From contig BPJO01000002.1 in NCBI GenBank assembly GCA_026004655.1, positions 186,001 to 250,000 of the forward strand: a stretch of 64,000 nucleotides of DNA. The letters are read 5' to 3'. The notes under the pieces were generated by a model that saw only the letters and a list, made by a program, of their open reading frames with translations, did no database searches and was not told the DNA's origin. How positions within the stretch are numbered: the first letter of the stretch is position 1; each line of letters begins with the position of its first letter. A program made the translations under genes and the position numbers. Source of the DNA: Phycisphaerae bacterium (lineage in GTDB: Bacteria; Planctomycetota; Phycisphaerae; Tepidisphaerales; Tepidisphaeraceae). Below, one piece after another: positions 1 to 64,000 of this stretch.

Positions 1-720
1 CCACAGGAATCGGAGTTGGGGAAACCGATGGCACAGTTGCGGCGCCAATTCCAACAGGTCCTCATGTCCTTTCATGTAAAACAAACGTGCGATCGTACCC
101 GCGATGATCTGATCCGGGGCAATACCCAGGGATTCCCGGATTTGCTCTCGGGGAATCCGGGGATGAACAAATGGCTCGATTTCCATTCCGCTGTACACCG
201 TGACGTATTGCTGGGGTTGACCGATCCCGGCTTCGAGGGACTGTCGGGCCATTTCGTCGGCGACACAAACAATCCGATGCGTAATCGGAGCAGTCTTTTT
301 TTCCAACCATTTGTAAAAACAGTTCACGGCGCGCTTTTTCGAAGCGGTAAACGCCAACCCGTGGATCGTGTGAATGATTCGACGGCACCCGGCTTGTCGT
401 GCCGACCAGCGTCCAATGATCCCGGCCTTGCTCGAATGGGTGTGGACGATATCCGGATTCAGTTCGCGCAACCGTTTAGTCAGTCGTCGATAAACCTTCC
501 AGTCCTTGGAAGGATGAATCGACCGAATCATTTCATCGAACAACTCCACCCGATATCCGTAACCCTGTGCCCTGTCCAGGAGAGAACCTTCTGGTCCGAC
601 GGGGGGACCGGTCAGCAGAAAGACTTCGTGACCACGGTCGTGTTGACCTTCACAGGACAAAATCGTGTTTTCCTGTGCGCCGCCTACGATCAGACGGGTA
701 ATGATGTGAACGATCCTCAT
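1..720 (-). CDS. Glycosyltransferase family 4-like protein (partial, C-terminus outside window)
   Basis: The reverse strand is open from the ATG at 718-720 to the window edge, giving 240 residues with no stop; the ORF track misses it because it is unterminated. It begins MRIVHIITRLIVGGAQENT, the N-terminal GT-B fold of GT4 enzymes with the glycine loop that binds the acceptor. Further on are THSSKAGIIGR and VYSGMEIEPF, also typical of GT4, where the second starts the nucleotide-sugar domain. It probably moves a sugar from a nucleotide donor during surface polysaccharide or LPS synthesis. The next gene on the same strand is an acyltransferase, which fits a polysaccharide locus. Donor and acceptor cannot be told from the sequence. 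Confidence 0.85.
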   Translation of the reverse strand, partial: MRIVHIITRLIVGGAQENTILSCEGQHDRGHEVFLLTGPPVGPEGSLLDRAQGYGYRVELFDEMIRSIHPSKDWKVYRRLTKRLRELNPDIVHTHSSKAGIIGRWSARQAGCRRIIHTIHGLAFTASKKRAVNCFYKWLEKKTAPITHRIVCVADEMARQSLEAGIGQPQQYVTVYSGMEIEPFVHPRIPREQIRESLGIAPDQIIAGTIARLFYMKGHEDLLELAPQLCHRFPQLRFLW

Positions 721-784
721 ACCTGGCTATGTTTTATCAGACAATATCGCCGGATATGACGCAACCCGACGGATTTCCGGATGG

Positions 785-2093
785 TCAGGCGGCCTGTCGC
801 ATCGCTTGGCGGGGAGAAATGGCAACCGCATTGGGATACAAAGGCCCCGTTGAAGACGGTTTTTCGGAAACGGGTCGAGAAACAGGGACCGGAGAACGTT
901 GGTAATCGAAAAACATTTTCAATTTCAGAAAATGCTTTTCTACCGCGTGATAGCTGATCCAGGCAATTCCCCACGAGCACGCAATGGCCAGCACCAGATA
1001 AATCAAGATCGCGGCGTTGTAAGAACCGGTCCATCGGATCAACAGGTCACGTCCGAACACCTTATCGTAAGCCGGGACGAAAAACATGTGTGTCACGTAC
1101 AACCCATAGCTGTACCGACCGAGGCTCGTTAAAACAGGATTGGTCATGAAACGATACCCCAATCCCTTGTGCACTTGAGCCGCTTCCAATACCAGCCATG
1201 CACTGAAAATCGCCAACAGGGAATATCCGCCGATCGTGGTCCACAAGTCGTCCCGGTCAAACCTCTCATAAACGGCTATCAGAATAATCAGACCGGTCAA
1301 AGCCCCCAGCGCCAGAACCCGGGATCTTCGAGTCCAGACTTTCAAGGCATAAGAGTCCGTGATCAGAATCGATACCAATGCCCCGATTGCCAACGAATCA
1401 ACCCGGCATGGAGTCAATACGTAAGGAACCACCGAATCAAAACCAGCTAGCATCAGCAAACCCCGCAACAAAGGAGCTGACAAAATGCAAACCAGGCAAA
1501 TTCGAATGAGTTGTCCTCTTGAAGACACAAACCACACCACCAGAGGCCAAATCAGATAAAAATGTTCCTCAACCGCCAGCGACCAGAAATGATTAACGAC
1601 CCCCCATCGTTCGCCTTCCGTTGCCACTTTCAGGTTGGTTCCGTACAGCCACAGCCAGCTTTGATTTTGTATCAAGTCCGGTAGATCCCGGATCACTTTT
1701 CCGAAGTAATGACTCACAAACGGACCCAGAATCGGGGTTTGAAGCAAAACGGGCACGACCAGAAACAGCACGACCAAGGTCAGGTAATACACCGGGAAAA
1801 TCCGTAAGGTTCGTCGGGCATAAAAATTAAGAAAGTAATCCTCACTTTTTCGTGTTTTCAAAAGTATGGCGGTAATCAAGAATCCGGACAGCACAAAAAA
1901 CAGATCCACGCCGATCCAGCCGGTGTGTGCGGCTTCGAGAGCGCGGGCGTGTCCAGTAGGGACCGGAGACCTGAGGTGTAAAGTGATGAATCAGTACCAA
2001 CAGAATCGCAATTCCCCGCAATCCGTCGATCGCAGGCATATGGGCCAGTACTGAACCCCCCGGTATATCGGAACGTGCGGGTTTGGTTTTCAT
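785..2093 (-). pseudogene. Acyltransferase 3 family (OafA/YrhL-like), frameshifted
   Basis: Two reading frames together make one integral membrane O-acyltransferase. The upstream frame starts at ATG 2093 (GAAGG upstream) and encodes IDGLRGIAILLVLIHHF, the family's first transmembrane segment with its conserved histidine. The downstream frame resumes at ARALEAAHTGWIGVDLFFVL and runs to 785 with about nine more hydrophobic segments. The join needs one base skipped near 1946-1961; total length is 3n+1, so one extra base explains it. Members acylate sugars of exported polysaccharides, and the neighbour is a glycosyltransferase. Either this is a real inactivating mutation or an assembly error. The ORF track lists only the two fragments. 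Confidence 0.8.
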
Positions 2094-2233
2094 AAACAGC
2101 AACCTTCGGATCAACGCCGTCCCTCGGTCTACTCAGACGCCCGACGATGAACTCTTTGCCGATATATCGGACGGACCGATAATGTTGCTTAAACAAAAAT
2201 CGATCGTCTTTACCACCATCCGGAGGCAGAGAT

Positions 2234-2869
2234 TTATTTTCTGTTGTCTGGCGTTTTGGGGGAAGCAGATACCTTGACCGGTCCCCAGACGATACGGGCA
2301 ATGGCGTAGGTGGAATCGGACAAAGGGGTGTACCGGATAAACACCAGATGCAGGTAAGGTTCTGGTTCGGATCCGGACAGGAGGCTATGGGTTCGGGAAT
2401 CCGCGAACCAGTAAACCAATACAGCAACAACATCGGATTCGCCGATTTCCAACAGTTCTGAAGACCATTCTTCGGATATTTTATTGGCTTTTGATGCGCG
2501 TTGCGGATCTACCAGCAGGGGTTTGCGTTTCTCAAACGGAATGTCGGATTGTTCTCGGATCTGGTCGGAAATGTCGCTGGCCAGGGTTTGGGGTTTTCCC
2601 CTATAAATCCGGATGGAAACGATCTTGGCGCCTGTCAACCGACCGTCCATCGTGGATAGATCGGATTGAGACGATTGATCCAATGATCGGGCTGTGGCTT
2701 GTGGAGCAATGGCCGGACTGGTTGCTGACTCCGTACCCGTTATCCACTCGTGGGTTTGAGAAACCAGTTGAGATAATTCAGTCGAGACGGCGGCGTCGGG
2801 CAGATCGGCTCGGGTAAAACCAATCAATCCCAAGATTCCCCCCAGAACGAGTGTCAATCGTCTCAGCAC
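2234..2869 (-). CDS. Exported protein of unknown function
   Basis: A 211-residue protein with a Sec-type signal peptide: MLRR, then a hydrophobic stretch and a cleavage site near FTRA-D. The mature part starts with a Ser/Thr/Gln-rich segment to about residue 75, then a mixed alpha/beta region with IVSIRIYRGK and VVAVLVYWF strands. I recognise no family. In planctomycetes such proteins often measure export or cell-surface functions, but nothing here supports one. A tract of 12 G lies about 84 bases upstream of the start (see that entry) and could affect its promoter. Confidence 0.7.
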   Translation of the reverse strand: MLRRLTLVLGGILGLIGFTRADLPDAAVSTELSQLVSQTHEWITGTESATSPAIAPQATARSLDQSSQSDLSTMDGRLTGAKIVSIRIYRGKPQTLASDISDQIREQSDIPFEKRKPLLVDPQRASKANKISEEWSSELLEIGESDVVAVLVYWFADSRTHSLLSGSEPEPYLHLVFIRYTPLSDSTYAIARIVWGPVKVSASPKTPDNRK

Positions 2870-2952
2870 GCTTTATTGCTATCGACGATTTCTCATTCGG
2901 GGTTCATTTTGGAGTGCTTTATATGTACATGAACGAATGTATTAGTCGATCT

Positions 2953-2964
2953 GGGGGGGGGGGG
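2953..2964. repeat. Homopolymeric G12 tract upstream of an exported-protein gene
   Basis: Twelve consecutive G on the + strand (C12 on the coding strand of the 2234-2869 gene), 84 bases from that gene's start codon. A TATAAA hexamer lies between the tract and the gene. Long G/C tracts near promoters can change length by slipped-strand mispairing and switch expression. It is also a place where sequencing often errs. Confidence 0.8.
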
Positions 2965-2981
2965 TGACAGTTATGGGGAAT

Positions 2982-3013
2982 AAAAAACCCCGCCGGGAGA
3001 TCCGACGGGGCTT
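2982..3013 (-). terminator. Intrinsic terminator of the outer-membrane protein gene
   Basis: On the minus strand an 8-bp stem (CCCCGTCG with CGGCGGGG, one G-U pair) is followed by six T, about 30 bases after the stop codon of the gene ending at 3043. Confidence 0.85.
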
Positions 3014-3042
3014 GGGATAGCAAAAATAGCGGGATATCGGAA

Positions 3043-3882
3043 TTAGTAAACGAAGGACATACCGATGGTCCCGTAGAACACGTGCTGGCTGTCGTTATTG
3101 GCCGCCTCAGCGGAGTCAGCAAACAGGTATTGATAGTATCCGCCGACGTTGACGGACCAAGCTCCCCATTTTTCCGGAACCGGAAGCGGGAACGAAGTGG
3201 TCACGCCGACCGACCCATAACCTAGAAGGGCGTTGTCTCCCTCACTGTCGGTGTAATAGTCATTCAAGCTCAAACCCAGTGCGATCGGGAAGGTCAAAGC
3301 AGGAATTTCGTACCCGCCCACAGCAGGGGGAGTCCAGCTCGGTCCGATCCCGATTTCGGCATAGGTATCTTCCGTACCATTACCGTCATCGAACTCATGA
3401 TAGATTCCGATGTACGGCGCCAATGCAAAATCGTCCGCGATCAGACCGGTGTCATCGTAAGAAATGGTCAGACCGATTTCTTGGATGGTTTCGAAAGCCC
3501 CATTGGGGTATTGATACAGATAATAAAGCGGAGTAACGGTGAACTTACCGAAACTGATCGGAAGTTCTAGCGTAATATCGTTTTCATACCAAGCCCCGGC
3601 CCCGTTCCCGTCCGAAGCAGTATTCTCGGTATGAATGGAGTTCCACGTACCCAGGTTTACACCCAAGGTAAAGTCGTCACTTTCAACCGCGGTAAAAGCA
3701 ACGTTGAAATAAGGCTGAATGATGAGTCCGGCATTTTCTTGGAGATATCCACGGAAATAATAAGCCGAAGCCACATCAAATCCGCCTGAGAACTCCAAAG
3801 CCCCTGTGTTGGGTTTCTCCGCCAGGGCTACCGTCGGACCTGTCACTAAGGCCGCCAACGCCAGTTTAGAAACCAGCTTCAT
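3043..3882 (-). CDS. Outer-membrane beta-barrel protein (TorF/porin-like)
   Basis: 280 residues from ATG 3882, chosen over the ORF-track start at 3912 because GGAG lies seven bases upstream and the product then starts with a clean signal peptide (MKLVSKLALAALVTGPTVALA). The mature part alternates aromatic and small residues in many short strands, for example GGFDVASAYYFRGY and NVGGYYQYLFAD, and ends with GTIGMSFVY, an aromatic C-terminus typical of outer-membrane barrels recognised by BamA. The YxFRG motif resembles the TIGR02001-type uncharacterised outer-membrane family. It probably sits in the outer membrane; no substrate can be named. A short palindrome precedes its ribosome binding site and a strong terminator follows. 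Confidence 0.75.
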   Translation of the reverse strand: MKLVSKLALAALVTGPTVALAEKPNTGALEFSGGFDVASAYYFRGYLQENAGLIIQPYFNVAFTAVESDDFTLGVNLGTWNSIHTENTASDGNGAGAWYENDITLELPISFGKFTVTPLYYLYQYPNGAFETIQEIGLTISYDDTGLIADDFALAPYIGIYHEFDDGNGTEDTYAEIGIGPSWTPPAVGGYEIPALTFPIALGLSLNDYYTDSEGDNALLGYGSVGVTTSFPLPVPEKWGAWSVNVGGYYQYLFADSAEAANNDSQHVFYGTIGMSFVY

Positions 3883-3898
3883 AAAGATGCTCCTTCTT

Positions 3899-3910
3899 GC
3901 CCCTAGGGGC
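3899..3910 (-). promoter_or_regulatory. 5' UTR hairpin GCCCCTAGGGGC just upstream of the ribosome binding site
   Basis: A 12-base perfect palindrome ends six bases before the GGAG of the outer-membrane protein gene. Very similar hairpins sit in the same place before two PEP-CTERM genes (33392-33402 and 34475-34487). Its role is unknown; mRNA stability or a protein-binding site are possible. Confidence 0.55.
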
Positions 3911-4195
3911 ATTTATAAAACCTGCGATTAGTCCCATTAACCGTGACGATTAATTTCCCTTATCGACATCCAAGAATAATTTGCTTCAAACTTAAAATTA
4001 TTTTAATCCAAATATTCGTGCAAGTCTACCAACATTCATATCAGGTCACTGATCCGGTCCCCTTATGTCTAGTACCCGACGGAACTTGTTTAAAGGCAGG
4101 GCGCGACAATTTTTTAATTCTTTAATTTTAAAAGGGTTATAAATTTTGTTGTTCGGTATTATTCTTAGCCGTGGTGTCCGACTATACTCACGAAG

Positions 4196-4862
4196 ATGGC
4201 AACATTTCTGGTTATAGGACCGCACCCGGATGATCAGGAACTTGGTATGGGAGGCACCATTGCCAAGCTCGTCAAGCAAGGCCATAACGTTCATCTGATC
4301 GATATGACGAATGGAGAACCCACTCCGCGAGGGTCTCCCGAACATCGTGCCCGTGAAGCCGCCCAGGCGGCCAAGATCTTGGGTGTCCCAACGGACTCTT
4401 CTGGGGCTGACCAACCGACAAGTAACTCCTACTCTCCAAGCGCGTTATCAACTTGCTGCTCAGATCCGCGTCCATCGTCCGAATGTCCTTTTCGTGCCTT
4501 ATATCCCTGATGCGCACCCGGATCATCTGGCAGTGACCCGTATTGCCGAAGACGCTCGTTTTGATGCCAAACTCACCAAAACCGATATCCCCGGAGAGCC
4601 TTGGTACCCCAAACGAATTATTTATTACTTCTGCACCCATCTGAAACTCAACATCAATCCCACGTTTTGTATTGACGTTTCGGATACCGTTGATCAGAAG
4701 ATGCAAGCCATCGCCTGCTATGAATCTCAAATGACGCCTCAGCTGATTGACCAGGTCAGGCTGACCGGTGACTATTTCGGTTCGCGTATCGGTACGAAAC
4801 ACGCCGAACCATTCTTCAGCCATGAAGTGATCGCTTTCGGGGGATTGGATCAGCTTATTTAA
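4196..4862 (+). pseudogene. PIG-L family deacetylase (BshB1-like), frameshifted
   Basis: The first frame (from ATG 4196) gives ATFLVIGPHPDDQELGMGG, the zinc-binding GPHPDD motif, and continues to AAKILGVP. The second frame takes over near 4385-4391 with RTLLGLTNRQVTPTLQARYQ and contains PDAHPDHLAV, the second zinc motif (HPDH), then runs to 4862. Together they form one N-acetylglucosaminyl deacetylase of the family that includes BshB of bacillithiol synthesis and MshB. Total length is 3n+1, so one extra base explains the break. If the break is real, the protein made would be 104 residues and lack the second zinc site. A read-level check is needed before calling it dead. Confidence 0.82.
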
Positions 4863-5069
4863 GTTTCCTTGTCAGGGTTCAGACCTCCAGCGTCTGGATC
4901 ACTGCAACGTTGTGAACGTCTTGCCCTGGAAAATCCATCGTCGGATATGCACGATTCATCGGATGAGGTCTGAGTTCATGAACTGTGTTCTGGTGCGATA
5001 CGTGTTATGCGTTCCGCTGGTGTAGTCCTGTAAACGTCTGACCGTAAGGCGAGGGTGTTTGACATGACA

Positions 5070-6482
5070 TTAAACAGATGCCAGGACACCGATCAGAACA
5101 CAAGTGCCCATAGCCAACCAGGTTTTCCAGTCTTTGAGCGCAAAGACCACCGGATCATGGTCGAGCTTGCCGCGGTGGGCAAAAAACCACAGACGAGTGA
5201 TCCAGTACGCCAATACCGGACAGATCAACCATAAGACCTGGGGTCTGGAATACAACACGGAAACCGCCGGCGAGCTGATGTACAACGCCACCACCATCAC
5301 CGCAAGGTACCCATTGACCGGTCCGACCACGCGGATAACGTCCAGGTCGGCTTGTTCATAGGCACGTCCGGGCAGGTTTTTACCCGGTTCCAACATCTGA
5401 CGCAGTTCCGTGTATCGTTTGGCAAAAGCCAAGCAGGCGAAGAAGAACATGCAAAACGCCAAAAGCCACGTGGAAGGGATGATCCCGGTGGCTATCCCGC
5501 CTGCCAACGGACGAAGGGTGTACATGCCTGCCAACGCCAATACGTCCAGAAGTAATCGTCGTTTTAACTGAAACGAATACGCATTGGCCAGGACCAGATA
5601 CCCCATCATCAACAACAGTAGTTCGGTACTGACCAGGACCGAACCGATCAGTCCGACCAGCAGGAACAACACCATCCATCCCACCGCGGTCGGAACCGTC
5701 ACGGTGCCGCAAGCAACAGGACGGTTCTTCTTCTGGGGGTGTTTTCGGTCGGACTCGGCATCCAACAGGTCATTCAGGATGTAGTTCCCCGAAGCCACAC
5801 AACTGAAAACCACAAACGTCAAAAGGGTGATTCCCAGTGCCTCGGGATCCTGCAAACGATGCGAAGCAATCACAGGCAACCCGACCAACAGGTTCTTGAC
5901 CCACTGATGAGGTCGGATCAAACGGAACAGGTCATGCCATGTATTGTTGTGAAGATGGGCAAGACGATGTACGTGAACATCGGCGTTTTTGAGAGGTTGA
6001 AAGCGTCTTCCGCCGACCAGGCCAGCGATTGTGCTGGCTTCAAAGATGATGATGTCTTGTCCCGAGTCTCCGAGGTATTCAAAGGCCTGTTCCTGGCAGT
6101 CGGTTCGGATTGATTCGAGCTTATTCAGTCCGATGAGGTTGGTTTGAGGGTCGGTGGCATAGACGGCATCAAAAAGACCCAGGTGTCTGGCCACGGCCTC
6201 GGCATAGTTGCGATGAGAGCCGGTGGCTAAAACGACCCGTCGACCTTCATTCTTGGCCTGTCTGATGTATTCGATCACCGGTTCACGATAAGGCAGGTGG
6301 GCAGGATCCAAATGGACCGTTCTAGCGATCAAATCCTTAGCAGCCTGGCGACTCTTGAAAAGACGGATCAAAACTCGCAAAGCACCGATCGGATGGTCGC
6401 GTGCCATCACCAACCAGGCTTGCTGCATGGTGTCAATCCGCACCAACGTGCCGTCCAAGTCCACGTACAGAGGAGGTTTCAT
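5070..6482 (-). CDS. HAD phosphatase-UbiA prenyltransferase fusion (DPPR-synthase-like)
   Basis: 470 residues in two parts. Residues 1-190 are a HAD hydrolase: motif I DLDGTLVRID near residue 8, motif II ATGSHRN near 86, and GDSGQD-like motif near 138. Residues 200-470 are a UbiA-type membrane prenyltransferase with about eight helices, the first Asp motif NDLLDAESDRKHP and the second-site YSFQLKR. The HP-K-RP and VKNLL features resemble decaprenyl-phosphate phosphoribosyltransferase (Rv3806c type), which joins phosphoribosyl pyrophosphate to a polyprenyl phosphate. The HAD half could then remove the 5-phosphate; that is inference. The same fusion occurs in other bacteria. Likely role is making a lipid-linked sugar for the envelope. 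Confidence 0.85.
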   Translation of the reverse strand: MKPPLYVDLDGTLVRIDTMQQAWLVMARDHPIGALRVLIRLFKSRQAAKDLIARTVHLDPAHLPYREPVIEYIRQAKNEGRRVVLATGSHRNYAEAVARHLGLFDAVYATDPQTNLIGLNKLESIRTDCQEQAFEYLGDSGQDIIIFEASTIAGLVGGRRFQPLKNADVHVHRLAHLHNNTWHDLFRLIRPHQWVKNLLVGLPVIASHRLQDPEALGITLLTFVVFSCVASGNYILNDLLDAESDRKHPQKKNRPVACGTVTVPTAVGWMVLFLLVGLIGSVLVSTELLLLMMGYLVLANAYSFQLKRRLLLDVLALAGMYTLRPLAGGIATGIIPSTWLLAFCMFFFACLAFAKRYTELRQMLEPGKNLPGRAYEQADLDVIRVVGPVNGYLAVMVVALYISSPAVSVLYSRPQVLWLICPVLAYWITRLWFFAHRGKLDHDPVVFALKDWKTWLAMGTCVLIGVLASV

Positions 6483-6650
6483 TCCACGTATAACTTTAAC
6501 CTACTCGATTCCGATCCGCAGACAACGAAGAAACCGGACTGTATCGTTATCAGACCTTCGGTTCCGGTGCTTACGAGAACTGAAACGGGGCAGGCCTAAT
6601 TTCAGGAGTGAGAAACAACACCGACGATTAGTCGATTACGAGTGAAATAG

Positions 6651-6678
6651 TGGACTTCGGTAAAAAGGATGGTATGCT
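6651..6678 (+). promoter_or_regulatory. Putative sigma-70 promoter of the candidate small RNA
   Basis: TGGACT (4 of 6 to TTGACA), 16-base spacer, then TATGCT (4 of 6 to TATAAT). It predicts a start near 6685, just ahead of the structured sequence that ends in a terminator at 6830, with no open reading frame between. Confidence 0.45.
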
Positions 6679-6684
6679 AGGGTG

Positions 6685-6830
6685 CGAACGTTGAATGTAT
6701 CCGGGCGCTGAGAAAAAGGCTTTCAGAGTCCGGAATCTGAGCCTCCGGGGCTTTTGCCCCACCTAGCGACGGGCATATCAAAAGTACAGAGAACTGCCCG
6801 GTCTCTGTGCTTGCCCGTCGCTTCCTTTTT
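6685..6830 (+). ncRNA. Candidate small structured RNA, about 146 nt
   Basis: In a 443-base gap with no gene, the + strand holds three consecutive hairpins. GGCT-CAGA pairs with TCTG-AGCC (about 6718-6743, two bulged T); GGGGC-TTTT-GCCCC at 6747-6760 is perfect; and AGCGACGGGCA at 6765-6775 pairs with TGCCCGTCGCT at 6812-6822, with an inner ACAGAGA/TCTCTGT stem. The last hairpin is followed by TCCTTTTT, an intrinsic terminator. A promoter-like sequence lies just upstream. It lacks the conserved loops of SRP RNA, tmRNA and RNase P RNA; 6S RNA cannot be excluded by eye. No sensible ORF. The flanks 6483-6650 and 6831-6925 show nothing else. Confidence 0.5.
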
Positions 6831-6925
6831 GGGGATCCGAAAGATAGGGTGTTCATCCGGCGGTTGCAGACTGCGAGTCAATCCGATCCTGAAGTTCGAG
6901 TTGGTCCGATCGGGAACCGGCGTCC

Positions 6926-7336
6926 TCAGGCGGCATGGGGTAGGAATTGTGTCAAGGGCTGCGGAAGTTGTCGGATTCCCCGTCGAAGGGCTTTGGCGAC
7001 GGCATATTCCATCGACCGGGCAAACCGTGTCTGTACCCGTCGATCAGGTTCGATTCCCAGTTTCTTCATCTGTCGGATCGCCCAGACCCAGGCATGATAC
7101 TCTTCTTCACATCGACGTTTGTAAGTGGAAAACCCGATGACATGGTGACCGATTTCGTGCAGGAAAATAGCCAGACTGATCGGGCTTTTGGGACGGGGGG
7201 CTTCGATCCAGTTGATACACCGCCCGTTATGGTAATACACCCGCCAGGCACAACCGGTCATGGTTTTTCGCCATTTGCGGACCCGGATATCATATTTTCG
7301 CTTCAGTTGATCGACGATAGAGTCGTAATCGGTCAT
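6926..7336 (-). CDS. Small HExxH metallopeptidase-like protein
   Basis: 136 residues, with LAIFLHEIGHHVIGF around residue 57: HEIGH is the zinc-binding HExxH motif, and EEEYHAW about 20 residues later may give the third ligand. The size and layout resemble ImmA/IrrE-type or other minimal zincin domains, but there is no attached DNA-binding domain and the substrate is unknown. It has no signal peptide or membrane segment, so it is probably cytoplasmic; rich in Arg and Lys. It stands alone, convergent with the candidate small RNA. Start is the first ATG of the frame; no strong ribosome binding site is visible. Confidence 0.65.
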   Translation of the reverse strand: MTDYDSIVDQLKRKYDIRVRKWRKTMTGCAWRVYYHNGRCINWIEAPRPKSPISLAIFLHEIGHHVIGFSTYKRRCEEEYHAWVWAIRQMKKLGIEPDRRVQTRFARSMEYAVAKALRRGIRQLPQPLTQFLPHAA

Positions 7337-7480
7337 GCACCCGGAATGATCGGCAGAGTCGGTCCGTTCGATGAGTCTTCAACGTTCATTCTCAACCGGT
7401 CTGCCTCGAGGGACGGGCTTTTATCACTATTGAAAACGGATGGTGTGACGAGACCTGAGTGATTTATAGAATGTTTATGC

Positions 7481-8095
7481 GTGGATTATGGGTCGATCTT
7501 ATTTTCGCTAATGGGGATCCTGATCGGTTCGGGTCTGATGCTTCATCAGTTGTGTCGACGTCACACGGTGGGGCGAGATCGTTTTGCGGTCTGGGAGTGG
7601 TCGGTCAATCGTCGGTTCAAACGGGTGCGATCGGTTTCACCGGTAGGCGTGGAAGGTCTGGAAGTGATCGAGCAGACTGTTCGCGTGATCGAACACTATC
7701 AGTCCCGGGACAGCGATCGTTCGATCCTGAAAATTCAATCCCTCAGCCGATCCGGTACGCTTCGGACGTGGCACGTCCTGATCCAGGAGACCGACGGCCT
7801 GACAGGGCCGGTGGGTTTGCGTCCGGTCGGATCGGATGCCAGTCTCGTCGATTTGATGAACTTGCCTTTGATGCCCCGGGTATCCAATGAAACCCGTTTT
7901 GCGGTCTATGCCCTTAGGGTGACGGATGCCCGTCGGGTGGCCACCGGAGCGGTCAAAGCGCTTTTGCCCCCGGACATCGGATTGATCCGGTCTTCCGATC
8001 GTTTGATCTTGGATTTCACCGCTCGTCCGTTCGATCCGACCGAGTTTGACCGGATACTGGCTATTGCGGGTCAAATCCGTACGGTGTTGAGTTAA
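7481..8095 (+). CDS. Membrane-anchored protein of unknown function
   Basis: 204 residues beginning at a GTG, with an N-terminal hydrophobic segment (ILFSLMGILIGSGLMLHQL, residues 6-24) that probably anchors it, then a soluble region with no motif I recognise. The start is uncertain: an ATG at 7511 lies inside the membrane segment and no clear Shine-Dalgarno is visible for either. The overlapping ORF at 7459-7890 in another frame looks like a shadow because it is Arg/Ser/Gly-rich with no defined segments. Confidence 0.55.
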   Translation: MDYGSILFSLMGILIGSGLMLHQLCRRHTVGRDRFAVWEWSVNRRFKRVRSVSPVGVEGLEVIEQTVRVIEHYQSRDSDRSILKIQSLSRSGTLRTWHVLIQETDGLTGPVGLRPVGSDASLVDLMNLPLMPRVSNETRFAVYALRVTDARRVATGAVKALLPPDIGLIRSSDRLILDFTARPFDPTEFDRILAIAGQIRTVLS

Positions 8096-8695
8096 ATGGG
8101 TGATGGAAAAGTCCGGGAAAGGTTATCAGTTGCTGATACGCCCGAGAGTTGTGACGTTAATACCGACGTTTTTATTTGCATCGGTTTTAGGGCTCGGGTA
8201 GATTCATCAGCTCGAAAGGCGGAGCGGTGTGCTCCTCAAAACGGTTGGCCGAGCGAAAAGGTGTTCCGAGTCAGGTCGGATCGCGCGACCGGGTGTGTCG
8301 GTCGATTGTCGTTCGGAACCTCCAACCAACCCCCGCGGAGATGGGGGCGTATTGGGTCCTAGGCCGGGTATGTTGAGGGCTTGGGAGCCAGCACGACGGT
8401 TTTGAGGAGAGTGAAAGGGATAGGAGAAACGTCTGAACGGTGGTTCAGACGCCGTCCTTCCGAATCACAAGCCGCTGCCGGTTTGTCCCTTGTTCCTGAA
8501 ACGGATACGAACTCAGGACAATGGGATTTGCAAGGTGCACCAAGGGTTTTACAACCAGAGTCGTTGTCCGTTTCATGACACAATCGTTCCCAGCCCCATC
8601 TCACCATGCTTTGCGTGATGCCGGTGCATCACCAATGGGACGTCGTCTGGGAATGTTGTGCTGCGGACATGATCGCTTCCCAGGAGGAGCTTGTC
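8096..8695. other. 600-base non-coding region with strong RNA hairpins
   Basis: No convincing gene on either strand. The part near 8100-8420 shows nothing recognisable. Two strong secondary structures follow: a 9-bp hairpin CGTCTGAAC-GGTG-GTTCAGACG at 8430-8451, and the 16-bp stem element at 8497-8575. The stretch lies upstream of the secretin gene and could be its long leader, or hold a separate RNA gene. Confidence 0.5.
8497..8575 (+). promoter_or_regulatory. Structured RNA element closed by a 16-bp stem, upstream of the secretin gene
   Basis: TGAAACGGA (8497-8505) pairs fully with TCCGTTTCA (8567-8575); after small bulges ACGA pairs with TCGT and CTC with GAG. The stem closes a 43-base interior that contains the self-complementary GGTGCACC. 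This is far more pairing than expected by chance in 79 bases. It matches no riboswitch class I know. The strand is assumed from the downstream gene. Confidence 0.45.
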
Positions 8696-11600
8696 GTGAT
8701 CATTGATCCAAAGTCTGTCGTGTTTCAGCAACAACCGAAGTGGCTTGCCCCAGCCGCCCGACGTCGGATGACCGGGATCAGTCTAGCCGTCGTGCTGGCG
8801 ATGCCGATGGTCAGTCCTGCACAAACGCCCCAGCCTGACACGCAGGTGGTCTTGGTTTCACTGCAAACCCCGGACGGCAGTGCGGCCTTGGCTGCTGCCA
8901 TCCAAAAGCTCAATTCCGGTTTGTACGAAGAAGCCTTGACAGACCTCCAAGCGATCAAGTCCGACAGCCTTTCTGAATCCGACCGGATGCTCTTGGCCGA
9001 TGCGATCGCCAAAGCCGAACAGGCCTCGCAGATGCGCCGGGGTGCACGGGCAGACTTTGACAAAGCCGAAGCCGCTTTGGCCGAAGGTCAATATGTCGAA
9101 GCCGCCAATCTTTATAAGTCCGTTGCCTCCAACGAGTATGCCGACGAAGGTACCCGGTCTAAAGCGCGGGAACAGCTCGCCGTCGCCGAAGCCGGTCTGA
9201 AAAGTACCGAAACGGATCTCAAAGCAGTTTATGCCTCCGCCGTAGCCGACTACAAAGCCGGGAACTATGACTCGGCCAAAACCAAGTTCAGCCAGTTGCA
9301 ACAAGCCGGTTTCAAACCCGCCTGGTTTGAAAAAAGTCCCCGACAATACCTCGAAGCCATCGAAAAAGAACAGGCCGGTCCCTCCCCGGCCGAGCAGGCC
9401 CGGGCCGCTTACCTGACCGGTCGTGACCAGTACCGAAAAGGGGATTGGATCGCAGCCCGACAAAACTTCAACAAAGCCATCGAACTGAACTACAAACCCG
9501 GTTGGTTCGAAGAATCGCCCGAAAAATATCTGGCGATCATGGATAAGAAAGAAAAGGCCGACGCCGAAAAAGCCGCCCGCGAAGCCATGCTAGCCTCGGC
9601 CACTGCCACCGAACCACCGGCGCCTGCTCAGACCGAGTCCGCTCCTGAATCCTCCTCCGCGTCCGTGGCGTCCGAACCGACAGCGACCCCGGGGACCCCG
9701 TCCGAATCTCCTGCCCCGACCGTCTCTGTTGCCGACACCGAAGCCGAGAAACTCCGACAACTCGCAGCCGTACAAGAGCTCGAACGCGCCAACAAGGCCG
9801 CCCAAGCCCGAAAACTCGTCGCCGATGCCCAAGCCGCCGAGCAAGCCCAAAACCTCAGCACCGCGGCTGATCTGTACACTAAAGCCCTCGAACTCGATCC
9901 CGAAAACGCCGATGCCCTATCCGGACGAAACCGTACCCTGACGACGGCGGGGCTTTCCCCCGTCCAGACCGATCTGGCGACCCGACAAGAACAACGCATC
10001 CTTGCTGAAAGACAAGCCATCGTCTTTAACGTCGATCTGGCCTTGTCCAAAGCCGACGCCCAAATCGCCCGGGGGCAGTTCAACGAAGCTCGTCAGTCCA
10101 TCACCCAAGCCGAAGTGGCCTCCCGACAGAATCCGGGTATCTTCACCAACGAAGAACTGCAAAACTTCCAGACCCGTATCGCCACAGCCCGAACCCAGCT
10201 TGAACAGGCCGTCATCGCCAGTGAAGAAGCCGCCCGGGCCGCCGCCCAACGTACCGCCGAGGAAGAGGCTCGACAACGTCAGATCGAACAAGAACGCGCC
10301 CGACAACAGGCCGTCAGCTCTCTGATCGCTGACAGCCGACGCCTCACCGAACAAGGTAAGTACGAAGAAGCCCTCAAAACCGTTAACCAGATCCTCAGTA
10401 TCGATCCGAACAACGATTACGCCAAAGGCGTCCGTCCCATCCTCTTCGATCGGGCTTCGCTCAATAAACAAAAGGTCCTGCGACAGAAATACACCGAGCA
10501 ATGGATCCAAACGTTTGATAATCTCGACGAAGCCAAAATCCCCTATTCGGATATCTTGACCTATCCCGCCGACTGGCCGGACCTGTCAGCCAGACGCGAA
10601 CAAACCGTTCGTGAAGAGCGCGCTATCACCGCTGCCGACGAAGCTGTTGCGGGACTGCTCGAAAAATCACTGCCCGAAATCCGATTCCAAGACGTGGCAT
10701 TTGCCGATGTCATCGATTTCCTCCGCGATACCACCCAAGCCAACATTTTCGTCAACTGGAAAGCCCTCGAAGCGGCTGGTATCGACCGGAATGCCCCGGT
10801 CTCCACTCGTCTGCGTAACGTCAAGTTTTCCAAAGTGCTCAAAACCATCCTCGATTCCGTCGGAGGTGGTGCGACCAGCCAAGTCAGCTATACCGTCGAT
10901 GAAGGGGTCATTACCATCAGCACGACCGAAGACTTGGCCCGAAATGTCGAAACACGGACCTATGACATTCGCGATCTGATCATCGCAATTCCCGATTTTA
11001 CCAACGCCCCGGATTTCTCATTGACCGATAACGGTAACAACACCACGGGTACAGGTACCACGGGTAGCGGTGGCGGATTCGGTGGGGGGGGGTTGTTCGG
11101 GAGTAACAGCAGCAATAATAACGAAGAAGACGAAGAAACCCCCACCCGGGCCGAACTCGTCGAGCAGATCACTAATCTCATCCGGACCACCATCGGTGTT
11201 GGAACCTGGCAAGAAGACGGCGGACAGCTCGGCACCCTTTCCGAACTGGGAGGTCAACTGATCGTCACACAGACCCCCGAAGTCCATCGTCAGATCAGCT
11301 CGCTCCTTGAAAAACTCCGTGAGCAACGCTCGATCCAAGTCATGATCGAAGCTCGGTTCCTGACCGTCCAAAGGAACTTCCTCGAAGATATCGGCGTCGA
11401 TTTCGATTTCTTCATCAACAACGATGGCAATCCCTTCGAAGGCCTTGTGCCCGGAACCGGTCCGCTGCCGATCGGCATCAATGGTGAACAGCAGACCGGT
11501 TTTTCTCCGATCGCCGTCCAGCAAAACTCCGCCAACTTCACTCAGGCCGGAGGTCTGCAAACCGGGATCAACGGGAATCTGGCTGGTCAGTTCTCCACGC

Positions 11601-12298
11601 CCAATCTATCCACGACCATTAATGCCTTCCTCGACGATTTCCAAGCCAGTCTGCTTATCCGGGCTACCCAGGGTAATCAAAACGTCACCCAGTTAACCGC
11701 GCCGCGCGTAACTCTGTTCAACGGACAACGTGCTTACGTCTTGGTAGCCCGTCAGATCAGCTATGTCAGTGACCTAACTCCGATCGTTGGAACCAGTGCG
11801 TTCGGATTCGACCCGACCATCGATGTAATTCAGTCCGGTGTCGTTCTCGACGTCGCTGCTACGGTCTCCGCCGACCGGAAGTATGTCACACTGACCCTTC
11901 GTCCGCAGCTCAGCCGTATCATCGGTATCCAATCATTCCCTGTGTTTGGTGGAACTGTAGACGATGGTGGCACTCCCGGTGATCCAGGAGACGGCGGAAC
12001 AACGACCGGTACAGGATTCATCCAACAACCTGAAATCGAAATCACTGAAGTCCGAACGAGTGTTTCGGTCCCCGACGGAGGAACCCTCCTGCTCGGTGGA
12101 ACCACGCTCTCCGGTGAGGTCGAACGTGAAGCCGGGGTCCCTGTTCTTTCCAAAGTCCCCTTCCTCAAAAGAGCCTTTACCAACCGGGGCTATGCCCGTG
12201 ACGAAAGCGTTCTGTTGATCATGGTCAAGCCGACCATCATCATCCAACGCGAAGTGGAACAAGAAAACTTCCCGCTTCTCACTAGTCGGGCCAACTGA
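8696..12298 (+). CDS. Very large secretin (type II/IV pilus secretin family) with TPR-like repeats
   Basis: The start is GTG 8696, eight bases after AGGAGG; the ORF-track start at 8606 has no such site. About 1200 residues. A signal-like segment (MTGISLAVVLAMPMVSPAQ) is followed by helical TPR-like repeats to about 300, an Ala/Pro/Ser-rich linker, more helical repeats, and a Glu/Arg/Gln-rich coiled stretch. Near 660 an STN/N0-like domain begins, then a Gly/Asn-rich loop (the reading frame includes a G8 run) and the secretin core from about 845, with the signature VPDGGTLLLGGTT near 1124. It should form the outer-membrane pore for type II-like secretion or pili. No GspE/GspF genes lie nearby, but two pseudopilins occur 20-25 kb away. 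A terminator follows. Confidence 0.9.
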   Translation: MIIDPKSVVFQQQPKWLAPAARRRMTGISLAVVLAMPMVSPAQTPQPDTQVVLVSLQTPDGSAALAAAIQKLNSGLYEEALTDLQAIKSDSLSESDRMLLADAIAKAEQASQMRRGARADFDKAEAALAEGQYVEAANLYKSVASNEYADEGTRSKAREQLAVAEAGLKSTETDLKAVYASAVADYKAGNYDSAKTKFSQLQQAGFKPAWFEKSPRQYLEAIEKEQAGPSPAEQARAAYLTGRDQYRKGDWIAARQNFNKAIELNYKPGWFEESPEKYLAIMDKKEKADAEKAAREAMLASATATEPPAPAQTESAPESSSASVASEPTATPGTPSESPAPTVSVADTEAEKLRQLAAVQELERANKAAQARKLVADAQAAEQAQNLSTAADLYTKALELDPENADALSGRNRTLTTAGLSPVQTDLATRQEQRILAERQAIVFNVDLALSKADAQIARGQFNEARQSITQAEVASRQNPGIFTNEELQNFQTRIATARTQLEQAVIASEEAARAAAQRTAEEEARQRQIEQERARQQAVSSLIADSRRLTEQGKYEEALKTVNQILSIDPNNDYAKGVRPILFDRASLNKQKVLRQKYTEQWIQTFDNLDEAKIPYSDILTYPADWPDLSARREQTVREERAITAADEAVAGLLEKSLPEIRFQDVAFADVIDFLRDTTQANIFVNWKALEAAGIDRNAPVSTRLRNVKFSKVLKTILDSVGGGATSQVSYTVDEGVITISTTEDLARNVETRTYDIRDLIIAIPDFTNAPDFSLTDNGNNTTGTGTTGSGGGFGGGGLFGSNSSNNNEEDEETPTRAELVEQITNLIRTTIGVGTWQEDGGQLGTLSELGGQLIVTQTPEVHRQISSLLEKLREQRSIQVMIEARFLTVQRNFLEDIGVDFDFFINNDGNPFEGLVPGTGPLPIGINGEQQTGFSPIAVQQNSANFTQAGGLQTGINGNLAGQFSTPNLSTTINAFLDDFQASLLIRATQGNQNVTQLTAPRVTLFNGQRAYVLVARQISYVSDLTPIVGTSAFGFDPTIDVIQSGVVLDVAATVSADRKYVTLTLRPQLSRIIGIQSFPVFGGTVDDGGTPGDPGDGGTTTGTGFIQQPEIEITEVRTSVSVPDGGTLLLGGTTLSGEVEREAGVPVLSKVPFLKRAFTNRGYARDESVLLIMVKPTIIIQREVEQENFPLLTSRAN

Positions 12299-12330
12299 AC
12301 GCTCGTTCGTTCTGACAAATGAGATGATAG

Positions 12331-12360
12331 AACGACCCGCCTGTCGCGCGGGTCGTTTTA
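12331..12360 (+). terminator. Intrinsic terminator of the secretin gene
   Basis: AACGACCCGC at 12331-12340 pairs with GCGGGTCGTT at 12348-12357, a 10-bp stem followed by a short T-rich tail, 32 bases after the stop codon. The stem also reads on the other strand and could serve the btpA gene. Confidence 0.8.
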
Positions 12361-12399
12361 TTAGTTAAGAGCGGATTTGACCCCAAACCAATCGGGATG

Positions 12400-13191
12400 T
12401 TATGAAATCGCTTCCAGTAGCACCCGGACTCGGTCCGGATCGACCGGCGCATCCACACGTCCGTGTTCTTTGAACGAAGTTCCAACGATCAAGCCTTTGG
12501 CGTGAGGCAAGTAATTTCTGGCCGTCTTCGGGGTCACTCCCGAACCGACGAAGATAGGCGTATCGGGTACGATTTTAGCCACCCGCGCGACTTTTCGTAC
12601 ATCCGTTATCTTTCCGGTGCCCGATCCGCTGATGATCAAAGCATCCGCCAGCCCGCGGGTAAGGGTGTCTTCGATTTCATGTTCCAGTTCAACGGGGGCT
12701 AGTGGCACGGAGTGTTTGACGTCCACATCGGCCATGACCTTGATCGTGTCGGCGCCTAATCGTCGACGAAGCCTCATCAGATCTGCTGAGATGCCTTGAA
12801 TCACGCCTTGGTCGGTGAGCCGTGCACCGCAAAGCACGTTCACCCGAATAAAGGACGCTCCGCAGGCCTGCGCGATTGCCAGCGCGGCGCATCCGTCGTT
12901 ACGAAGACAGTTAATCCCAATGGGCAGGTCCGTTTGCATCCGGACATGAGTGGCTAGGCTGGTCATATGAGCAACCGTCTCCTGAGGAACACGGGAGGCA
13001 AAAAACGGAGTGTCCCCGAAGTTTTCGATCATCAGACCGTGAATCCCCGCACTGACGAGGGCATCAACATCTCGCAAGACGGCATCCCGGATCGCACGCA
13101 AGTCTCCCCCGTATCTCGGTGAACCCGGTAAGGGGGGAAGATGGATCATCCCGATTATCACGCAAGGTATATCGTCCCATTCAGGAAGCAT
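12400..13191 (-). CDS. btpA: BtpA/SgcQ family protein
   Basis: 263 residues with the family pattern: VIIGMIHLPPLPGSPRY near the N-terminus, GLMIENFGDTPF, PIGINCLRND, and VGTSFKEHGRVDAPVD at the C-terminus. The fold is a TIM barrel. In cyanobacteria BtpA is needed for stable photosystem I; in non-phototrophs such as this, members (also called SgcQ) are thought to be sugar- or nucleoside-related enzymes, but no activity is firmly known. It is divergent from lpxB with about 100 bases between. Name given by family only. Confidence 0.85.
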   Translation of the reverse strand: MLPEWDDIPCVIIGMIHLPPLPGSPRYGGDLRAIRDAVLRDVDALVSAGIHGLMIENFGDTPFFASRVPQETVAHMTSLATHVRMQTDLPIGINCLRNDGCAALAIAQACGASFIRVNVLCGARLTDQGVIQGISADLMRLRRRLGADTIKVMADVDVKHSVPLAPVELEHEIEDTLTRGLADALIISGSGTGKITDVRKVARVAKIVPDTPIFVGSGVTPKTARNYLPHAKGLIVGTSFKEHGRVDAPVDPDRVRVLLEAIS

Positions 13192-13295
13192 GACGGGATT
13201 GTAATATAATTTCGGAATGGCAGGTCTTAAAAAGCGAAGATCGGAGGATGCCCCTGTTATTCGCAGTCTGATCCGAATCGGGTAAAAAAGGGGGT

Positions 13296-14435
13296 GTGGA
13301 TGGGCGTATTTTTTTCACAGTAGGCGAGGTCAGCGGCGATAATCACGCTGCAGGGGTAATCCGTGCCCTCAAAACGCTGAAACCCGATCTAAACATTGAA
13401 GGAATCGGAGGCCCGCGGATGGCTCAAGCCGGGGCCACGATCCATTTCGAGACCACCACCCGGGCAGCCATGTCGTTTCACGCCGTCAAACGCGTTAGGG
13501 AAATTCACCGCCTGGAACGATGGCTTAAGGCCCGATATCGCTCGGTTGAGCGACCCGATCTACATGTTTGCGTGGATTCGTCCGGATTCAACCTGCGATT
13601 TGCCCGGTTGGCCAAGTCTCAAGGGATCAAGACGCTCTATTTTGTTGCGCCACAACTCTGGGCCAGTCGAGAAGGACGGATCCAACAACTACGGGATTAT
13701 GTGGACCGTTTGGCGTGCATATTCCCATTCGAAGAACAATGGTTCGGTCAACGTGGAGTCAACGCAACCTTCGTAGGGCATCCTTTATTCGATCAGCTCC
13801 CCGAAAATCGATTGCAGAGAGTTCCTCATCATCGATTTCCTGATCGAGATCCGGTGATCGGGGTTGTGGCAGGATCGCGTCGTAGCGAGGTCAAGGAAAA
13901 CCTTCCCGGATTAATTCGTGTAATGCAACAGATTCGTGAAACGTACCCTGGGGTTCGTTATCGTATTCCGACCACTGTCGCAGGTGACGCGATCGTTCGT
14001 CAACAGATTCAATCATCCTCTGTGGAGGCGACGATCCGCCAGGATGCGTTTGATGAGCTGATCCCGGAATGTGATCTTGTGCTATGTAAAAGCGGCACCA
14101 GCACAGTTCACGTCGCTGCATATGGTGTACCCATGATTGTGGTCTATCGCGTCAATACTCTTGTCTGGAAAGTCGCTGGTCAGTTCCTGATCAAGACTCC
14201 GAAAATTGCCATGGTCAATATCTTGGCAGGCAACGTGGATCTGGTTCCTGAGTATATTCCTTGGAACGGAGATCCCGAACCAATAACCCGTGAGGCGTTG
14301 GAGTTGCTACGTCATCCCGAGCGTCTTGAGCAAATACGACGGGATCTGCTCGACCTGGTTGCCCCGTTCGATCGTCGGGGCGCTTGTGAACAGGTTGCCC
14401 GAATGGCGCTTCATATGATGAACCGTGAGCGATAG
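13296..14435 (+). CDS. lpxB: Lipid-A-disaccharide synthase
   Basis: 379 residues, the usual family length. It starts at a GTG preceded by a G-rich stretch and reads IFFTVGEVSGDNHAAGV, the LpxB N-terminal motif GExSGD. Other family marks are IEGIGGPRMAQAG, VDSSGFNLR, YFVAPQLWASREGR, FVGHPLFD, GSRRSEVKENLP and LCKSGTSTVHVA. It joins UDP-diacylglucosamine to lipid X to make the lipid A disaccharide at the inner face of the inner membrane. Its presence means the organism can make LPS-type lipid A. The other lpx genes are not in the window, which is common where these genes are scattered. Confidence 0.95.
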   Translation: MDGRIFFTVGEVSGDNHAAGVIRALKTLKPDLNIEGIGGPRMAQAGATIHFETTTRAAMSFHAVKRVREIHRLERWLKARYRSVERPDLHVCVDSSGFNLRFARLAKSQGIKTLYFVAPQLWASREGRIQQLRDYVDRLACIFPFEEQWFGQRGVNATFVGHPLFDQLPENRLQRVPHHRFPDRDPVIGVVAGSRRSEVKENLPGLIRVMQQIRETYPGVRYRIPTTVAGDAIVRQQIQSSSVEATIRQDAFDELIPECDLVLCKSGTSTVHVAAYGVPMIVVYRVNTLVWKVAGQFLIKTPKIAMVNILAGNVDLVPEYIPWNGDPEPITREALELLRHPERLEQIRRDLLDLVAPFDRRGACEQVARMALHMMNRER

Positions 14436-14624
14436 GTCAGGATATTTGGCTTCGGGCGGAATGTGCGTAAATGATTATTAATCATTATGTTACGAAAGTT
14501 TGGTTTCAGAAGTTCGGTCCGGGTTGTGTGAAGATTTGTCGATTTATTTTGTGAATCGGTCGACTTCAAGTGAAGCACTGCATTTTGACGGGTACAATTC
14601 GATAATATACTTGGTGAACTTTTC

Positions 14625-16913
14625 ATGATTTATCAAAAGGACGTCTCGCGCGGTGGGCAAATAGTGCCGGATCTGCCGAGGGAACTTCATGCGCAGTTGA
14701 ACGGCGAACTGGCCGATGAGCCGGTTCTGGGTTGGAGCGAGTTTGATCTTGACTCCCGCAACCGGTTTTCAAGGTCTTTTGCGATTTTGACTCCCACACG
14801 GTTGATCGAAGTTCATTCGGAGAAACACAAAACGATCATCCCGATCGCGGACATTCGCTCGGCGAAGGTGAGTGAAGGATTAGGAATGGACCGGTTGATC
14901 CTGCAGACGCAGGACCGTCGGATCGAGTTCCGGTATTCGAGGCGGTTTCGACGGGACGCTGTGCGGTTGCATCGTCATTTGAGCCGTCTTTTACCGGATG
15001 AATCGACCCCCAAGGACGAAGTTCGTCCCTCTTGGCTTGAAAAAATCGAACGCCAAGCGGAACAACAGCAAATCTGTGACAAATGCGGACACGCCATTCC
15101 GGGTTACGCCGATAGTGTTTGTCCGCGGTGCTCACAGTCGAGAAAGATCCTCTGGCGACTCCTGGAAGTCGCAAGGCCTTACCGCACTCTGGTGATCGCT
15201 GCCGTGGTGTTAACCCTGATCCATGCAGGATTTACAGCCCTTCCCGGGGTGGTTCAAAAACACATCGTCGATGACGCGATTGTGGGGACGTCGCTTTCGG
15301 TCAGTCAGCGCGTCCAGAATCTGGTTTTCTGGGCGTTGATATTCGCCTTGGTCGTGGTCGGTAGCGAAGTGATCGGTGGGGGACGCATGGCCATCCTGGC
15401 CAAGGTGGGTACGTGTGTCGCGCGCGATCTCCGACACAAGGTCTATCAACACCTGCACAGCCTGTCGTTGCGATTCTTTGCCAAACGTCGCACCGGATCC
15501 CTCATTACCCGTGTCACAAACGATACCGATCGGCTTTGGGATTTCATCGTTTTCAGCTCGGTGAATGTGGTCCGCGACGTGCTGATGATCATGGTCGCTG
15601 TCAGTGTGATGTTTTATTACAACTGGCAACTGGCTTTTATTGCGTTATCTCCTCTTCCGGTGATCGCAGGGGTTACCTGGTGGCGTGGACGAAAAATGCA
15701 CAAAATTTTCGGTAGACTCTGGACGTATTGGTCACGCATGAGCGCCGTGGTCGGTGACGCCATGAGCGGGGTGAGAGTGGTCAAGGCTTTTGCCGGGGAG
15801 AAGCGCGAAATCGCACGATTCGACGAAAGAAATGAGGCTTACACCATCAAGGAACAGGAAGTCAACCGTACCTGGTTCGTCCTTCAACCGGTCGTCAGCG
15901 GGATCATGCGACTTAGCATGCTGCTCATCTGGGTCGTCGGAGGATATCTGGTGATTTACCATCCCAACGAGCGCAATACCGTCGGGACATTGATGCTGTT
16001 CACTTTTTATGTGGGGATGTTTTTTCAACCGATCGGCGAACTGGCCAATAGCGCCAGGATGGTGACCCGGGCGGCTTCGAGTGCCCAACGGGTGTTTGAG
16101 GTTTTAGACACCCCCCCGGAGGTCTATACCCGTTCCAACGCGATTCACAAACAGTCCGTCGAGGGAAAAATCGAGTTCCGAAACGTCGGATTCAGCTACG
16201 AGGGTTCGCAACCGGCTTTGGTCGATGTCAATATTCAGATCGAACCGGGTGAAATGGTCGGTTTGTGCGGTCATTCCGGTGCCGGGAAAAGTACTTTCGT
16301 CAATCTGATCTGTCGATTTTACGACGTGACCGAAGGTCAGATTCTGATCGACGGGGTGGATGTGCGGGACTATGACCTGCAGTGGCTCCGTCAGCAGATC
16401 GGCGTGGTGTTGCAGGAACCGTATCTGTTTCATGGAACGATTGCTGAGAACATCCGGTATGGTCGTCCCGATGCAACCGACGAAGAAGTCATGAACGCCG
16501 CCCGGGCCGCCAATGCGCACGATTTTATCGTCGGATTCCAGGACGGGTATGATACCATGGTCGGGGAACGCGGACAGTCGCTTTCGGGGGGAGAACGACA
16601 AAGGATCAGCATTGCCCGGGCGATTCTCCACAATCCCAAGATCCTGATCCTCGACGAAGCCACCAGCTCCCTCGATAGCGAAACTGAGCGTCAAATTCAG
16701 CAAGCCATGACCCGTCTGGTCTCCGGACGGACCACCATTGCGATCGCCCATCGGTTGTCCACGCTCCAAGCCGCCCACCGACTGATCGTGCTGGACAAAG
16801 GCCGAATTGTGGAAGAAGGCACGCACGAAATGCTTAAGGACAAGGAAAACGGGATCTATGCCAAATTATTCAAGACTCAGACCGAAATGGCCCGTCAGAT
16901 CGCTTTGAAATGA
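14625..16913 (+). CDS. ABC exporter (MsbA-like) with extra N-terminal PH-like and zinc-ribbon domains
   Basis: 762 residues, longer than the usual 580. Residues 1-140 are a soluble beta-rich region resembling bacterial PH domains (ILTPTRLIEVHSEKH). Two CxxC pairs near 150-168 (CDKCGHAIPGYADSVCPRC) look like a zinc ribbon. Six transmembrane helices follow, then the ATPase: Walker A GHSGAGKST near 548, signature LSGGERQR near 654, Walker B ILILDEATSSLD near 670. This is a homodimeric exporter half; lipid A or a lipid-linked product is a plausible substrate because lpxB lies just upstream, but that is inference. DinB and a small unknown gene follow closely, so they probably share a transcript. 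Confidence 0.9.
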   Translation: MIYQKDVSRGGQIVPDLPRELHAQLNGELADEPVLGWSEFDLDSRNRFSRSFAILTPTRLIEVHSEKHKTIIPIADIRSAKVSEGLGMDRLILQTQDRRIEFRYSRRFRRDAVRLHRHLSRLLPDESTPKDEVRPSWLEKIERQAEQQQICDKCGHAIPGYADSVCPRCSQSRKILWRLLEVARPYRTLVIAAVVLTLIHAGFTALPGVVQKHIVDDAIVGTSLSVSQRVQNLVFWALIFALVVVGSEVIGGGRMAILAKVGTCVARDLRHKVYQHLHSLSLRFFAKRRTGSLITRVTNDTDRLWDFIVFSSVNVVRDVLMIMVAVSVMFYYNWQLAFIALSPLPVIAGVTWWRGRKMHKIFGRLWTYWSRMSAVVGDAMSGVRVVKAFAGEKREIARFDERNEAYTIKEQEVNRTWFVLQPVVSGIMRLSMLLIWVVGGYLVIYHPNERNTVGTLMLFTFYVGMFFQPIGELANSARMVTRAASSAQRVFEVLDTPPEVYTRSNAIHKQSVEGKIEFRNVGFSYEGSQPALVDVNIQIEPGEMVGLCGHSGAGKSTFVNLICRFYDVTEGQILIDGVDVRDYDLQWLRQQIGVVLQEPYLFHGTIAENIRYGRPDATDEEVMNAARAANAHDFIVGFQDGYDTMVGERGQSLSGGERQRISIARAILHNPKILILDEATSSLDSETERQIQQAMTRLVSGRTTIAIAHRLSTLQAAHRLIVLDKGRIVEEGTHEMLKDKENGIYAKLFKTQTEMARQIALK

Positions 16914-16922
16914 GGATTCAGA

Positions 16923-17429
16923 ATGAGACTATCAGACTACTTCATCCAACAGTTCGACTATGTGACCTGGGCGGATCGTCGGTGTCTGCAAGCCGCTCGA
17001 ACCGTCGATCCGTCGAATTATAAACGGGATTACGGGTTCAGTTTTCGGACGGTTCACGACACGCTGGTTCACATGCTGGGTGCTCAACACGTCTGGATCG
17101 GCCGGTGGAAACAGGAATCGGTCCGCAGGTTCCCGTCCGGCCAGGATATTGATTCGTTGCAAGCCGTCGAACAGACCTGGGCCAAGGTTCATGCAGAGCT
17201 TCGGGATTTTGTCGCGGCTCAGGACGAAGGATCGTTGATGAAACGTATTGAGTACCGGAACCTCAAAGGTGAAGTGCGTTTCGGTCTGCTATGGGAGCTG
17301 ATGAATCATTGTGCCGATCACTCGAATTATCACCGAGGACAGTTCAACAGCCTGGTCAAACTGGCGGGAGGAGTTCCCGCGAATACCATGTATGTGACCT
17401 GGCAGTGGGAGAAGGAAGGACAGGTCTAA
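16923..17429 (+). CDS. DinB/YfiT-like four-helix protein
   Basis: 168 residues with the DinB pattern: YVTWADRRCLQAA at the N-terminus, TLVHMLGAQHVWIGRW in the second helix (first metal histidine) and MNHCADHSNYHRGQ near the end with the paired histidines. The three His ligands for a divalent metal are all present. Members are probable metal-dependent hydrolases or thiol transferases, most without known substrate. It starts nine bases after the ABC exporter stop and its own stop TAA directly abuts the ATG of the next gene, so the three genes very likely form an operon. Confidence 0.88.
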   Translation: MRLSDYFIQQFDYVTWADRRCLQAARTVDPSNYKRDYGFSFRTVHDTLVHMLGAQHVWIGRWKQESVRRFPSGQDIDSLQAVEQTWAKVHAELRDFVAAQDEGSLMKRIEYRNLKGEVRFGLLWELMNHCADHSNYHRGQFNSLVKLAGGVPANTMYVTWQWEKEGQV

Positions 17430-17885
17430 ATGCGATTCATCCTTGAACCAGACGGAACGATTACCCTGCTCGGTACAGACGGTCAGACGACTCGGGACGT
17501 ACGATTCCGCAGGGCATTCCCCTGGAGCAAACCCCGACAGTACATTTCCGTCCGGGATGAAAAAGGCAAGGAACAAACCATGATCCGCTCCCTGGATGAG
17601 CTGGAAGAATCCGAACGAACCATTGTCGAGACCTGGTTGGACCAAAACTCGTTCATTCCCCTGATCCGGCGTGTCGAAAAGGTCAATACCGATTTCGGGT
17701 ATCAGGAATGGCAGGTCGAGACCGATCGTGGAAAAGTCACCTTTAGAGTGCAGGAACGAGAGGATATCCGTTTTTTGCCCGACGGTCGGTTCAGCATCAA
17801 GGATGCGGACGGAAACATTTACGCCATGCCCCGTCTGTCCGACCTCGACCCAATGAGCCTCAAAGCCGTTGAACCGGTTTTGTAG
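17430..17885 (+). CDS. Small protein of unknown function, third gene of the ABC-DinB operon
   Basis: 151 residues, no signal peptide, no membrane segment. The first ATG abuts the DinB stop codon, which suggests translational coupling. The sequence is beta-rich with charged stretches (TVRFRRAF-like start, VRDEKGKEQT, FRVQEREDIRFLPDGRFSIKDADGNIYAM). I recognise no family. The LPDGRF and DADGNIY parts are reminiscent of short repeat strands, but no repeat is clear. It is real by operon position and conserved-looking composition. Confidence 0.7.
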   Translation: MRFILEPDGTITLLGTDGQTTRDVRFRRAFPWSKPRQYISVRDEKGKEQTMIRSLDELEESERTIVETWLDQNSFIPLIRRVEKVNTDFGYQEWQVETDRGKVTFRVQEREDIRFLPDGRFSIKDADGNIYAMPRLSDLDPMSLKAVEPVL

Positions 17886-17890
17886 AGGTT

Positions 17891-17918
17891 TTGACAAGTC
17901 GGCCTGAGTTCTTATAAT
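17891..17918 (+). promoter_or_regulatory. Near-consensus sigma-70 promoter of rpsT
   Basis: TTGACA, a 16-base spacer, and a perfect TATAAT. A start near 17925 leaves a leader of about 45 bases before the rpsT GTG. This is the strongest promoter seen in the window and suits a ribosomal protein gene. Confidence 0.9.
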
Positions 17919-17968
17919 AGCTTGGCTCAAAATTAATTTTGTGTTATTGGCTTTTAAGAGGAACTCCA

Positions 17969-18253
17969 GTGGCCCATTCATTGTCTGCCAAGAAACGTGT
18001 CCGTCAGAACGCCAAGCGGAATGCCCGCAACAAGGCACGCAAGGAACTGCTCAAAAATGAGACCAAAGCGTTTAATGCGGCGGTCATCAAGGGTGATGTC
18101 GATGCCGCCAGCAAGGCATTGAATCAGTTGGTCAGTAGCCTCGACCGGATCAAAACCAAAAGCACCCTTCACCGGAATACCGCAGCCCGACGACGGTCAC
18201 GCTTGACCAAAAAGCTCAACGCTTTGAAAAGCAAAGTCGGTACCCAGGCCTAG
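17969..18253 (+). CDS. rpsT: 30S ribosomal protein S20
   Basis: 94 residues from GTG 17969, chosen because AGAGGA lies upstream and the product then begins with the normal S20 N-terminus (AHSLSAKKRVRQNAKRN). The rest has the family's Lys/Arg-rich three-helix pattern ending ARRRSRLTKKLN. S20 binds 16S rRNA early in 30S assembly. It has its own consensus promoter just upstream and a strong terminator just after, so it is a single-gene unit. The ORF-track start at 17939 lies within the predicted leader. Confidence 0.96.
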   Translation: MAHSLSAKKRVRQNAKRNARNKARKELLKNETKAFNAAVIKGDVDAASKALNQLVSSLDRIKTKSTLHRNTAARRRSRLTKKLNALKSKVGTQA

Positions 18254-18281
18254 TGGCCGGGTCAAAATAGGCCGCACCCGT

Positions 18282-18351
18282 CACGCGGAATGCACAATGC
18301 ACCAGCGGAACACCCGCACCCTGCATTCGGCATTCCGCGTGTCCGTTTTTA
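18282..18351 (+). terminator. Long rod-like terminator of rpsT
   Basis: CACGCGGAATGC (18282-18293) pairs with GCATTCCGCGTG (18330-18341); inside, ATGCA pairs with TGCAT and GCGG with CCGC. Five T follow. The structure is unusually long (60 bases) for an intrinsic terminator. It ends 36 bases before the glycyl-tRNA synthetase gene, which therefore needs either readthrough or its own promoter. Confidence 0.85.
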
Positions 18352-18386
18352 CCGTCAGGATTTTCAACTAACCCATAACCGGAATC

Positions 18387-20021
18387 ATGACCATGAATCC
18401 CTCTTCCTCACTATCGACCCCCCAAACCATGGAAGCCATTGTCAGTCTCGCCAAGCGACGAGGGTTTGTCTATCAGGCGTCCGAAATCTACGGCGGGATT
18501 CGTGGTTTCTGGGATTACGGACCCTTGGGTGTCCTTCTTAAAAACAATATCCGAGACTGGTGGTGGCGTTGCATGGTCGAGTGCCCACCCGTCGGACCGG
18601 ACGGAAAAATCGTTGACATGGTCGGACTCGATTCGGCCATTATCCAGCACCCCAAAACCTGGGAAGCCAGCGGCCATACTGCTACCTTCGCCGATCCCAT
18701 GCGCAAGTGCGAAAAATGTGGACATATCCTCCGCGCAGACCACTACTGGGATATCCTCACTACCCAGTCCAAATGGTTCGACGAACTCATCAAAGCCACC
18801 GACAACGGTTCCAAGACCGACCCGGATACTCTCATCCGGTGGGTCAAAAACAAGGCCCGTAAATCCGCGCCCAATCTTGCTGCCAATACGTTTTCCAACT
18901 TTGCACCCCCACCCAATCCCGATCTACACCAACTGATCCGTTACCTAGCCGATCAGCAGGACCCCTGCATCCTCTGTGGCGGAAGGCTCGGCGATCCTGA
19001 ACAGTTCAATCTCATGATGATTTCCTACGCAGGTCTGCAACAGACCTCCGAAAATCTGGTCTATCTCCGTCCGGAAACCGCCCAGGGAATTTTCCTGAAT
19101 TATAAGAATATTCTTGATACCACCCGCGTCAAAGTTCCCTTCGGCGTTGCGCAGGTCGGAAAATCCTTCCGTAACGAAGTAACCCCCAGAAACTTCATCT
19201 TCCGCTCACGTGAGTTTGAACAGATGGAAATGGAGTTTTTCTGCCCCCCGGACGAAGCCTTGAAATGGTATGAGTTCTGGAAACACCAGCGCATGCAATG
19301 GTGGCTGAGCCTCGGAATTGCACCATCCAATCTTCGATTCCGTGACCACGAACCAAACGAACTTTCTCACTACTCCAAAGCCACCGTCGATATCGAGTAC
19401 AAATACCCCTTTACCGCTCCGGATTTCGGCGAACTCGAGGGTATCGCTCACCGAGGCGATTTCGATCTGACCCAGCATCAGAAATATTCCGGTGCCAAAC
19501 TCGAATATTTCGATCAGGACCTGCAACTTCGACTCAAAGAACAAGGCGCCAGTCAAGATGAGATCCGGCAAAAAAGTCGTTACGTCCCCAACGTGATCGA
19601 ACCCGCGTCAGGTCTGACCCGGGCCGTTTTGGTTCTGCTCTGTGAAGCTTATCGGTATGACGAGTCACGCCCGAGCAAAGAGTATTTCGCGTTCAAGCCA
19701 CGGTTCGCACCGGTTAAGGTCGGTATTTTTCCCTTGGTCAACAAAGACGGCATGCCCGAAATCGCCGAAAAGCTTTATCTGAACCTCCGAAAACGATTGA
19801 CCTGCGAATATGATCCGAAACAATCGATCGGTAAACGGTATGCCCGGATGGATGAAATCGGAACCCCCTTCTGTGTTACCATCGACGGGGAAACGACTTC
19901 TCATCAGACCGTGACCGTCCGCCACCGAGACACCCAAGCCCAGGATAAGGTGCATTTATCCCAGGTCGAAGCATACCTGCTCGAGCGATTGAATGACGAA
20001 AGTACCAGCTCATCCATATAA
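18387..20021 (+). CDS. glyQS: Glycyl-tRNA synthetase (homodimeric type)
   Basis: 544 residues, a class II synthetase of the alpha2 form. The N-terminal catalytic part reads AKRRGFVYQASEIYGGIRGFWDYGPLG, the classic motif. Motif 2 is FRNEVTPRNFIFRSREFEQMEMEFF and motif 3 is EPASGLTRAVLVLL. An insertion carries CEKCGHILRADHYWD and CILCGGRLG, four cysteines that may bind zinc. The C-terminal anticodon-binding domain begins near APVKVGIFPLVNKDG. It charges tRNA-Gly. Sequence resembles the eukaryote/archaea-like alpha2 enzyme found in many bacteria. No T-box leader is visible upstream; the terminator of rpsT occupies most of that gap. Confidence 0.95.
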   Translation: MTMNPSSSLSTPQTMEAIVSLAKRRGFVYQASEIYGGIRGFWDYGPLGVLLKNNIRDWWWRCMVECPPVGPDGKIVDMVGLDSAIIQHPKTWEASGHTATFADPMRKCEKCGHILRADHYWDILTTQSKWFDELIKATDNGSKTDPDTLIRWVKNKARKSAPNLAANTFSNFAPPPNPDLHQLIRYLADQQDPCILCGGRLGDPEQFNLMMISYAGLQQTSENLVYLRPETAQGIFLNYKNILDTTRVKVPFGVAQVGKSFRNEVTPRNFIFRSREFEQMEMEFFCPPDEALKWYEFWKHQRMQWWLSLGIAPSNLRFRDHEPNELSHYSKATVDIEYKYPFTAPDFGELEGIAHRGDFDLTQHQKYSGAKLEYFDQDLQLRLKEQGASQDEIRQKSRYVPNVIEPASGLTRAVLVLLCEAYRYDESRPSKEYFAFKPRFAPVKVGIFPLVNKDGMPEIAEKLYLNLRKRLTCEYDPKQSIGKRYARMDEIGTPFCVTIDGETTSHQTVTVRHRDTQAQDKVHLSQVEAYLLERLNDESTSSSI

Positions 20022-20072
20022 CAGAGGATGAGAAAGACCCCGGCCGGCGAAACTTTCCCATGCGTATAAAGA

Positions 20073-21350
20073 TTAATCGGTGGATCGAGCCGGAGGAGGC
20101 ATCTCTGCGTATAGATCGGGCATATGGTACGTCTGAAACCGAATGACGATCATCCAGATCCCCCCAAGAATTGTGCAACCGCACGCAACAACAAAAGGAG
20201 GCCACGGACGATCGGCTAAATAAACCATTCCCGCCACGACGGGACCGAATACCCTTGCTAAGGCTCCCATTCCATGGAAAAGGCCAAACCCCGCCCCTTG
20301 CTGCGCCACAGGAGCATGATGAGCCACCAAAGAAGACATCGCAGGAGTCTGCAGACTTCGACCGACCGCTTGAAGCACAATCGCCAACAACAATAGCCCG
20401 ATTACCGGAGCCAGCGAGATTTCAACATACATCAACATTGCCACGGCAAAAATGAGCGGACCTGCGATTCCGATCGTCCATTCACCCACCCAGTCCCTTA
20501 ATCTTCCGATGAGACCGCCTTGTACGATAATGATGATGAGTCCTGCCACCATGAACGTGAGTCCGACACCGAGTTCTTGAAACCCGAACACGTCCTTCAG
20601 GTATAACGCCAAAACAGCTTCGGTCATTACGAAAGCGAACATCGACAAAAACCAAACCCCCACGAGCGGTCCTAGAATGGGTTGTTTTAGCAAACGGGCC
20701 GACCTCATGAAATGCCAACCAGGCGTGTGGTTGATGGGGGACTGAAGGGATTCAGGAAGTTTCAGATACGCCAGCACCGCTGCCGTCAGAGACATTCCGG
20801 CAGCCACAAAAGGTGGAAGGGCCTCGTTCAAATGCCCCAAAACTCCTCCTAAGCCCGGTCCAATCGAAAAGGCGATACCAAAAGCCGCCCCGAGCAACCC
20901 CATGTACTTGGCTTTTTGAGACGGGGGTGTCGTGTCCGAGATGTAAGCCTGGGCCACAGATATGTTTCCGCCGGATATTCCGTCGATCACACGGGTCAGG
21001 TAAACCAAACCCAGTCCCCAAAAAGGATTATCGAAGTGGATCGCAGTGGCCACCCCCAACAGAATTGATGCGGTGGTGGTGCCCAGCTGTGAAAAAACGA
21101 GGACAGGTCTTCGCCCGACCCGGTCGGACAGCGAACCCAAAACAGGCGTCGCGACGAACTGGCATGCCGAATAGATGGCCAAAAGCATTGTGACTTCAAA
21201 CGCGCTGGCCTGAAACTTCATTGCATAAAACGGCAACAACGGGATGATCAGCCCGAAGCCGAGCATGTCAATCAAAACGATGACGAACAATAATCCGAAT
21301 GCTCGGGGACGTTGTGAATCGCGGTGTTGAGGATTCGGTTCAGAAAGCAT
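20073..21350 (-). CDS. MFS transporter, DHA1/TetA-like
   Basis: 425 residues with about twelve hydrophobic segments. The family motif A is in the loop between helices 2 and 3: GSLSDRVGRRPVLVFSQ. Also LYLTRVIDGISGGNISVAQAYISD, which matches the TetA-type helix 5 region motif (GxxxGP-like region is AFSIGPGLGGVLG). Likely a proton-coupled drug or metabolite efflux pump in the inner membrane. Similar sequences are common in environmental bacteria and do not by themselves imply tetracycline resistance. It converges with glyQS and has no neighbours on its strand nearby. Confidence 0.88.
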   Translation of the reverse strand: MLSEPNPQHRDSQRPRAFGLLFVIVLIDMLGFGLIIPLLPFYAMKFQASAFEVTMLLAIYSACQFVATPVLGSLSDRVGRRPVLVFSQLGTTTASILLGVATAIHFDNPFWGLGLVYLTRVIDGISGGNISVAQAYISDTTPPSQKAKYMGLLGAAFGIAFSIGPGLGGVLGHLNEALPPFVAAGMSLTAAVLAYLKLPESLQSPINHTPGWHFMRSARLLKQPILGPLVGVWFLSMFAFVMTEAVLALYLKDVFGFQELGVGLTFMVAGLIIIIVQGGLIGRLRDWVGEWTIGIAGPLIFAVAMLMYVEISLAPVIGLLLLAIVLQAVGRSLQTPAMSSLVAHHAPVAQQGAGFGLFHGMGALARVFGPVVAGMVYLADRPWPPFVVACGCTILGGIWMIVIRFQTYHMPDLYAEMPPPARSTD

Positions 21351-21508
21351 TCGTCCCGATCATAACATCAGGATCGAAGGTTTAAATCTGTCTGATACCC
21401 GCGGATCAGCAAGATTCGGAGCACAAGGATATGAGAGAAGAAAAAACAGAATACGAACCCGTCTTTCAATCGGGACGAACAGGAATCGACTCAAAAGGGT
21501 CGGGCTGA

Positions 21509-22393
21509 TTAGCGTGGCAAAGGATAATACCCACCCAATTCGTACCAACCCCCATAGCCGATCGGACGATACCGGTCGACGCTGCGATAATACCCGGCAT
21601 AATCCAGTGCCAGATCTCGCGCGTTTTTAGCTTCTTTCAGATAAGACAGGGCTGAGAGTTTGGCGATCCGTGTCTGGGCAACCGCCCGTCGCAGTGAAAT
21701 CAGGGATTCGTCGCCCGCGATGACCATTGCGTGGGTTTCACGGAATTCGCGGACCCGTTGTGCCGCTGCCATATAGCGGGCTCGAGCTTGCTGATAGTCC
21801 GAATCTCGAGCCAAAGCATCGGTTTCGAGCTTCCGGTTGTCCGAAACATACGCGAGCTTGAGATGAGCCATCGCGGAAATACGCTCCATATCGGGTTTTT
21901 CGCTGTCGAAATAAAGGTCCTTGATCTGCTCTGAAAGCTGATGTCGAAGGTTTAAAGAGGCCTGATAAGCATCATTGTTGGACAGACCCGCTAGGGCGCG
22001 TTGACGGGCGTTTTGTAGATTTTCCCAAGCGGAAGCTTCCTCGGCCAAGGCCTGACGGTACTCGGGTTGGGATTCCAACTGCATCACTTTTGTCCGGGTG
22101 GCCAAACGCAAATCATGTGTGAGCTGTTGGTGAACCCATTTGGCTTCGGTGGCCCGGGCAGCTGCTGCGGGGACGGTCCGGATATCGGCTGCGGGTAGAT
22201 CCCCTTCGACCGGACGGTCCCAGAATGGGGTCAAAACCTTTGATTCCTGGGATTCGGACGTTTGGGGAATCGAACGGGTTGAAGGACCGTTACTGGGGGT
22301 GAATTGGGGTCCGTTGCCAAGACGTGGCGGGTCGGCTGCGATCACCACACTACTGATCAACATTCCAAACCCCAGACCAATCGACTTGATCAT
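21509..22393 (-). CDS. Exported coiled-coil-rich protein of unknown function
   Basis: 294 residues from ATG 22393, with GGAGG nine bases upstream; the ORF-track start at 22435 has no such site. It begins with a signal peptide (MIKSIGLGFGMLISSVVIA-AD). A Pro/Ser/Thr-rich segment to about 80 is followed by long alpha-helical stretches rich in Ala, Arg, Gln and Glu with heptad-like spacing, then a Tyr/Gly-rich tail (YRPIGYGGWYELGGYYPLPR). Probably periplasmic. No family recognised. Confidence 0.72.
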   Translation of the reverse strand: MIKSIGLGFGMLISSVVIAADPPRLGNGPQFTPSNGPSTRSIPQTSESQESKVLTPFWDRPVEGDLPAADIRTVPAAAARATEAKWVHQQLTHDLRLATRTKVMQLESQPEYRQALAEEASAWENLQNARQRALAGLSNNDAYQASLNLRHQLSEQIKDLYFDSEKPDMERISAMAHLKLAYVSDNRKLETDALARDSDYQQARARYMAAAQRVREFRETHAMVIAGDESLISLRRAVAQTRIAKLSALSYLKEAKNARDLALDYAGYYRSVDRYRPIGYGGWYELGGYYPLPR

Positions 22394-22573
22394 TACGCGT
22401 ACCTCCGGACCGATAGCATGATACCGATACGACACATGGTCCTATAAAACGTTAGTTATTCTACCAGAACTGTCCAGTAAAATTTTGATCAAGCCGCGTC
22501 ACGCAGGGTTGGATAAAACCGCCAACTCCTGCCGATAACGGAATACGGAATGATCCGTTCGGGAGTGATAAAA

Positions 22574-23251
22574 ATGGCGAATTGGCGAAAAAACGGGGTG
22601 CTTGGGGTCATGGTGGGGATCGGTCTCGTGGGATGCGAAGCGGCTTCACCCAAAACCGAACGACCCGAACGTCCGGACATTGAGTCGGTTCAGGACGCCC
22701 CTCAACCAACCATTCATTTTGAAACATATGTTGCTGCGGGGGACCTGGCGGTGAGTCGTGGTCAACCACTCCGAGCCGCAGAACAATACGAAAAAGCACT
22801 GACCATTCGTCCTAAAGATTCAGGTGTTATCAAAAAGCTGGCGCTGGCGTATACGTCAGCCGGACAAAGTCAAAAATCGATCGACACCTGGAAACGGTAC
22901 ATGGACGCAACGCAACAGTCCGCCGATGCCTACGGGAGCCTCGGATATGCCTACGAACTGGCCGGCAACCCGACCGAAGCCGAACAAACCTATCAAGAAG
23001 GAATCTCCAAACACCCCCGAGGCGCTTTGATCCGTATCAATTACGGGTTGATGCTCGTCCGTCGAGGCAAAGTGGATCAGGCAGTCGAACAGATGAGCGC
23101 GGTGCTCCAACCGCATGAGGTGAATTACAACATCGCCAGCGTCTACGAACAGATGGGTCGAAAGGATCTGGCGCAGTTTTATTATCGTCGATCAATCGAG
23201 TGCAACCCAAACTTCCAGGCGGCTAGGCAAAAACTGGCTGCGGTCGAATAA
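22574..23251 (+). CDS. TPR-repeat lipoprotein
   Basis: 225 residues from ATG 22574, with GGGAG upstream; an upstream ATG at 22550 is less likely. A short signal sequence ends in the lipobox VGLVGC-like IGLVGC, so the cysteine near residue 18 should be lipidated. After a disordered Pro/Glu stretch come about four tetratricopeptide units: AGDLAVSRGQPLRAAEQYEKAL, ALAYTSAGQSQKSIDTW, LGYAYELAGNPTEAEQTY and YGLMLVRRGKVDQAVEQM. Such proteins act as scaffolds in secretion or envelope complexes. It could serve the secretin, but there is no direct link. A strong terminator follows. Confidence 0.85.
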   Translation: MANWRKNGVLGVMVGIGLVGCEAASPKTERPERPDIESVQDAPQPTIHFETYVAAGDLAVSRGQPLRAAEQYEKALTIRPKDSGVIKKLALAYTSAGQSQKSIDTWKRYMDATQQSADAYGSLGYAYELAGNPTEAEQTYQEGISKHPRGALIRINYGLMLVRRGKVDQAVEQMSAVLQPHEVNYNIASVYEQMGRKDLAQFYYRRSIECNPNFQAARQKLAAVE

Positions 23252-23278
23252 ACCTGTTCCACATCAGGTACCAACAAG

Positions 23279-23318
23279 CAGGGTGATGATCTTGTCGAAT
23301 CATCACCCTGTGGTTTTT
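23279..23318 (+). terminator. Intrinsic terminator of the TPR lipoprotein gene
   Basis: CAGGGTGATGAT pairs with ATCATCACCCTG, a perfect 12-bp stem with an eight-base loop, followed by TGGTTTTT. It lies 27 bases past the stop and just upstream of the rny gene end on the opposite strand. Confidence 0.93.
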
Positions 23319-23354
23319 AGCGGAAAAAAACCGACAAAAAGGTCGCAGCCGGTC

Positions 23355-24917
23355 TCAACGAGCGTACTCGACCGATCGCACTTCACGCAGGACCGTGACC
23401 TTGATTTCGCCGGGATAAGTCAGATCCTGCTCGACCTTCTTTGCGATATCCCTCGCGAGTTTGGCACTGGAACGGTCGTCGAGCATTCGAGCATCAGCGA
23501 TCACACGAACTTCTCGTCCGGCTTGGATGGCATAGGCTTGCCGTACGCCGGTGAAGTTGGTCGCCAGCTCTTCCAATTCCTGAAGCCTCTTGATGTATCG
23601 TTCGAGACTTTCACGTCGGGCACCGGGACGTGAAGCACTCATGGCGTCGGCAGCCATGATCAACGGGGTATAAGGGGTGGTCGCAGGCACATCCCCGTGG
23701 TGACCCCATGTGGCGTTCAAAACGGCTTCAGGCTCGTTGAGTTTCTTCAAAAACTCCATCCCGATCAGAGGATGTCCGCCTTCTTGTTCATGATCCATCG
23801 CCTTTCCGATATCATGCAAAAGTCCGCACCGACGAGCCAATTCACCGTCCAGACCGAGTTCGTCTGCCATCATCTGTGCCAGATACGCGACCTCCAGGGA
23901 GTGTTTCAACACGTTCTGACCATAAGAAGTTCGGAAACTGAGCCGACCCAAAAGCGGAATGACCGGTTTGGGCAGGTCCGGGAGATGGGCTTCCTGTGCG
24001 GCCTGTTTCCCTGCTTTGAGGAGCATTTCGTCCATTTCCTGAGTTGCTGTGGTATAAACCTCTTCGATCCGGGCAGGGTGAATCCGTCCGTCCTGGATCA
24101 GACGTTCGAGGGTCATCCGGGCGATTTCTCGCCGGACCGGGTCGAAGCAGGAAACGACCACCACCCCAGGCGTGTCGTCAATGATCACGTCAACACCCGT
24201 GATTTTCTCGAATGCCCGGATGTTGCGTCCTTCGCGTCCGATGACCCGTCCTTTCATCGCGTCGTCCGGGATCGTGACGGTGCTGACGGTATGGTCGGCA
24301 GTTTGCTCGGCTGCATACCGTTGAATCGCGCCGAGGATGATCATTCGGGCTTTGTCTTTGGCTTCTTCCTCTGCTTGTTGGGTGTACTTTTGAACGATCT
24401 GCCCGATTTCACCCCGGCATTCGTCTTCGATCCGTTTGAAAAGCAGTTCTTTGGCCTGTTCGACGGACAACGAGGTCAGGTTCAAAAGTCGTTGCCGTTC
24501 TTCATGAAGCAGACTCGACAACTCGGCTTCACGTTCGTTGAGGGTTTTGGCCTGCTTGTCGAGCCGGGCGGACAATTCGTCCAGGGTCCGTTCCTTGTGA
24601 GCCAGGGTATCAAGCTTTTTATCAAGCGTGGTTTCACGTTTTTCGAGTCGGGCTTCCTGTTCATCGAGTTTTTTCCGAGCGGCTGCGGTCTCGGCTTCAA
24701 AGGCTTCTTTGAGCTTCAGTTGCTTTTGTTGAGCGGATAACTCGATTTCTTTAGCGCGGGTTTCGGCTTCAAGTTGGGCCTGACGTTTGATCTGCTCTGC
24801 GTCGTTTTTTGCCTGGGTCAGGATGTTTTTCCCGATCAGACGCAACAGGACATAGATTCCTGTACCTCCCGCAATTGCCCCGAGTCCCATTCCGATCAAA
24901 AGAACAACAGCATCCAT
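23355..24917 (-). CDS. rny: Ribonuclease Y
   Basis: 520 residues from ATG 24917 (GGAGG six bases upstream); this matches the usual family length, unlike the ORF-track start. It has an N-terminal transmembrane helix ([22 protein letters not shown]), a long Lys/Glu/Arg-rich coiled coil to about 200, a KH domain with [11 protein letters not shown], and an HD domain with [12 protein letters not shown]. It is a membrane-anchored endoribonuclease that starts mRNA decay. The three domains are all intact. A small membrane protein and a histidine kinase lie upstream on the same strand; only the small gene is close enough to share a transcript. Confidence 0.96.
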
Positions 24918-25000
24918 AAAAGCCTCCATGCGGATCAAACGCACCACAGGCGGGATCCGATTTCACCAGCGGACCTCGTTGGGAGGCAGACAATGGATGG

Positions 25001-25285
25001 TCAATCCCTTGGCAGATCTGGAATCGGTAGATCAAGATGCGGGGGGGATAAAACCGGGGGATCACGCGAGTAAACAGGCGTGACCGTCTCCGGTAAACCC
25101 GGAAACGAGTCATCCGATGTGGGTGGGAAGGGACGATGGATCCGTTCAAACCTGACGCGAACGCGCACAGGCGATCCGACTTTGCGTAACCGCTCGAACT
25201 GTTCGATCAAAAACAGGATCATGCCGAACAGGATCAACCCGAGCGGAAAAAGAATCGTGAACGGGTCTACGCTCATCTCACTCAT
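25001..25285 (-). CDS. Small single-pass membrane protein of unknown function
   Basis: 94 residues if it starts at ATG 25285; the first ORF codon is further upstream. One clear transmembrane helix (FTILFPLGLILFGMILFLIEQF) near the N-terminus is followed by a basic stretch (RVRVRFERIHR) and a Pro/Asp-rich tail, so the tail is probably cytoplasmic. It ends 83 bases before rny on the same strand and may be cotranscribed. The ribosome binding site is weak (GGGGG seven bases upstream). No family recognised; moderately sure it is a real gene. Confidence 0.5.
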   Translation of the reverse strand: MSEMSVDPFTILFPLGLILFGMILFLIEQFERLRKVGSPVRVRVRFERIHRPFPPTSDDSFPGLPETVTPVYSRDPPVLSPPHLDLPIPDLPRD

Positions 25286-25477
25286 ACAACCCCCGCAGCG
25301 GTAACGACTTACCAACCGCGGAACCATGCCATAGTTGCCTCAGAACCCCGAACGGTGGTCCGCTGACGACCGTCGGGGTACTCCGTCCCTATAAGCATAG
25401 CTTTGTTGACCTGATCTTTACAAGTCCGAAACTGAATCCCCAAAAACCGATAACCTATGGAAAAAATCAGACCATCG

Positions 25478-26407
25478 TTATCCCGGGTCTTTAGAAGGGT
25501 TTGGCCATCGTGGCAGGGTTATCGTAAACGTGGTCCCACGACCGACCTGACTGTTAACCTCAATAGTCCCACGATGAGCGGTGACGATTTCCCGACAAAT
25601 CGCCAGACCAAGACCCGTCCCCCGGGATTCTCCTTTTCGGGCAGTACCCTTGGTGGTGAAAAACGGGTCGAAAATACGAGGTAGGATCTTTTCCGGGATC
25701 CCCGGACCGGTATCCACCACGCAAATCTTGACATGATCAGATTCTGCAACGGCTTTGATGGTGATCGAACCGGTCTTTCCCGTCATGGCCTGTTTGGCAT
25801 TGATCAGAAGGTTCAGAAGCACCTGTTCGAGCTGCACCGGGTCCGCAAATATCGTAAGGTCGTCCGGCGCTTGGACACGAAGCGCGATCCCGTCTTTCTG
25901 CGGATCCCTCGCCAGGATCGAAAGGGTTTCTTCGATCAGAGAAGAAACCTTGACCGGACCGAAATCCGACTCCCCTCGTGCCAGACCGAGCATCGATGTA
26001 CAGATTCGACCGGCTTTGCTGGCGCTGAGAAAACTTTTGGTCAGGGCTTTGGTCATCAGATCCAGATCGGGTTGCCCTTTTTCCACCCCTTGTAAAGCGT
26101 ACTGGGAATAAGAAATGATGGGGGTCAGCAGGTTATTAAACTCATGCGCGATCACGGCAGCGATCGTGCCGATAGTCGCTAAACGCTGGGTTTGCAACAA
26201 CTGCTCACGCAAGACCGATAACTCCTCCAAGGCCTCGGAGAGTCGTTTTTCGATCGTTTGAACTTCTTGGGTCGAGTCATCCGGTACGGTTTTAGAGTTC
26301 ACGATTGGGGGAGTATCGGTCATTGGAGATCGAGAATATGAATCGAACTGATGGTCATTCACGTTTTCACGGAATACGTCCAAAGCAACAAGGATTGTTT
26401 TTCCCAT
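25478..26407 (-). CDS. Soluble sensor histidine kinase
   Basis: 309 residues. A coiled-coil linker at 50-78 leads into the HisKA dimerisation domain with the phospho-acceptor His88 in [14 protein letters not shown], then a HATPase domain: N box NAKQAM-like ([14 protein letters not shown]), G1 [13 protein letters not shown] box FDPFFTT and G2 [12 protein letters not shown]. There is no transmembrane segment or recognisable sensor domain in the N-terminal 50 residues, so its input is unknown and it may sense through a partner. No response regulator lies next to it. The start is uncertain because ATG 26323 is also possible and neither has a strong ribosome binding site. Confidence 0.88.
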
Positions 26408-26640
26408 CGTCTGATAAAATGGACCGTACCATAATTGAAGAGAACGATTGTCTGTTAATTTAGGAAATATGGGATGTTTGGGTTGTTTTTATGAGCGCAA
26501 AAATGACCCCGGTCGACCTAATTTTTCCGCACATTTTGCGCGGTTATGATTGTAAGTGTCGGATTAAAATGAGCTTACAAAAAATATGGGTTATCAATCC
26601 GTGTTCAAGATTCGGGTGTTCTTCCGTCGATAGCTGAAGT
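26408..26640. other. AT-rich non-coding region upstream of the flgM leader
   Basis: No gene seen. It must hold the promoters of the kinase gene and of the flgM transcript, but no hexamer pair is convincing. An inverted repeat TGTAAG (26551-26556) with CTTACA (26574-26579) and a GCGCA/TGCGC-type short repeat nearby are the only structures noted. Confidence 0.4.
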
Positions 26641-26744
26641 GTCCGATGGTTGACGTTGCCTTTGAGGTAAGGTCAAGCCACCAGGCGACCGGGGATCGGT
26701 CGCCGAATGTCGGATAAGCTAAACCAACAAAGCTTGTCCTTTTT
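26641..26744 (+). promoter_or_regulatory. Candidate riboswitch or attenuator leader of the flgM-like gene
   Basis: The 5' part folds as a three-way junction. P1: GTCCGATG (26641-26648) with TGTCGGAT (26708-26715), including wobble pairs. P2: (GG)TTGAC with GTCAA(g)CC, extended by TTGCCT/AGGTAA. P3: GGCGACC (26684-26690) with GGTCGCC (26698-26704). The 3' strand of P1 overlaps a second stem, GGATAAGCT (26712-26720) with AGCTTGTCC (26731-26739), followed by five T, an intrinsic terminator. The two stems compete, so folding of the junction should prevent termination. The T run is followed directly by AGGAG and the flgM ATG. The bases conserved in c-di-GMP-I and purine riboswitches are absent. 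All pairing was checked by eye only. Confidence 0.55.
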
Positions 26745-26756
26745 GCAGGAGCATTT

Positions 26757-27029
26757 ATGAGCAGCATTCCCCCAATCCAAGTCCAGACACCGGTTCAACG
26801 CGTCACTGCCCCTAAACCGACGTATCCACCCGCCGACGTGCAGGCCCCTACCACGAAGACCGACACGGTCGAACTCGGAACGGTCGACAACTATCTTCAT
26901 CAACTGAAAACCAACGACATTCGAGTGGATAAAGTCGCCGAGATCAAAGCCCAGATCGCAGCCGGAACCTACGAAACCGATGAAAAGCTTCAAGCTGCTG
27001 CGGATCGTTTGCTCGACGAACTGTTGTAA
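26757..27029 (+). CDS. flgM: FlgM-like anti-sigma factor
   Basis: 90 residues with a disordered Pro/Thr/Gln-rich N-terminal half and a C-terminal part that matches the FlgM sigma-28-binding region: RVDKVAEIKAQIAAGTY, then EKLQAAADRLLDELL. FlgM holds sigma-28 inactive until the flagellar hook is finished and is then exported. AGGAG lies five bases before the ATG. No flagellar or sigma-28 gene is in the window; planctomycetes often have dispersed flagellar genes. Its leader folds into a likely transcription-control structure, which would be a new layer of flagellar regulation. A terminator follows. Confidence 0.82.
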   Translation: MSSIPPIQVQTPVQRVTAPKPTYPPADVQAPTTKTDTVELGTVDNYLHQLKTNDIRVDKVAEIKAQIAAGTYETDEKLQAAADRLLDELL

Positions 27030-27097
27030 TACCAACCTAGGCCAGGGATCGGCTCCGGATCCGACTCCATCGTACCGACTTTATAACATCCTCCGAT

Positions 27098-27129
27098 CGA
27101 CCCGGACACCAAACCCCGGGTCGGTTTTT
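27098..27129 (+). terminator. Intrinsic terminator of the flgM-like gene
   Basis: CGACCCGG (27098-27105) pairs with CCGGGTCG (27116-27123) over a ten-base loop, then GTTTTTG. It lies 69 bases past the flgM stop codon. Confidence 0.85.
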
Positions 27130-27280
27130 GTTTTCTGGAATGAGCTGGATGGAATAGCGGCAATCTTTAACTCAGAGAGCTTGTCACAACGAGTAGCAAA
27201 ACGAAAAGGGGAGCCAGCGACGTGGGTTTGCCGCGTGTTGTGACGACAACCCATACAATACCCGTCATCGGACCGACGAT

Positions 27281-29206
27281 TCATGGTTCTGGGATTGTCG
27301 GAGTCCAGCGATAAAGCAGTGTTTTTCCCCTGTAGTTTTCCTCAACGAAGATCAAATACTCACCGTTTACACGTTTGTGGGCAGAAATCCCGGTCAATAG
27401 ATCAATCCAACCGGTCGCGTCCGGTCCGCCTACTTCCGGTCCAGGTTCAAGTACACCGACCGGGGCGCCATCCGAAAGGCGATTGATCCAGACTCGACCA
27501 CGTTGCTTCCACCCCACTGTAAATACATAATCCCCCGCAGCAGTGACACAGCCCGCGTCCTCCCCCGCGCCGGAACGAAACCGAACCGGATGATTCCGAT
27601 TCCCACCGAGAAATCCATGATAAATGAAGATTTCACCCAGATGACGCATGTCACTGCCTTCATCGGCGGCAACCAGGATGTCGCGATCACGGTCATACCA
27701 GACCCGAGCGACTTTGCTCATTCCGCCCGGTGTGGGCATCTCCGTAACCGCGTCATGTGAGTAGATGGGATTCCCTTTCTCATCGATCCCTTGAAAGTGG
27801 TACCGAAAGAAACCGTAAGCCATCCAGATATCTCCACCTGAATCGACCCAGAACGGTCCGGGCTTCACCAGAGAGGTATTCACCGCATACTCATGTTTCT
27901 GGTAATCACCGTCCCCATTGAGGTCTTTCCAGATGAAGGTGCCCGGTGGTCGATCGGGTGGCCATCGACGGTCCGTTCTGAACAGTGGTCCGGTCCACTG
28001 CATGATCAATCCTGAAGGAATTGCAGTGTTATCCTCAAATCGAAATATATTGATAAAGTTGCTTGCGAACATACCCCCCACGAACATGAATCGACGGCCT
28101 TGCAAATAAACAATTTGCGGACTGGTTAAACCGTGCTCCCCTTGTTGCTTCACAAAATCTAGCCCACGTGGATCGTTCGGGTAACGATGACGATCCAGCG
28201 TGTAATGGGTCCAACGATACTCGGATCCGGGTCGCGTCTGGGTGTAATCCATGGCGTATCTTTCTTGAATACCCCATACCGAGTCAGCATCGTCCGACGG
28301 ATCAGGAACCGCATAGTCGCAAAAATGGAGCGAGTGCAGCATCCAGTTCAGTGTCCCGTCGGGTTTGAGACTTCTCAAAACAACACCCGATTCGCTCGAC
28401 GCCACGTAGATGTTCCCTTCGGAGTCGGTTCCGATTCCTCGGATACCCCAGAACTTGGTAGGCTTGATTTCGCCGGGGTTTCCTGATCGGATGCCGCCTC
28501 GTTCACCGAACTCCCGGACCAACCTCGGGTTGTCTGACACGTCATAAAAGAGAACTTGTTGACGGCTTCCCAGGCCGGAATCCGCGATCATCAAATATCC
28601 TTCATTGGACAACGCCAAAGCGGTGGGATATTCCAGACCCGGAAAGTCGACTTTCTTGCCATCGCAAGTAATACCCAACGGTTTAAAATCATATTCCTGA
28701 TGTTTCGTTTCAAAGTACTCTACCTTTAGTTCCCAAACTCGTCCCCTTTTGTCGATGACTTTCAGGCTATTTGCGCCAAGGTCTTGATTGCCGACAACCT
28801 GACCATCTTTGTATAAACCAAAACGCTGACCACCCTCATCCCAGTGACTCCAGGTATAAACCAGGCCATCCGGCTTGACATTCATGTGTATGATGAAGTT
28901 CTGCACCCAACCGTCTTTTCCGCCCCCAAAACTATTTCCGACCCAGGTGGTTTGATAATTCAAGGTAGGTCTCTCGTTGTCGAAGGTCGTCTGACGGTTG
29001 GCGTTGGAGGAATCGGCGAGATTCCCGTTCTTGAAGGCAGGGGCGTTACTCGTTGGCTGTACCGGTGGATCACTCAACCTGTCTGAAGTCTGTTGTCCGA
29101 TGGCAAATCCGGTCACGACTAAAAAACTAAAAAAGATGGTCAAGAGTGAGAAATGTCGGTTACGGGTTTTTGGGAAAATACTACGACGAATTTCACTTTC
29201 GTTCAC
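27281..29206 (-). CDS. Exported NHL-like beta-propeller protein
   Basis: 641 residues from GTG 29206, preceded by GAGGAGG; the ORF-track start at 29287 has no such site. A signal peptide (LLTIFFSFLVVTGFAIGQQ) leads a protein with repeated short blade-like units: PTALALSNEGYLMIADSG, GIRGIGTDSEGNIYVASSESG and FWVDSGGDIWMAYGFF resemble NHL or SMP-30-type propeller blades with DxxGNIYVA turns. DLNGDGDYQKHEYA looks like an EF-hand or dockerin-type calcium loop. It probably acts outside the cytoplasm, perhaps as a polysaccharide-binding or lyase-like protein; no catalytic site was seen. It lies just downstream of a GntR regulator on the same strand, which may control it. Confidence 0.8.
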   Translation of the reverse strand: MNESEIRRSIFPKTRNRHFSLLTIFFSFLVVTGFAIGQQTSDRLSDPPVQPTSNAPAFKNGNLADSSNANRQTTFDNERPTLNYQTTWVGNSFGGGKDGWVQNFIIHMNVKPDGLVYTWSHWDEGGQRFGLYKDGQVVGNQDLGANSLKVIDKRGRVWELKVEYFETKHQEYDFKPLGITCDGKKVDFPGLEYPTALALSNEGYLMIADSGLGSRQQVLFYDVSDNPRLVREFGERGGIRSGNPGEIKPTKFWGIRGIGTDSEGNIYVASSESGVVLRSLKPDGTLNWMLHSLHFCDYAVPDPSDDADSVWGIQERYAMDYTQTRPGSEYRWTHYTLDRHRYPNDPRGLDFVKQQGEHGLTSPQIVYLQGRRFMFVGGMFASNFINIFRFEDNTAIPSGLIMQWTGPLFRTDRRWPPDRPPGTFIWKDLNGDGDYQKHEYAVNTSLVKPGPFWVDSGGDIWMAYGFFRYHFQGIDEKGNPIYSHDAVTEMPTPGGMSKVARVWYDRDRDILVAADEGSDMRHLGEIFIYHGFLGGNRNHPVRFRSGAGEDAGCVTAAGDYVFTVGWKQRGRVWINRLSDGAPVGVLEPGPEVGGPDATGWIDLLTGISAHKRVNGEYLIFVEENYRGKTLLYRWTPTIPEP

Positions 29207-29324
29207 AAATCCTCCTCGTTCACAGCCTTTTAATGATCGTCTCCTCGAGAGATCGTCGGGAAACATCGTCGGCTCAGAAGTTCTCACAAATAACGGCTAA
29301 GAATGATCCGATGGTGGATTACTT

Positions 29325-30530
29325 TCAGGTCTTTGGTTGTTGCACATTCAATTCCACGAGTTTCGGACGAATGATTCTTCGCTGGGGTTCACTGGGAAGG
29401 TTTCCGGAAATTCTCTGCCTCATCAGACGAACCATTTCCTGTCCCATAAACCAATTCTGCTTGTCGACTGTCACGACAGGAATGTCGTTGCTCCATTCCA
29501 ATTCGATCATTTCAAGCGCGTAATGGTCGTATCCAGCTAGCAAGACGTCCTGCCCCGGTACTCGCCCACAGCGACGAATGGCTTGGGCCGCGTACGGGAC
29601 TTCACCGTCTGTATGACAGATTACGGCATCGATCGGGTGGGAAGACTGACAAAGTTCCAGAAAAAAACCGACCTGTTTTCTATACTCTTTTTCAAAAAGA
29701 TCCCGGGTGATCGAAATGTTCTGAGGGACTTCGGGCATGAAGAGGGTGGGTAAAGGTTCGAGCCCAGAATCGTTCATCGCCTTTTCGTAACCCTTCCGAC
29801 GCATTTCATACCAGTAGGGAAGAGGATTGGTATCTGGCCAAGCCAGGACGATCCGTCGTCGTCCTCGATCGATCAGCCAACGCGTTTGCTCGAAGGATCC
29901 CATAAAATGATCGGAGTAAACACGATCAAACTCTGATACAGAATCCGAAGCACCGTACACAATGACGATCACGCCGGCCTGATTCAATGCGTGAAGTGAA
30001 TCCTCGTAACCTCCTAACAGACCAACCGCCTCGGGGAGGAGAATTCCCACGGGTTTCGACTCCAGAAACCGTTCATAACCCCCAGCGATGATCCGATCCG
30101 GGTGCACCGCAAGGACGTCATACCCATTGGTCCTTAACTCATGAATACACCCTTGAATCAACTGCTCGATCCACCCCGGTTGACGATGTCGGATGTTGGG
30201 TTCGGGGTGAGGCGTTAACACCACGACTGTCGAGGCCAACACATTGGAAGCGGAAGAGGGGTTGGTTTGTTCTTTGAGTGCTCGTGCGCACACCACACGC
30301 TTACCATGTTCGGTTTCGATTAAGAGCCCCTCCCGCTGGAGTAGTTCCATTGCACTACGAACGGCCGTTCGACCTACCCCCAGCCGTTCGGCCAACTCCC
30401 GTTCGGACGGTAGGGGTTGCTCATCCGGTAGACGTCCCGTAGCGATCCACTCCCTGACAGTTGCCCGGACACGATAGCGGGAAGGTAACCGAGGGGCATC
30501 CAGTGATTCGAAAGACAAGCCTGTTGCCAT
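29325..30530 (-). CDS. GntR-LacI hybrid transcription regulator (AraR-like)
   Basis: 401 residues. Residues 15-85 are a GntR winged helix: LPSERELAERLGVGRTAVRSAM followed by LLQREGLLIETEHGKRV. Residues 105-400 are a LacI/periplasmic-binding-type effector domain (VVVLTPHPEPN-start, DRVYSDHFMGSFEQTRWLIDRG, VICHTDGEVPYAAQAIR, LLAGYDHYALEM). Such hybrids respond to sugars. The gene is divergent from a LamG PEP-CTERM gene and both promoters carry the same operator-like sequence, suggesting it represses itself and that gene. The predicted start of transcription is about two bases before the ATG, so the mRNA may be leaderless. The NHL-like gene follows on the same strand. Confidence 0.92.
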   Translation of the reverse strand: MATGLSFESLDAPRLPSRYRVRATVREWIATGRLPDEQPLPSERELAERLGVGRTAVRSAMELLQREGLLIETEHGKRVVCARALKEQTNPSSASNVLASTVVVLTPHPEPNIRHRQPGWIEQLIQGCIHELRTNGYDVLAVHPDRIIAGGYERFLESKPVGILLPEAVGLLGGYEDSLHALNQAGVIVIVYGASDSVSEFDRVYSDHFMGSFEQTRWLIDRGRRRIVLAWPDTNPLPYWYEMRRKGYEKAMNDSGLEPLPTLFMPEVPQNISITRDLFEKEYRKQVGFFLELCQSSHPIDAVICHTDGEVPYAAQAIRRCGRVPGQDVLLAGYDHYALEMIELEWSNDIPVVTVDKQNWFMGQEMVRLMRQRISGNLPSEPQRRIIRPKLVELNVQQPKT

Positions 30531-30537
30531 GGTTTAG

Positions 30538-30568
30538 AATCGTACCATATAGAACCATCTAATGTCAA
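30538..30568 (-). promoter_or_regulatory. GntR gene promoter with operator site A
   Basis: On the minus strand TTGACA (30563-30568), an 18-base spacer, and TACGAT (30539-30544). The operator ATGGTT-N5-TGGTACGATT spans 30538-30558 and covers most of the spacer and the -10. The same order, spacing and operator are found before the divergent gene (site B). Confidence 0.65.
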
Positions 30569-30694
30569 TCCTAAGGATTGGGACGTCATCGTCACGGGTG
30601 GCCGGGATGACGACGGAGCGGTTTGATCCGAGTTTACTCTACAGTGGTCCCGAAAAATGGCCATAAAAATGAGATCAGGAGATAAAAAAAACAC

Positions 30695-30725
30695 TTGCTT
30701 GAAAATGGTTTGTTTTGGTACGATT
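30695..30725 (+). promoter_or_regulatory. LamG PEP-CTERM gene promoter with operator site B
   Basis: TTGCTT (30695-30700), 18-base spacer, TACGAT (30719-30724). The operator ATGGTT-N5-TGGTACGATT is at 30705-30725, in exactly the same register to the promoter as site A. The likely start near 30731 gives a leader of about 56 bases. Confidence 0.65.
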
Positions 30726-30786
30726 GGTTCGGTATGGGAGAAAAGATCTCCCCACACATCAGTTCTGTCACATTCAGGAGAGAGGT

Positions 30787-31617
30787 ATGAAAGTCCATTA
30801 TCAGATCGGGTTTATTGGTATGGGTGTTCTGTTGGCTTTGAATACGGCCCACGCCGGTTTGGTCGCACAGTATTTGTTTAACGAAGGGTCTGGTACGACG
30901 GTGGCGAATTCCGGTTCAGCAGGTTCGAGCGGAAACTTGAGCCTTGGGGGTTCACCTGCTGCAGTATTTTCTGCAGCCGGGTTCACACCCAATGGTTCGG
31001 GTCACTCGATGGACAATACCGCTTCTCCGGCAGCGAGTCCGGGGGGCTATGCACAAACATCTGCCTCATTTGATGCGGTTGACAATCTGAGTCGAGCAAC
31101 CATCACCGGATGGATGAATGTACAAGTGGCTGCTAGTCTAGCGAGGCTGGTCGATCGTGCTGATAGTAGTGTTGGTTCTGACCAATGGTCTCTGTATATC
31201 GACGGAGATACGTCCAAGCTTCAGTTGAACTTAGGTGGGACTTCGTATGTGAGTAATTCATTCCTCACCACCGATCAGTGGATTTTTTTTGCAGTGGTGA
31301 TTAATGAAGACGATGGTGGTAACAAGATCAAGTTCTATTCTGGAGACACTCTGAACGCTGTGACATCGAGAGGGGTACTGAGCAGTACCAGTCCAGGTCT
31401 GGGTGATAACAGCAAAAAATTGACCATCGGTAACCGGGAGAACGCTGGACGAGCTTTCGACGGGTATCTTTGGGATGTTCGAATTTACGATGAAGCCCTG
31501 TCTTCCGCTGCACTGGAAACCGTCCGAGTCTCTGGAATCCCCGAACCGGCTACTCTGGGATTAATCTTTCTACCGGCCGGAATACTGCTTTCACGACGTC
31601 GTCTCACAAAGCAATGA
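30787..31617 (+). CDS. LamG-domain PEP-CTERM protein
   Basis: 276 residues from ATG 30787 (AGGAGAGAGG just upstream; the ORF-track start lies before it). A signal peptide ends near NTAHA-G. The mature part has the concanavalin-like LamG/laminin-G_3 pattern: LVAQYLFNEGSGTTVANSG, ATITGWMNVQ, WSLYIDGDTSKLQLNL, WIFFAVVINED and FDGYLWDVRIYDEALS. The tail IPEPATLGLIFLPAG...SRRRL is a PEP-CTERM sorting signal, cut by an exosortase (not in the window) and linked to the cell surface or exported polysaccharide. Probably carbohydrate-binding. It is the predicted target of the GntR regulator; the pseudopilin gene follows closely. Confidence 0.92.
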   Translation: MKVHYQIGFIGMGVLLALNTAHAGLVAQYLFNEGSGTTVANSGSAGSSGNLSLGGSPAAVFSAAGFTPNGSGHSMDNTASPAASPGGYAQTSASFDAVDNLSRATITGWMNVQVAASLARLVDRADSSVGSDQWSLYIDGDTSKLQLNLGGTSYVSNSFLTTDQWIFFAVVINEDDGGNKIKFYSGDTLNAVTSRGVLSSTSPGLGDNSKKLTIGNRENAGRAFDGYLWDVRIYDEALSSAALETVRVSGIPEPATLGLIFLPAGILLSRRRLTKQ

Positions 31618-31722
31618 GATCGAACGAAAAAATATAGGAGCTCTTTGAACAGGTCTAAATCCTCGATTTGCATTGGTCCCCGAAAGGGGGCTGATGCAAT
31701 TACTCGATCGAAAGGCGACTTT

Positions 31723-32415
31723 ATGGACATTACTAATCACCGAAATCATCGAATCAGTTACTTCGCCTTCACACTGATCGAACTGCTCGTGGTCATCGGT
31801 ATTATTGCGGTTCTGATTTCACTCTTGCTTCCTGCACTTTCTCGCGCCCGCGAGTCAGCTCGTAGTGTGCATTGCCAAAGTAATTTGAAACAGATCGGAT
31901 TATGTATCGCGATGTATCGGAATGATCATAATGACATTTTACCGGCCAGAGAGGCTTCATGGAACTCGGCGCGATGGCAATGGGCGGTGGCGCATTATCT
32001 CAAATCCGAGTTTGACCCAAATGATGCGCGTAAACAACCGGTTATTTTCCGTTGTGTTACGCAGGCAGATCATTGGAGCAACATGCCGGGTGGTGGACAG
32101 TATCGCGTCAGTTATGCGATTAATTTTCTCGGTTCCGACGGGAACTGGGACCATTGGGGTCGGTACACTTGGCTTCGGGGAACGAGAGTCAACAATTCGA
32201 CCTTTCACTACATCGCTGATATCAATCCTAGCGGGTATCCATGGCACTACAGTTTCGGAGAAGATCTCACCACTCAACTGGCATTCCGACACAACAAAGG
32301 TCGAGCCAACTTTCTGTACTTGGATAATCACGTCAGCTCGCTCACACGTGGTGAGTATACTTCCAACCAAGGAATTTTTGGCTCGAAAGATAACAAATTA
32401 AGGCTCGGGTTTTAA
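31723..32415 (+). CDS. Pseudopilin, planctomycete DUF1559-like group
   Basis: 230 residues from ATG 31723; upstream ORF codons lack a binding site. The N-terminus has [26 protein letters not shown], a prepilin signal with cleavage before FTLIE, followed by [18 protein letters not shown]. The C-terminus has [15 protein letters not shown], related to the H-x9-DG motif of this family (here D then N). These short pilins are secreted through type II-like machines that need a secretin such as the one at 8.7 kb. It lies 105 bases after the PEP-CTERM gene, probably in the same transcript. A terminator overlaps the stop codon. Confidence 0.88.
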
Positions 32416-32441
32416 CTACAGACATACCCGAGCGGTTTTTT
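32403..32441 (+). terminator. Intrinsic terminator overlapping the pseudopilin stop codon
   Basis: GCTCGGGT (32403-32410) pairs with ACCCGAGC (32426-32433), followed by GG and six T. The 5' arm is in the last coding codons. Confidence 0.85.
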
Positions 32442-32664
32442 GTATCGGTCTGAAATGAACCCCAATGTCGATTTCCTCACAACTCGGTTAATAGCCCCAA
32501 TATGACCGACGTCTGATTTCACAGCCCGGTTCCTCTGTCAAGGTCACTTGGTTTATCTTTGGACCGAATGAGTATTCAAAGTATCACAAATTGAAGGCCC
32601 CATGACCGTCAGGACATGGGGCAGAAGGAGCAATGAGAAAACGATTACGGGGTGAGGGGGGTTA

Positions 32665-33378
32665 TTATCGGCGACGACGAAGGCCCATCAGGCTCGCAAG
32701 ACCGAGCAGCCCGAGGCTGGCCGGTTCGGGAATAACTGTCCCCGAGACCGTCACCATATCAAATCGGGCGGTTCCATTCGTGCTATAATTGCTCGCAGGG
32801 TTTGATGCGTCGTATTGGGTGCCCGGTTCACCCGTGAAGCTGGCCACGATTCGAAAAGCAAAGTTCGGATTGTCATCCACAGCTGAGATGGAGGTCAGAT
32901 CGACTGTCCGGTTATTGAACCAGGTATCACCGGCGGTAGCGGTAAATGTCGCGATATCAGTAAAGATACTTCCGTCGGTGGTGTACTGAACAACAAACTC
33001 TCGGGCCACGGTGTTCGAGTGACGCTGGTCGAAAGAAAGAATGATATCTTGGAAGCCAGTGGTATCTACGGAAAACTGAACACCACGGGTTTTGTCACCG
33101 CTGCTTTGGGCAGCCCATGTGGTAACATTCCACCCACTGTCATCACCGGTAGCAGGATCGCTGGAACCTCCAGACGCATCACCACTGGCAAAAGTCGCGG
33201 TGGTACCTCCGATCAACGTAGCCGTTCCCGATCCGGTCGAAGGACTGGTGGTGCCAGTACTAGTGTTGCCGTCCGGAGTCGGACTGTTAAAGTTCCATTG
33301 CGTGATGGTCGCAGCCAGAACAGACGAGGAAACAAAAGAGCCGACGATCGCGGCTGACAGAACAGAATGGCGAAGCAT
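32665..33378 (-). CDS. PEP-CTERM protein of unknown function
   Basis: 237 residues from ATG 33378, preceded by GGGAG; the ORF-track start is further out and has no site. A signal peptide ends near SSVLA-A. The mature part is Ser/Thr/Gly-rich and beta-rich, with TITQWNFN at its start and EFVVQYTTDGSIFTDIATFT in the middle, a pattern seen in beta-sandwich surface proteins of this type. It ends IPEPASLGLLGLASLMGLRRRR, a textbook PEP-CTERM signal. Possibly a surface adhesion or matrix protein. The next gene upstream, on the same strand, is a similar PEP-CTERM protein with the same type of leader hairpin. Confidence 0.9.
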   Translation of the reverse strand: MLRHSVLSAAIVGSFVSSSVLAATITQWNFNSPTPDGNTSTGTTSPSTGSGTATLIGGTTATFASGDASGGSSDPATGDDSGWNVTTWAAQSSGDKTRGVQFSVDTTGFQDIILSFDQRHSNTVAREFVVQYTTDGSIFTDIATFTATAGDTWFNNRTVDLTSISAVDDNPNFAFRIVASFTGEPGTQYDASNPASNYSTNGTARFDMVTVSGTVIPEPASLGLLGLASLMGLRRRR

Positions 33379-33391
33379 TTGAAACTCTCCC

Positions 33392-33402
33392 GCCCTGAGG
33401 GC
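33392..33402 (-). promoter_or_regulatory. 5' UTR hairpin GCCCTGAGGGC before a PEP-CTERM gene
   Basis: An 11-base palindrome-like hairpin ending directly next to the GGGAG of the gene that starts at 33378. It shares form and position with 3899-3910 and 34475-34487. Confidence 0.55.
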
Positions 33403-33688
33403 GAATGAACACGGATTATTGGGGAAAACCGTTTCCCACAACAAAAGCACTTTATCCATCACTTGTTGAGATCTGAGATGATCTGCGCTAATTCATTGTT
33501 GGAGTTTTGTTAAGACTGCTCAGCAAAGGTGGTTTACCTGAAACATCTATAGCAATCGGTGTGCCTGGTTTGAACGAATGACAAGTGTTGACGGTTTCGG
33601 CAAACAGACACGCTTGTGACAAAGATCTGTCGGGAATCCGATCCGATTCGGCCTAAAAATCGGTTAGGCAATCAGACGTCTCGTGCCT

Positions 33689-33735
33689 AAAAAAGCAGCA
33701 AGACCGATTCTTTGACAGAGAATCGGTCCACTGCT
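33689..33735 (-). terminator. Intrinsic terminator of the LTD PEP-CTERM gene
   Basis: On the minus strand AGCAG...GACCGATTCT pairs with AGAATCGGTC...CTGCT to form a long stem with a small internal loop, followed by six T. Confidence 0.85.
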
Positions 33736-33756
33736 TGGAGTATGAAAACCGTCCGT

Positions 33757-34461
33757 TTAGAATGAGGATATTCCGCCACGACGTCGTCGTCCCAAGGTCA
33801 AGGCTCCTAAGCCCAGAAGCGCAAGCGTCGTAGGTTCGGGAATAACCCCGGGTGAACCGATCTCTTTAACGCCGGGTGAACTACTGGAATAGTCAGCCAC
33901 CGACTGAAACGCGCCATTAACGCCGACAGAACTTAAAACGCTCAACGGGGTGGACACGATCGAATCGGTTCCGAGCGAATTATCAAAAGTCACGCCTGCG
34001 GTTCCAGCGCCGAAAGAGACTCGGGCTTGGAGATTACCGGAAGCGTCATATAGCGCGACCCCGTCACCACCACTGCTCAAACCTACGCCTGATCCACCGT
34101 AGTTGGCCACGATCAGACCGGCCGGGACCGCCGATCCGAACCAGGCGGCGATAAAATTGTCTCGGTTGATGATGTCGTTGTCACCCGTCGAACCGCTTTC
34201 AATGAAGATGACGCTGCTGCCGGCCGGGATGCTGGTGATATTTCGCAAGTTCACGGCATTACTGAAGTTGAACGAACCGTCGTCCATCTTCCAACCGGTG
34301 ATGTTTACCGCTGAGGCACCTTTGTTGGTGACTTCAAACCAGTCGGCACCATAGGCTTCACCGGAACTGCCCGTGGAATGAACTTCGGTGATGACCAGAT
34401 TTGCGAAAGCCGGTGAACCTGCTGCGACAAGCGCCGCTGACCAAACACACGTACGAATCAT
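33757..34461 (-). CDS. Lamin-tail-domain PEP-CTERM protein
   Basis: 234 residues from ATG 34461, with GGGAG upstream. After a signal peptide (VWSAALVAAGSPAFA) comes a lamin-tail (LTD) domain: LVITEVHSTGSSGEAYGADW, FEVTNKGASAVNITGWKMDD, then ITSIPAGSSVIFIES and YDASGNLQARVSF. LTD domains in bacteria often sit on surface or secreted nucleases as binding modules. The C-terminus IPEPTTLALLGLGALTLGRRRR is a PEP-CTERM sorting signal. It carries the GCCCCTGAGGGGC hairpin next to its binding site and a long terminator. Confidence 0.92.
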   Translation of the reverse strand: MIRTCVWSAALVAAGSPAFANLVITEVHSTGSSGEAYGADWFEVTNKGASAVNITGWKMDDGSFNFSNAVNLRNITSIPAGSSVIFIESGSTGDNDIINRDNFIAAWFGSAVPAGLIVANYGGSGVGLSSGGDGVALYDASGNLQARVSFGAGTAGVTFDNSLGTDSIVSTPLSVLSSVGVNGAFQSVADYSSSSPGVKEIGSPGVIPEPTTLALLGLGALTLGRRRRGGISSF

Positions 34462-34474
34462 AAAATCATCTCCC

Positions 34475-34487
34475 GCCCCTGAGGGGC
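34475..34487 (-). promoter_or_regulatory. 5' UTR hairpin GCCCCTGAGGGGC before the LTD PEP-CTERM gene
   Basis: A 13-base hairpin (5-bp stem, three-base loop) directly abutting GGGAG, the third member of the set at 3899 and 33392. Confidence 0.6.
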
Positions 34488-34603
34488 ATTTCAAGAACCT
34501 CTCACTTTCGGAAAAATGTCAGAATCATCCTGACGTGGGTTTTAGAACGTGGTTGTTAAGATCGGGGTCGGGATACAGTTAATTTCGTATGAAGGTTTTG
34601 GAG

Positions 34604-35953
34604 TTAATCTTCAAGTTTACGCTGAGAAAGGATCTGATCGGTTTGGGAAACCGCCTCCGTCACTTCGGGGGAGGTTTTGAAGGCTGTGAACGCGGCTTGT
34701 TGGTAGGACTGATACGCATCGGAGCGTTGAAGGATTTGCTGTCGCAATTCCGGAGTGAGTCGGGGAAGAATCAGCTCATAACGACCTTCGTCTCGGTGAG
34801 TTGCTCCGACGACTGTTCCCCAAACATGAGCCATTTCCAGGAGTTGATCGAAGTTTTTGACGTTTTCAAAGTCAATTTCGTCACTCCAGGGTTCCTTGAA
34901 ATGGACCCAGAAGCTTTTACCACCCAAGGTTGTCCATGAGTTGATGAACGCTCGGGGGTCTGTCATTTTGTCCATGTCTTGGCTGCAACGCTGACCGGGG
35001 GCGCGGGGGTCCGGGGGAATGATCCCGGATCGTTCGGCTGCGGTGGGGATCTCCTGCTTCAGGTAAAGGATGATGTCGTGATCGATCCCGACAAAGGGTT
35101 TGTGCAGAAGGACGAAATACTTCTCCAGTCCCTGAGAACCTGAAGAACCCAATCGGGTACGTCGAACAACATCTCTGATCGAACTTCGGATCGACGCAGA
35201 CGAGGCATCCGGCATGAGCTTCTGCAGCCTGTCATCATTTTGCACCGCTTGCAGGATAGCGTGAGCAAACTCATCCCATCGGGAAGGATCTACCGGGTCG
35301 AGCAGATCGGAGACTTTACCCTTTTTTCCGACGACGGATCGAAACCGTCCGTTTTTTGTATATTTTTTTAATTCATCCGAATAAGACTTTTGGGTTGTTT
35401 TAGAGAGCAACTGCTGGACCGTCGGATCCGACTTGAGCAAGTCACGTGCATTTCGTTGAGAGTTGACTGCGTAACGGTAACTTTCAAAAAGTTTGTCATG
35501 AAGCTGGTTCAACTGATCCCGGGAAAGCGTGATTTGATTCTGTCGGATCACCAGATCGAGCGTGATAACCCCTTGCAAAAGCTCGAGTTGAAATGGGAGT
35601 CGGGCTGAATCATCGAAATCGACCATTCCGAACCCCAACGTATTTAAACCATCTTCGGTGACATAAGATCCGATGTTGCCCAGATGCAGATCCCCGTGAT
35701 TGGGAAGAAACAATTTCGGATCCGACATCCAGTCCTGGCAGTTTTGTTTGGCCCATTGAAAAAAAAGGTCTTTGCTACCCCGCCAGAACTTGTATTCGTC
35801 CTCAGCCAGGGACCGGATCTTCATCGGTAAAGAAAGAGGGTCTTGAGGATTGAGATAGGTCGCGTAGGCCGACCGGATGCGTGAATAAGCGTCGGACTGC
35901 GCATGGGCCAGGTTGGCTAGAATCAAAACGGGCAGTAGAAAACGGGCGTTCAT
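34604..35953 (-). CDS. Exported DUF2252-family protein (kinase-like fold)
   Basis: 449 residues from ATG 35953, chosen because it gives a clean signal peptide (MNARFLLPVLILANLAHA); an ATG at 36025 overlaps the pseudopilin stop as ATGA and is possible. Family marks are LPNHGDLHLGNIGSY, GMVDFDDSARLPFQLEL and HVWGTVVGATHRDEG. The HGDxHxxN and DFDD patterns are those of an aminoglycoside phosphotransferase-like fold, as in DUF2252. Most members are cytoplasmic; a signal peptide on one is unusual. Function unknown; ATP would be lacking outside the cell, so a non-kinase activity is possible. Confidence 0.82.
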   Translation of the reverse strand: MNARFLLPVLILANLAHAQSDAYSRIRSAYATYLNPQDPLSLPMKIRSLAEDEYKFWRGSKDLFFQWAKQNCQDWMSDPKLFLPNHGDLHLGNIGSYVTEDGLNTLGFGMVDFDDSARLPFQLELLQGVITLDLVIRQNQITLSRDQLNQLHDKLFESYRYAVNSQRNARDLLKSDPTVQQLLSKTTQKSYSDELKKYTKNGRFRSVVGKKGKVSDLLDPVDPSRWDEFAHAILQAVQNDDRLQKLMPDASSASIRSSIRDVVRRTRLGSSGSQGLEKYFVLLHKPFVGIDHDIILYLKQEIPTAAERSGIIPPDPRAPGQRCSQDMDKMTDPRAFINSWTTLGGKSFWVHFKEPWSDEIDFENVKNFDQLLEMAHVWGTVVGATHRDEGRYELILPRLTPELRQQILQRSDAYQSYQQAAFTAFKTSPEVTEAVSQTDQILSQRKLED

Positions 35954-36021
35954 AAAACCCCCCAACCACTTAGAAGAACAGGATCCATGATGTGTTCGTG
36001 ACGGTCGAAACAGGGATTCGG

Positions 36022-36894
36022 TCATCGTAAAGCCGGACCGGTGGGATTCCAGACGAGAATACCGGGTTTGTTCCAGTCGCTGTTGGCGCCGTTGACCACT
36101 CCGGCGGTGAGAGCTTCGCGAAGACTAACCCATTGGACATGTCCGTCAGCCATCAGAAGAAAACCGCCTTTTCGATGACGGGTGGTGAAACGTTGCCAGT
36201 CGGCTTTGAGTCGGTTGAGGGTTCGGGTGGTCAGCCGATTGGCTTGTCCACCTTGGGACTGGTAATAAGCATCGTCCTGGGAGGTGACTTCGGGACCGCG
36301 CATGCGTTTTTCGACGAAAATGGGGATGGTTGAAGCATTTTTGAGCTTGGTAACGCGCAAGCGTTCGATGTTGGTGAAGAGTTTGGAGTTATAACCGTAA
36401 CAGATGTAGACCTTTCGACCGGTCACTCCACCGGGAGGGGTTTCGTTGCCGTACATGGTGTAATACCCGTCAGCGGTGACCGTTCCGGGCCCGGCAGCGG
36501 GTTGGGCTGCGGGACAGATCAGTACATTCGAGTCGCCGGAGCCCGGAAGCCTCATCGTTCCAGCCAAGTCGTCCAGTTGCATCTGGTTGTAGGTTTTATA
36601 CCCGATCCGAGGTGGGATCGCGTTGATCCACAAAGCTTCATTGTCCCATCGACCGATCGACGCACCGACGGTATCCCCGTCCTGATCCCCTTCGAAGGGT
36701 AGAAACCCCTTGGAATCATTGACGTACATCATCAGCCCGGCCCCGAGCTGACGAATATTGTTTGAGCAGGCGGTTTCGCGTGCGGCGGCGCGGGCTTTGT
36801 TAAGCGCCGGAAGCAGAATCCCGATCAGCAATGCGATGATTCCGATCACCACCAACAGCTCGACCAACGTAAACCCACGTCGTGACATTTGCAT
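36022..36894 (-). CDS. Pseudopilin, planctomycete DUF1559-like group
   Basis: 290 residues starting [31 protein letters not shown], a textbook prepilin signal with cleavage before FTLVE and the conserved Glu at +5. It is followed by [17 protein letters not shown], as in the other pseudopilin at 31723. The C-terminus has [15 protein letters not shown], the family's H-x9-DG-type motif. It overlaps the longer form of the DUF2252 gene by four bases (ATGA) and is followed closely by it, so the two may be translated together. Likely assembled into a type II-like pseudopilus with the secretin elsewhere. Confidence 0.92.
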
Positions 36895-36978
36895 GTATTC
36901 CCTCGAAAAAGCTTCTGCATTATCAAAAGGGATATAAGGATTCGGTGAGCTTGGGTTGTGAATTGTGTTGGTCTTTGG

Positions 36979-37923
36979 TTAAGGATTGGTTTGCGAATCC
37001 CACCGAAAACCCAGTACGTAGGGGACCGGACGTTCGATGGACAGAGGAATGGGCAGTTGGCTGCCGTCAGAGGGGGTATTGAGGGGTCTCCATTCCGGAC
37101 CAGAGGGGGTGATATGTTTGACGACCAAGGTCGTGCTGCCTCCACCGTCGAGGTTGATAGCGTGTTCACAGCCCAGATCGGTCAACGTCTGCGCGAGTTC
37201 GGCCAGGGTCATTCCGACGCTCCAGGAAGGTCGTCTTCCGTCGATAACGAAGATGATCAACTGCTTACCATTTTGAGCGGTTCCGATAGCTGTCCGTGGA
37301 GCCCTTTCCCCGCCTGGTGGTATCGAAACGGGTTTTCCACGAAAGACGATTTGTTGGTTTCCGGAGACCACGACTTTGGAATCCGGAGGGATGGCGTTCA
37401 GCGATCCGATCGAAGCCAAGTTGTTTTTATCAAAAAGGATGGGGCTTCCACCACGACGGGCAGTGAGGATCTTTCCGTCACGAGCGACGATCGAGACGCT
37501 GACAGCGGGATCTCCCTCGGCGTATTTGACGGCTTCAGGACGGTCTTTTCGTTCATTAACAAAAAAAACGGTATTAATGGCCAGATCAAAATTGTGGGTT
37601 CGGGCGATTTTAGATGTCGGAGAAAGGACCGTCTCCCAAGGTCCTGGTCCGTCCGGATCAGGGCCTCCGATCCCGAGTTCGACATTCAGGTTCGGGTCGG
37701 TCAGGTCGATTCGCACGACCCAGCCTTCCCACCTCGGATCCTGACGGGAAAACCGCTGGATGTCGCAGGGGAGCTTAACCCCAACAAGTTGCGTGCTCGG
37801 GGGGGTGGGACCGGTCTGCTCGGCCACGACCCGCAGGCCACCAGTTGAACCGATCACCATCAAGGTCAAAGCACAGACCCAAGACCTTCCTCTGATCCCT
37901 AGACACTGTATACCTATCATCAA
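36979..37923 (-). CDS. Exported phosphodiester glycosidase (NAGPA domain)
   Basis: 314 residues. A signal-like segment (WVCALTLMVIGSTGGLRVVA) precedes the domain. Family motifs are LAINTVFFV, PRTAIGTAQNGKQLIIFVIDGR and AINLDGGGSTTLVV, the last with the conserved DGGGS of the NAGPA active site. These enzymes remove N-acetylglucosamine from phosphodiester links in vertebrate lysosomal tags and in bacterial capsule or teichoic-type polymers. Here it would trim or turn over a cell-surface phosphodiester glycan outside the cytoplasm. It lies just upstream of the pseudopilin on the same strand with 84 bases between. Confidence 0.88.
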   Translation of the reverse strand: MMIGIQCLGIRGRSWVCALTLMVIGSTGGLRVVAEQTGPTPPSTQLVGVKLPCDIQRFSRQDPRWEGWVVRIDLTDPNLNVELGIGGPDPDGPGPWETVLSPTSKIARTHNFDLAINTVFFVNERKDRPEAVKYAEGDPAVSVSIVARDGKILTARRGGSPILFDKNNLASIGSLNAIPPDSKVVVSGNQQIVFRGKPVSIPPGGERAPRTAIGTAQNGKQLIIFVIDGRRPSWSVGMTLAELAQTLTDLGCEHAINLDGGGSTTLVVKHITPSGPEWRPLNTPSDGSQLPIPLSIERPVPYVLGFRWDSQTNP

Positions 37924-38065
37924 CGTACTGTATCAGGTTTTATAAAGGGAAGAAGGTCTCTATTTTAACGATCGGATAACCTTTACACTTCTGGAATAGT
38001 TGACCTCCGTCCGCCTGACCAGGAAACCTGGGGTAGATTGAATGGTAAACGGATCGGAGCCTTCC

Positions 38066-38269
38066 ATGGTCGAGTCTTTCATGAATATTTTTGGTCAATT
38101 GGCCACATTTGTAGACGGCTTTTTGTACTCTCATCCCGTACCTTTATTGATTGTGGCCGGTTATTTGGGGGTGAATATCCTCCTTTTTATGGTGACAAAG
38201 GGTAAAGAGTTTGTGATTGCCGGTTATACAGGAGCGTTGTTCTTGATTCCTTTCCTGAAATTCGGATGA
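38066..38269 (+). CDS. Small membrane protein of unknown function
   Basis: 67 residues from ATG 38066, which has CGGAG upstream; 38042 is also possible. Two hydrophobic stretches (PLLIVAGYLGVNILLFMV and VIAGYTGALFLIPFL) suggest two transmembrane helices with a Lys-rich loop between. No family recognised. It lies about 100 bases before lysA and could share its transcript. Confidence 0.5.
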   Translation: MVESFMNIFGQLATFVDGFLYSHPVPLLIVAGYLGVNILLFMVTKGKEFVIAGYTGALFLIPFLKFG

Positions 38270-38373
38270 CGGATTGACCAAACCCGTTAAGGGACCGTGA
38301 TATTTCAATCTTGCTCTGACCCGACTAAGATGTCGGGTCTTTGGTTGAATGGAATCGAGGAAAGCTGACAGGT

Positions 38374-39657
38374 ATGGATTATTTCAACTACAAAAACGGT
38401 GAGCTGTATTGTGAAGATGTTCCTGCTACCCGGATCGCCCAGGAGGTGGGAACAGCCTGTTACGTCTATTCCAAAGCGACCCTGCTCCACCATTTCAATC
38501 AGATCAAGCAGGCGTTTGGGGTATTGAATCCGACGATTTGCTTTTCGATTAAAAGCTGCGGAAATATCAACTTATGTCGAATCCTAGCCGAGCAAGGGAG
38601 CGGTTTCGATGTCACAAGCGGTGGGGAATTGTATCGTGCGCTCCAAGCCGGGGGAGATCCGAAAAAGATCATCTATGCGGGAGTGGGAAAGACCGATCAG
38701 GAGATCCGGGACGCGATCGAGGTCGGGATCGCTGCGTTTAACATTGAATCCGAGGCCGAAATCGAGAATATCGACCGTATCGCGGGTGAATTGGGTCGTC
38801 AGGCGATCGGCGCGGTCCGGATCAACCCCGACGTGGATCCCAAAACCCACGCCAAGACCACGACGGGTAAAAAAGAAACCAAGTTTGGTGTAGATATCGA
38901 ACGAGCCGAGCGGGTGTTCGACCAATATCGGGGATTGAAGCACCTCAGAATCGGTGGAATCCATATCCACATCGGTTCTCCGGTTTATGAGATCCAGCCG
39001 TATGTGGATGCAGTGAAAAAAGTGACCGCTTTAATAGACCGACTGACTGAAAAAGGGCATCGGATCGAATGGTTGGACTTAGGCGGGGGGTTTGCGGTGA
39101 ACTATAAAAACCCTGAACAGGCCAAACCGGTGACCGAACACGCCAAAGCCCTGATCCCGCTTCTGAAAGGTAAACCCTATCACATTGCGTTCGAACCGGG
39201 TCGATATATCGCCGGAAACGCCGGGATCCTGTTAACCAAGGTGTTGTACCGTAAGACCGGGGGCGCGAAACAATTCATCATCGTCGATGCCGGGATGAAT
39301 GACCTGATTCGTCCGACATTGTACGAAAGCTACCATTTCATCTGGCCGGTGAAACCCGATCCGAAGAACGTGATTGACCGTCGGGATTCTGAAAGGTTGC
39401 CCGTGGACGGTGAAATTGTGGACGTGGTCGGTCCGATCTGTGAAAGTGGAGATTACCTAGCCACGGAACGAGCCTTGCCTAAAACCCAACGGGGGGATTT
39501 GCTGGCCGTATTCACCGCAGGGGCATACGGTTTTGCGATGGCCAGCAATTACAACAACCGTCCACGGTTGCCTGAGGTCTTAGTGGACGGGGACACGTAT
39601 CGGATCATCCGTCGTCGAGAAACCTACGAAGACCTTGTCGCTGCCGAACGCGTATAG
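38374..39657 (+). CDS. lysA: Diaminopimelate decarboxylase
   Basis: 427 residues from ATG 38374; an extra 11 codons upstream look like leader. PLP-binding lysine lies in CFSIKSCGN, with GSGFDVTSGGE and IHIHIGS as other barrel motifs, GGGF and EPGRYIAGNAG as cofactor phosphate and substrate sites, and GPICESGD with the catalytic Cys from the partner subunit. It converts meso-diaminopimelate to lysine, the last step of lysine synthesis, and also draws on the peptidoglycan precursor pool. Length and motifs are normal. It converges with a TPR gene with only 36 bases between. Confidence 0.95.
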   Translation: MDYFNYKNGELYCEDVPATRIAQEVGTACYVYSKATLLHHFNQIKQAFGVLNPTICFSIKSCGNINLCRILAEQGSGFDVTSGGELYRALQAGGDPKKIIYAGVGKTDQEIRDAIEVGIAAFNIESEAEIENIDRIAGELGRQAIGAVRINPDVDPKTHAKTTTGKKETKFGVDIERAERVFDQYRGLKHLRIGGIHIHIGSPVYEIQPYVDAVKKVTALIDRLTEKGHRIEWLDLGGGFAVNYKNPEQAKPVTEHAKALIPLLKGKPYHIAFEPGRYIAGNAGILLTKVLYRKTGGAKQFIIVDAGMNDLIRPTLYESYHFIWPVKPDPKNVIDRRDSERLPVDGEIVDVVGPICESGDYLATERALPKTQRGDLLAVFTAGAYGFAMASNYNNRPRLPEVLVDGDTYRIIRRRETYEDLVAAERV

Positions 39658-39693
39658 CGAGTCAACGTTTAATAATGGGACATTCCTCTTCTC

Positions 39694-40704
39694 TCAGGGA
39701 GAAAATGAAGAGGCTTGGGACCATTTTTGAAGTTCCTCTGCCACACGGGTCTGTTTTCCGTTCAAAGCCAAAGATTTGCGCAACAGTTCCACGGCTGCAA
39801 CACGGTAGTTGTCGTCAGTAAAACCCGACAGTTCATACTGACGGATGAAGTTGGAGGCCAGAGCATTCAATGCCGGTATATATCGGGGATCCTGAGCGAG
39901 AACCGAATCCAGTGTCGTTTTGGCCAGATCAAAATCCCCGACGGAGGTGTATGCTTCTGCCAAACGCGTGAGAGTAAAAGGGGTCTTATTCTTGGAAACG
40001 ACTTGTTCCCAGAGCAATTTAGCTTCGCCGACCTTTCTCTGCGCCGAAAGGTTATTCGCCAGATTCTGAAGGATGGTTTGGGAATCGGGATCGCGTTCCA
40101 AGGCCTTTCGATAAGCCGTTTCGGCCAGGACCAGGCTGTTCCGTGCATCAAGCGCCACACCCAAATTAGACCAAGCGACGGACGAACTGGGATTGATTTG
40201 AGTGGCCTTGTCCAGATAACGAACCGCCTGATCGACTTCTCCCAACGCCAGGTAAACCGTTCCGAGGTTCATGTTGGATTTGAAGTCCTGTGGGTCAAGT
40301 TCCAACCCCTTAAGGTAAGCAACGGCCGCTTCTTTGAACCGGGAAAGAAACTGGTAACAAACGCCAAGATAATAATGGTTGTTCAGGGTATAAGGGTCGA
40401 TACGGGCCAGGACTTCATATTGCCGGGCCGCAGCAGTGTAGTTGTTTTGTGTACGGTAAATTTCCCCCAAAAGAACCCTGGGCATCCGAAGATCGGGGTT
40501 ATTGATGATAGCGGATTCGAGCGACTGTCTCGCTAGTTCGATTTCCCCCCTTTTGTACGCCTGATAACCTTGAATGTACTGGTCCAACCCCCGTGTGGCC
40601 GATGAAGATACAGGTCGGCGAGTAGGTTGGGTTGCACACCCGGTGAGCAGAATGAGCACAATAGCAACAGTGGCCCGTCCGGGCAGATGAGTCCGATGGA
40701 TCAT
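39694..40704 (-). CDS. TPR-repeat lipoprotein
   Basis: 336 residues from ATG 40704, with AGAGG upstream; the ORF-track start at 40812 has none. The signal peptide ends in the lipobox LLTGC. At least seven tetratricopeptide repeats follow, for example YIQGYQAYKRGEIELARQSLE, LLGEIYRTQNNYTAAARQYE, LGVCYQFLSRFKEAAVAYLK and LGTVYLALGEVDQAVRYLDK. The arrangement resembles PilW/NlpI-type lipoproteins that support pilus or secretion machinery at the outer membrane. It could serve the secretin system here, though no gene nearby proves it. Confidence 0.88.
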   Translation of the reverse strand: MIHRTHLPGRATVAIVLILLTGCATQPTRRPVSSSATRGLDQYIQGYQAYKRGEIELARQSLESAIINNPDLRMPRVLLGEIYRTQNNYTAAARQYEVLARIDPYTLNNHYYLGVCYQFLSRFKEAAVAYLKGLELDPQDFKSNMNLGTVYLALGEVDQAVRYLDKATQINPSSSVAWSNLGVALDARNSLVLAETAYRKALERDPDSQTILQNLANNLSAQRKVGEAKLLWEQVVSKNKTPFTLTRLAEAYTSVGDFDLAKTTLDSVLAQDPRYIPALNALASNFIRQYELSGFTDDNYRVAAVELLRKSLALNGKQTRVAEELQKWSQASSFSP

Positions 40705-40924
40705 GGTGCGCCTCTTCCCACAAGAACTAATCACTATAGATCGAGGGAAAAGACGAGGCAATTCGTCAAAGAAGCAGGAAGGTGTTTTTGAAGCGTTTTT
40801 TTGGCTTTTCAACCGAAAAGAACTGGAATAGCCTGGTGAGCTTCACTCGGCTCTGAGCGCACGGTTGAACAAAGGTCGGTTCTGAGAAGGTCAGAAGTTC
40901 GGCGATTTCAAGAAGGACTGTCCA

Positions 40925-42763
40925 ATGAAAGCACGGATGATATTCAGTAGGTGCCTGGTGCTGATGGCTTTGATGAGCGGAAATGCTTTTGCCGACGAAT
41001 CGGTTTCAGCACCCATTCAGAACCCGGGTACGGGACACCACGGACACAAAGTCGGATTTGTGCCTGTGACTGCTGAACTGGACACCCCGGTAACTTGGAG
41101 CAGTCGGCTGGATTTTTTCACAAATTACGGGACTTACATGCCCCGGTTGCATTGCATGGTCCGAGCCGATGGTCGTCCGGATTGGCCCTGGATTATTGTT
41201 TATGTGGTGTTGAATATCGGGGTATTGACCGGGTATTTGATGATCTTTCGTTTTTGGTGCAAGAGCTATTATTCCGAGGCCCCGATCGATCGGAATCCGG
41301 CTTTAATGAACCTCGCGTTGATTTTTTTGTTGTGTGCGACGACCGGTTATTTGCTTTCGATTATCATGTTCTGGTGGCCTGCATATCGGTTGCAGGCATT
41401 ATTTCTGGCGGTTCTGGCGGTAGTGACCTGGGCATTTGCCTCCAAGGCCGGGGGGCTTCGGGCGAGTTTCTCGGCATTTCGTCTGGAGCGAGAACTACAG
41501 GAATCATTGCGTCAACGGGCCGTCGAGCTGGAACGCCTGGTCGCCGAGCGAACCGCCGAAGCGGAAAAAGCTAAACAAGAAGCCATCCAGGCCAACGAAG
41601 CCAAAAGCCGGTTCGTGGCCCACGTGTCTCACGAAATACGCACGCCCCTGACCGCCATGCTCGGTTACACCACGTTGTTGGGCGAGAAAAAGGATCTGGA
41701 CGATTCGACCCGATACGAATACATCAACACGGTTCGAAATGCAGGGGAGCACCTGCTCGGAATCATCAACGACATACTCGATTTGTCGAAGGTCGAAGCC
41801 GGGAAACTTGATCTCAACATTACCCCCTGTGATATCCGGTCGATCGCCGGTCAAGTGGTGCGATTATTTGAAGCCCGCGCGTCCGAGAAAGGGTTGAAAC
41901 TCGAATTGACTGTCGAACCGGACGTTCCCCAAGCACTGATGTTCGACGCGATTCGTGTCCGTCAGATCCTGTCCAATCTGGTCAGCAACGCGATCAAATA
42001 CACCGAGCAGGGGCGCGTGGATATGGTCGTGAAATACGAGTTCAATCAGTTGATTCTGCAGGTCCGGGATACCGGATCGGGTATCTCGGAAGATCGTTGC
42101 AAGGACCTGTTCAAACCATTTGTCCAGCTGGATCAGTCGATGTCCCGTCGCCAGGGAGGAACCGGACTGGGGCTGGTGATCTGCAGACGGTTTGCCGAAC
42201 GGATGGGCGGGACAGTCACCGTCCAAAGCAAGGTCGGTCGGGGTTCGACCTTTACAGTCTCTATCCCCGCACCTTTGGCTGAAGGGGCCATCCCTGTCGA
42301 GGATTCAAACGAACAGGGTCTAAAAAGTAATGTGCTTTCAGGAAAAACGATCCTGGTGGCTGAGGACCATCCTCGGCTGAGACAACTGACTACGTTCTGC
42401 ATTGAAAAAGCCGGTGCAACCGTCATCACCGCAACGAACGGTGATCAGGTACTGCTCGAGGCTTCAAAAACGAACGTCGATCTGATCCTGATGGACATGC
42501 AAATGCCCATCCGCGACGGTTACTCAACGGCCAGGATCCTGAGAGAACGAGGATATACCGGTCCGATTGTAGCATTTACCGCACACGCGTTTGCGAGCGA
42601 AAAAAATGCTTGCCTCGAGGCGGGGTGTTCGCATTGTCTAACCAAACCCTTTGACCCCGCTCGTTTGGCCCCGACACTGGCGGAGTACATCCGTTCCATG
42701 GAGCATGTCGCGTCGTCTTTCGCAAACAAAGGAATAATTGTAGCCGAAGGCGGGGGGATCTAG
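40925..42763 (+). CDS. Membrane-bound hybrid histidine kinase with receiver domain
   Basis: 612 residues. Signal-like start, then about four hydrophobic segments between 70 and 190 with a His-rich periplasmic part near the N-terminus. A coiled coil ([18 protein letters not shown]-like) leads into HisKA with [12 protein letters not shown] (H near 234), a HATPase domain ([16 protein letters not shown]), and a C-terminal receiver domain with the phospho-acceptor Asp in [15 protein letters not shown] near 521 and the conserved Lys in LTKPF. It senses an unknown envelope signal and passes phosphate to an unknown HPt or regulator. A small membrane protein follows. Confidence 0.93.
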
Positions 42764-42969
42764 AATCAGTCTGTTTCTTGGCTTTCCTCGGATTAAACAA
42801 GGACAAGAAGAGGTAAAAACGTAAATCATTTCCAAATAAAGCTTTACGATCTTTTGGTTGGTCGTCGGTTCTTGGCGAGGGGGGGTTATTCATAGAAAAA
42901 GGCGTTTTTCTGGATTCACAAGCGGCTATACTCTAAAAATAAAGGCAAGGCGCCTTCAGGAGCCGGCTG

Positions 42970-43236
42970 ATGTTGAACGATGTTCATCCTCCTCCACTGG
43001 ACAATGACCAGGAAAAAGTTTCTTCGAAAAACCACACGAAGCATTTGACTCCTCAAATGAACTCCCGAGAACCGGGTCGTCATCATGCGCGGTTTTTGGG
43101 TGAACCAACACGGACCGACCCGATCTATGAAACACCGTTGGAAGAACGGGCAAGTAATTTCAGTATCACGTTGAGCCTGATCGTTCTGGGGCTGGCTGCG
43201 GCTTTGTTGGGATCGATCTGGTGGATGTTAAAATAA
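42970..43236 (+). CDS. Small single-pass membrane protein of unknown function
   Basis: 88 residues with CAGGAG seven bases before the ATG. The first 60 residues are polar and probably disordered (Pro, His, Glu rich), then a C-terminal transmembrane helix (ITLSLIVLGLAAALLGSIWWML). The layout is that of a tail-anchored protein. No family recognised. It lies just after the hybrid kinase and may be cotranscribed, or convergent with the STN-domain gene that ends 2 bases away on the other strand. Confidence 0.6.
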   Translation: MLNDVHPPPLDNDQEKVSSKNHTKHLTPQMNSREPGRHHARFLGEPTRTDPIYETPLEERASNFSITLSLIVLGLAAALLGSIWWMLK

Positions 43237-43238
43237 GA

Positions 43239-44360
43239 TCACAGATCGGGATTGGTCGGGCGGGTAGCGGGTTCAAATCCTTCCTGTTTCATTTGTTGTC
43301 GGAGGATTTCAATTGCTTTTTGGCGTTTGCTTTTTAAGTATTGTTGGACGTCCGAAGGGAGCTCATTTTCCGGAAGCAGGACCTGAACTCCGTCAATCGT
43401 CATGATGGTCGTGACTCGGTTGGAAGACGGGCTTGGAGTGGAGGTAGAGTTCCAGATATAGACGCCGGAATCATTCGCGACGTAACCCAATCCGGTAAAC
43501 CCGCAGATGCTTTCAAGGGCTTGTCGGACGCTTACATTTTCTAGAACGAGCTTGATGGTCCGCGCTTCGGGAGGAATGCGTTGAACCGCTCCGGGTTCGA
43601 TGGAAAAATCGACGCCGCTTCGACGCGATAGTTCGGTCAATACCTGAGCCACATCTACCCCGGAAAAACGGGCGGAAACGGGTTTGTCCAGGAGCGTACG
43701 GACCAATTCTTCTTTCGGGCGGATGATCACGCCTAACCCCCAAGGGTACCAGGTGTTGCGAGTCTGTTTGTGAACTTCCTCCAGTACGTCCAGCATCGAC
43801 TGTCCTTTGAATGTTTTGATGATGACTGGATCAGAGGCTTCAGTCCGATTTTCAAGTAAAGGGGAAGGTGAACCACCGATGGAAACAAAATGAGCGTCAA
43901 GTGTCGCAGCGATTTCGGAAAGCGTTTGATCCCGCCCGGCCTGGGGATAGGGGGTCGAAGCCAGCAAGTCAATGATCTTCAGCTCATCGGCTTTGGCCCG
44001 CTCGGCCAGTCGTGCCAGAGCCGGTAACGGTTCGATCAACACTTCCTGATCCGTTACCGTAAACCGAAGGCCCAGCTTCTGGGTGATGGCGGATAAGGAG
44101 TTTCGAAGCGTCTGTTGCGAGATTCTGGCGGTCAATTTGGTTTGCTCTCCCCACGGAAGCATGTCATAAGCCCGTCGAGTGACACGAATGGGCACGCCGG
44201 TCTTGTCTTCGATATTCTTCAGAGCCTGAGGAAGTGTTGCGTCCAGATCCAGTTCGACAATCTTGTCCAAAGCTTCGTTGATCAGTGCCGAGCTGTTTTG
44301 TCCGTAAACGAATCCGGGAAGAGTCAGAATTACAAAAAGTGGCAAATATCGCTTAAGCAT
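43239..44360 (-). CDS. Exported protein with two STN/secretin-N-like domains
   Basis: 373 residues from ATG 44360 (MLKRYLPLFVILTLPGFVYG signal). Two copies of an STN-like fold are visible: residues ~30-105 (LDATLPQALKNIEDKTGVPI, LRFTVTDQEVLIEPL) and ~205-300 (VSARFSGVDVAQVLTELSRRSGVDF, SVRQALESICGFTGLGYVANDSGVYIW). Such domains occur at the N-terminus of secretins and TonB receptors, but no pore domain follows here. It may be a periplasmic adaptor for the secretin at 8.7 kb, which has a related domain; that is inference. A LuxR regulator lies upstream on the same strand. Confidence 0.7.
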   Translation of the reverse strand: MLKRYLPLFVILTLPGFVYGQNSSALINEALDKIVELDLDATLPQALKNIEDKTGVPIRVTRRAYDMLPWGEQTKLTARISQQTLRNSLSAITQKLGLRFTVTDQEVLIEPLPALARLAERAKADELKIIDLLASTPYPQAGRDQTLSEIAATLDAHFVSIGGSPSPLLENRTEASDPVIIKTFKGQSMLDVLEEVHKQTRNTWYPWGLGVIIRPKEELVRTLLDKPVSARFSGVDVAQVLTELSRRSGVDFSIEPGAVQRIPPEARTIKLVLENVSVRQALESICGFTGLGYVANDSGVYIWNSTSTPSPSSNRVTTIMTIDGVQVLLPENELPSDVQQYLKSKRQKAIEILRQQMKQEGFEPATRPTNPDL

Positions 44361-44415
44361 GACGGTTCTCATGGGTCAAGACCAGAATACCATGCAATCG
44401 TTAGTCGAGTAAAAA

Positions 44416-45198
44416 TCAATCAGGCCGGTCAGGTCGGGATAACCGGGGGACGAACTGGTTCTCGGCCTGGCGGGCCGCTGCAATCAGCTCTCCCCGGGAA
44501 CTGACCCTGAACCGCTGGTGGAGGGCTTTGACATAATTGTGGACGGTGTGAGGACTGATTTCCAATCGGAAAGCGATCTGTTTTTCGCTAAGTCCCTGTA
44601 CCAATAGTTCGAGCGTCTGTCGAAGTCGAGGGGCTAAAGTGCGGGCAGGGTCGGTGGTCTGATCCAGAACGTCCTTTCGCCAGAACCGTCCGAGTTCGGC
44701 ATGTAGCAACCGCAGCAGTCGGTGATCGGAGGGAGTGAAGGGTTGAGATTGCCCGCCCCGGTGCACTCCGATCTGGTCGATCGCCAACAGGTGCGGAAGC
44801 GGCTGATTCGACAGAATAAACGTGGTGCCCTGGTGTATGGGATGCAATGGTTGAATGGACACCCGACGGTCCAGAGTCGGGACCTGATCGCGGATCATCA
44901 CGTCAAAAACCGAGGGATCGGTTTCCTGCGTCACGGATTCGATTCGCCAGGTCTGACCGTCCGCACCAGTACCCCAGCCGAGGTCATACACTTCCCAAAC
45001 CCCGTTCTGAGTGGTGGGAGAGACATAAATTTCGGAACTGACGACCAACTCAGCTCGGAAAAACCGAACGAGTTCCCTGACCATCAGAGGACGCCATTGG
45101 TTCGGATCGTCCCCGAGTCGCCGGATCTCCGCCAACAGACGGAAAATCCAACGAACATCACGAAGTTTGAGGGGCGCATGCCTCACGGGTGCTATCAT
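44416..45198 (-). CDS. LuxR-family transcription regulator with GAF-like sensor
   Basis: 260 residues. The C-terminal 60 residues are a LuxR HTH: LAPRLRQTLELLVQGLSEKQIAFRLEISPHTVHNYVKALHQRF, with the recognition helix SPHTVHNYVKALH. The N-terminal 170 residues look like a GAF-type sensor region of unknown ligand. It lacks a receiver Asp, so it is not a response regulator. It lies just upstream of the STN-domain gene on the same strand (55-base gap) and is divergent from an exported-protein gene, either of which it may control. Confidence 0.82.
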   Translation of the reverse strand: MIAPVRHAPLKLRDVRWIFRLLAEIRRLGDDPNQWRPLMVRELVRFFRAELVVSSEIYVSPTTQNGVWEVYDLGWGTGADGQTWRIESVTQETDPSVFDVMIRDQVPTLDRRVSIQPLHPIHQGTTFILSNQPLPHLLAIDQIGVHRGGQSQPFTPSDHRLLRLLHAELGRFWRKDVLDQTTDPARTLAPRLRQTLELLVQGLSEKQIAFRLEISPHTVHNYVKALHQRFRVSSRGELIAAARQAENQFVPRLSRPDRPD

Positions 45199-45345
45199 AA
45201 TCGTGCTTCGTCATGGCAAAAAGTCGTTATTACTAATTTGTTAGTTGAGTGAATACGGACCGATTTCGCGTAAACTATCAATGACTGACACGAACTCCGA
45301 AAGGGTTCCAGTTTTGACAAACGGATGTCGGATCGAGGAGTCAAG

Positions 45346-46950
45346 ATGAAACACGTCTGGATGTTCACCTTTGCGTTGATCATTAGCTCGCTGGTGGTTG
45401 CCCAGTCCAACACCCCTAACCCCGCTTCACCAACGGTTCCAACGGGCATTGAGCTTGGTCAACGGGTCAGCGGAATGTGGGACATCTCATTCCGACCCTT
45501 TAAAGACGCCAAACAGATTGATCGAGCTGTTCCGTCCGAGCTGATGCGTTTTGTTCATGACAAAAAAGGCTGGTCTTTGGTATTCGACCGGGCCGAGTTG
45601 CCTTCGCCTATTCCGCTTCGAGACACCCGTTCGTCCACCGGGTTGGATCAGCCCGGTTATCTGACGGCCGCTATCAATTTGATCCGTTCGAATGATCCTT
45701 CTGCCGACATTCTTCGGACCGACATTCTGGACACGGGTAAATTGAAAATCGGTTTGATCGTGGCGCATGTGCGTGTTCAGGATAAACATTCGTTGATGCA
45801 ACAGGCGCTGATCGAGATCACGCCGAGGCTTTATTATTCGATCGTGATGCATGCTTCTGCTCCGGAGCGTGATCTGGATCAATCCGATACCGTTCGTGAA
45901 GCGGCCGAGGTTTTCAAGGCTATTGTGGACAGCATCGAACCGGTAGACCTCAGCGCCATTCGTCAGGATCAGGACGAACGTCTGTTCCGCACCCGTGCGC
46001 TGTTTGTCAATTGGACGCGCAACGCGATCCTGTCGTCGTTACGTCCCGAGCAGTTTCTCCGATTCCTGCGTCAGAATGATCAGGGTCAGTGGGAAGACAT
46101 GGGGTATGCGTACGTGGTCGAAGAACCAGCCAACGGGCTTCCGCGAAGCGGATCGGTACAAGCGCCTGTTCCTGCGGAATCGGCAGAGGGATTCCGCGTT
46201 GGGATGCGGATTCGTTCCATCCCCGAAACGGGAAAAACCGTCGACGTCGAATCCTGGATGTATGTCAGTTTTGACCGCCGACACGAAGTCTGGTCCAACA
46301 CCAGTCTGATGCGCAACCCCGGTGCTGCTACGTCGCGCGAGCGGGAAGTGTGGTTCACCGAGATCGGGGCCAGTGATGTCGAGAAACAACGGGTTTTTGA
46401 CCGAAAACTCCGTGCAGAAGATTTCAAGGAAGTGGACCAACTCAACCGCCAGCGGAATGAAAAAGATCCGGAGTTTGTCCCATTTCGTGAAGTCGAAAGG
46501 TACAAATTGCTGGTTCGTACCGAAAGTCGAAATGCGGTCGCGCCTCCTCTACAACGGGAGTTGCCTCCTTTTTACCTCCCCCAAGCTTTGGGGTCGATTC
46601 TACCCAGACTCTTGCCACTGAGAACGTCTACCGGTTATCTGTTTGCCACCTACAACAGCGACAATCGTCAGGTCATGCTGAAGTATGTGGATGTCGGTCT
46701 GGAACAGACAGTTACATTAAATGACAAAAACCGTCTGGCGATTCCGATCACCGAACGACTCGGTTCGGACGGGCCTAAGACCGTTCATTATGTGTCATCC
46801 GATGGGGATTATCTGGGTTCGATCAACCAGCAGATGAAGATTAAGATTCTCCCCACGACTCGAGAGGAATTAATGCGTCTTTGGAAAGACGCCAATCTGA
46901 GCAAACCGTCCGATGTCAAACAGACGGACCAACCGGAGCCGAATCGTTGA
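45346..46950 (+). CDS. Exported protein of unknown function
   Basis: 534 residues from ATG 45346, with GAGGAG five bases upstream; the ORF-track start at 45325 is within the leader. A signal peptide (WMFTFALIISSLVVAQ) is followed by a long soluble region with no motif I recognise. It has alternating strands and charged loops, repeated aromatic-charged patterns, and a Pro-rich tail. Mid-region phrases such as GFRVGMRIRSIPETGKTVDVESWMYVSFD suggest a large beta domain. Divergent from the LuxR regulator. Confidence 0.72.
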   Translation: MKHVWMFTFALIISSLVVAQSNTPNPASPTVPTGIELGQRVSGMWDISFRPFKDAKQIDRAVPSELMRFVHDKKGWSLVFDRAELPSPIPLRDTRSSTGLDQPGYLTAAINLIRSNDPSADILRTDILDTGKLKIGLIVAHVRVQDKHSLMQQALIEITPRLYYSIVMHASAPERDLDQSDTVREAAEVFKAIVDSIEPVDLSAIRQDQDERLFRTRALFVNWTRNAILSSLRPEQFLRFLRQNDQGQWEDMGYAYVVEEPANGLPRSGSVQAPVPAESAEGFRVGMRIRSIPETGKTVDVESWMYVSFDRRHEVWSNTSLMRNPGAATSREREVWFTEIGASDVEKQRVFDRKLRAEDFKEVDQLNRQRNEKDPEFVPFREVERYKLLVRTESRNAVAPPLQRELPPFYLPQALGSILPRLLPLRTSTGYLFATYNSDNRQVMLKYVDVGLEQTVTLNDKNRLAIPITERLGSDGPKTVHYVSSDGDYLGSINQQMKIKILPTTREELMRLWKDANLSKPSDVKQTDQPEPNR

Positions 46951-47022
46951 GCTTGATCCATCAATTTACCAATGGCTACTTTCTCGATCGGAATACTGGG
47001 GATTGATGGACGGGTCGACTGT

Positions 47023-47604
47023 TCAGGTTTCGCCAAGGGCCCACGCGTCGAAATAATCACACATCGCGTGATAGATCATTTTGTGGGCTTCCTGGACCCG
47101 GGCCGTTCGTGGGGAAGGAATAACCAGTGCGATATCGCAAAGCGACCGGGCCTTTCCTCCGTCTTTCCCGAGGAATCCGATGGTATGAAGTTGTATCTTT
47201 CGAGCACATTCCAAAGCCCGAAGGATGTTCGGACTGTTACCGCTGGTCGTGATCCCGATGAACACATCGCCGGCTTTTCCCAAAGCCTCGATCTGACGGG
47301 AAAAAACATGCTCAAATCCCATGTCATTTCCCGCACAGGTGACCGTGGTCGGGTCCAGTAAAGCCAAGGCCGGCAATGCTTTGCGGTCGCGGTGGTACCG
47401 GACCACCAGTTCCTCGGCAAAATGCATAGCATCGGCGGCGCTACCGCCGTTTCCTGCAAACAACACTTTGTTTCCGGATTCCCAGGACCGGATCATCAGA
47501 CGCACGATCTGTCCGATCGTGCCCGACAAAGACCTCAACCGGGCTTGCAATTCCAGACTTTCGTCCAAGGCTGTTTCAAAAAAACGTTCGGGGGTAGGTT
47601 TCAT
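47023..47604 (-). CDS. gmhA: Phosphoheptose isomerase (SIS domain)
   Basis: 193 residues, the usual GmhA length. NKVLFAGNGGSAADAMHFAEELVVRY is the conserved SIS start with the AGNGGSAADA motif, followed by ALLDPTTVTCAGNDMGFEHVF and GITTSGNSPNILRALE, then VQEAHKMIYHAMCDYFD with the paired active-site His and Glu. It converts sedoheptulose 7-phosphate to heptose 7-phosphate, first step to the heptose of LPS core. Its ATG overlaps the stop of the upstream GNAT gene as ATGA, so they are translated together. With lpxB it supports a heptosylated LPS. Confidence 0.95.
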   Translation of the reverse strand: MKPTPERFFETALDESLELQARLRSLSGTIGQIVRLMIRSWESGNKVLFAGNGGSAADAMHFAEELVVRYHRDRKALPALALLDPTTVTCAGNDMGFEHVFSRQIEALGKAGDVFIGITTSGNSPNILRALECARKIQLHTIGFLGKDGGKARSLCDIALVIPSPRTARVQEAHKMIYHAMCDYFDAWALGET

Positions 47605-48110
47605 TCCTGTTCGGCTTTCTGGTCAGACGAATAAAAGTCGAGGTAGAAGTACAGAAGATCTTTCCCGGCGTAACTACGGGTTCTCCCGTGTCGGAAATGG
47701 AACTTGTCAAAAAGTTTGATGGCAGGTTCACGCTCGATAAACGTGTCCAACGCGACTTTGAGATAGTTGTTTTCCCTGCAAAACTTCAAAGCCTGCTCGA
47801 GCAAAGCCGAACCAATACCCCGTCTACGATGGGACGCAGCTACACGCAGACGTCTGATCTCGCCAACCCCGTCCGACTGCATCACACCGATCATTCCGAC
47901 GATCTGTCCGTCATGCGTTTCTGCCACCCAGAAATGATTTCCCGGAACTCGCAGATAAGCCCCGTCGATGTCGTCGATATCGAGTCCTGTATCGTTTTCG
48001 GCGATTTGTCCCCCGATCAATCCTTCCCGGTACAGGCGTCTGCAAGCCTCCAGATCACCAGGTCGAAACGACCGGATGGAATAGCCTGTATTCGACGGAT
48101 TCTGTCCCAT
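47601..48110 (-). CDS. GNAT family N-acetyltransferase
   Basis: 169 residues from ATG 48110 (an upstream in-frame start overlaps hflX). The acetyl-CoA site is IRRLRVAASHRRRGIGSALL, with the RxxGxG loop, and the C-terminal strand-helix is EPAIKLFDKFHFRHGRTR. It probably acetylates a small molecule or protein N-terminus; the substrate is not evident. It overlaps gmhA by four bases and follows hflX by about 50, so hflX-GNAT-gmhA is a likely operon. Confidence 0.9.
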   Translation of the reverse strand: MGQNPSNTGYSIRSFRPGDLEACRRLYREGLIGGQIAENDTGLDIDDIDGAYLRVPGNHFWVAETHDGQIVGMIGVMQSDGVGEIRRLRVAASHRRRGIGSALLEQALKFCRENNYLKVALDTFIEREPAIKLFDKFHFRHGRTRSYAGKDLLYFYLDFYSSDQKAEQE

Positions 48111-48157
48111 AAAAAGATTGTAGCAAACCTGATCTAAAATGTATTGTAAGATGAAAT

Positions 48158-49519
48158 TCAACGACGGGTCGATTCGATCCCGGTCGGGGTAGAATCGATG
48201 AACCGGATCTGATCGTTGCGACGTAGCTGCTCCAAAAGATTTTTCCCGACGGTCATGTCTAAAATAATGTTATGATGGGTGACTAATTCATTATGCACCC
48301 GGCCATGGGTGCGGAGAAACTGGATCAATTTTCCTTCCGTGACATCACATTCGAGTCGGACGTCCACCTGCTGACCTCTGACAAAGCTGAGAACGGCTTC
48401 ATGAAGCTCTTTCAGTCCTGCTCCGGTTTTGGCTGAAATGGCAATCGAGTGAGGGTAAATCGTCTTCCAGTGATCGGCTTGATAAGCGCCTGAGTCGGTG
48501 TCGATTTTGTTCAATAATAAAATTTCAGGTTTATTCTTTGCGCCGATTTCGTCCAAGACCCGGTGCACCGCATTAAACTGGACTTGCGCATGGGGGTGTC
48601 CGACATCCAAGACATGCAGCAGGAGGTCCGCGTGAACGGCTTCTTCCAAGGTGGCTTTGAATGAGGCCACCAAACCGTGCGGCAAATCTCGAACAAAACC
48701 GACCGTATCCGATAATAACACTTCCGTACCCCGTTCGAGTCTCCAGGCACGGGTTTTGGTATCCAAGGTTGCAAACAGCTTGTCATCGGCGTAAGTCCCC
48801 GCTGCCGTCAGGGTGTTGAACAGGGTGCTTTTCCCTGCGTTGGTATAACCCACCACACAGACCGTAAATGCGCTACGGTTGCGGGACTCCACGAGTCGGG
48901 ACTTGCGGGCCTGAATCTTTTCGATGCCCGCGCGCAGGTCGGCAATACGTTTACGAACCAGTCGACGGTCGGTTTCCAGCTGTGTTTCACCCGGTCCGCG
49001 GGTACCGATCCCGGCCACCGCGCCGGCTGCCTGGCGTTCCAGATGGTTCCACATCCGTGTCAAACGCGGATAGGTATATTCCATCTGCGCCAGCTCAACC
49101 TGTAGCTTGGCTTCTGCGGTTTGGGCGCGAGTGGCAAAGATATCCAGGATTAATTCCGACCGGTCCAGCACTTTGATCCCTTGATTGTATTTTGAACCGG
49201 CTTCCTGATTGATGATTTTTTCTAGCGCCCCGATCTGGGCAGGGGACAAATCGTTGTCAAAGACAACGACGTTGGCGTTTTCCTTTTTCGCCAACCGGGC
49301 AATGTCGATGACCTTGCCTGAACCGATGTAGGTGCTGGCGTCGGGGCGTTGCCGACGCTGGAGGATTTGGCCTACCACCTTGGCTCCTGCCGTTTTGGCA
49401 AGACTGGCCAGTTCACCTAGGGGGTCTCGAGGATCGGCATTGGAGTTGGGCAGTAATACCCCGACCAGCACAGCCTTTTCCTGTTGAATCGACAACTGCG
49501 TACGTTTCAAGTCGGCCAA
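48158..49519 (-). CDS. hflX: GTPase HflX
   Basis: 453 residues from TTG 49519. Its binding site AAAGGTGATC matches the downstream part of the anti-SD rather than the usual GGAGG core. Domain order is the HflX N-terminal region (KVVGQILQRRQRPDASTYIGSGKV, the nucleotide-binding pocket), a helical linker with ERQAAGAVAGIGTRGPGETQLETDRR, and the GTPase with G1 GYTNAGKSTLFN, G3 DTVGFVRDLPH and G4 LLNKID. It splits hibernating or stalled 70S ribosomes. Motifs and length are normal. Confidence 0.95.
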   Translation of the reverse strand: MADLKRTQLSIQQEKAVLVGVLLPNSNADPRDPLGELASLAKTAGAKVVGQILQRRQRPDASTYIGSGKVIDIARLAKKENANVVVFDNDLSPAQIGALEKIINQEAGSKYNQGIKVLDRSELILDIFATRAQTAEAKLQVELAQMEYTYPRLTRMWNHLERQAAGAVAGIGTRGPGETQLETDRRLVRKRIADLRAGIEKIQARKSRLVESRNRSAFTVCVVGYTNAGKSTLFNTLTAAGTYADDKLFATLDTKTRAWRLERGTEVLLSDTVGFVRDLPHGLVASFKATLEEAVHADLLLHVLDVGHPHAQVQFNAVHRVLDEIGAKNKPEILLLNKIDTDSGAYQADHWKTIYPHSIAISAKTGAGLKELHEAVLSFVRGQQVDVRLECDVTEGKLIQFLRTHGRVHNELVTHHNIILDMTVGKNLLEQLRRNDQIRFIDSTPTGIESTRR

Positions 49520-49767
49520 GGGGGTTGATCACCTTTCTGTTAAACAATCCCCTTATTTTAGCGGCTTTTCAGTCCGGTGGAATCTGATCTTCTGAACCAC
49601 CGTTCAGCCCGATCCAGCGGTTTTGGGCAAATCGGTTTCGTCCGGTTTTCTTACACGGAACGAAAAAAAAACTATTTCTGAAACCGGTCACGCTTGTCGC
49701 AGATTGCATTATTAATTTTTCGATCACCCGATCGGATCGGTTGAGGAATTGGCTTATTATTTCGTAT

Positions 49768-50817
49768 ATGAATCGCAAAATGACTGACGGTGCGCTGAAA
49801 TACGTGGACGAACAGATCGAAGCCTTGCAAAAGTATGTGCCCATGGCGCTTCGGGCATTTGATGCCACGGGGATACACCAAGCACGTGTGGCTACCCGTC
49901 GTCTGAAGGCGGGCTTAGACCTTTTTAAACCTTTTGTGGATGTCAAAGAGATGCAAGATCTGGTCCAAGCGGGGAAGAAGCTCCGCCGTAGGCTTGGACC
50001 CCTGCGTGATCTGGATGTGATGATCGATCACTTGCGTGGGTATCAAGCCCCACCCCGTTTGCAACCGGCGGTGGAATGGGTCCTCGGACAATTCGAGCAG
50101 ATGCGTCAGCAAGCCCGGAACAAGGACCTGAAAAAAGGAAAACCCCCCGAAAAAATGCTCCAGGCGTTTGAATCGTGGTGGATGATTCGTCACAGACTGC
50201 AAGACGTTTACGACGCAATCACGGCCCAACTCTCCAGCCAACTGCACGAACGATTTGCTCGATTCTCCACAGAAGCTGACATCGTCTGCGGTCTGATTCA
50301 ACCATCACCAGGCCAGATCCCGGTAGACCTCCATCAACTTCGGATCGACGGGAAGTCCCTTCGATACACGTTCGAAATGGCAGCAGCACAGGGTCTACAC
50401 GTGCGAAAACCGGTCCTCAGATCATTCAAAAACATGCAGGACGCACTGGGACAGTGGCATGATAAGGTGGTCCTGGCGGATGAGACGGTCAAACGGTGGG
50501 CTGAGGTCGAGTTGGCGATGCACGATCCGGAGGCAGCGGTGGTGGTCCTGGACCTGTCCAAACAGTTTCTCCGGCAAAGCCGTCAATCCCTTCAGCAATT
50601 CATGAACCGATGGAAACGAGCGGGGGACATGATCCGTCGAGAGTTGGAGAACCGAGTTCCGCTGACAAAGGATGTGTCAGACAGGATGCGTCCCGGTGAG
50701 GATGAGGTTTCAGCACCGATTAGACAATCCGAAACGGATCCCGATCGGCCTGAGCGAGACTTGCGTGAAGATCGGGAAAATCCTGTTTCAGTCTTTCGCA
50801 CAACCGACATAACGTGA
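49768..50817 (+). CDS. CHAD-domain protein
   Basis: 349 residues from ATG 49768; ORF-track start 49741 lies upstream. The CHAD motif is in GIHQARVATRRLKAGLDLFK, then RRRLGPLRDLDVMIDHL and LHQLRIDGKSLRYTFE, with the conserved basic and acidic residues of the double helical bundle. CHAD domains bind polyphosphate, and many lie beside polyphosphate enzymes; none is seen here. The C-terminal 50 residues are polar and probably disordered. The 3' end overlaps the Nif3 gene on the other strand by 98 bases. Confidence 0.9.
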   Translation: MNRKMTDGALKYVDEQIEALQKYVPMALRAFDATGIHQARVATRRLKAGLDLFKPFVDVKEMQDLVQAGKKLRRRLGPLRDLDVMIDHLRGYQAPPRLQPAVEWVLGQFEQMRQQARNKDLKKGKPPEKMLQAFESWWMIRHRLQDVYDAITAQLSSQLHERFARFSTEADIVCGLIQPSPGQIPVDLHQLRIDGKSLRYTFEMAAAQGLHVRKPVLRSFKNMQDALGQWHDKVVLADETVKRWAEVELAMHDPEAAVVVLDLSKQFLRQSRQSLQQFMNRWKRAGDMIRRELENRVPLTKDVSDRMRPGEDEVSAPIRQSETDPDRPERDLREDRENPVSVFRTTDIT

Positions 50818-51811
50818 TCCGTTCCGAGTGGCTGTGGAGGGTGCAGACGACGGTCAACCCGTATTCAGAGGCCTTGATGGCGTCGTGGTGGCGCATTTCC
50901 CCGGTCAGATACAGGTCCACGCGGTGATGGATGGCTTGGTCAAGCAAATCGCCGCAAGAACCGGCGCAGACACAAGCGGTTTGGACCGGTCCACGGTCCG
51001 GACCGACGATCAACAGGTGGTCGATACCCAAACCTTCTTTGATCGTCTCAAACAGTATCTGTCGGTCGCGGGGGGGAGCAAGTCGTCCGATCCGTCCTAT
51101 CCCTTTGTCCGTAGGCGGTGAGATCAGCTGAACGATGTCAAAAGCGGGTTCTTCGTAAGGATGCGATGCTCGAAGCGATGCTGTGATGGTCGCCAAACGA
51201 TCGATCGGGACTACGGTTTCCAATCGAATCTCGTCAACGGTTTCAAGCCGACCGACTTGTCCGACGGACGGGTTGGACCCTTGGTGACCGTAAAACGTGC
51301 CCGTACCGGGTGTGCGGAAGCTGCAACTAGAATAGTTGCCGATCCATCCAGCCCCGGCTTGGAACAAAGCCCGCGCAACCGTTTCAACGTGTTCCGAGGG
51401 AACAAATGTCACCAGTTTCGCTTGAGTGACCGGTGGATTTATGGGTTTGAGGGGTTGACGATCGACCAACCCGAGCAGGTCTGCCAAGACGTCATTGGTT
51501 CCTCCCTCCGCTACGTCCAAGGCGGTATGCGGCGAGTAAATCGCGATCCCGTTTCGGATCGTATTCAGCAAAATGGAACGGTCCGTGATCTGTTTCAGAG
51601 GTTTGAAGATCGGGGGGTGATAAGCGATCACGAGGTCGATTTTTTCACGAATGGCTTCTTCCGCGACCGCAGCAGTGTAGTCGATGCATAACAGGATCTT
51701 GTGAACCGACTGTTTTCGATCCCCGACCAATAACCCGACATTATCCCACGGCTCGGCATATCGACAGGGGGCTAGACGTTCGAGGTATTCGGTCAAACGC
51801 TCAAGTTCCAT
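50720..51811 (-). CDS. Nif3-like dinuclear metal protein (YbgI/GTP cyclohydrolase-like)
   Basis: 363 residues from ATG 51811 (ORF-track start 51898 has no binding site). The metal ligands are DLVIAYHPPIFK, IAIYSPHTALDVAEGGTNDVLA, and near the C-terminus LTGEMRHHDAIKA with HSHSERIT. An insertion of about 140 residues between the two halves is the known extra domain of the longer members. Members form hexamers with two metal ions per subunit. The family's activity is still debated. It converges with and overlaps the CHAD gene. Confidence 0.93.
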   Translation of the reverse strand: MELERLTEYLERLAPCRYAEPWDNVGLLVGDRKQSVHKILLCIDYTAAVAEEAIREKIDLVIAYHPPIFKPLKQITDRSILLNTIRNGIAIYSPHTALDVAEGGTNDVLADLLGLVDRQPLKPINPPVTQAKLVTFVPSEHVETVARALFQAGAGWIGNYSSCSFRTPGTGTFYGHQGSNPSVGQVGRLETVDEIRLETVVPIDRLATITASLRASHPYEEPAFDIVQLISPPTDKGIGRIGRLAPPRDRQILFETIKEGLGIDHLLIVGPDRGPVQTACVCAGSCGDLLDQAIHHRVDLYLTGEMRHHDAIKASEYGLTVVCTLHSHSERITLCRLCERLKQDFPDLHASLAQADRDPFRIV

Positions 51812-51939
51812 GTCTCTCAACGTACCTGCCCGATTGTCCGGTGAAAAGGGTAGACTGTCACGAATCGGGCTGTTCAAAAAATGGGTGCGGTCTGACAACG
51901 CGTCGGGTCTGTGTTGGGTACAATCGGGTAGAACTCAAA

Positions 51940-52242
51940 ATGACTGAACCACGATCCCGATCCAATGAATTGACAGGACCCCCAGCCGTGCGACGGACAA
52001 AACCGTTGTGGTGGGCATTGGGACTTATTTCCAAAGCAATCATGAACGGTGTACTCATCGTCTTTTTAGGAGGAACCGTCGCAGCGGTGTGGCTGCCGGG
52101 GTATGTCGGTGCCAATGATCGCCAGGAACGACAATGGCGCGGAGAATCCCGGTCTAGAAGCTGGTGGAGGTCATCCCCGAGACCTTTTTCGACCGAAATG
52201 CCAGCTGATTCGGACCGGCGTGCGGGAGAAAAATCCCCGTAA
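51940..52242 (+). CDS. Small membrane protein of unknown function
   Basis: 100 residues from ATG 51940. One transmembrane helix (WALGLISKAIMNGVLIVFLGGTVAAVWLPGY, residues ~25-55) is followed by an Arg/Ser-rich polar tail (RQERQWRGESRSRSWWRSS). No family recognised and no clear binding site. The antisense ORF 51858-52328 also starts with a hydrophobic stretch (KKSLQFWSTPFFLLLLWLLG), so the strand is not certain; the + ORF is favoured because its hydrophobic segment is better formed. Confidence 0.45.
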   Translation: MTEPRSRSNELTGPPAVRRTKPLWWALGLISKAIMNGVLIVFLGGTVAAVWLPGYVGANDRQERQWRGESRSRSWWRSSPRPFSTEMPADSDRRAGEKSP

Positions 52243-52418
52243 GTCCACCGGGGTTTGATAATCCGTCCAAGGAGCCACAGAAGGAGCAGGAAAAACGGGG
52301 TGCTCCAAAATTGCAGAGATTTTTTCATGATTTCGCAGGTGATAGCTTCACGTTTTGGTCCTGACGTGCCGATAACCCACTAGAGGCATTGACTGGTCAG
52401 GCCGAGTGAGAAGATTTC

Positions 52419-53552
52419 ATGCGCGCAGGAATCAACTGGATTCGATGGATGCTAGGCTCTGGAGCGTTCGTTGCAGTGGTATTGTCGGCAGGATGCCAAT
52501 CCGAAACGATCACCATGCGACCTGGTGCTATGGAACAGACGACACCCGCGCCGGCGCCTGTTTCCGGGGATGCGATGTTGATCGCGATGTCTACCCCGGA
52601 TTTACCCGCAGCCAACATTTTCGGCGAATTGCCCAATATTCCAACCGACCCCCGGGCCGGTGCCAGTGAGTTCGGGTTTCAACAGCATACTTTTGTAGAT
52701 GAAGGGTATGATTCAGAACCGGCGGTCAGTCCCGACGGGCAATACATCGCGTTCTCGAGTACCCGTCACTCAGCCACAACGGACATTTATATGCAGAAAG
52801 TGGACGGACTTGCCGTCACGCAACTGACTTCCGATGCCGCAGATGACGCGTTCCCGACCTTTTCGCCCGATGGGAAACAGATCGCTTTTGCCAGCAACCG
52901 ATCCGGTTCCTGGGACATTTATACGATGGACCGAACGGGGAAAAACATTGTTCAAATCACTTCAGGACCCGCCCATGACATGCACCCGTCCTATTCTCCG
53001 GACGGTAGGAGAATCGCTTATTGTTCCTTGAATGCCCGTGGACAATGGGAATTGTGGGTCGTGGATCTGACCACGAGCGAAAGACGTCAGATCGGGTTCG
53101 GATTGTTTCCCAAATGGTCTCCGTCCCGGGACAAGGACCTGATCGCGTTTCAACGGGCAAGAAACCGGGGAGGCAGATGGTTTAGCATCTGGACGTGCGA
53201 ACTGATCGACGGAGAAGCTCGTTCGATTACCGAAGTGACGGTCAGCACCAACGCAGCGGTGGTGTCGCCTTCGTGGAGTCCGGACGGAAAATCGTTGGCT
53301 TTTGCGACAATCGTGGAACCCAACTCGGTGGACAGTCGTGGTCGTCCGATGGGTCAGCAGGACATTTGGACGGTCCGGGCCGACGGAACGGGTCGTCATC
53401 GTCTGACAGACGGGAAGGGGATTAATACTTCGCCGTTCTGGGCTTCGGACGGTCGGATCTATTTTGTGAGCAATCGTTCGGGAACGGATTGTATCTGGAG
53501 TGTCAATGCCGGGGGGAAAAACTATTCCACCGCTGCCGTCCCGGGAGAGTAA
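52419..53552 (+). CDS. TolB-like WD40/PD40 beta-propeller lipoprotein
   Basis: 377 residues. Signal peptide with lipobox VLSAGC, cysteine near residue 26. From about residue 95 come five or six PD40/TolB-type blades with the pattern SPDGxxIAFxSxR: VSPDGQYIAFSSTR, FSPDGKQIAFASNRSG, YSPDGRRIAYCSLN, WSPDGKSLAFA and WASDGRIYFVSNRSG. It should form a beta-propeller in the periplasm or at the outer membrane, as TolB does in the Tol-Pal system, though no tol or pal genes lie nearby. Another lipoprotein gene follows by 32 bases. Confidence 0.92.
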   Translation: MRAGINWIRWMLGSGAFVAVVLSAGCQSETITMRPGAMEQTTPAPAPVSGDAMLIAMSTPDLPAANIFGELPNIPTDPRAGASEFGFQQHTFVDEGYDSEPAVSPDGQYIAFSSTRHSATTDIYMQKVDGLAVTQLTSDAADDAFPTFSPDGKQIAFASNRSGSWDIYTMDRTGKNIVQITSGPAHDMHPSYSPDGRRIAYCSLNARGQWELWVVDLTTSERRQIGFGLFPKWSPSRDKDLIAFQRARNRGGRWFSIWTCELIDGEARSITEVTVSTNAAVVSPSWSPDGKSLAFATIVEPNSVDSRGRPMGQQDIWTVRADGTGRHRLTDGKGINTSPFWASDGRIYFVSNRSGTDCIWSVNAGGKNYSTAAVPGE

Positions 53553-53584
53553 GGTCCGAATGCTTAGGCTCCATGGAGGGAGCA

Positions 53585-54301
53585 ATGAAAGCGAAGGGAT
53601 ACAAAATCGGGTGTCTTTTCCTGCTGGGAATAACCATAGGTTGGGGTTGCAGCCCCAAACCTCCGCCTTACGGACGTGAACGTCAACTGTCGATTCCCGG
53701 GACTCAAACCCGTATCTGGGCCGTTGCGCCGGTGTTGAATCTGTCAGGTCAACCCGGGGTAGACCCGTTGCTACAAGCCGACATCCTGTATCAGCAGTTG
53801 CAGACGATTAACGGTTTGACGGTGATTCCCGTGGACCGGGTGGCTCAGGTGTACGCCTCGGCGAACATCGAGCAGATTCAGTCTCCGGAACAGGCAACGA
53901 TCGTAATGGACGCTTTGGGCTGTGAGGGGCTTATTGTGGCGACCGTGACACAGTTTGACCCGTATAATCCTCCGAAATGGGGGGGGAGTTTGCAACTTTT
54001 TCGTAGAGAAGGGGGGGTTAACCGTACGCCGCCACCGGATCCGAGACAATTGTTACGCTCGGGTTCCCCGCCCCCGGAAGCAAACCTGCCTCAGGTGCCT
54101 CAGATGCTCCAGGTGGTGGGCATGTTTGATGCCACCAACGGAACCGTTCGGGACGCGCTGATGACCTACGCCCAAGGTCGTCACGAACCGACCGGTCCGA
54201 TGGGGATCAAGGAATATTTTGCTTCGATGGACCGTTTTTCAGCGTTTTGTTACCACGCATTGTTGGAAGATCTTTTAGTTCTGTTGAGAAATGGTCGATA
54301 A
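53585..54301 (+). CDS. Lipoprotein of unknown function
   Basis: 238 residues from ATG 53585, with GGAGGG four bases upstream; the ORF-track start is inside the preceding gene's end region. Signal peptide with lipobox ITIGWGC. The central region (RIWAVAPVLNLSGQ, TVIPVDRVAQVYASANIEQI, ALGCEGLIVATVTQFDPYNPP) resembles the CsgG or LpoB/TolB-N-type domain that handles peptides at the outer membrane; this is tentative. It follows the TolB-like gene closely, so they are likely cotranscribed. Confidence 0.8.
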   Translation: MKAKGYKIGCLFLLGITIGWGCSPKPPPYGRERQLSIPGTQTRIWAVAPVLNLSGQPGVDPLLQADILYQQLQTINGLTVIPVDRVAQVYASANIEQIQSPEQATIVMDALGCEGLIVATVTQFDPYNPPKWGGSLQLFRREGGVNRTPPPDPRQLLRSGSPPPEANLPQVPQMLQVVGMFDATNGTVRDALMTYAQGRHEPTGPMGIKEYFASMDRFSAFCYHALLEDLLVLLRNGR

Positions 54302-54380
54302 ATAAAAGAAAGTCAGAAGCACCGGTTTACCGGGGGCGGATGACGGTACGAAACAAGACAGACGGTTGAGACGGATTTTT

Positions 54381-54602
54381 ATGGCGAATGAAACCAAGAC
54401 ACTTTCATTGTCCAAGGGCAAGCACCATTTCTGTTTCCGGTATGAAGCCGGTCAGGAAAGCCAAGTGCTGGATTCGCTGGTCGAGATGGTTCACCGACGG
54501 GATCTTCCGTTCGACTGGTTTGATGCCGCGGTGCTTTCGCATCAATTAGGTCAGCATTTGGCAAAAGAATTAAAGACCCTTTTGCCGAAGAAAGTTGCGT
54601 GA
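54381..54602 (+). CDS. Small soluble protein of unknown function
   Basis: 73 residues from ATG 54381 (or 78 from 54366). Mixed charged sequence, no membrane segment or signal peptide: KHHFCFRYEAGQESQVLDSLVEMVHRRDLPFDWFDAAVLSHQL-type helices. No family recognised. It follows the lipoprotein gene by about 80 bases and lies before the recombinase gene. Confidence 0.55.
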   Translation: MANETKTLSLSKGKHHFCFRYEAGQESQVLDSLVEMVHRRDLPFDWFDAAVLSHQLGQHLAKELKTLLPKKVA

Positions 54603-54818
54603 GGAGTTATCGCTCCAGACGGGCCCCCGATTCGGGGACCGTTGCGACGAATCGAGGATGGTTCGTCGGTTCGTCCAGGCCGGCTGTATCTCACCTGCGA
54701 ACATAACTCACCACACTTTGGACGGACCCATGAGCTGAGGATCGGCTCGTGCTATCTTGCCTTGCAAACGGTTGCAGGGCGTGTTTCAGGAATAGTGCCA
54801 CAATTTGGCGATCCTCCT

Positions 54819-55883
54819 ATGAATAGCTCCATCACGTCAAACTCATCATCGGATATGACCGAACCCAAAGACTTTTGTCCTCTGGTTCGCGCGTTTCTCG
54901 ATTATCTCAAGCTTGAACGGCATTTCAGCGACTACACCGTTCGCTCTTATGGTGCCGATTTGTTTCAGTTCGGACAGTTCCTTTGTGGACAGATCGGGAC
55001 CTCGTTCAGTAACCCCGAACGGGTTGGTTCCCCCGAAGAATCACTCGACGCCAAGTTCCTACGTTGCGAAGCCCTGACGATTCGCGAGTTTCTCGCATAC
55101 TTGACGGCTCAGAACTACACCAAGAGTACAACGGCTCGAAAACTGGCCACCCTCCGGTCCTTCTACAAGTTTCTGATCCGACGCGGACAGCTTTCGGTCA
55201 ATCCGCTGTCCACCATCCGGACGCCAAAACAGGAACGTCGACTCCCCAAATGTCTGGACCTGGAACAGGTACAAAAGCTTCTCGATGCACCGGGCGAAGG
55301 AGATATCCTGTGCATCCGCGACAAAGCCATGCTCGAAGTACTTTACAGCTCGGGCATCCGCGTCAGCGAACTGGTGGACCTGGAAGTGCAGGACATCGAC
55401 CTGACCGAAGGGGTTTTGAGGGTTCGTGGCAAGGGACGCAAAGATCGACTTACTCCCATCGGTTCTCAAGCCATCCTGGCCCTGAAACGATATTTTGTCG
55501 CCCGACAGTCGGACAGCCGGATGAACACCCAGTACACCCATAAGGTGTTCTTGAACAAGCACGGTCAACCGCTTAGCACGAGGTCTGTCCGACGAAAACT
55601 CGATAAATATCTCACCATCGCCGGGTTGGATCCGGGGATCAGCCCCCATACCCTGCGTCATAGCTTCGCAACGCACTTGCTTAACAATGGTGCGGATTTG
55701 CGCAGCGTCCAGGAATTGCTAGGACACCAATCTCTTAGTACGACACAGGTTTATACACACTTGACGACCCGACGAATGAAAGAAGTTTACGACGCGGCTC
55801 ATCCACGGGCGCACGAATCCCCTATCCCTCATCCGGCTTCGCAACCCGCACCGACAACGGTTTACCCTGCTAAAGCGGGATAA
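54819..55883 (+). CDS. Tyrosine recombinase XerC/XerD
   Basis: 354 residues from ATG 54819 (an ATG at 54855 is also possible); the ORF-track start adds an improbable leader. The N-terminal core-binding domain (FLDYLKLERHFSDYTVRSYGADL) and catalytic domain are complete, with the R in YSSGIRVSELVDLEV, K in RGKGRKDRLTPI, HxxR in SPHTLRHSFATH, and H...Y in LLGHQSLSTTQVYTHLT. It resolves chromosome dimers at dif sites with a partner Xer. No dif-like site was searched for. Whether it is XerC or XerD cannot be told. No integron or phage features surround it. Confidence 0.93.
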   Translation: MNSSITSNSSSDMTEPKDFCPLVRAFLDYLKLERHFSDYTVRSYGADLFQFGQFLCGQIGTSFSNPERVGSPEESLDAKFLRCEALTIREFLAYLTAQNYTKSTTARKLATLRSFYKFLIRRGQLSVNPLSTIRTPKQERRLPKCLDLEQVQKLLDAPGEGDILCIRDKAMLEVLYSSGIRVSELVDLEVQDIDLTEGVLRVRGKGRKDRLTPIGSQAILALKRYFVARQSDSRMNTQYTHKVFLNKHGQPLSTRSVRRKLDKYLTIAGLDPGISPHTLRHSFATHLLNNGADLRSVQELLGHQSLSTTQVYTHLTTRRMKEVYDAAHPRAHESPIPHPASQPAPTTVYPAKAG

Positions 55884-55952
55884 AAACGGAGAGCCGCGAA
55901 ATAGAATCAGGTCCGAACTGAACGCCTGATGAACCAAAAGTGTCCAATCCAT

Positions 55953-55986
55953 CCACCCGTGCGATTTTGGTCGTACGGGTGGTTTC
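55953..55986 (+). terminator. Intrinsic terminator of the Xer gene
   Basis: CCACCCGTGCGA pairs with TCGTACGGGTGG (12 bp with one G-U pair) over TTTTGG, followed by TTTCC, a weak T tract. 70 bases past the stop. Confidence 0.65.
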
Positions 55987-56107
55987 CTAAAACGGTTACC
56001 TTCTATTGTGGATAAAAACTTTGTGAGAATCTTCACAAACAAATGAACAAATCTTCAGCCGATTCTGTCTTGACGGGTTTTCTGTCAGGCGTAGATAATT
56101 AAAAGTT

Positions 56108-57766
56108 ATGGCGGCGTATCGTCTAGAATTGATCCGCAGTCTCGCTCGCCAAATGGCGTTCATGCCGTTGACCGTCCGTGAGACACAACTGCAAGCCGCT
56201 GAGGAACTCGCGCTGTCACTGGATCCTTCCAAAGCCTATCCCCCGGATTACATCCTTTTTCGCATCACCGGCTATGCACCCAAGCAATCGACCGAACCGA
56301 CCGAACTGATCACCGGGCTGGCCTTACAGCACGATCTAGGAATATTGGTCGAACAGGTCTCTCAGACCCTTCACCACAAAACCACCGATCGTCTGGAACC
56401 GGTCCTGACGATTCCCGATCTGACGATCAAGTTCAACGTCACCAGCAAAACCATTCAACGTTGGAGGCGTCGGGGTCTGACCGCCCGACGGTTCATTTTC
56501 CCCGACGGCAAGACCCGTGTCGGATTTCGTCTATCGGTGGTCCAACGGTTTATCGAGTTGCACCGAGAAACCGTAGAACGAGGGGCCAATTTTTCTCAGG
56601 TCCATGACCAGGAGCGTGACCTTATCCTGGCCCGCGCCAGACGTCTGGCGAATCAGTGTCATTGTTGCATCGGCGAAATCTCCCGAAGGATCGCCCGCAA
56701 GTTCAACCGTTCACCGTTAACCATCCAAGCCACCATCCGCAAACACGATACGGAGAACCCTGAACAGGCGATTTTTGCCTCAGCTTCTCCGCCCCTTTCG
56801 GACGACCAACGACAAGAGATCCTGCGACGGATCGACTCGGGGCAAAGGCTTGCGGAAGTCGCCAAGGCTTTTCATCGTCCCCGGGTGATGATCTATCGAG
56901 TACTTCTGGAAGCCCGACTGAACCGATTGATGGATCGTCGGGTCAAGTTCATTGATGACCCGATCTATCATCAACTCGATGCCGAGACAGTTCTCGATCA
57001 ACTGGTGGATCAGGAGACGATCGATCCGGAACCGTCGATGGAATCCTTCAGGATCCCTTCCGACTTACCACCTTATCTTCAGCAACTGTACAGAATCCCG
57101 CTTTTGTCTCCGGCGCGGGAACGGGCGTTATTTCTGAAATATCATTTTCAGAAGTATCAGTTCATTCAAGCGCGAAAAAAAATTGATCCGACTCATGCCC
57201 GGATTCGGGACGTCCAGAGGCTTGAACGGTTTTGGGACCGTATGATCGAAACCAAAAATCAGATCATTCAGGCCAATCTTCGTCTTGTCGTCAGCGTGGC
57301 CCGCAAGCACCTTAGAAAAGGGCTTTCACTCATGGAGCTTGTCAGCGAAGGGAATCTGACGCTCATGCGTGCCATCGAAAGTTTTGACGTCCACAGAGGA
57401 TACAAGTTCAGCACGTATGCGACGTTAGCTTTGATGAAAGGTTATGCCCGTAGCGTTCCCCAAATGCTCAACCAGACTCATCCCAACGCTCGAACCACGA
57501 TGCTTCCGGAAGTTCAGTCCCAGCCCGATACCGTTTCCCAACGGGTCGAACAGCAGGAACAAGTCCGCACGCTGTTGTCGGTTCTCAACGACCGGGAACG
57601 AAGCGTCATTGAAACCCATTTCGGAATCAGGTCGGATGCGAGTTCGGGACTTGACGATTTAGCCCGACAATTCGGGGTTTCCAGGCAACGGATCCGGCAA
57701 ATCGAAAAAGGGGCACTGGATAAGCTCCGTCTGGCAGCCGGAATAGGACCGACACTCGGTTCGTGA
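56108..57766 (+). CDS. Atypical sigma-70 family RNA polymerase sigma factor with N-terminal HTH region
   Basis: 552 residues. Residues 1-325 are not typical of sigma factors and hold helix-turn-helix-like segments, for example TIPDLTIKFNVTSKTIQRWR near 100-120 and RLAEVAKAFHRPRVMIYRVL near 250-270. From about 330 comes a region 1.2-like stretch (YLQQLYRIPLLSPARERALF), then region 2 (ANLRLVVSVARKHLRKGLSLMELVSEGNLTLMRAI, FDVHRGYKFSTYA) and region 4 (LDDLARQFGVSRQRIRQIEKGALDKLR). Region 3 is not clear. After KFSTYAT the usual WWIRQAITRA is replaced by LALMKGYARS, lacking the Trp pair that helps open DNA. Perhaps it needs an activator or reads special promoters. Confidence 0.9.
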   Translation: MAAYRLELIRSLARQMAFMPLTVRETQLQAAEELALSLDPSKAYPPDYILFRITGYAPKQSTEPTELITGLALQHDLGILVEQVSQTLHHKTTDRLEPVLTIPDLTIKFNVTSKTIQRWRRRGLTARRFIFPDGKTRVGFRLSVVQRFIELHRETVERGANFSQVHDQERDLILARARRLANQCHCCIGEISRRIARKFNRSPLTIQATIRKHDTENPEQAIFASASPPLSDDQRQEILRRIDSGQRLAEVAKAFHRPRVMIYRVLLEARLNRLMDRRVKFIDDPIYHQLDAETVLDQLVDQETIDPEPSMESFRIPSDLPPYLQQLYRIPLLSPARERALFLKYHFQKYQFIQARKKIDPTHARIRDVQRLERFWDRMIETKNQIIQANLRLVVSVARKHLRKGLSLMELVSEGNLTLMRAIESFDVHRGYKFSTYATLALMKGYARSVPQMLNQTHPNARTTMLPEVQSQPDTVSQRVEQQEQVRTLLSVLNDRERSVIETHFGIRSDASSGLDDLARQFGVSRQRIRQIEKGALDKLRLAAGIGPTLGS

Positions 57767-57800
57767 TTAACCAATCTTTTCATTCAACCGATCGGGTCGC

Positions 57801-58217
57801 TCAATTCCCGAGCATGGCCGCCCGGATACGAGCTAGTTCAGCGTCAGTCGTCCCGTCCACTCCGGGAACCGGTTCTTGTGGACGTACAACGGATCTAAAC
57901 TCGATGCCGACCATGGATTTATCTCCGGCCAGTCGGGACACATGGATGACCGTTGCGATTAAGGCAACACGACGATTTTGTACCGGGGTATGCAGGACGC
58001 AGGTTTGACCGGGTGTGATCGCCAATTTTCCAACGAACCGTGCGCCTCGGATGGACAGATCCATCAGCTGCACCGCGTAGGCTTGGGACGCGGGTGTATC
58101 CAAGGATTCACCCAAAGTGACAATAGCGAGATCTTCAAACGTTTGTCGGGGGGTTTGTCGGCGTTCCTGAGACAACGCCATCTGTTCGAGTCGATTCAAC
58201 GAGGTAGCAGGATGCAT
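57801..58217 (-). CDS. PilZ-domain protein
   Basis: 138 residues from ATG 58217. This start is preferred because the ORF-track start at 58325 overlaps the terminator of leuC. PilZ marks are the RxxxR motif in ERRQTPR and LMDLSIRGARF, the DxSxxG motif; together they bind cyclic di-GMP. It is a single-domain protein, so a cyclic di-GMP effector of motility, export or surface behaviour. The flgM-like and pilin-type genes in the window suit a c-di-GMP-controlled lifestyle, but no link is shown. Confidence 0.82.
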   Translation of the reverse strand: MHPATSLNRLEQMALSQERRQTPRQTFEDLAIVTLGESLDTPASQAYAVQLMDLSIRGARFVGKLAITPGQTCVLHTPVQNRRVALIATVIHVSRLAGDKSMVGIEFRSVVRPQEPVPGVDGTTDAELARIRAAMLGN

Positions 58218-58298
58218 AGTTGAGGTATCGGACGATTTTTCGAGAGGCTTTATGCACTCTGTTTGCAGGATGTTCGCAACAAACGATTCCTCGAAAGG

Positions 58299-58323
58299 AA
58301 AAAAGCCGCCCGAGTAGGACGGC
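58299..58323 (-). terminator. Intrinsic terminator downstream of leuC
   Basis: On the minus strand GCCGTCC pairs with GGGCGGC (one G-U pair) over TACTC, followed by six T. It lies 46 bases past the leuC stop and separates leuC from the PilZ gene. Confidence 0.8.
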
Positions 58324-58368
58324 AAGGACGTATTACGGTTACGATCGAAAGTTGAGATCGAAAAAAAA

Positions 58369-59775
58369 TCAGACCACGCCCGCTATGCCGGTTTCGATTG
58401 GCGCACTGACGTATTCCCGGGGGTCGGTCACATATCCGGTCAGCGCAGAGGCGGCTACGGTCAGAGGTGACGCCAGATAGACGCCTGCCCGTTTATCGCC
58501 CATTCGACCAGGAAAATTGCGGTTGGTGGTGCTGATGCATTGAAGCGGTTCGTTTAACCGACCGAAGGTGTCGCTGGGACCTCCAAGACAGGCGGCACAC
58601 CCGCTCGGACCAACGAAGCACCCGGCTTCGAGCAGGACCTGTTCGATACTTTTTTCATTCGGTCCCTTGGGTTGTCCTTTGAGATTCAGCGTTTTCATGT
58701 CCTGATGGACTTCGGTCGATCCAGGGACCACATACGTGGGGATCTTGACCTTGTTACCTACCAGGATGTTGGCGGCAAAGATCATGTCGGTGATTTTCCC
58801 ACCGGTACACGAACCAATATAAGCCCGGTCGAGTTTGACACCCGAACAGTTCCGGGCGGTGTCCTTGTTGTCAGGGGAGTGAGGTTTGGCAACCATGGGT
58901 TCCATGGTGCTCAGGTCCCATTCGTATTCCGCGAAATATCGGGCATCGGGGTCTTCGACCGGGACTTCCCAATTCGGGAGGTTGGACCTTTTTCGGACGT
59001 AAGCCAGTGTTTTTTCGTCCACATCACAGATTCCGTTTTTTCCACCGGCCTCGATCGCCATGTTGGTGAGTGTCATACGGTCTTCGAGCGTTAATGAAGC
59101 GATTCCTTCGCCGGTGAAATACATGCTACGATAAGTGGCGCCATCGACTCCGATTTCCCCGATAACCGCCAGGATCAGGTCCTTGGCCGTGAGATAAGGG
59201 GGGATTTCACCCCGGAAAGTGAACTTCATGGTCGGGGGGACTTTCAACCAGGTTTTACCCGTTCCGAGTGTAAATGCGGCATCCGTATTCCCGACGCCGG
59301 TGGCAAACATCCCGAACGCCCCGGCTGTACAGGTGTGCGAGTCGGTTCCGAGCATGATCTCACCGGGACGAACGTGCCCTTCTTCCGGTAAGGCTTTGTG
59401 ACAAACGCCTTTGTAATTCGTCTTGGTCGGATCCTTGTAAGGGCTGGGCATGCCCGGGTTGAGGGTAACAAACTCCGGATCGTAGTAGTACTTCAATCCC
59501 TGTTCTTTCACAAAATCACGAAGGATTTGTACATTTCGATGGCATTTTTCGTCGGCAGTGAAGATGTAGTGGTCCGGAATCACGACCACACGGTTTTTAT
59601 CCCAGACCCGGGCCTGACGACCGAACTTTTCATAAAAAATACCGATCGTGCCGGGTCCGCACACGTCGTGAGTCATGAGAATATCGACGTTGACCCACAC
59701 ATTCTCACCGGGCTCGACACGGGCGCGCCCGGAATGCTTTGCCAGAATCTGTTCGGTCATCGTCATACCAGCCAT
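58369..59775 (-). CDS. leuC: 3-Isopropylmalate dehydratase large subunit (aconitase family)
   Basis: 468 residues from ATG 59775, with AGGAG six bases upstream. Family marks are MTMTEQILAKHSG, LMTHDVCGPGTI, GTDSHTCTAGAFG (first cluster Cys), YIGSCTGGK (DRAYIGSCTGG), and FVGPSGCAACLGG (remaining two cluster Cys), then NRNFPGRMG. It isomerises 2- to 3-isopropylmalate in leucine synthesis with a 4Fe-4S cluster and needs a LeuD partner, absent from this window. Related homoaconitase or methanogen-type HacA cannot be excluded because the two families are alike. Confidence 0.92.
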   Translation of the reverse strand: MAGMTMTEQILAKHSGRARVEPGENVWVNVDILMTHDVCGPGTIGIFYEKFGRQARVWDKNRVVVIPDHYIFTADEKCHRNVQILRDFVKEQGLKYYYDPEFVTLNPGMPSPYKDPTKTNYKGVCHKALPEEGHVRPGEIMLGTDSHTCTAGAFGMFATGVGNTDAAFTLGTGKTWLKVPPTMKFTFRGEIPPYLTAKDLILAVIGEIGVDGATYRSMYFTGEGIASLTLEDRMTLTNMAIEAGGKNGICDVDEKTLAYVRKRSNLPNWEVPVEDPDARYFAEYEWDLSTMEPMVAKPHSPDNKDTARNCSGVKLDRAYIGSCTGGKITDMIFAANILVGNKVKIPTYVVPGSTEVHQDMKTLNLKGQPKGPNEKSIEQVLLEAGCFVGPSGCAACLGGPSDTFGRLNEPLQCISTTNRNFPGRMGDKRAGVYLASPLTVAASALTGYVTDPREYVSAPIETGIAGVV

Positions 59776-59914
59776 CAACGTCTCCTATAGAAATAAAAAC
59801 CTTAACGCGATTGTATCACTATTACCGGGGAGTTTCTATCCAGCGGGTCTGGACTATTATTTATCCTCTCTTGAGTCGGGATCGATTCCGTCGCCCAATC
59901 CCGTGGGAAGTTCG

Positions 59915-61195
59915 TCAAACCCGATTTCTTACCAATTCACTGAACCGCTGACCCCGGTACTCGAAATTAGGAAATTGATCATAACTGGACGTACCGGGTG
60001 ACAACAGGATGACATCCCCGGGACGAGCCAGCTCGACGGCTTTGGACACCGCTTGCTCCAGTGTTTGGACAAACTCCGCGTTGGGACATTTCCTGGCCAG
60101 ATCTTCTCCGATTTGCCCGATGGTCAAAACCCGTTTACACCGCTGGGCAAGGTGCTGGCACATCGCGTCCCAGTTTAACCCTTCTTTCCTGGCCCCACCG
60201 ATGATCTGAATAACGGTTTGAGGTTCGAAAGAATCACAGGCGATCATAGCGGCTTGAGGAATGGTCGCGATCGAGTCGTTATAAAACCGAACCCCGTTGG
60301 ATTCGTGTACCAGCTCGAGCCGGTGTGGTAACCCCCGAAACTGTCGGATCGCCCGTTGTGCAGACTCAAAGTCCAAACCCGATGCCAGAAACGCGGCTTG
60401 GGCGTTTTGCTGGTTGTGCTCTCCCGGGAGCGAAAGCTCAAACCGGGGAAGGGTCGGGTCAGGATACGACAACACCGTGACGCCGGGGTTTACGGGGAAA
60501 GAAGCGGATACGGGGTCGGTTCTTCGGATCAACGTGCTTCCGGGATGTTGATATCGACTGATATTCCGTTTGGCGTCGATGTACGCCTGTTCTGATCCGT
60601 GCCAGTCCAAGTGGTCCTGTCCCAGCATAGTCACGACCGCCCGCAGTGGGGACCATGCCTGTTCTCCGAGGTAATGGAGCATGAAGCTTGATAATTCCAG
60701 AACGACTTTTGATGCTTCGGTAATCCGGGGCAGGTCAAATAAGAGGGATTTTCCTATATTTCCGCCCAGAAATGTAGGAAAATGGGGCTGAAGCATCTCG
60801 GCAATCAGACGCGATGTGGTCGATTTCCCCTTTGTCCCGGTCACGCCGATCACCGGTGCAGGGCATCGTTGTACGAAGAGATAGATTTCGGTGGTCACCG
60901 GAACCCCACGGTCTCTCGCAGCCAACAAAAACTCGTGATCCGGTTTGACGGCCGGAGAAGTGACTACGCAATCGGTGTCCGTGAAGTCGTGAACACACTG
61001 TTGATCGATTCCCAGACGAAACTCAACGGGCAACCCCTGAAGCTGACGGACCGAATCAGAAAGTTTTTGCGCGTCATCCCGGTCGGTGACCAGGACTTTG
61101 GCGCCTTGCTGGCAAAGCCATCGCGCAACGGCGATCCCACCCCCGAATCGTCCAAGTCCCAAGACCGTCACCCGTTTATTTTTCCAGTCTTTCAT
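59915..61195 (-). CDS. murD: UDP-N-acetylmuramoylalanine-D-glutamate ligase
   Basis: 426 residues. N-terminal Rossmann domain TVLGLGRFGGGIAVARWL, central ATP domain GVTGTKGKSTT (residues 120-127) with VVLELSSFMLHYL and HLDWHGSEQAYIDAKRNI, and C-terminal domain FRGLPHRLE, FYNDSIAT and LLSPGTSSYDQFPNFEYRGQRF. It adds D-glutamate to UDP-MurNAc-L-Ala in the cytoplasm. It shows the organism makes peptidoglycan, as many planctomycetes are now known to do. The usual ELSSFQL is ELSSFML. It follows pyrF by 18 bases, so probably cotranscribed; the rest of the mur cluster is absent here. Confidence 0.94.
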   Translation of the reverse strand: MKDWKNKRVTVLGLGRFGGGIAVARWLCQQGAKVLVTDRDDAQKLSDSVRQLQGLPVEFRLGIDQQCVHDFTDTDCVVTSPAVKPDHEFLLAARDRGVPVTTEIYLFVQRCPAPVIGVTGTKGKSTTSRLIAEMLQPHFPTFLGGNIGKSLLFDLPRITEASKVVLELSSFMLHYLGEQAWSPLRAVVTMLGQDHLDWHGSEQAYIDAKRNISRYQHPGSTLIRRTDPVSASFPVNPGVTVLSYPDPTLPRFELSLPGEHNQQNAQAAFLASGLDFESAQRAIRQFRGLPHRLELVHESNGVRFYNDSIATIPQAAMIACDSFEPQTVIQIIGGARKEGLNWDAMCQHLAQRCKRVLTIGQIGEDLARKCPNAEFVQTLEQAVSKAVELARPGDVILLSPGTSSYDQFPNFEYRGQRFSELVRNRV

Positions 61196-61213
61196 GACAG
61201 GCTCTGCTCAAAA

Positions 61214-62134
61214 TCACGACGACTTTCCAACGACCGACCGTATGTCCGATACCATGGTATCTAAAGCTCGTCGAACCGAATCCCGCCACGATTCGCCTTC
61301 CCGTCGTTTGGGATACAGGAGACTCCGACTCGCACTGACGACCGCGCCCAAACCATCAGAATCAAAGGCTGAACGGGTCATTTCTCCCGTTGCCCCCTGA
61401 GTCCCGTAACCGGGTAACAGGAAAAAACTGTTAGGCAACCTCTTTCTCAGACTCGACATCGTATGAGTCTGTGTCGCGCCGACCACAGCCCCGAGATTGC
61501 TGTAACCGTAACGACCCATCAAATGTCCGCTACTGGCGATCGGTTGCAATGTGTCCGCAATCAGCTCACTAAAAGTCCGACCGTCGTCGGTCAGACGGTC
61601 CTGTAAGTCGCGGGAACCGGGGTTGCTGGTCCGGACCAGCACGAAAACACCTTTTCCTTCATCCTTGCACACCTGCAAAAACGGATCTATCGCGTCCAGA
61701 CCCAGGAACGGATTAATCGTTACCGCATCCGGAACAGCCACGTCATCCGAATCATGAAACTCGATCTCGGCTAAATGCCCGGCAGCATACGCATCACTGG
61801 TCGAACCAATATCTCCCCGTTTGATGTCACCGATCACCAAAAGCCCTCGCGATTGGGCTTCCCGAACCAGTTCGTAATACGCCCGGACCCCTTCCCATAA
61901 AAACTGCTCAAAATAGGCGATCTGAAACTTCACGATCGGCACCACCGGTGCGACGACCTCCAACACACCTGTGCAAAATGCGTGCAACGCGTCCACACAG
62001 GCGTCGAGATCCCGATGATCTTTGGGTTGCAGCTCAACCGGAAAGGCCTCGAGCATGGGGTCCAATCCCACACAGATGGGCGGTCGTCCAGTTCGGATGG
62101 CATCAATCAACCGATCAACAAAAACTTCACTCAT
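61214..62134 (-). CDS. pyrF: Orotidine 5'-phosphate decarboxylase (type 2)
   Basis: 306 residues, the length of the longer type 2 enzymes. ICVGLDPMLEAFP near the N-terminus, IVKFQIAYFEQFLWEG, the catalytic VIGDIKRGDIGSTSDAYA near 98-115 with its Asp-Lys-Asp set, AVTINPFLGLDAIDPFL, and FLLPGYGTQGATGE. It makes UMP from OMP in the cytoplasm. It starts an operon with murD. No clear binding site before the ATG. Confidence 0.95.
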   Translation of the reverse strand: MSEVFVDRLIDAIRTGRPPICVGLDPMLEAFPVELQPKDHRDLDACVDALHAFCTGVLEVVAPVVPIVKFQIAYFEQFLWEGVRAYYELVREAQSRGLLVIGDIKRGDIGSTSDAYAAGHLAEIEFHDSDDVAVPDAVTINPFLGLDAIDPFLQVCKDEGKGVFVLVRTSNPGSRDLQDRLTDDGRTFSELIADTLQPIASSGHLMGRYGYSNLGAVVGATQTHTMSSLRKRLPNSFFLLPGYGTQGATGEMTRSAFDSDGLGAVVSASRSLLYPKRREGESWRDSVRRALDTMVSDIRSVVGKSS

Positions 62135-62286
62135 GGTTCAGAGCATATACCGTCCAACTTTTTTACCAAAGTCGCCCGTTATTCGTTCAGGTCTTTCGCA
62201 AACGAAGCCGACCGTTGGGGTACAGGATTGTCCCTCATAGACTTGCGACCTATTCGTTGATGATGTGGAAAAACATCCCTCTTGGC

Positions 62287-62314
62287 TTGACATAATAAAA
62301 ATATATCATAATAT
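62287..62314 (+). promoter_or_regulatory. Promoter of the PadR gene in an AT-rich stretch
   Basis: TTGACA (62287-62292), 16-base spacer, TAATAT (62309-62314). The spacer and -10 include the near-palindrome TATATCATAATATA, a possible PadR operator for self-control. The start near 62321 leaves about 17 bases before the ATG, with no ribosome binding site. Confidence 0.6.
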
Positions 62315-62337
62315 AAAAATACATAAAAAAATTTGTT

Positions 62338-62898
62338 ATGAAACATCGTCATGACAATGACAGGAATTCTTCCTTCGGCCACGGCCACGGCCACGGACAC
62401 GGAAAACATCGCCACTGGGACGAGGAAGCGTGGTCTCGAACGGGAATAGGAAGGGTTTTGCAATCACGAGATCTTCGGTTGTTGGTTTTGCACTTTATTT
62501 CTGATTCTCCAAAGCATGGTTATCAAATCATTCGCCGGATCGAAGAATTGACCGGTGGTGCCTATTCCCCGAGTCCGGGAATGGTGTATCCGACATTAAC
62601 CTTGCTGGAGGAAATGGGGCACGCAACGACTAAAACCGATGGGGTACGCAAACTCTATGAAATTACAGAAACAGGTCGGGATGAGCTTCAGGTCCACCAG
62701 AAAATGCTGGAGGAAGTCCTCCAACGAATCGAACGAATCGAAACCCAACACGCTCAAGACCGGTATCCTCCGGTCATTCGGGCGATAGAAAATCTCAAAA
62801 TGGCGCTGAAATTACGACGCGGACAATGGACTTCAGAACAATTGGATCAAGTCGTTGAAATTCTCGATGAGGCAGTGAGACGAATTGAACGGTTGTAA
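62338..62898 (+). CDS. PadR-family regulator with histidine-rich N-terminus
   Basis: 186 residues. The N-terminus is GHGHGHGHGKHRHW, a metal-binding-looking cluster of seven or more His, encoded by a small tandem repeat in the DNA (CGGCCA/CGGACA units). From about 45 comes the PadR winged helix: LLVLHFISDSPKHGYQIIRRIEELTGGAYSPSPGMVYPTLTLLEEMGH, then a helical dimerisation tail. Many PadR proteins respond to phenolics or drugs; some with His tails respond to metals. It is followed 36 bases later by an O-methyltransferase gene on the same strand, probably a target. Confidence 0.88.
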   Translation: MKHRHDNDRNSSFGHGHGHGHGKHRHWDEEAWSRTGIGRVLQSRDLRLLVLHFISDSPKHGYQIIRRIEELTGGAYSPSPGMVYPTLTLLEEMGHATTKTDGVRKLYEITETGRDELQVHQKMLEEVLQRIERIETQHAQDRYPPVIRAIENLKMALKLRRGQWTSEQLDQVVEILDEAVRRIERL

Positions 62899-62934
62899 AC
62901 CCCCCTGTAACACTTAACTACTTTCGGAGTAAAC

Positions 62935-63504
62935 ATGATACCCATGCCCCCGGCGTTGTCCCGTCAGATTGATGAAACAGAACGATTGGCTCCTTCTCGT
63001 GGCGATGCCATGCAGATTTCTCGAGAGCAGGGCCAACTGTTAGCCTCGATTGCGCTTGCACTTGACGCTAAAAGGGTCATTGAAGTAGGGACCAGTTATG
63101 GTTTTTCCGGATTGTGGTGGTTATCGGCATTGTCCCTCACTAATGGGCATCTGGTGACGATTGACGTGTCGGAGAAAAAATACCGTCAAGCAAGCCGCAC
63201 CTTTCAAGACGCAGGTGTTCTGGATCGGGTGAGTCTTCATCTAGGACGAGGAATAGATGTGATTCCGACGATTGAAGGGACGTTTGATATCGCGTTTATA
63301 GATGCGGACAAACCGGCCACTCAGGAGTACTTTAATTTGCTTTGGCCTCGCATTCGGCGGGGCGGGGCAATTGTTACGGATAATGTTTTATCCCATCAAC
63401 AGGAGATGGGAAATTATCTGAACTCAATTCGGTCTCGGGAAGACGCACACAGTGTAACCATCCCGATCCGGGCTGGACTGGAGTGGACGCTCAAAATAGC
63501 ATGA
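62935..63504 (+). CDS. SAM-dependent O-methyltransferase (caffeoyl-CoA/catechol type)
   Basis: 189 residues. IEVGTSYGFSGLWWLSAL is the SAM-binding motif I, VTIDVSEKKYRQASRTFQDAG motif II, and FDIAFIDADKPATQEYFNLLWPRIRRGGAIVTDNVL motifs III-IV, all of the small O-methyltransferase family 3 group, with the metal-binding Asp residues in FIDADK and TDNVL. It methylates a small catechol-like molecule in the cytoplasm. It follows the PadR regulator and may be its target. No signal peptide. Confidence 0.9.
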   Translation: MIPMPPALSRQIDETERLAPSRGDAMQISREQGQLLASIALALDAKRVIEVGTSYGFSGLWWLSALSLTNGHLVTIDVSEKKYRQASRTFQDAGVLDRVSLHLGRGIDVIPTIEGTFDIAFIDADKPATQEYFNLLWPRIRRGGAIVTDNVLSHQQEMGNYLNSIRSREDAHSVTIPIRAGLEWTLKIA

Positions 63505-63551
63505 CTCACTTTTCGACCGCACGATTTGTAAAACGCGTTCTTAAAAGCAGA

Positions 63552-64000
63552 TCATGAGTGCGGACAATGAGTCAGAGGACGAATCCGTCGGCTCAGAATG
63601 ATGACGGTTCCCATCCATAACAACGACATAGTGGTAGGTTCGGGAACAATAGTACCTGAATGGATGGTAAAATTATCAAAATACGCGTCACCGGACTGGG
63701 TTTGAAATCCGTCACCCCGACCGCCGAAAGAGATCAAAAGTTCCGATGCGTTCCAAACCCCTCGAACCGTATTGTGGAGGGAATAGGACGTGCCCCCGAC
63801 CCGTTGAAGAGAGAGAATGTCGCTGGACGCGTTGTAGAGGATTCGAAAGGTCCCCGGGTTCGGATCAATCCCTGACGCATCCAAAAATGAAACATCATCC
63901 GTACGGTGTCCGATCGCCACACCGGTGATTGTCACCGGAGAACTCAAAATGCTGATACGTTGGTAGAAGAACCCAATAGCTGCGGAGTCGGTTCCATCCA
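63552..64000 (-). CDS. PEP-CTERM protein (partial, N-terminus outside window)
   Basis: The frame is open to the window edge, so the gene starts outside; the ORF-track start at 63947 is internal. The visible part is a beta-rich surface-protein region (RILYNASSDILSLQRVGGTS, LISFGGRGDGF, YFDNFTIHSG) ending VPEPTTMSLLWMGTVIILSRRIRP, a PEP-CTERM sorting signal with an unusually long tail after the basic residues. Fourth PEP-CTERM protein of the window. No exosortase gene is visible here. Confidence 0.85.
   Translation of the reverse strand, partial: DGTDSAAIGFFYQRISILSSPVTITGVAIGHRTDDVSFLDASGIDPNPGTFRILYNASSDILSLQRVGGTSYSLHNTVRGVWNASELLISFGGRGDGFQTQSGDAYFDNFTIHSGTIVPEPTTMSLLWMGTVIILSRRIRPLTHCPHS

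Follow-up and report, generated by a model that had tools for sequence, protein, structure and literature searches.

The flgM locus and its promoter

The window analysed here, a stretch of 64,000 nucleotides, comes from a 3.4-Mb planctomycete draft genome whose named relatives, as returned by protein searches, are metagenome bins assigned to Phycisphaerae or Phycisphaerales. The features of the locus are collected in Table 1. The gene downstream of the leader had been called flgM-like in the initial annotation, and this is borne out by its product, which matches PF04316 above the cut-off (35.1 bits, E 1.6e-8) and scores slightly below the cut-off of TIGR03824 (37.9 bits, cut-off 40.75). Homologues of flgM were found in 22 of the 26 genomes of the family, and a full-length alignment was obtained for 21 FlgM sequences from these genomes, the one from the window's own genome included. 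A histidine kinase gene (HATPase_c; 25478-26407, minus strand) is divergent from flgM. A search of the own genome returned no further copies of the flgM leader, which is therefore not a repeat.

Table 1. Features of the flgM locus (window coordinates)
Feature	Position	Strand	Basis
Sigma-28 (FliA)-type promoter: TCAAGATT (26605-26612), 13-base spacer, GTCGATA (26626-26632)	26605-26632	+	family conservation
P1, 5' strand (GUCCGA), partner 26710-26715	26641-26646	+	folding at full length and truncated
Hairpin A, inner stem of junction	26648-26679	+	MFE -16.3 kcal/mol
GGA hairpin GGCGACCG-GGGAU-CGGUCGCC, proposed CsrA-binding hairpin	26684-26704	+	-15.2 kcal/mol
P1, 3' strand (UCGGAU), overlapping 5' arm of hairpin C	26710-26715	+	folding
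Hairpin C (26712-26739) and TTTTT (26740-26744), terminator-like	26712-26744	+	-11.8 kcal/mol
Shine-Dalgarno (SD) AGGAG, with second GGA 26748-26750	26747-26751	+	sequence
flgM (anti-sigma-28 factor), 90 aa	26757-27029	+	PF04316, TIGR03824, family homologues
Probable intrinsic terminator downstream of flgM (GACCCGG..CCGGGTC followed by T-rich sequence)	27099-27131	+	read from sequence

The leader had been taken to be transcribed from an upstream promoter, and boxes of the sigma-28 type indeed lie in front of it, giving a predicted transcription start at about 26638-26640, which coincides with the beginning of the element initially described. No promoter was found downstream of 26700, the second finding on which the initial annotation was to be given up. 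The pattern TCAAGATT-N13-GTCGATA scores at least 13 of 15 in 15 of 19 family flgM leaders, with a spacing of exactly 13, and none of 430 control stretches reaches 12; this comparison is descriptive, since the consensus was drawn from the same leaders on which it was scored. A similar arrangement, TCAAG-N16-GNCGATA, precedes flgM in about half of 40 genomes from other families of the class. The -10 sequence recognised by sigma-28 of enteric bacteria is GCCGATAA, which the -10 box of the flgM promoter matches, whereas the enteric -35, TAAAGTTT, differs from the one present here. The own genome encodes FliA (above the NCBIfam cut-off), so that conserved -35 and -10 boxes, a fixed spacing and a gene for the cognate factor, by which a sigma-28 promoter was judged, are all present.

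As a means of finding the regulon in the own genome, the promoter pattern was rejected. It has only three exact matches there, and the other two (L153 and L154) lie near transporter-like and kinase-like frames with no obvious flagellar gene, so that a pattern this short is not specific by itself.

Folding of the leader

The 104-nt stretch that the initial annotation had put forward as a possible new riboswitch or attenuator folds at -45.6 kcal/mol, against -28.8 +/- 3.7 kcal/mol for dinucleotide shuffles (z -4.5), none of 200 shuffles folding as well. In transcripts ending at 26716-26734, P1 forms with a mean probability of about 0.98 and encloses two inner hairpins; the proposed three-way junction is thus real as a folding intermediate. 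P1 remains dominant up to about 26738, and at 26740 hairpin C takes over and P1 drops to about 0.03. For the full leader, the minimum free energy structure consists of three separate hairpins (-49.1 kcal/mol), the junction (-46.1) being about 3 kcal/mol worse. The TTTTT that follows hairpin C adjoins GCAGGAG, which places this structure, as claimed, just ahead of the flgM ribosome binding site. A terminator scan did not list hairpin C because its loop of 10 exceeds the limit of 8 used by the scan.

Such competition is uncommon by chance. Of 400 leader shuffles, 23 (about 6%) contained a 3' hairpin together with an upstream partner that competes with it, and 2 (0.5%) had a T-run in addition, figures that apply to one sequence whose P1/hairpin C switch had been selected by a reader from 64 kb. 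The competition measure of the window itself varied from 0.63 to 0.97 with the 5' cut point, for a threshold of 0.7. The earlier observation was therefore partly confirmed: P1 and the terminator-like hairpin exclude each other in the folding of the window, and no tested homologue shows their overlap.

A conserved GGA hairpin in flgM leaders

The GGA at 26693-26695 lies in the loop of the window hairpin and is unpaired with a probability of 1.00. Hairpins with GGA in the loop were found in 13 of 21 family flgM leaders against 2.75 +/- 1.5 (maximum 7) in shuffles, the remaining 8 leaders having none by the criteria used; these leaders are related sequences and the counts are not independent. GGA is also the most over-represented loop triplet (62% of flgM leaders, 10% of control stretches), and RNase Y leaders carry a GGA-loop hairpin in 3 of 23 cases only (Fisher p 0.0014 for the difference from flgM). 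The family form is GGCGA-UGGA(A/G)-UCGCC, with variants that likewise have a loop GGA. The loop GGA is constant, and several stem positions have changed on both sides with pairing kept; the stem pairs were counted on an ungapped, GGA-centred alignment because MAFFT moved the window hairpin by one base, and the double changes from the window hinge on the register of that alignment. Different stems surround the GGA in L006, the closest homologue, and in L010.

The loop motif recalls the sites of CsrA, a widespread flagellar regulator, which have GGA in hairpin loops and often a second site at the SD; an ANGGAN hexaloop on a short stem is preferred without being an absolute requirement, and the SELEX consensus is RUACARGGAUGU (PMC7652899). 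Most flgM homologues have an SD with GGA, and in the window the SD likewise supplies a second GGA, a possible second CsrA contact. The two weakest points of a reading in terms of CsrA are the loop sequence of the window, GGGGAU, in which the A of ANGGA is missing, so that it conforms to neither ANGGA nor ANGGAN, and the geometry of the family hairpin, a pentaloop on a stable stem and not a hexaloop on a short one. Relatives with UGGA or AGGA do have the A before NGGA, but as part of the A-U pair closing the pentaloop.

Beyond the family, CA[AG]GGA occurs 18 times in 40 class-level flgM leaders against 3.6 +/- 1.7 in shuffles, a five-fold excess, and CARGGA is present in 16 of these leaders as compared with 5 of 40 upstream control stretches. 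The examples CAUGCAAGGAUGCAUG (L125) and GUACAAGGAUGUG (L119) are close to the SELEX consensus. CARGGA did not occur in the family leaders when the SD was left out.

CsrA, FliW and flagellin genes

Each of the 26 family genomes has a csrA gene. In the own genome, this gene sits between fliW and a flagellin gene, the three being consecutive at C2:282830-284161 (L033, L060 and L185), about 33 kb past the window. The csrA gene of this cluster (C2:283374) matches an NCBIfam equivalog above the cut-off, and its product has the RNA-binding residues, L4 and the VHRKE motif with R44, as well as a C-terminal extension; in Bacillus CsrA, the extended C-terminus is the part that contacts FliW (PMC7652899). 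The best PDB match of the protein is chain D of 5dmb, named carbon storage regulator homolog.

Among 30 flagellin leaders of the family, 18 have a hairpin with GGA in its loop, which in several reads AAGGAU, and in 13 the SD lies within TCATGGAGGATTG, in many of these inside the hairpin CAATCATGGAGGATTG. The leader of the own flagellin gene (L185) has the GGA-loop hairpin AACGGGCAACGGACGCCCGTT and an SD inside CAATCATGGAGGATTG, as in CsrA control of the hag type. Taken together, the csrA genes of the family, the fliW-csrA-flagellin cluster and the hairpins and SD context of these leaders make control of flagellin by CsrA very likely in this lineage, and flgM would share the signal.

Leaders of a second flagellin type (L206, L208, L191, L209, L198, L203 and L211) share a motif close to GACCGCAGATCC, and some also carry TTTCAAGGGAATGAA, a hairpin with an AGGGAA loop. 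A second, split and weak CsrA-like domain is encoded elsewhere in the own genome (G000:C8:122687-122986), and diverged csrA-like frames resembling it occur in several relatives.

Probable control of flgM by CsrA

What is conserved, a hairpin with GGA in its loop and a sigma-28-type promoter ahead of it, suggests CsrA rather than a small ligand. We consider it probable that sigma-28 transcribes flgM into a monocistronic mRNA and that the region, a leader of about 119 nt at its 5' end, is controlled by CsrA. Computation identified the promoter, the conserved hairpin with its loop GGA, the csrA, fliW and flagellin genes and the hairpins with GGA ahead of flagellin genes; it is from them that we infer CsrA binding to the flgM leader, the sign of its effect and the link to FliW. 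Free CsrA would dock on the loop GGA of the 26684-26704 hairpin, and the dimer would bridge to the SD GGA, 55 nt downstream, thereby blocking flgM translation. Upon flagellin export, FliW would be freed and would remove CsrA, so that FlgM and flagellin would be made together and FlgM would damp sigma-28. Folding of the complete leader pairs the SD of the window with the 5' end, so that the bridge may not operate in quite this form.

The proposed arrangement resembles the leaders of Bacillus subtilis hag and Campylobacter jejuni flaA, which combine an upstream GGA in a hairpin loop with an SD GGA and belong to flagellar genes, with CsrA and FliW encoded beside flagellin (PMC7652899, PMC4894983). 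It differs from them in that the gene is flgM and not flagellin, the host is a planctomycete, the loop is a pentaloop (GGGGAU in the window) and 55 nt separate the GGA of the hairpin from that of the SD. In C. jejuni, CsrA has been shown by gel shift to bind flgM mRNA (PMC4894983), and control of the leader described here would thus represent a new case of a known circuit. On C. jejuni flgM, CsrA enrichment is reported within the ORF but not in the 5' UTR, and the passages considered do not describe a conserved leader hairpin, unlike in the present family (PMC4894983). In E. coli, flgM is repressed by the sRNAs OmrA and OmrB, which is likewise post-transcriptional control of this gene, but by sRNAs acting in trans (PMC7549644).

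A text search found no studies of CsrA targets in planctomycetes. If our reading is true, planctomycetes of the searched class would couple FlgM to the same CsrA-FliW sensor of flagellin export by which flagellin is controlled; the sigma-28/FlgM checkpoint would gain a post-transcriptional arm in this way, and the promoter and hairpin consensus would ease prediction and testing of the regulon.

Alternative explanations

The GGA at the SD could also be controlled by the leader itself. The UCC at 26642-26644, which belongs to the 5' strand of P1, can alternatively pair with the SD GGA, and the leader might act as a translational switch in which the SD is sequestered when hairpin C forms and freed when P1 forms, CsrA or folding kinetics choosing between the two. 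Over the full leader, the probability that the SD GGA pairs with the first 15 nt is 0.87, and pairing of the SD to the 5' end was also predicted in L006 (0.44) and L010 (0.88). It exceeds 0.4 in only 3 of 17 scorable leaders, however, and the sequestering helix is a bulged, long-range one of 6 pairs worth about 3.5 kcal/mol, and we regard such a switch as unlikely.

Slightly less credence is given to a different role for the conserved hairpin, as the target of some other RNA-binding protein, of an RNase or of an sRNA, or simply as a stabiliser of the 5' end. GGCGAUGGARUCGCC is nearly fixed in the family, a conservation beyond what CsrA needs, and the loop geometry is not ideal for CsrA. Yet the GGA is the loop element retained as stems change, and the class-wide enrichment of CARGGA, like the GGA hairpins ahead of flagellin genes in the same genomes, agrees with CsrA and calls for no new factor.

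The riboswitch or attenuator originally proposed for the flgM leader is not supported by the comparison with relatives, and we consider it about equally unlikely. In that scheme P1 would be the antiterminator, its balance against hairpin C and the T5 being set by some ligand, by a protein or by translation. The overlap of antiterminator and terminator is present in the window, with the changeover at about 26738-26740, and only 2 of the 400 shuffles discussed above reproduced the hairpin, its competitor and the T-run; in L007, as in the window, five Ts follow a stem ahead of the start codon. These are the only two of 19 family leaders with a hairpin and U-run at that place. L006 has a strong hairpin before the SD, but no T-run and a 5' end without P1, and although a pre-SD hairpin recurs in several relatives, the U-run does so in L007 only. 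P1 was not found in any of the relatives' leaders that were folded, at full length or truncated. Conservation of the overlap, on whose absence from homologues the initial annotation was to be given up, is thus not seen, and a conserved P1 or terminator was rejected as a candidate element. In addition, the only conserved unpaired core is GGA, and hairpin C, with its loop of 10 and five Ts, is a middling terminator. Rfam covariance models gave no match either at the gathering score or up to E 10, which agrees with the earlier statement that conserved bases of the c-di-GMP-I, purine and SAM classes are not seen. The interpretation of the locus as a structured regulatory flgM leader with an upstream promoter thus stands, and its assignment to riboswitches or attenuators is not supported; the leader is probably not a new riboswitch and most likely a new case of the CsrA circuit.

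A combination of these states, in which the same 5' UCC would serve both P1 and the sequestering of the SD and, by way of P1, would also bear on hairpin C, with CsrA at the GGA hairpin deciding both termination and ribosome access as in a CsrA-gated attenuator on an anti-sigma factor, appears the least probable of all and very unlikely.

Minor observations concern the 5' parts of the leaders. A 5' hairpin in the position of hairpin A is also present in L006 and L007, with unrelated sequences. AGTGTC, at 26638-26643 in the window, recurs at the expected transcript start of the flgM leaders L005, L006, L014 and L015, a similar sequence stands at the start of L016 and L018, and it is possibly an initiation or 5'-end signal.
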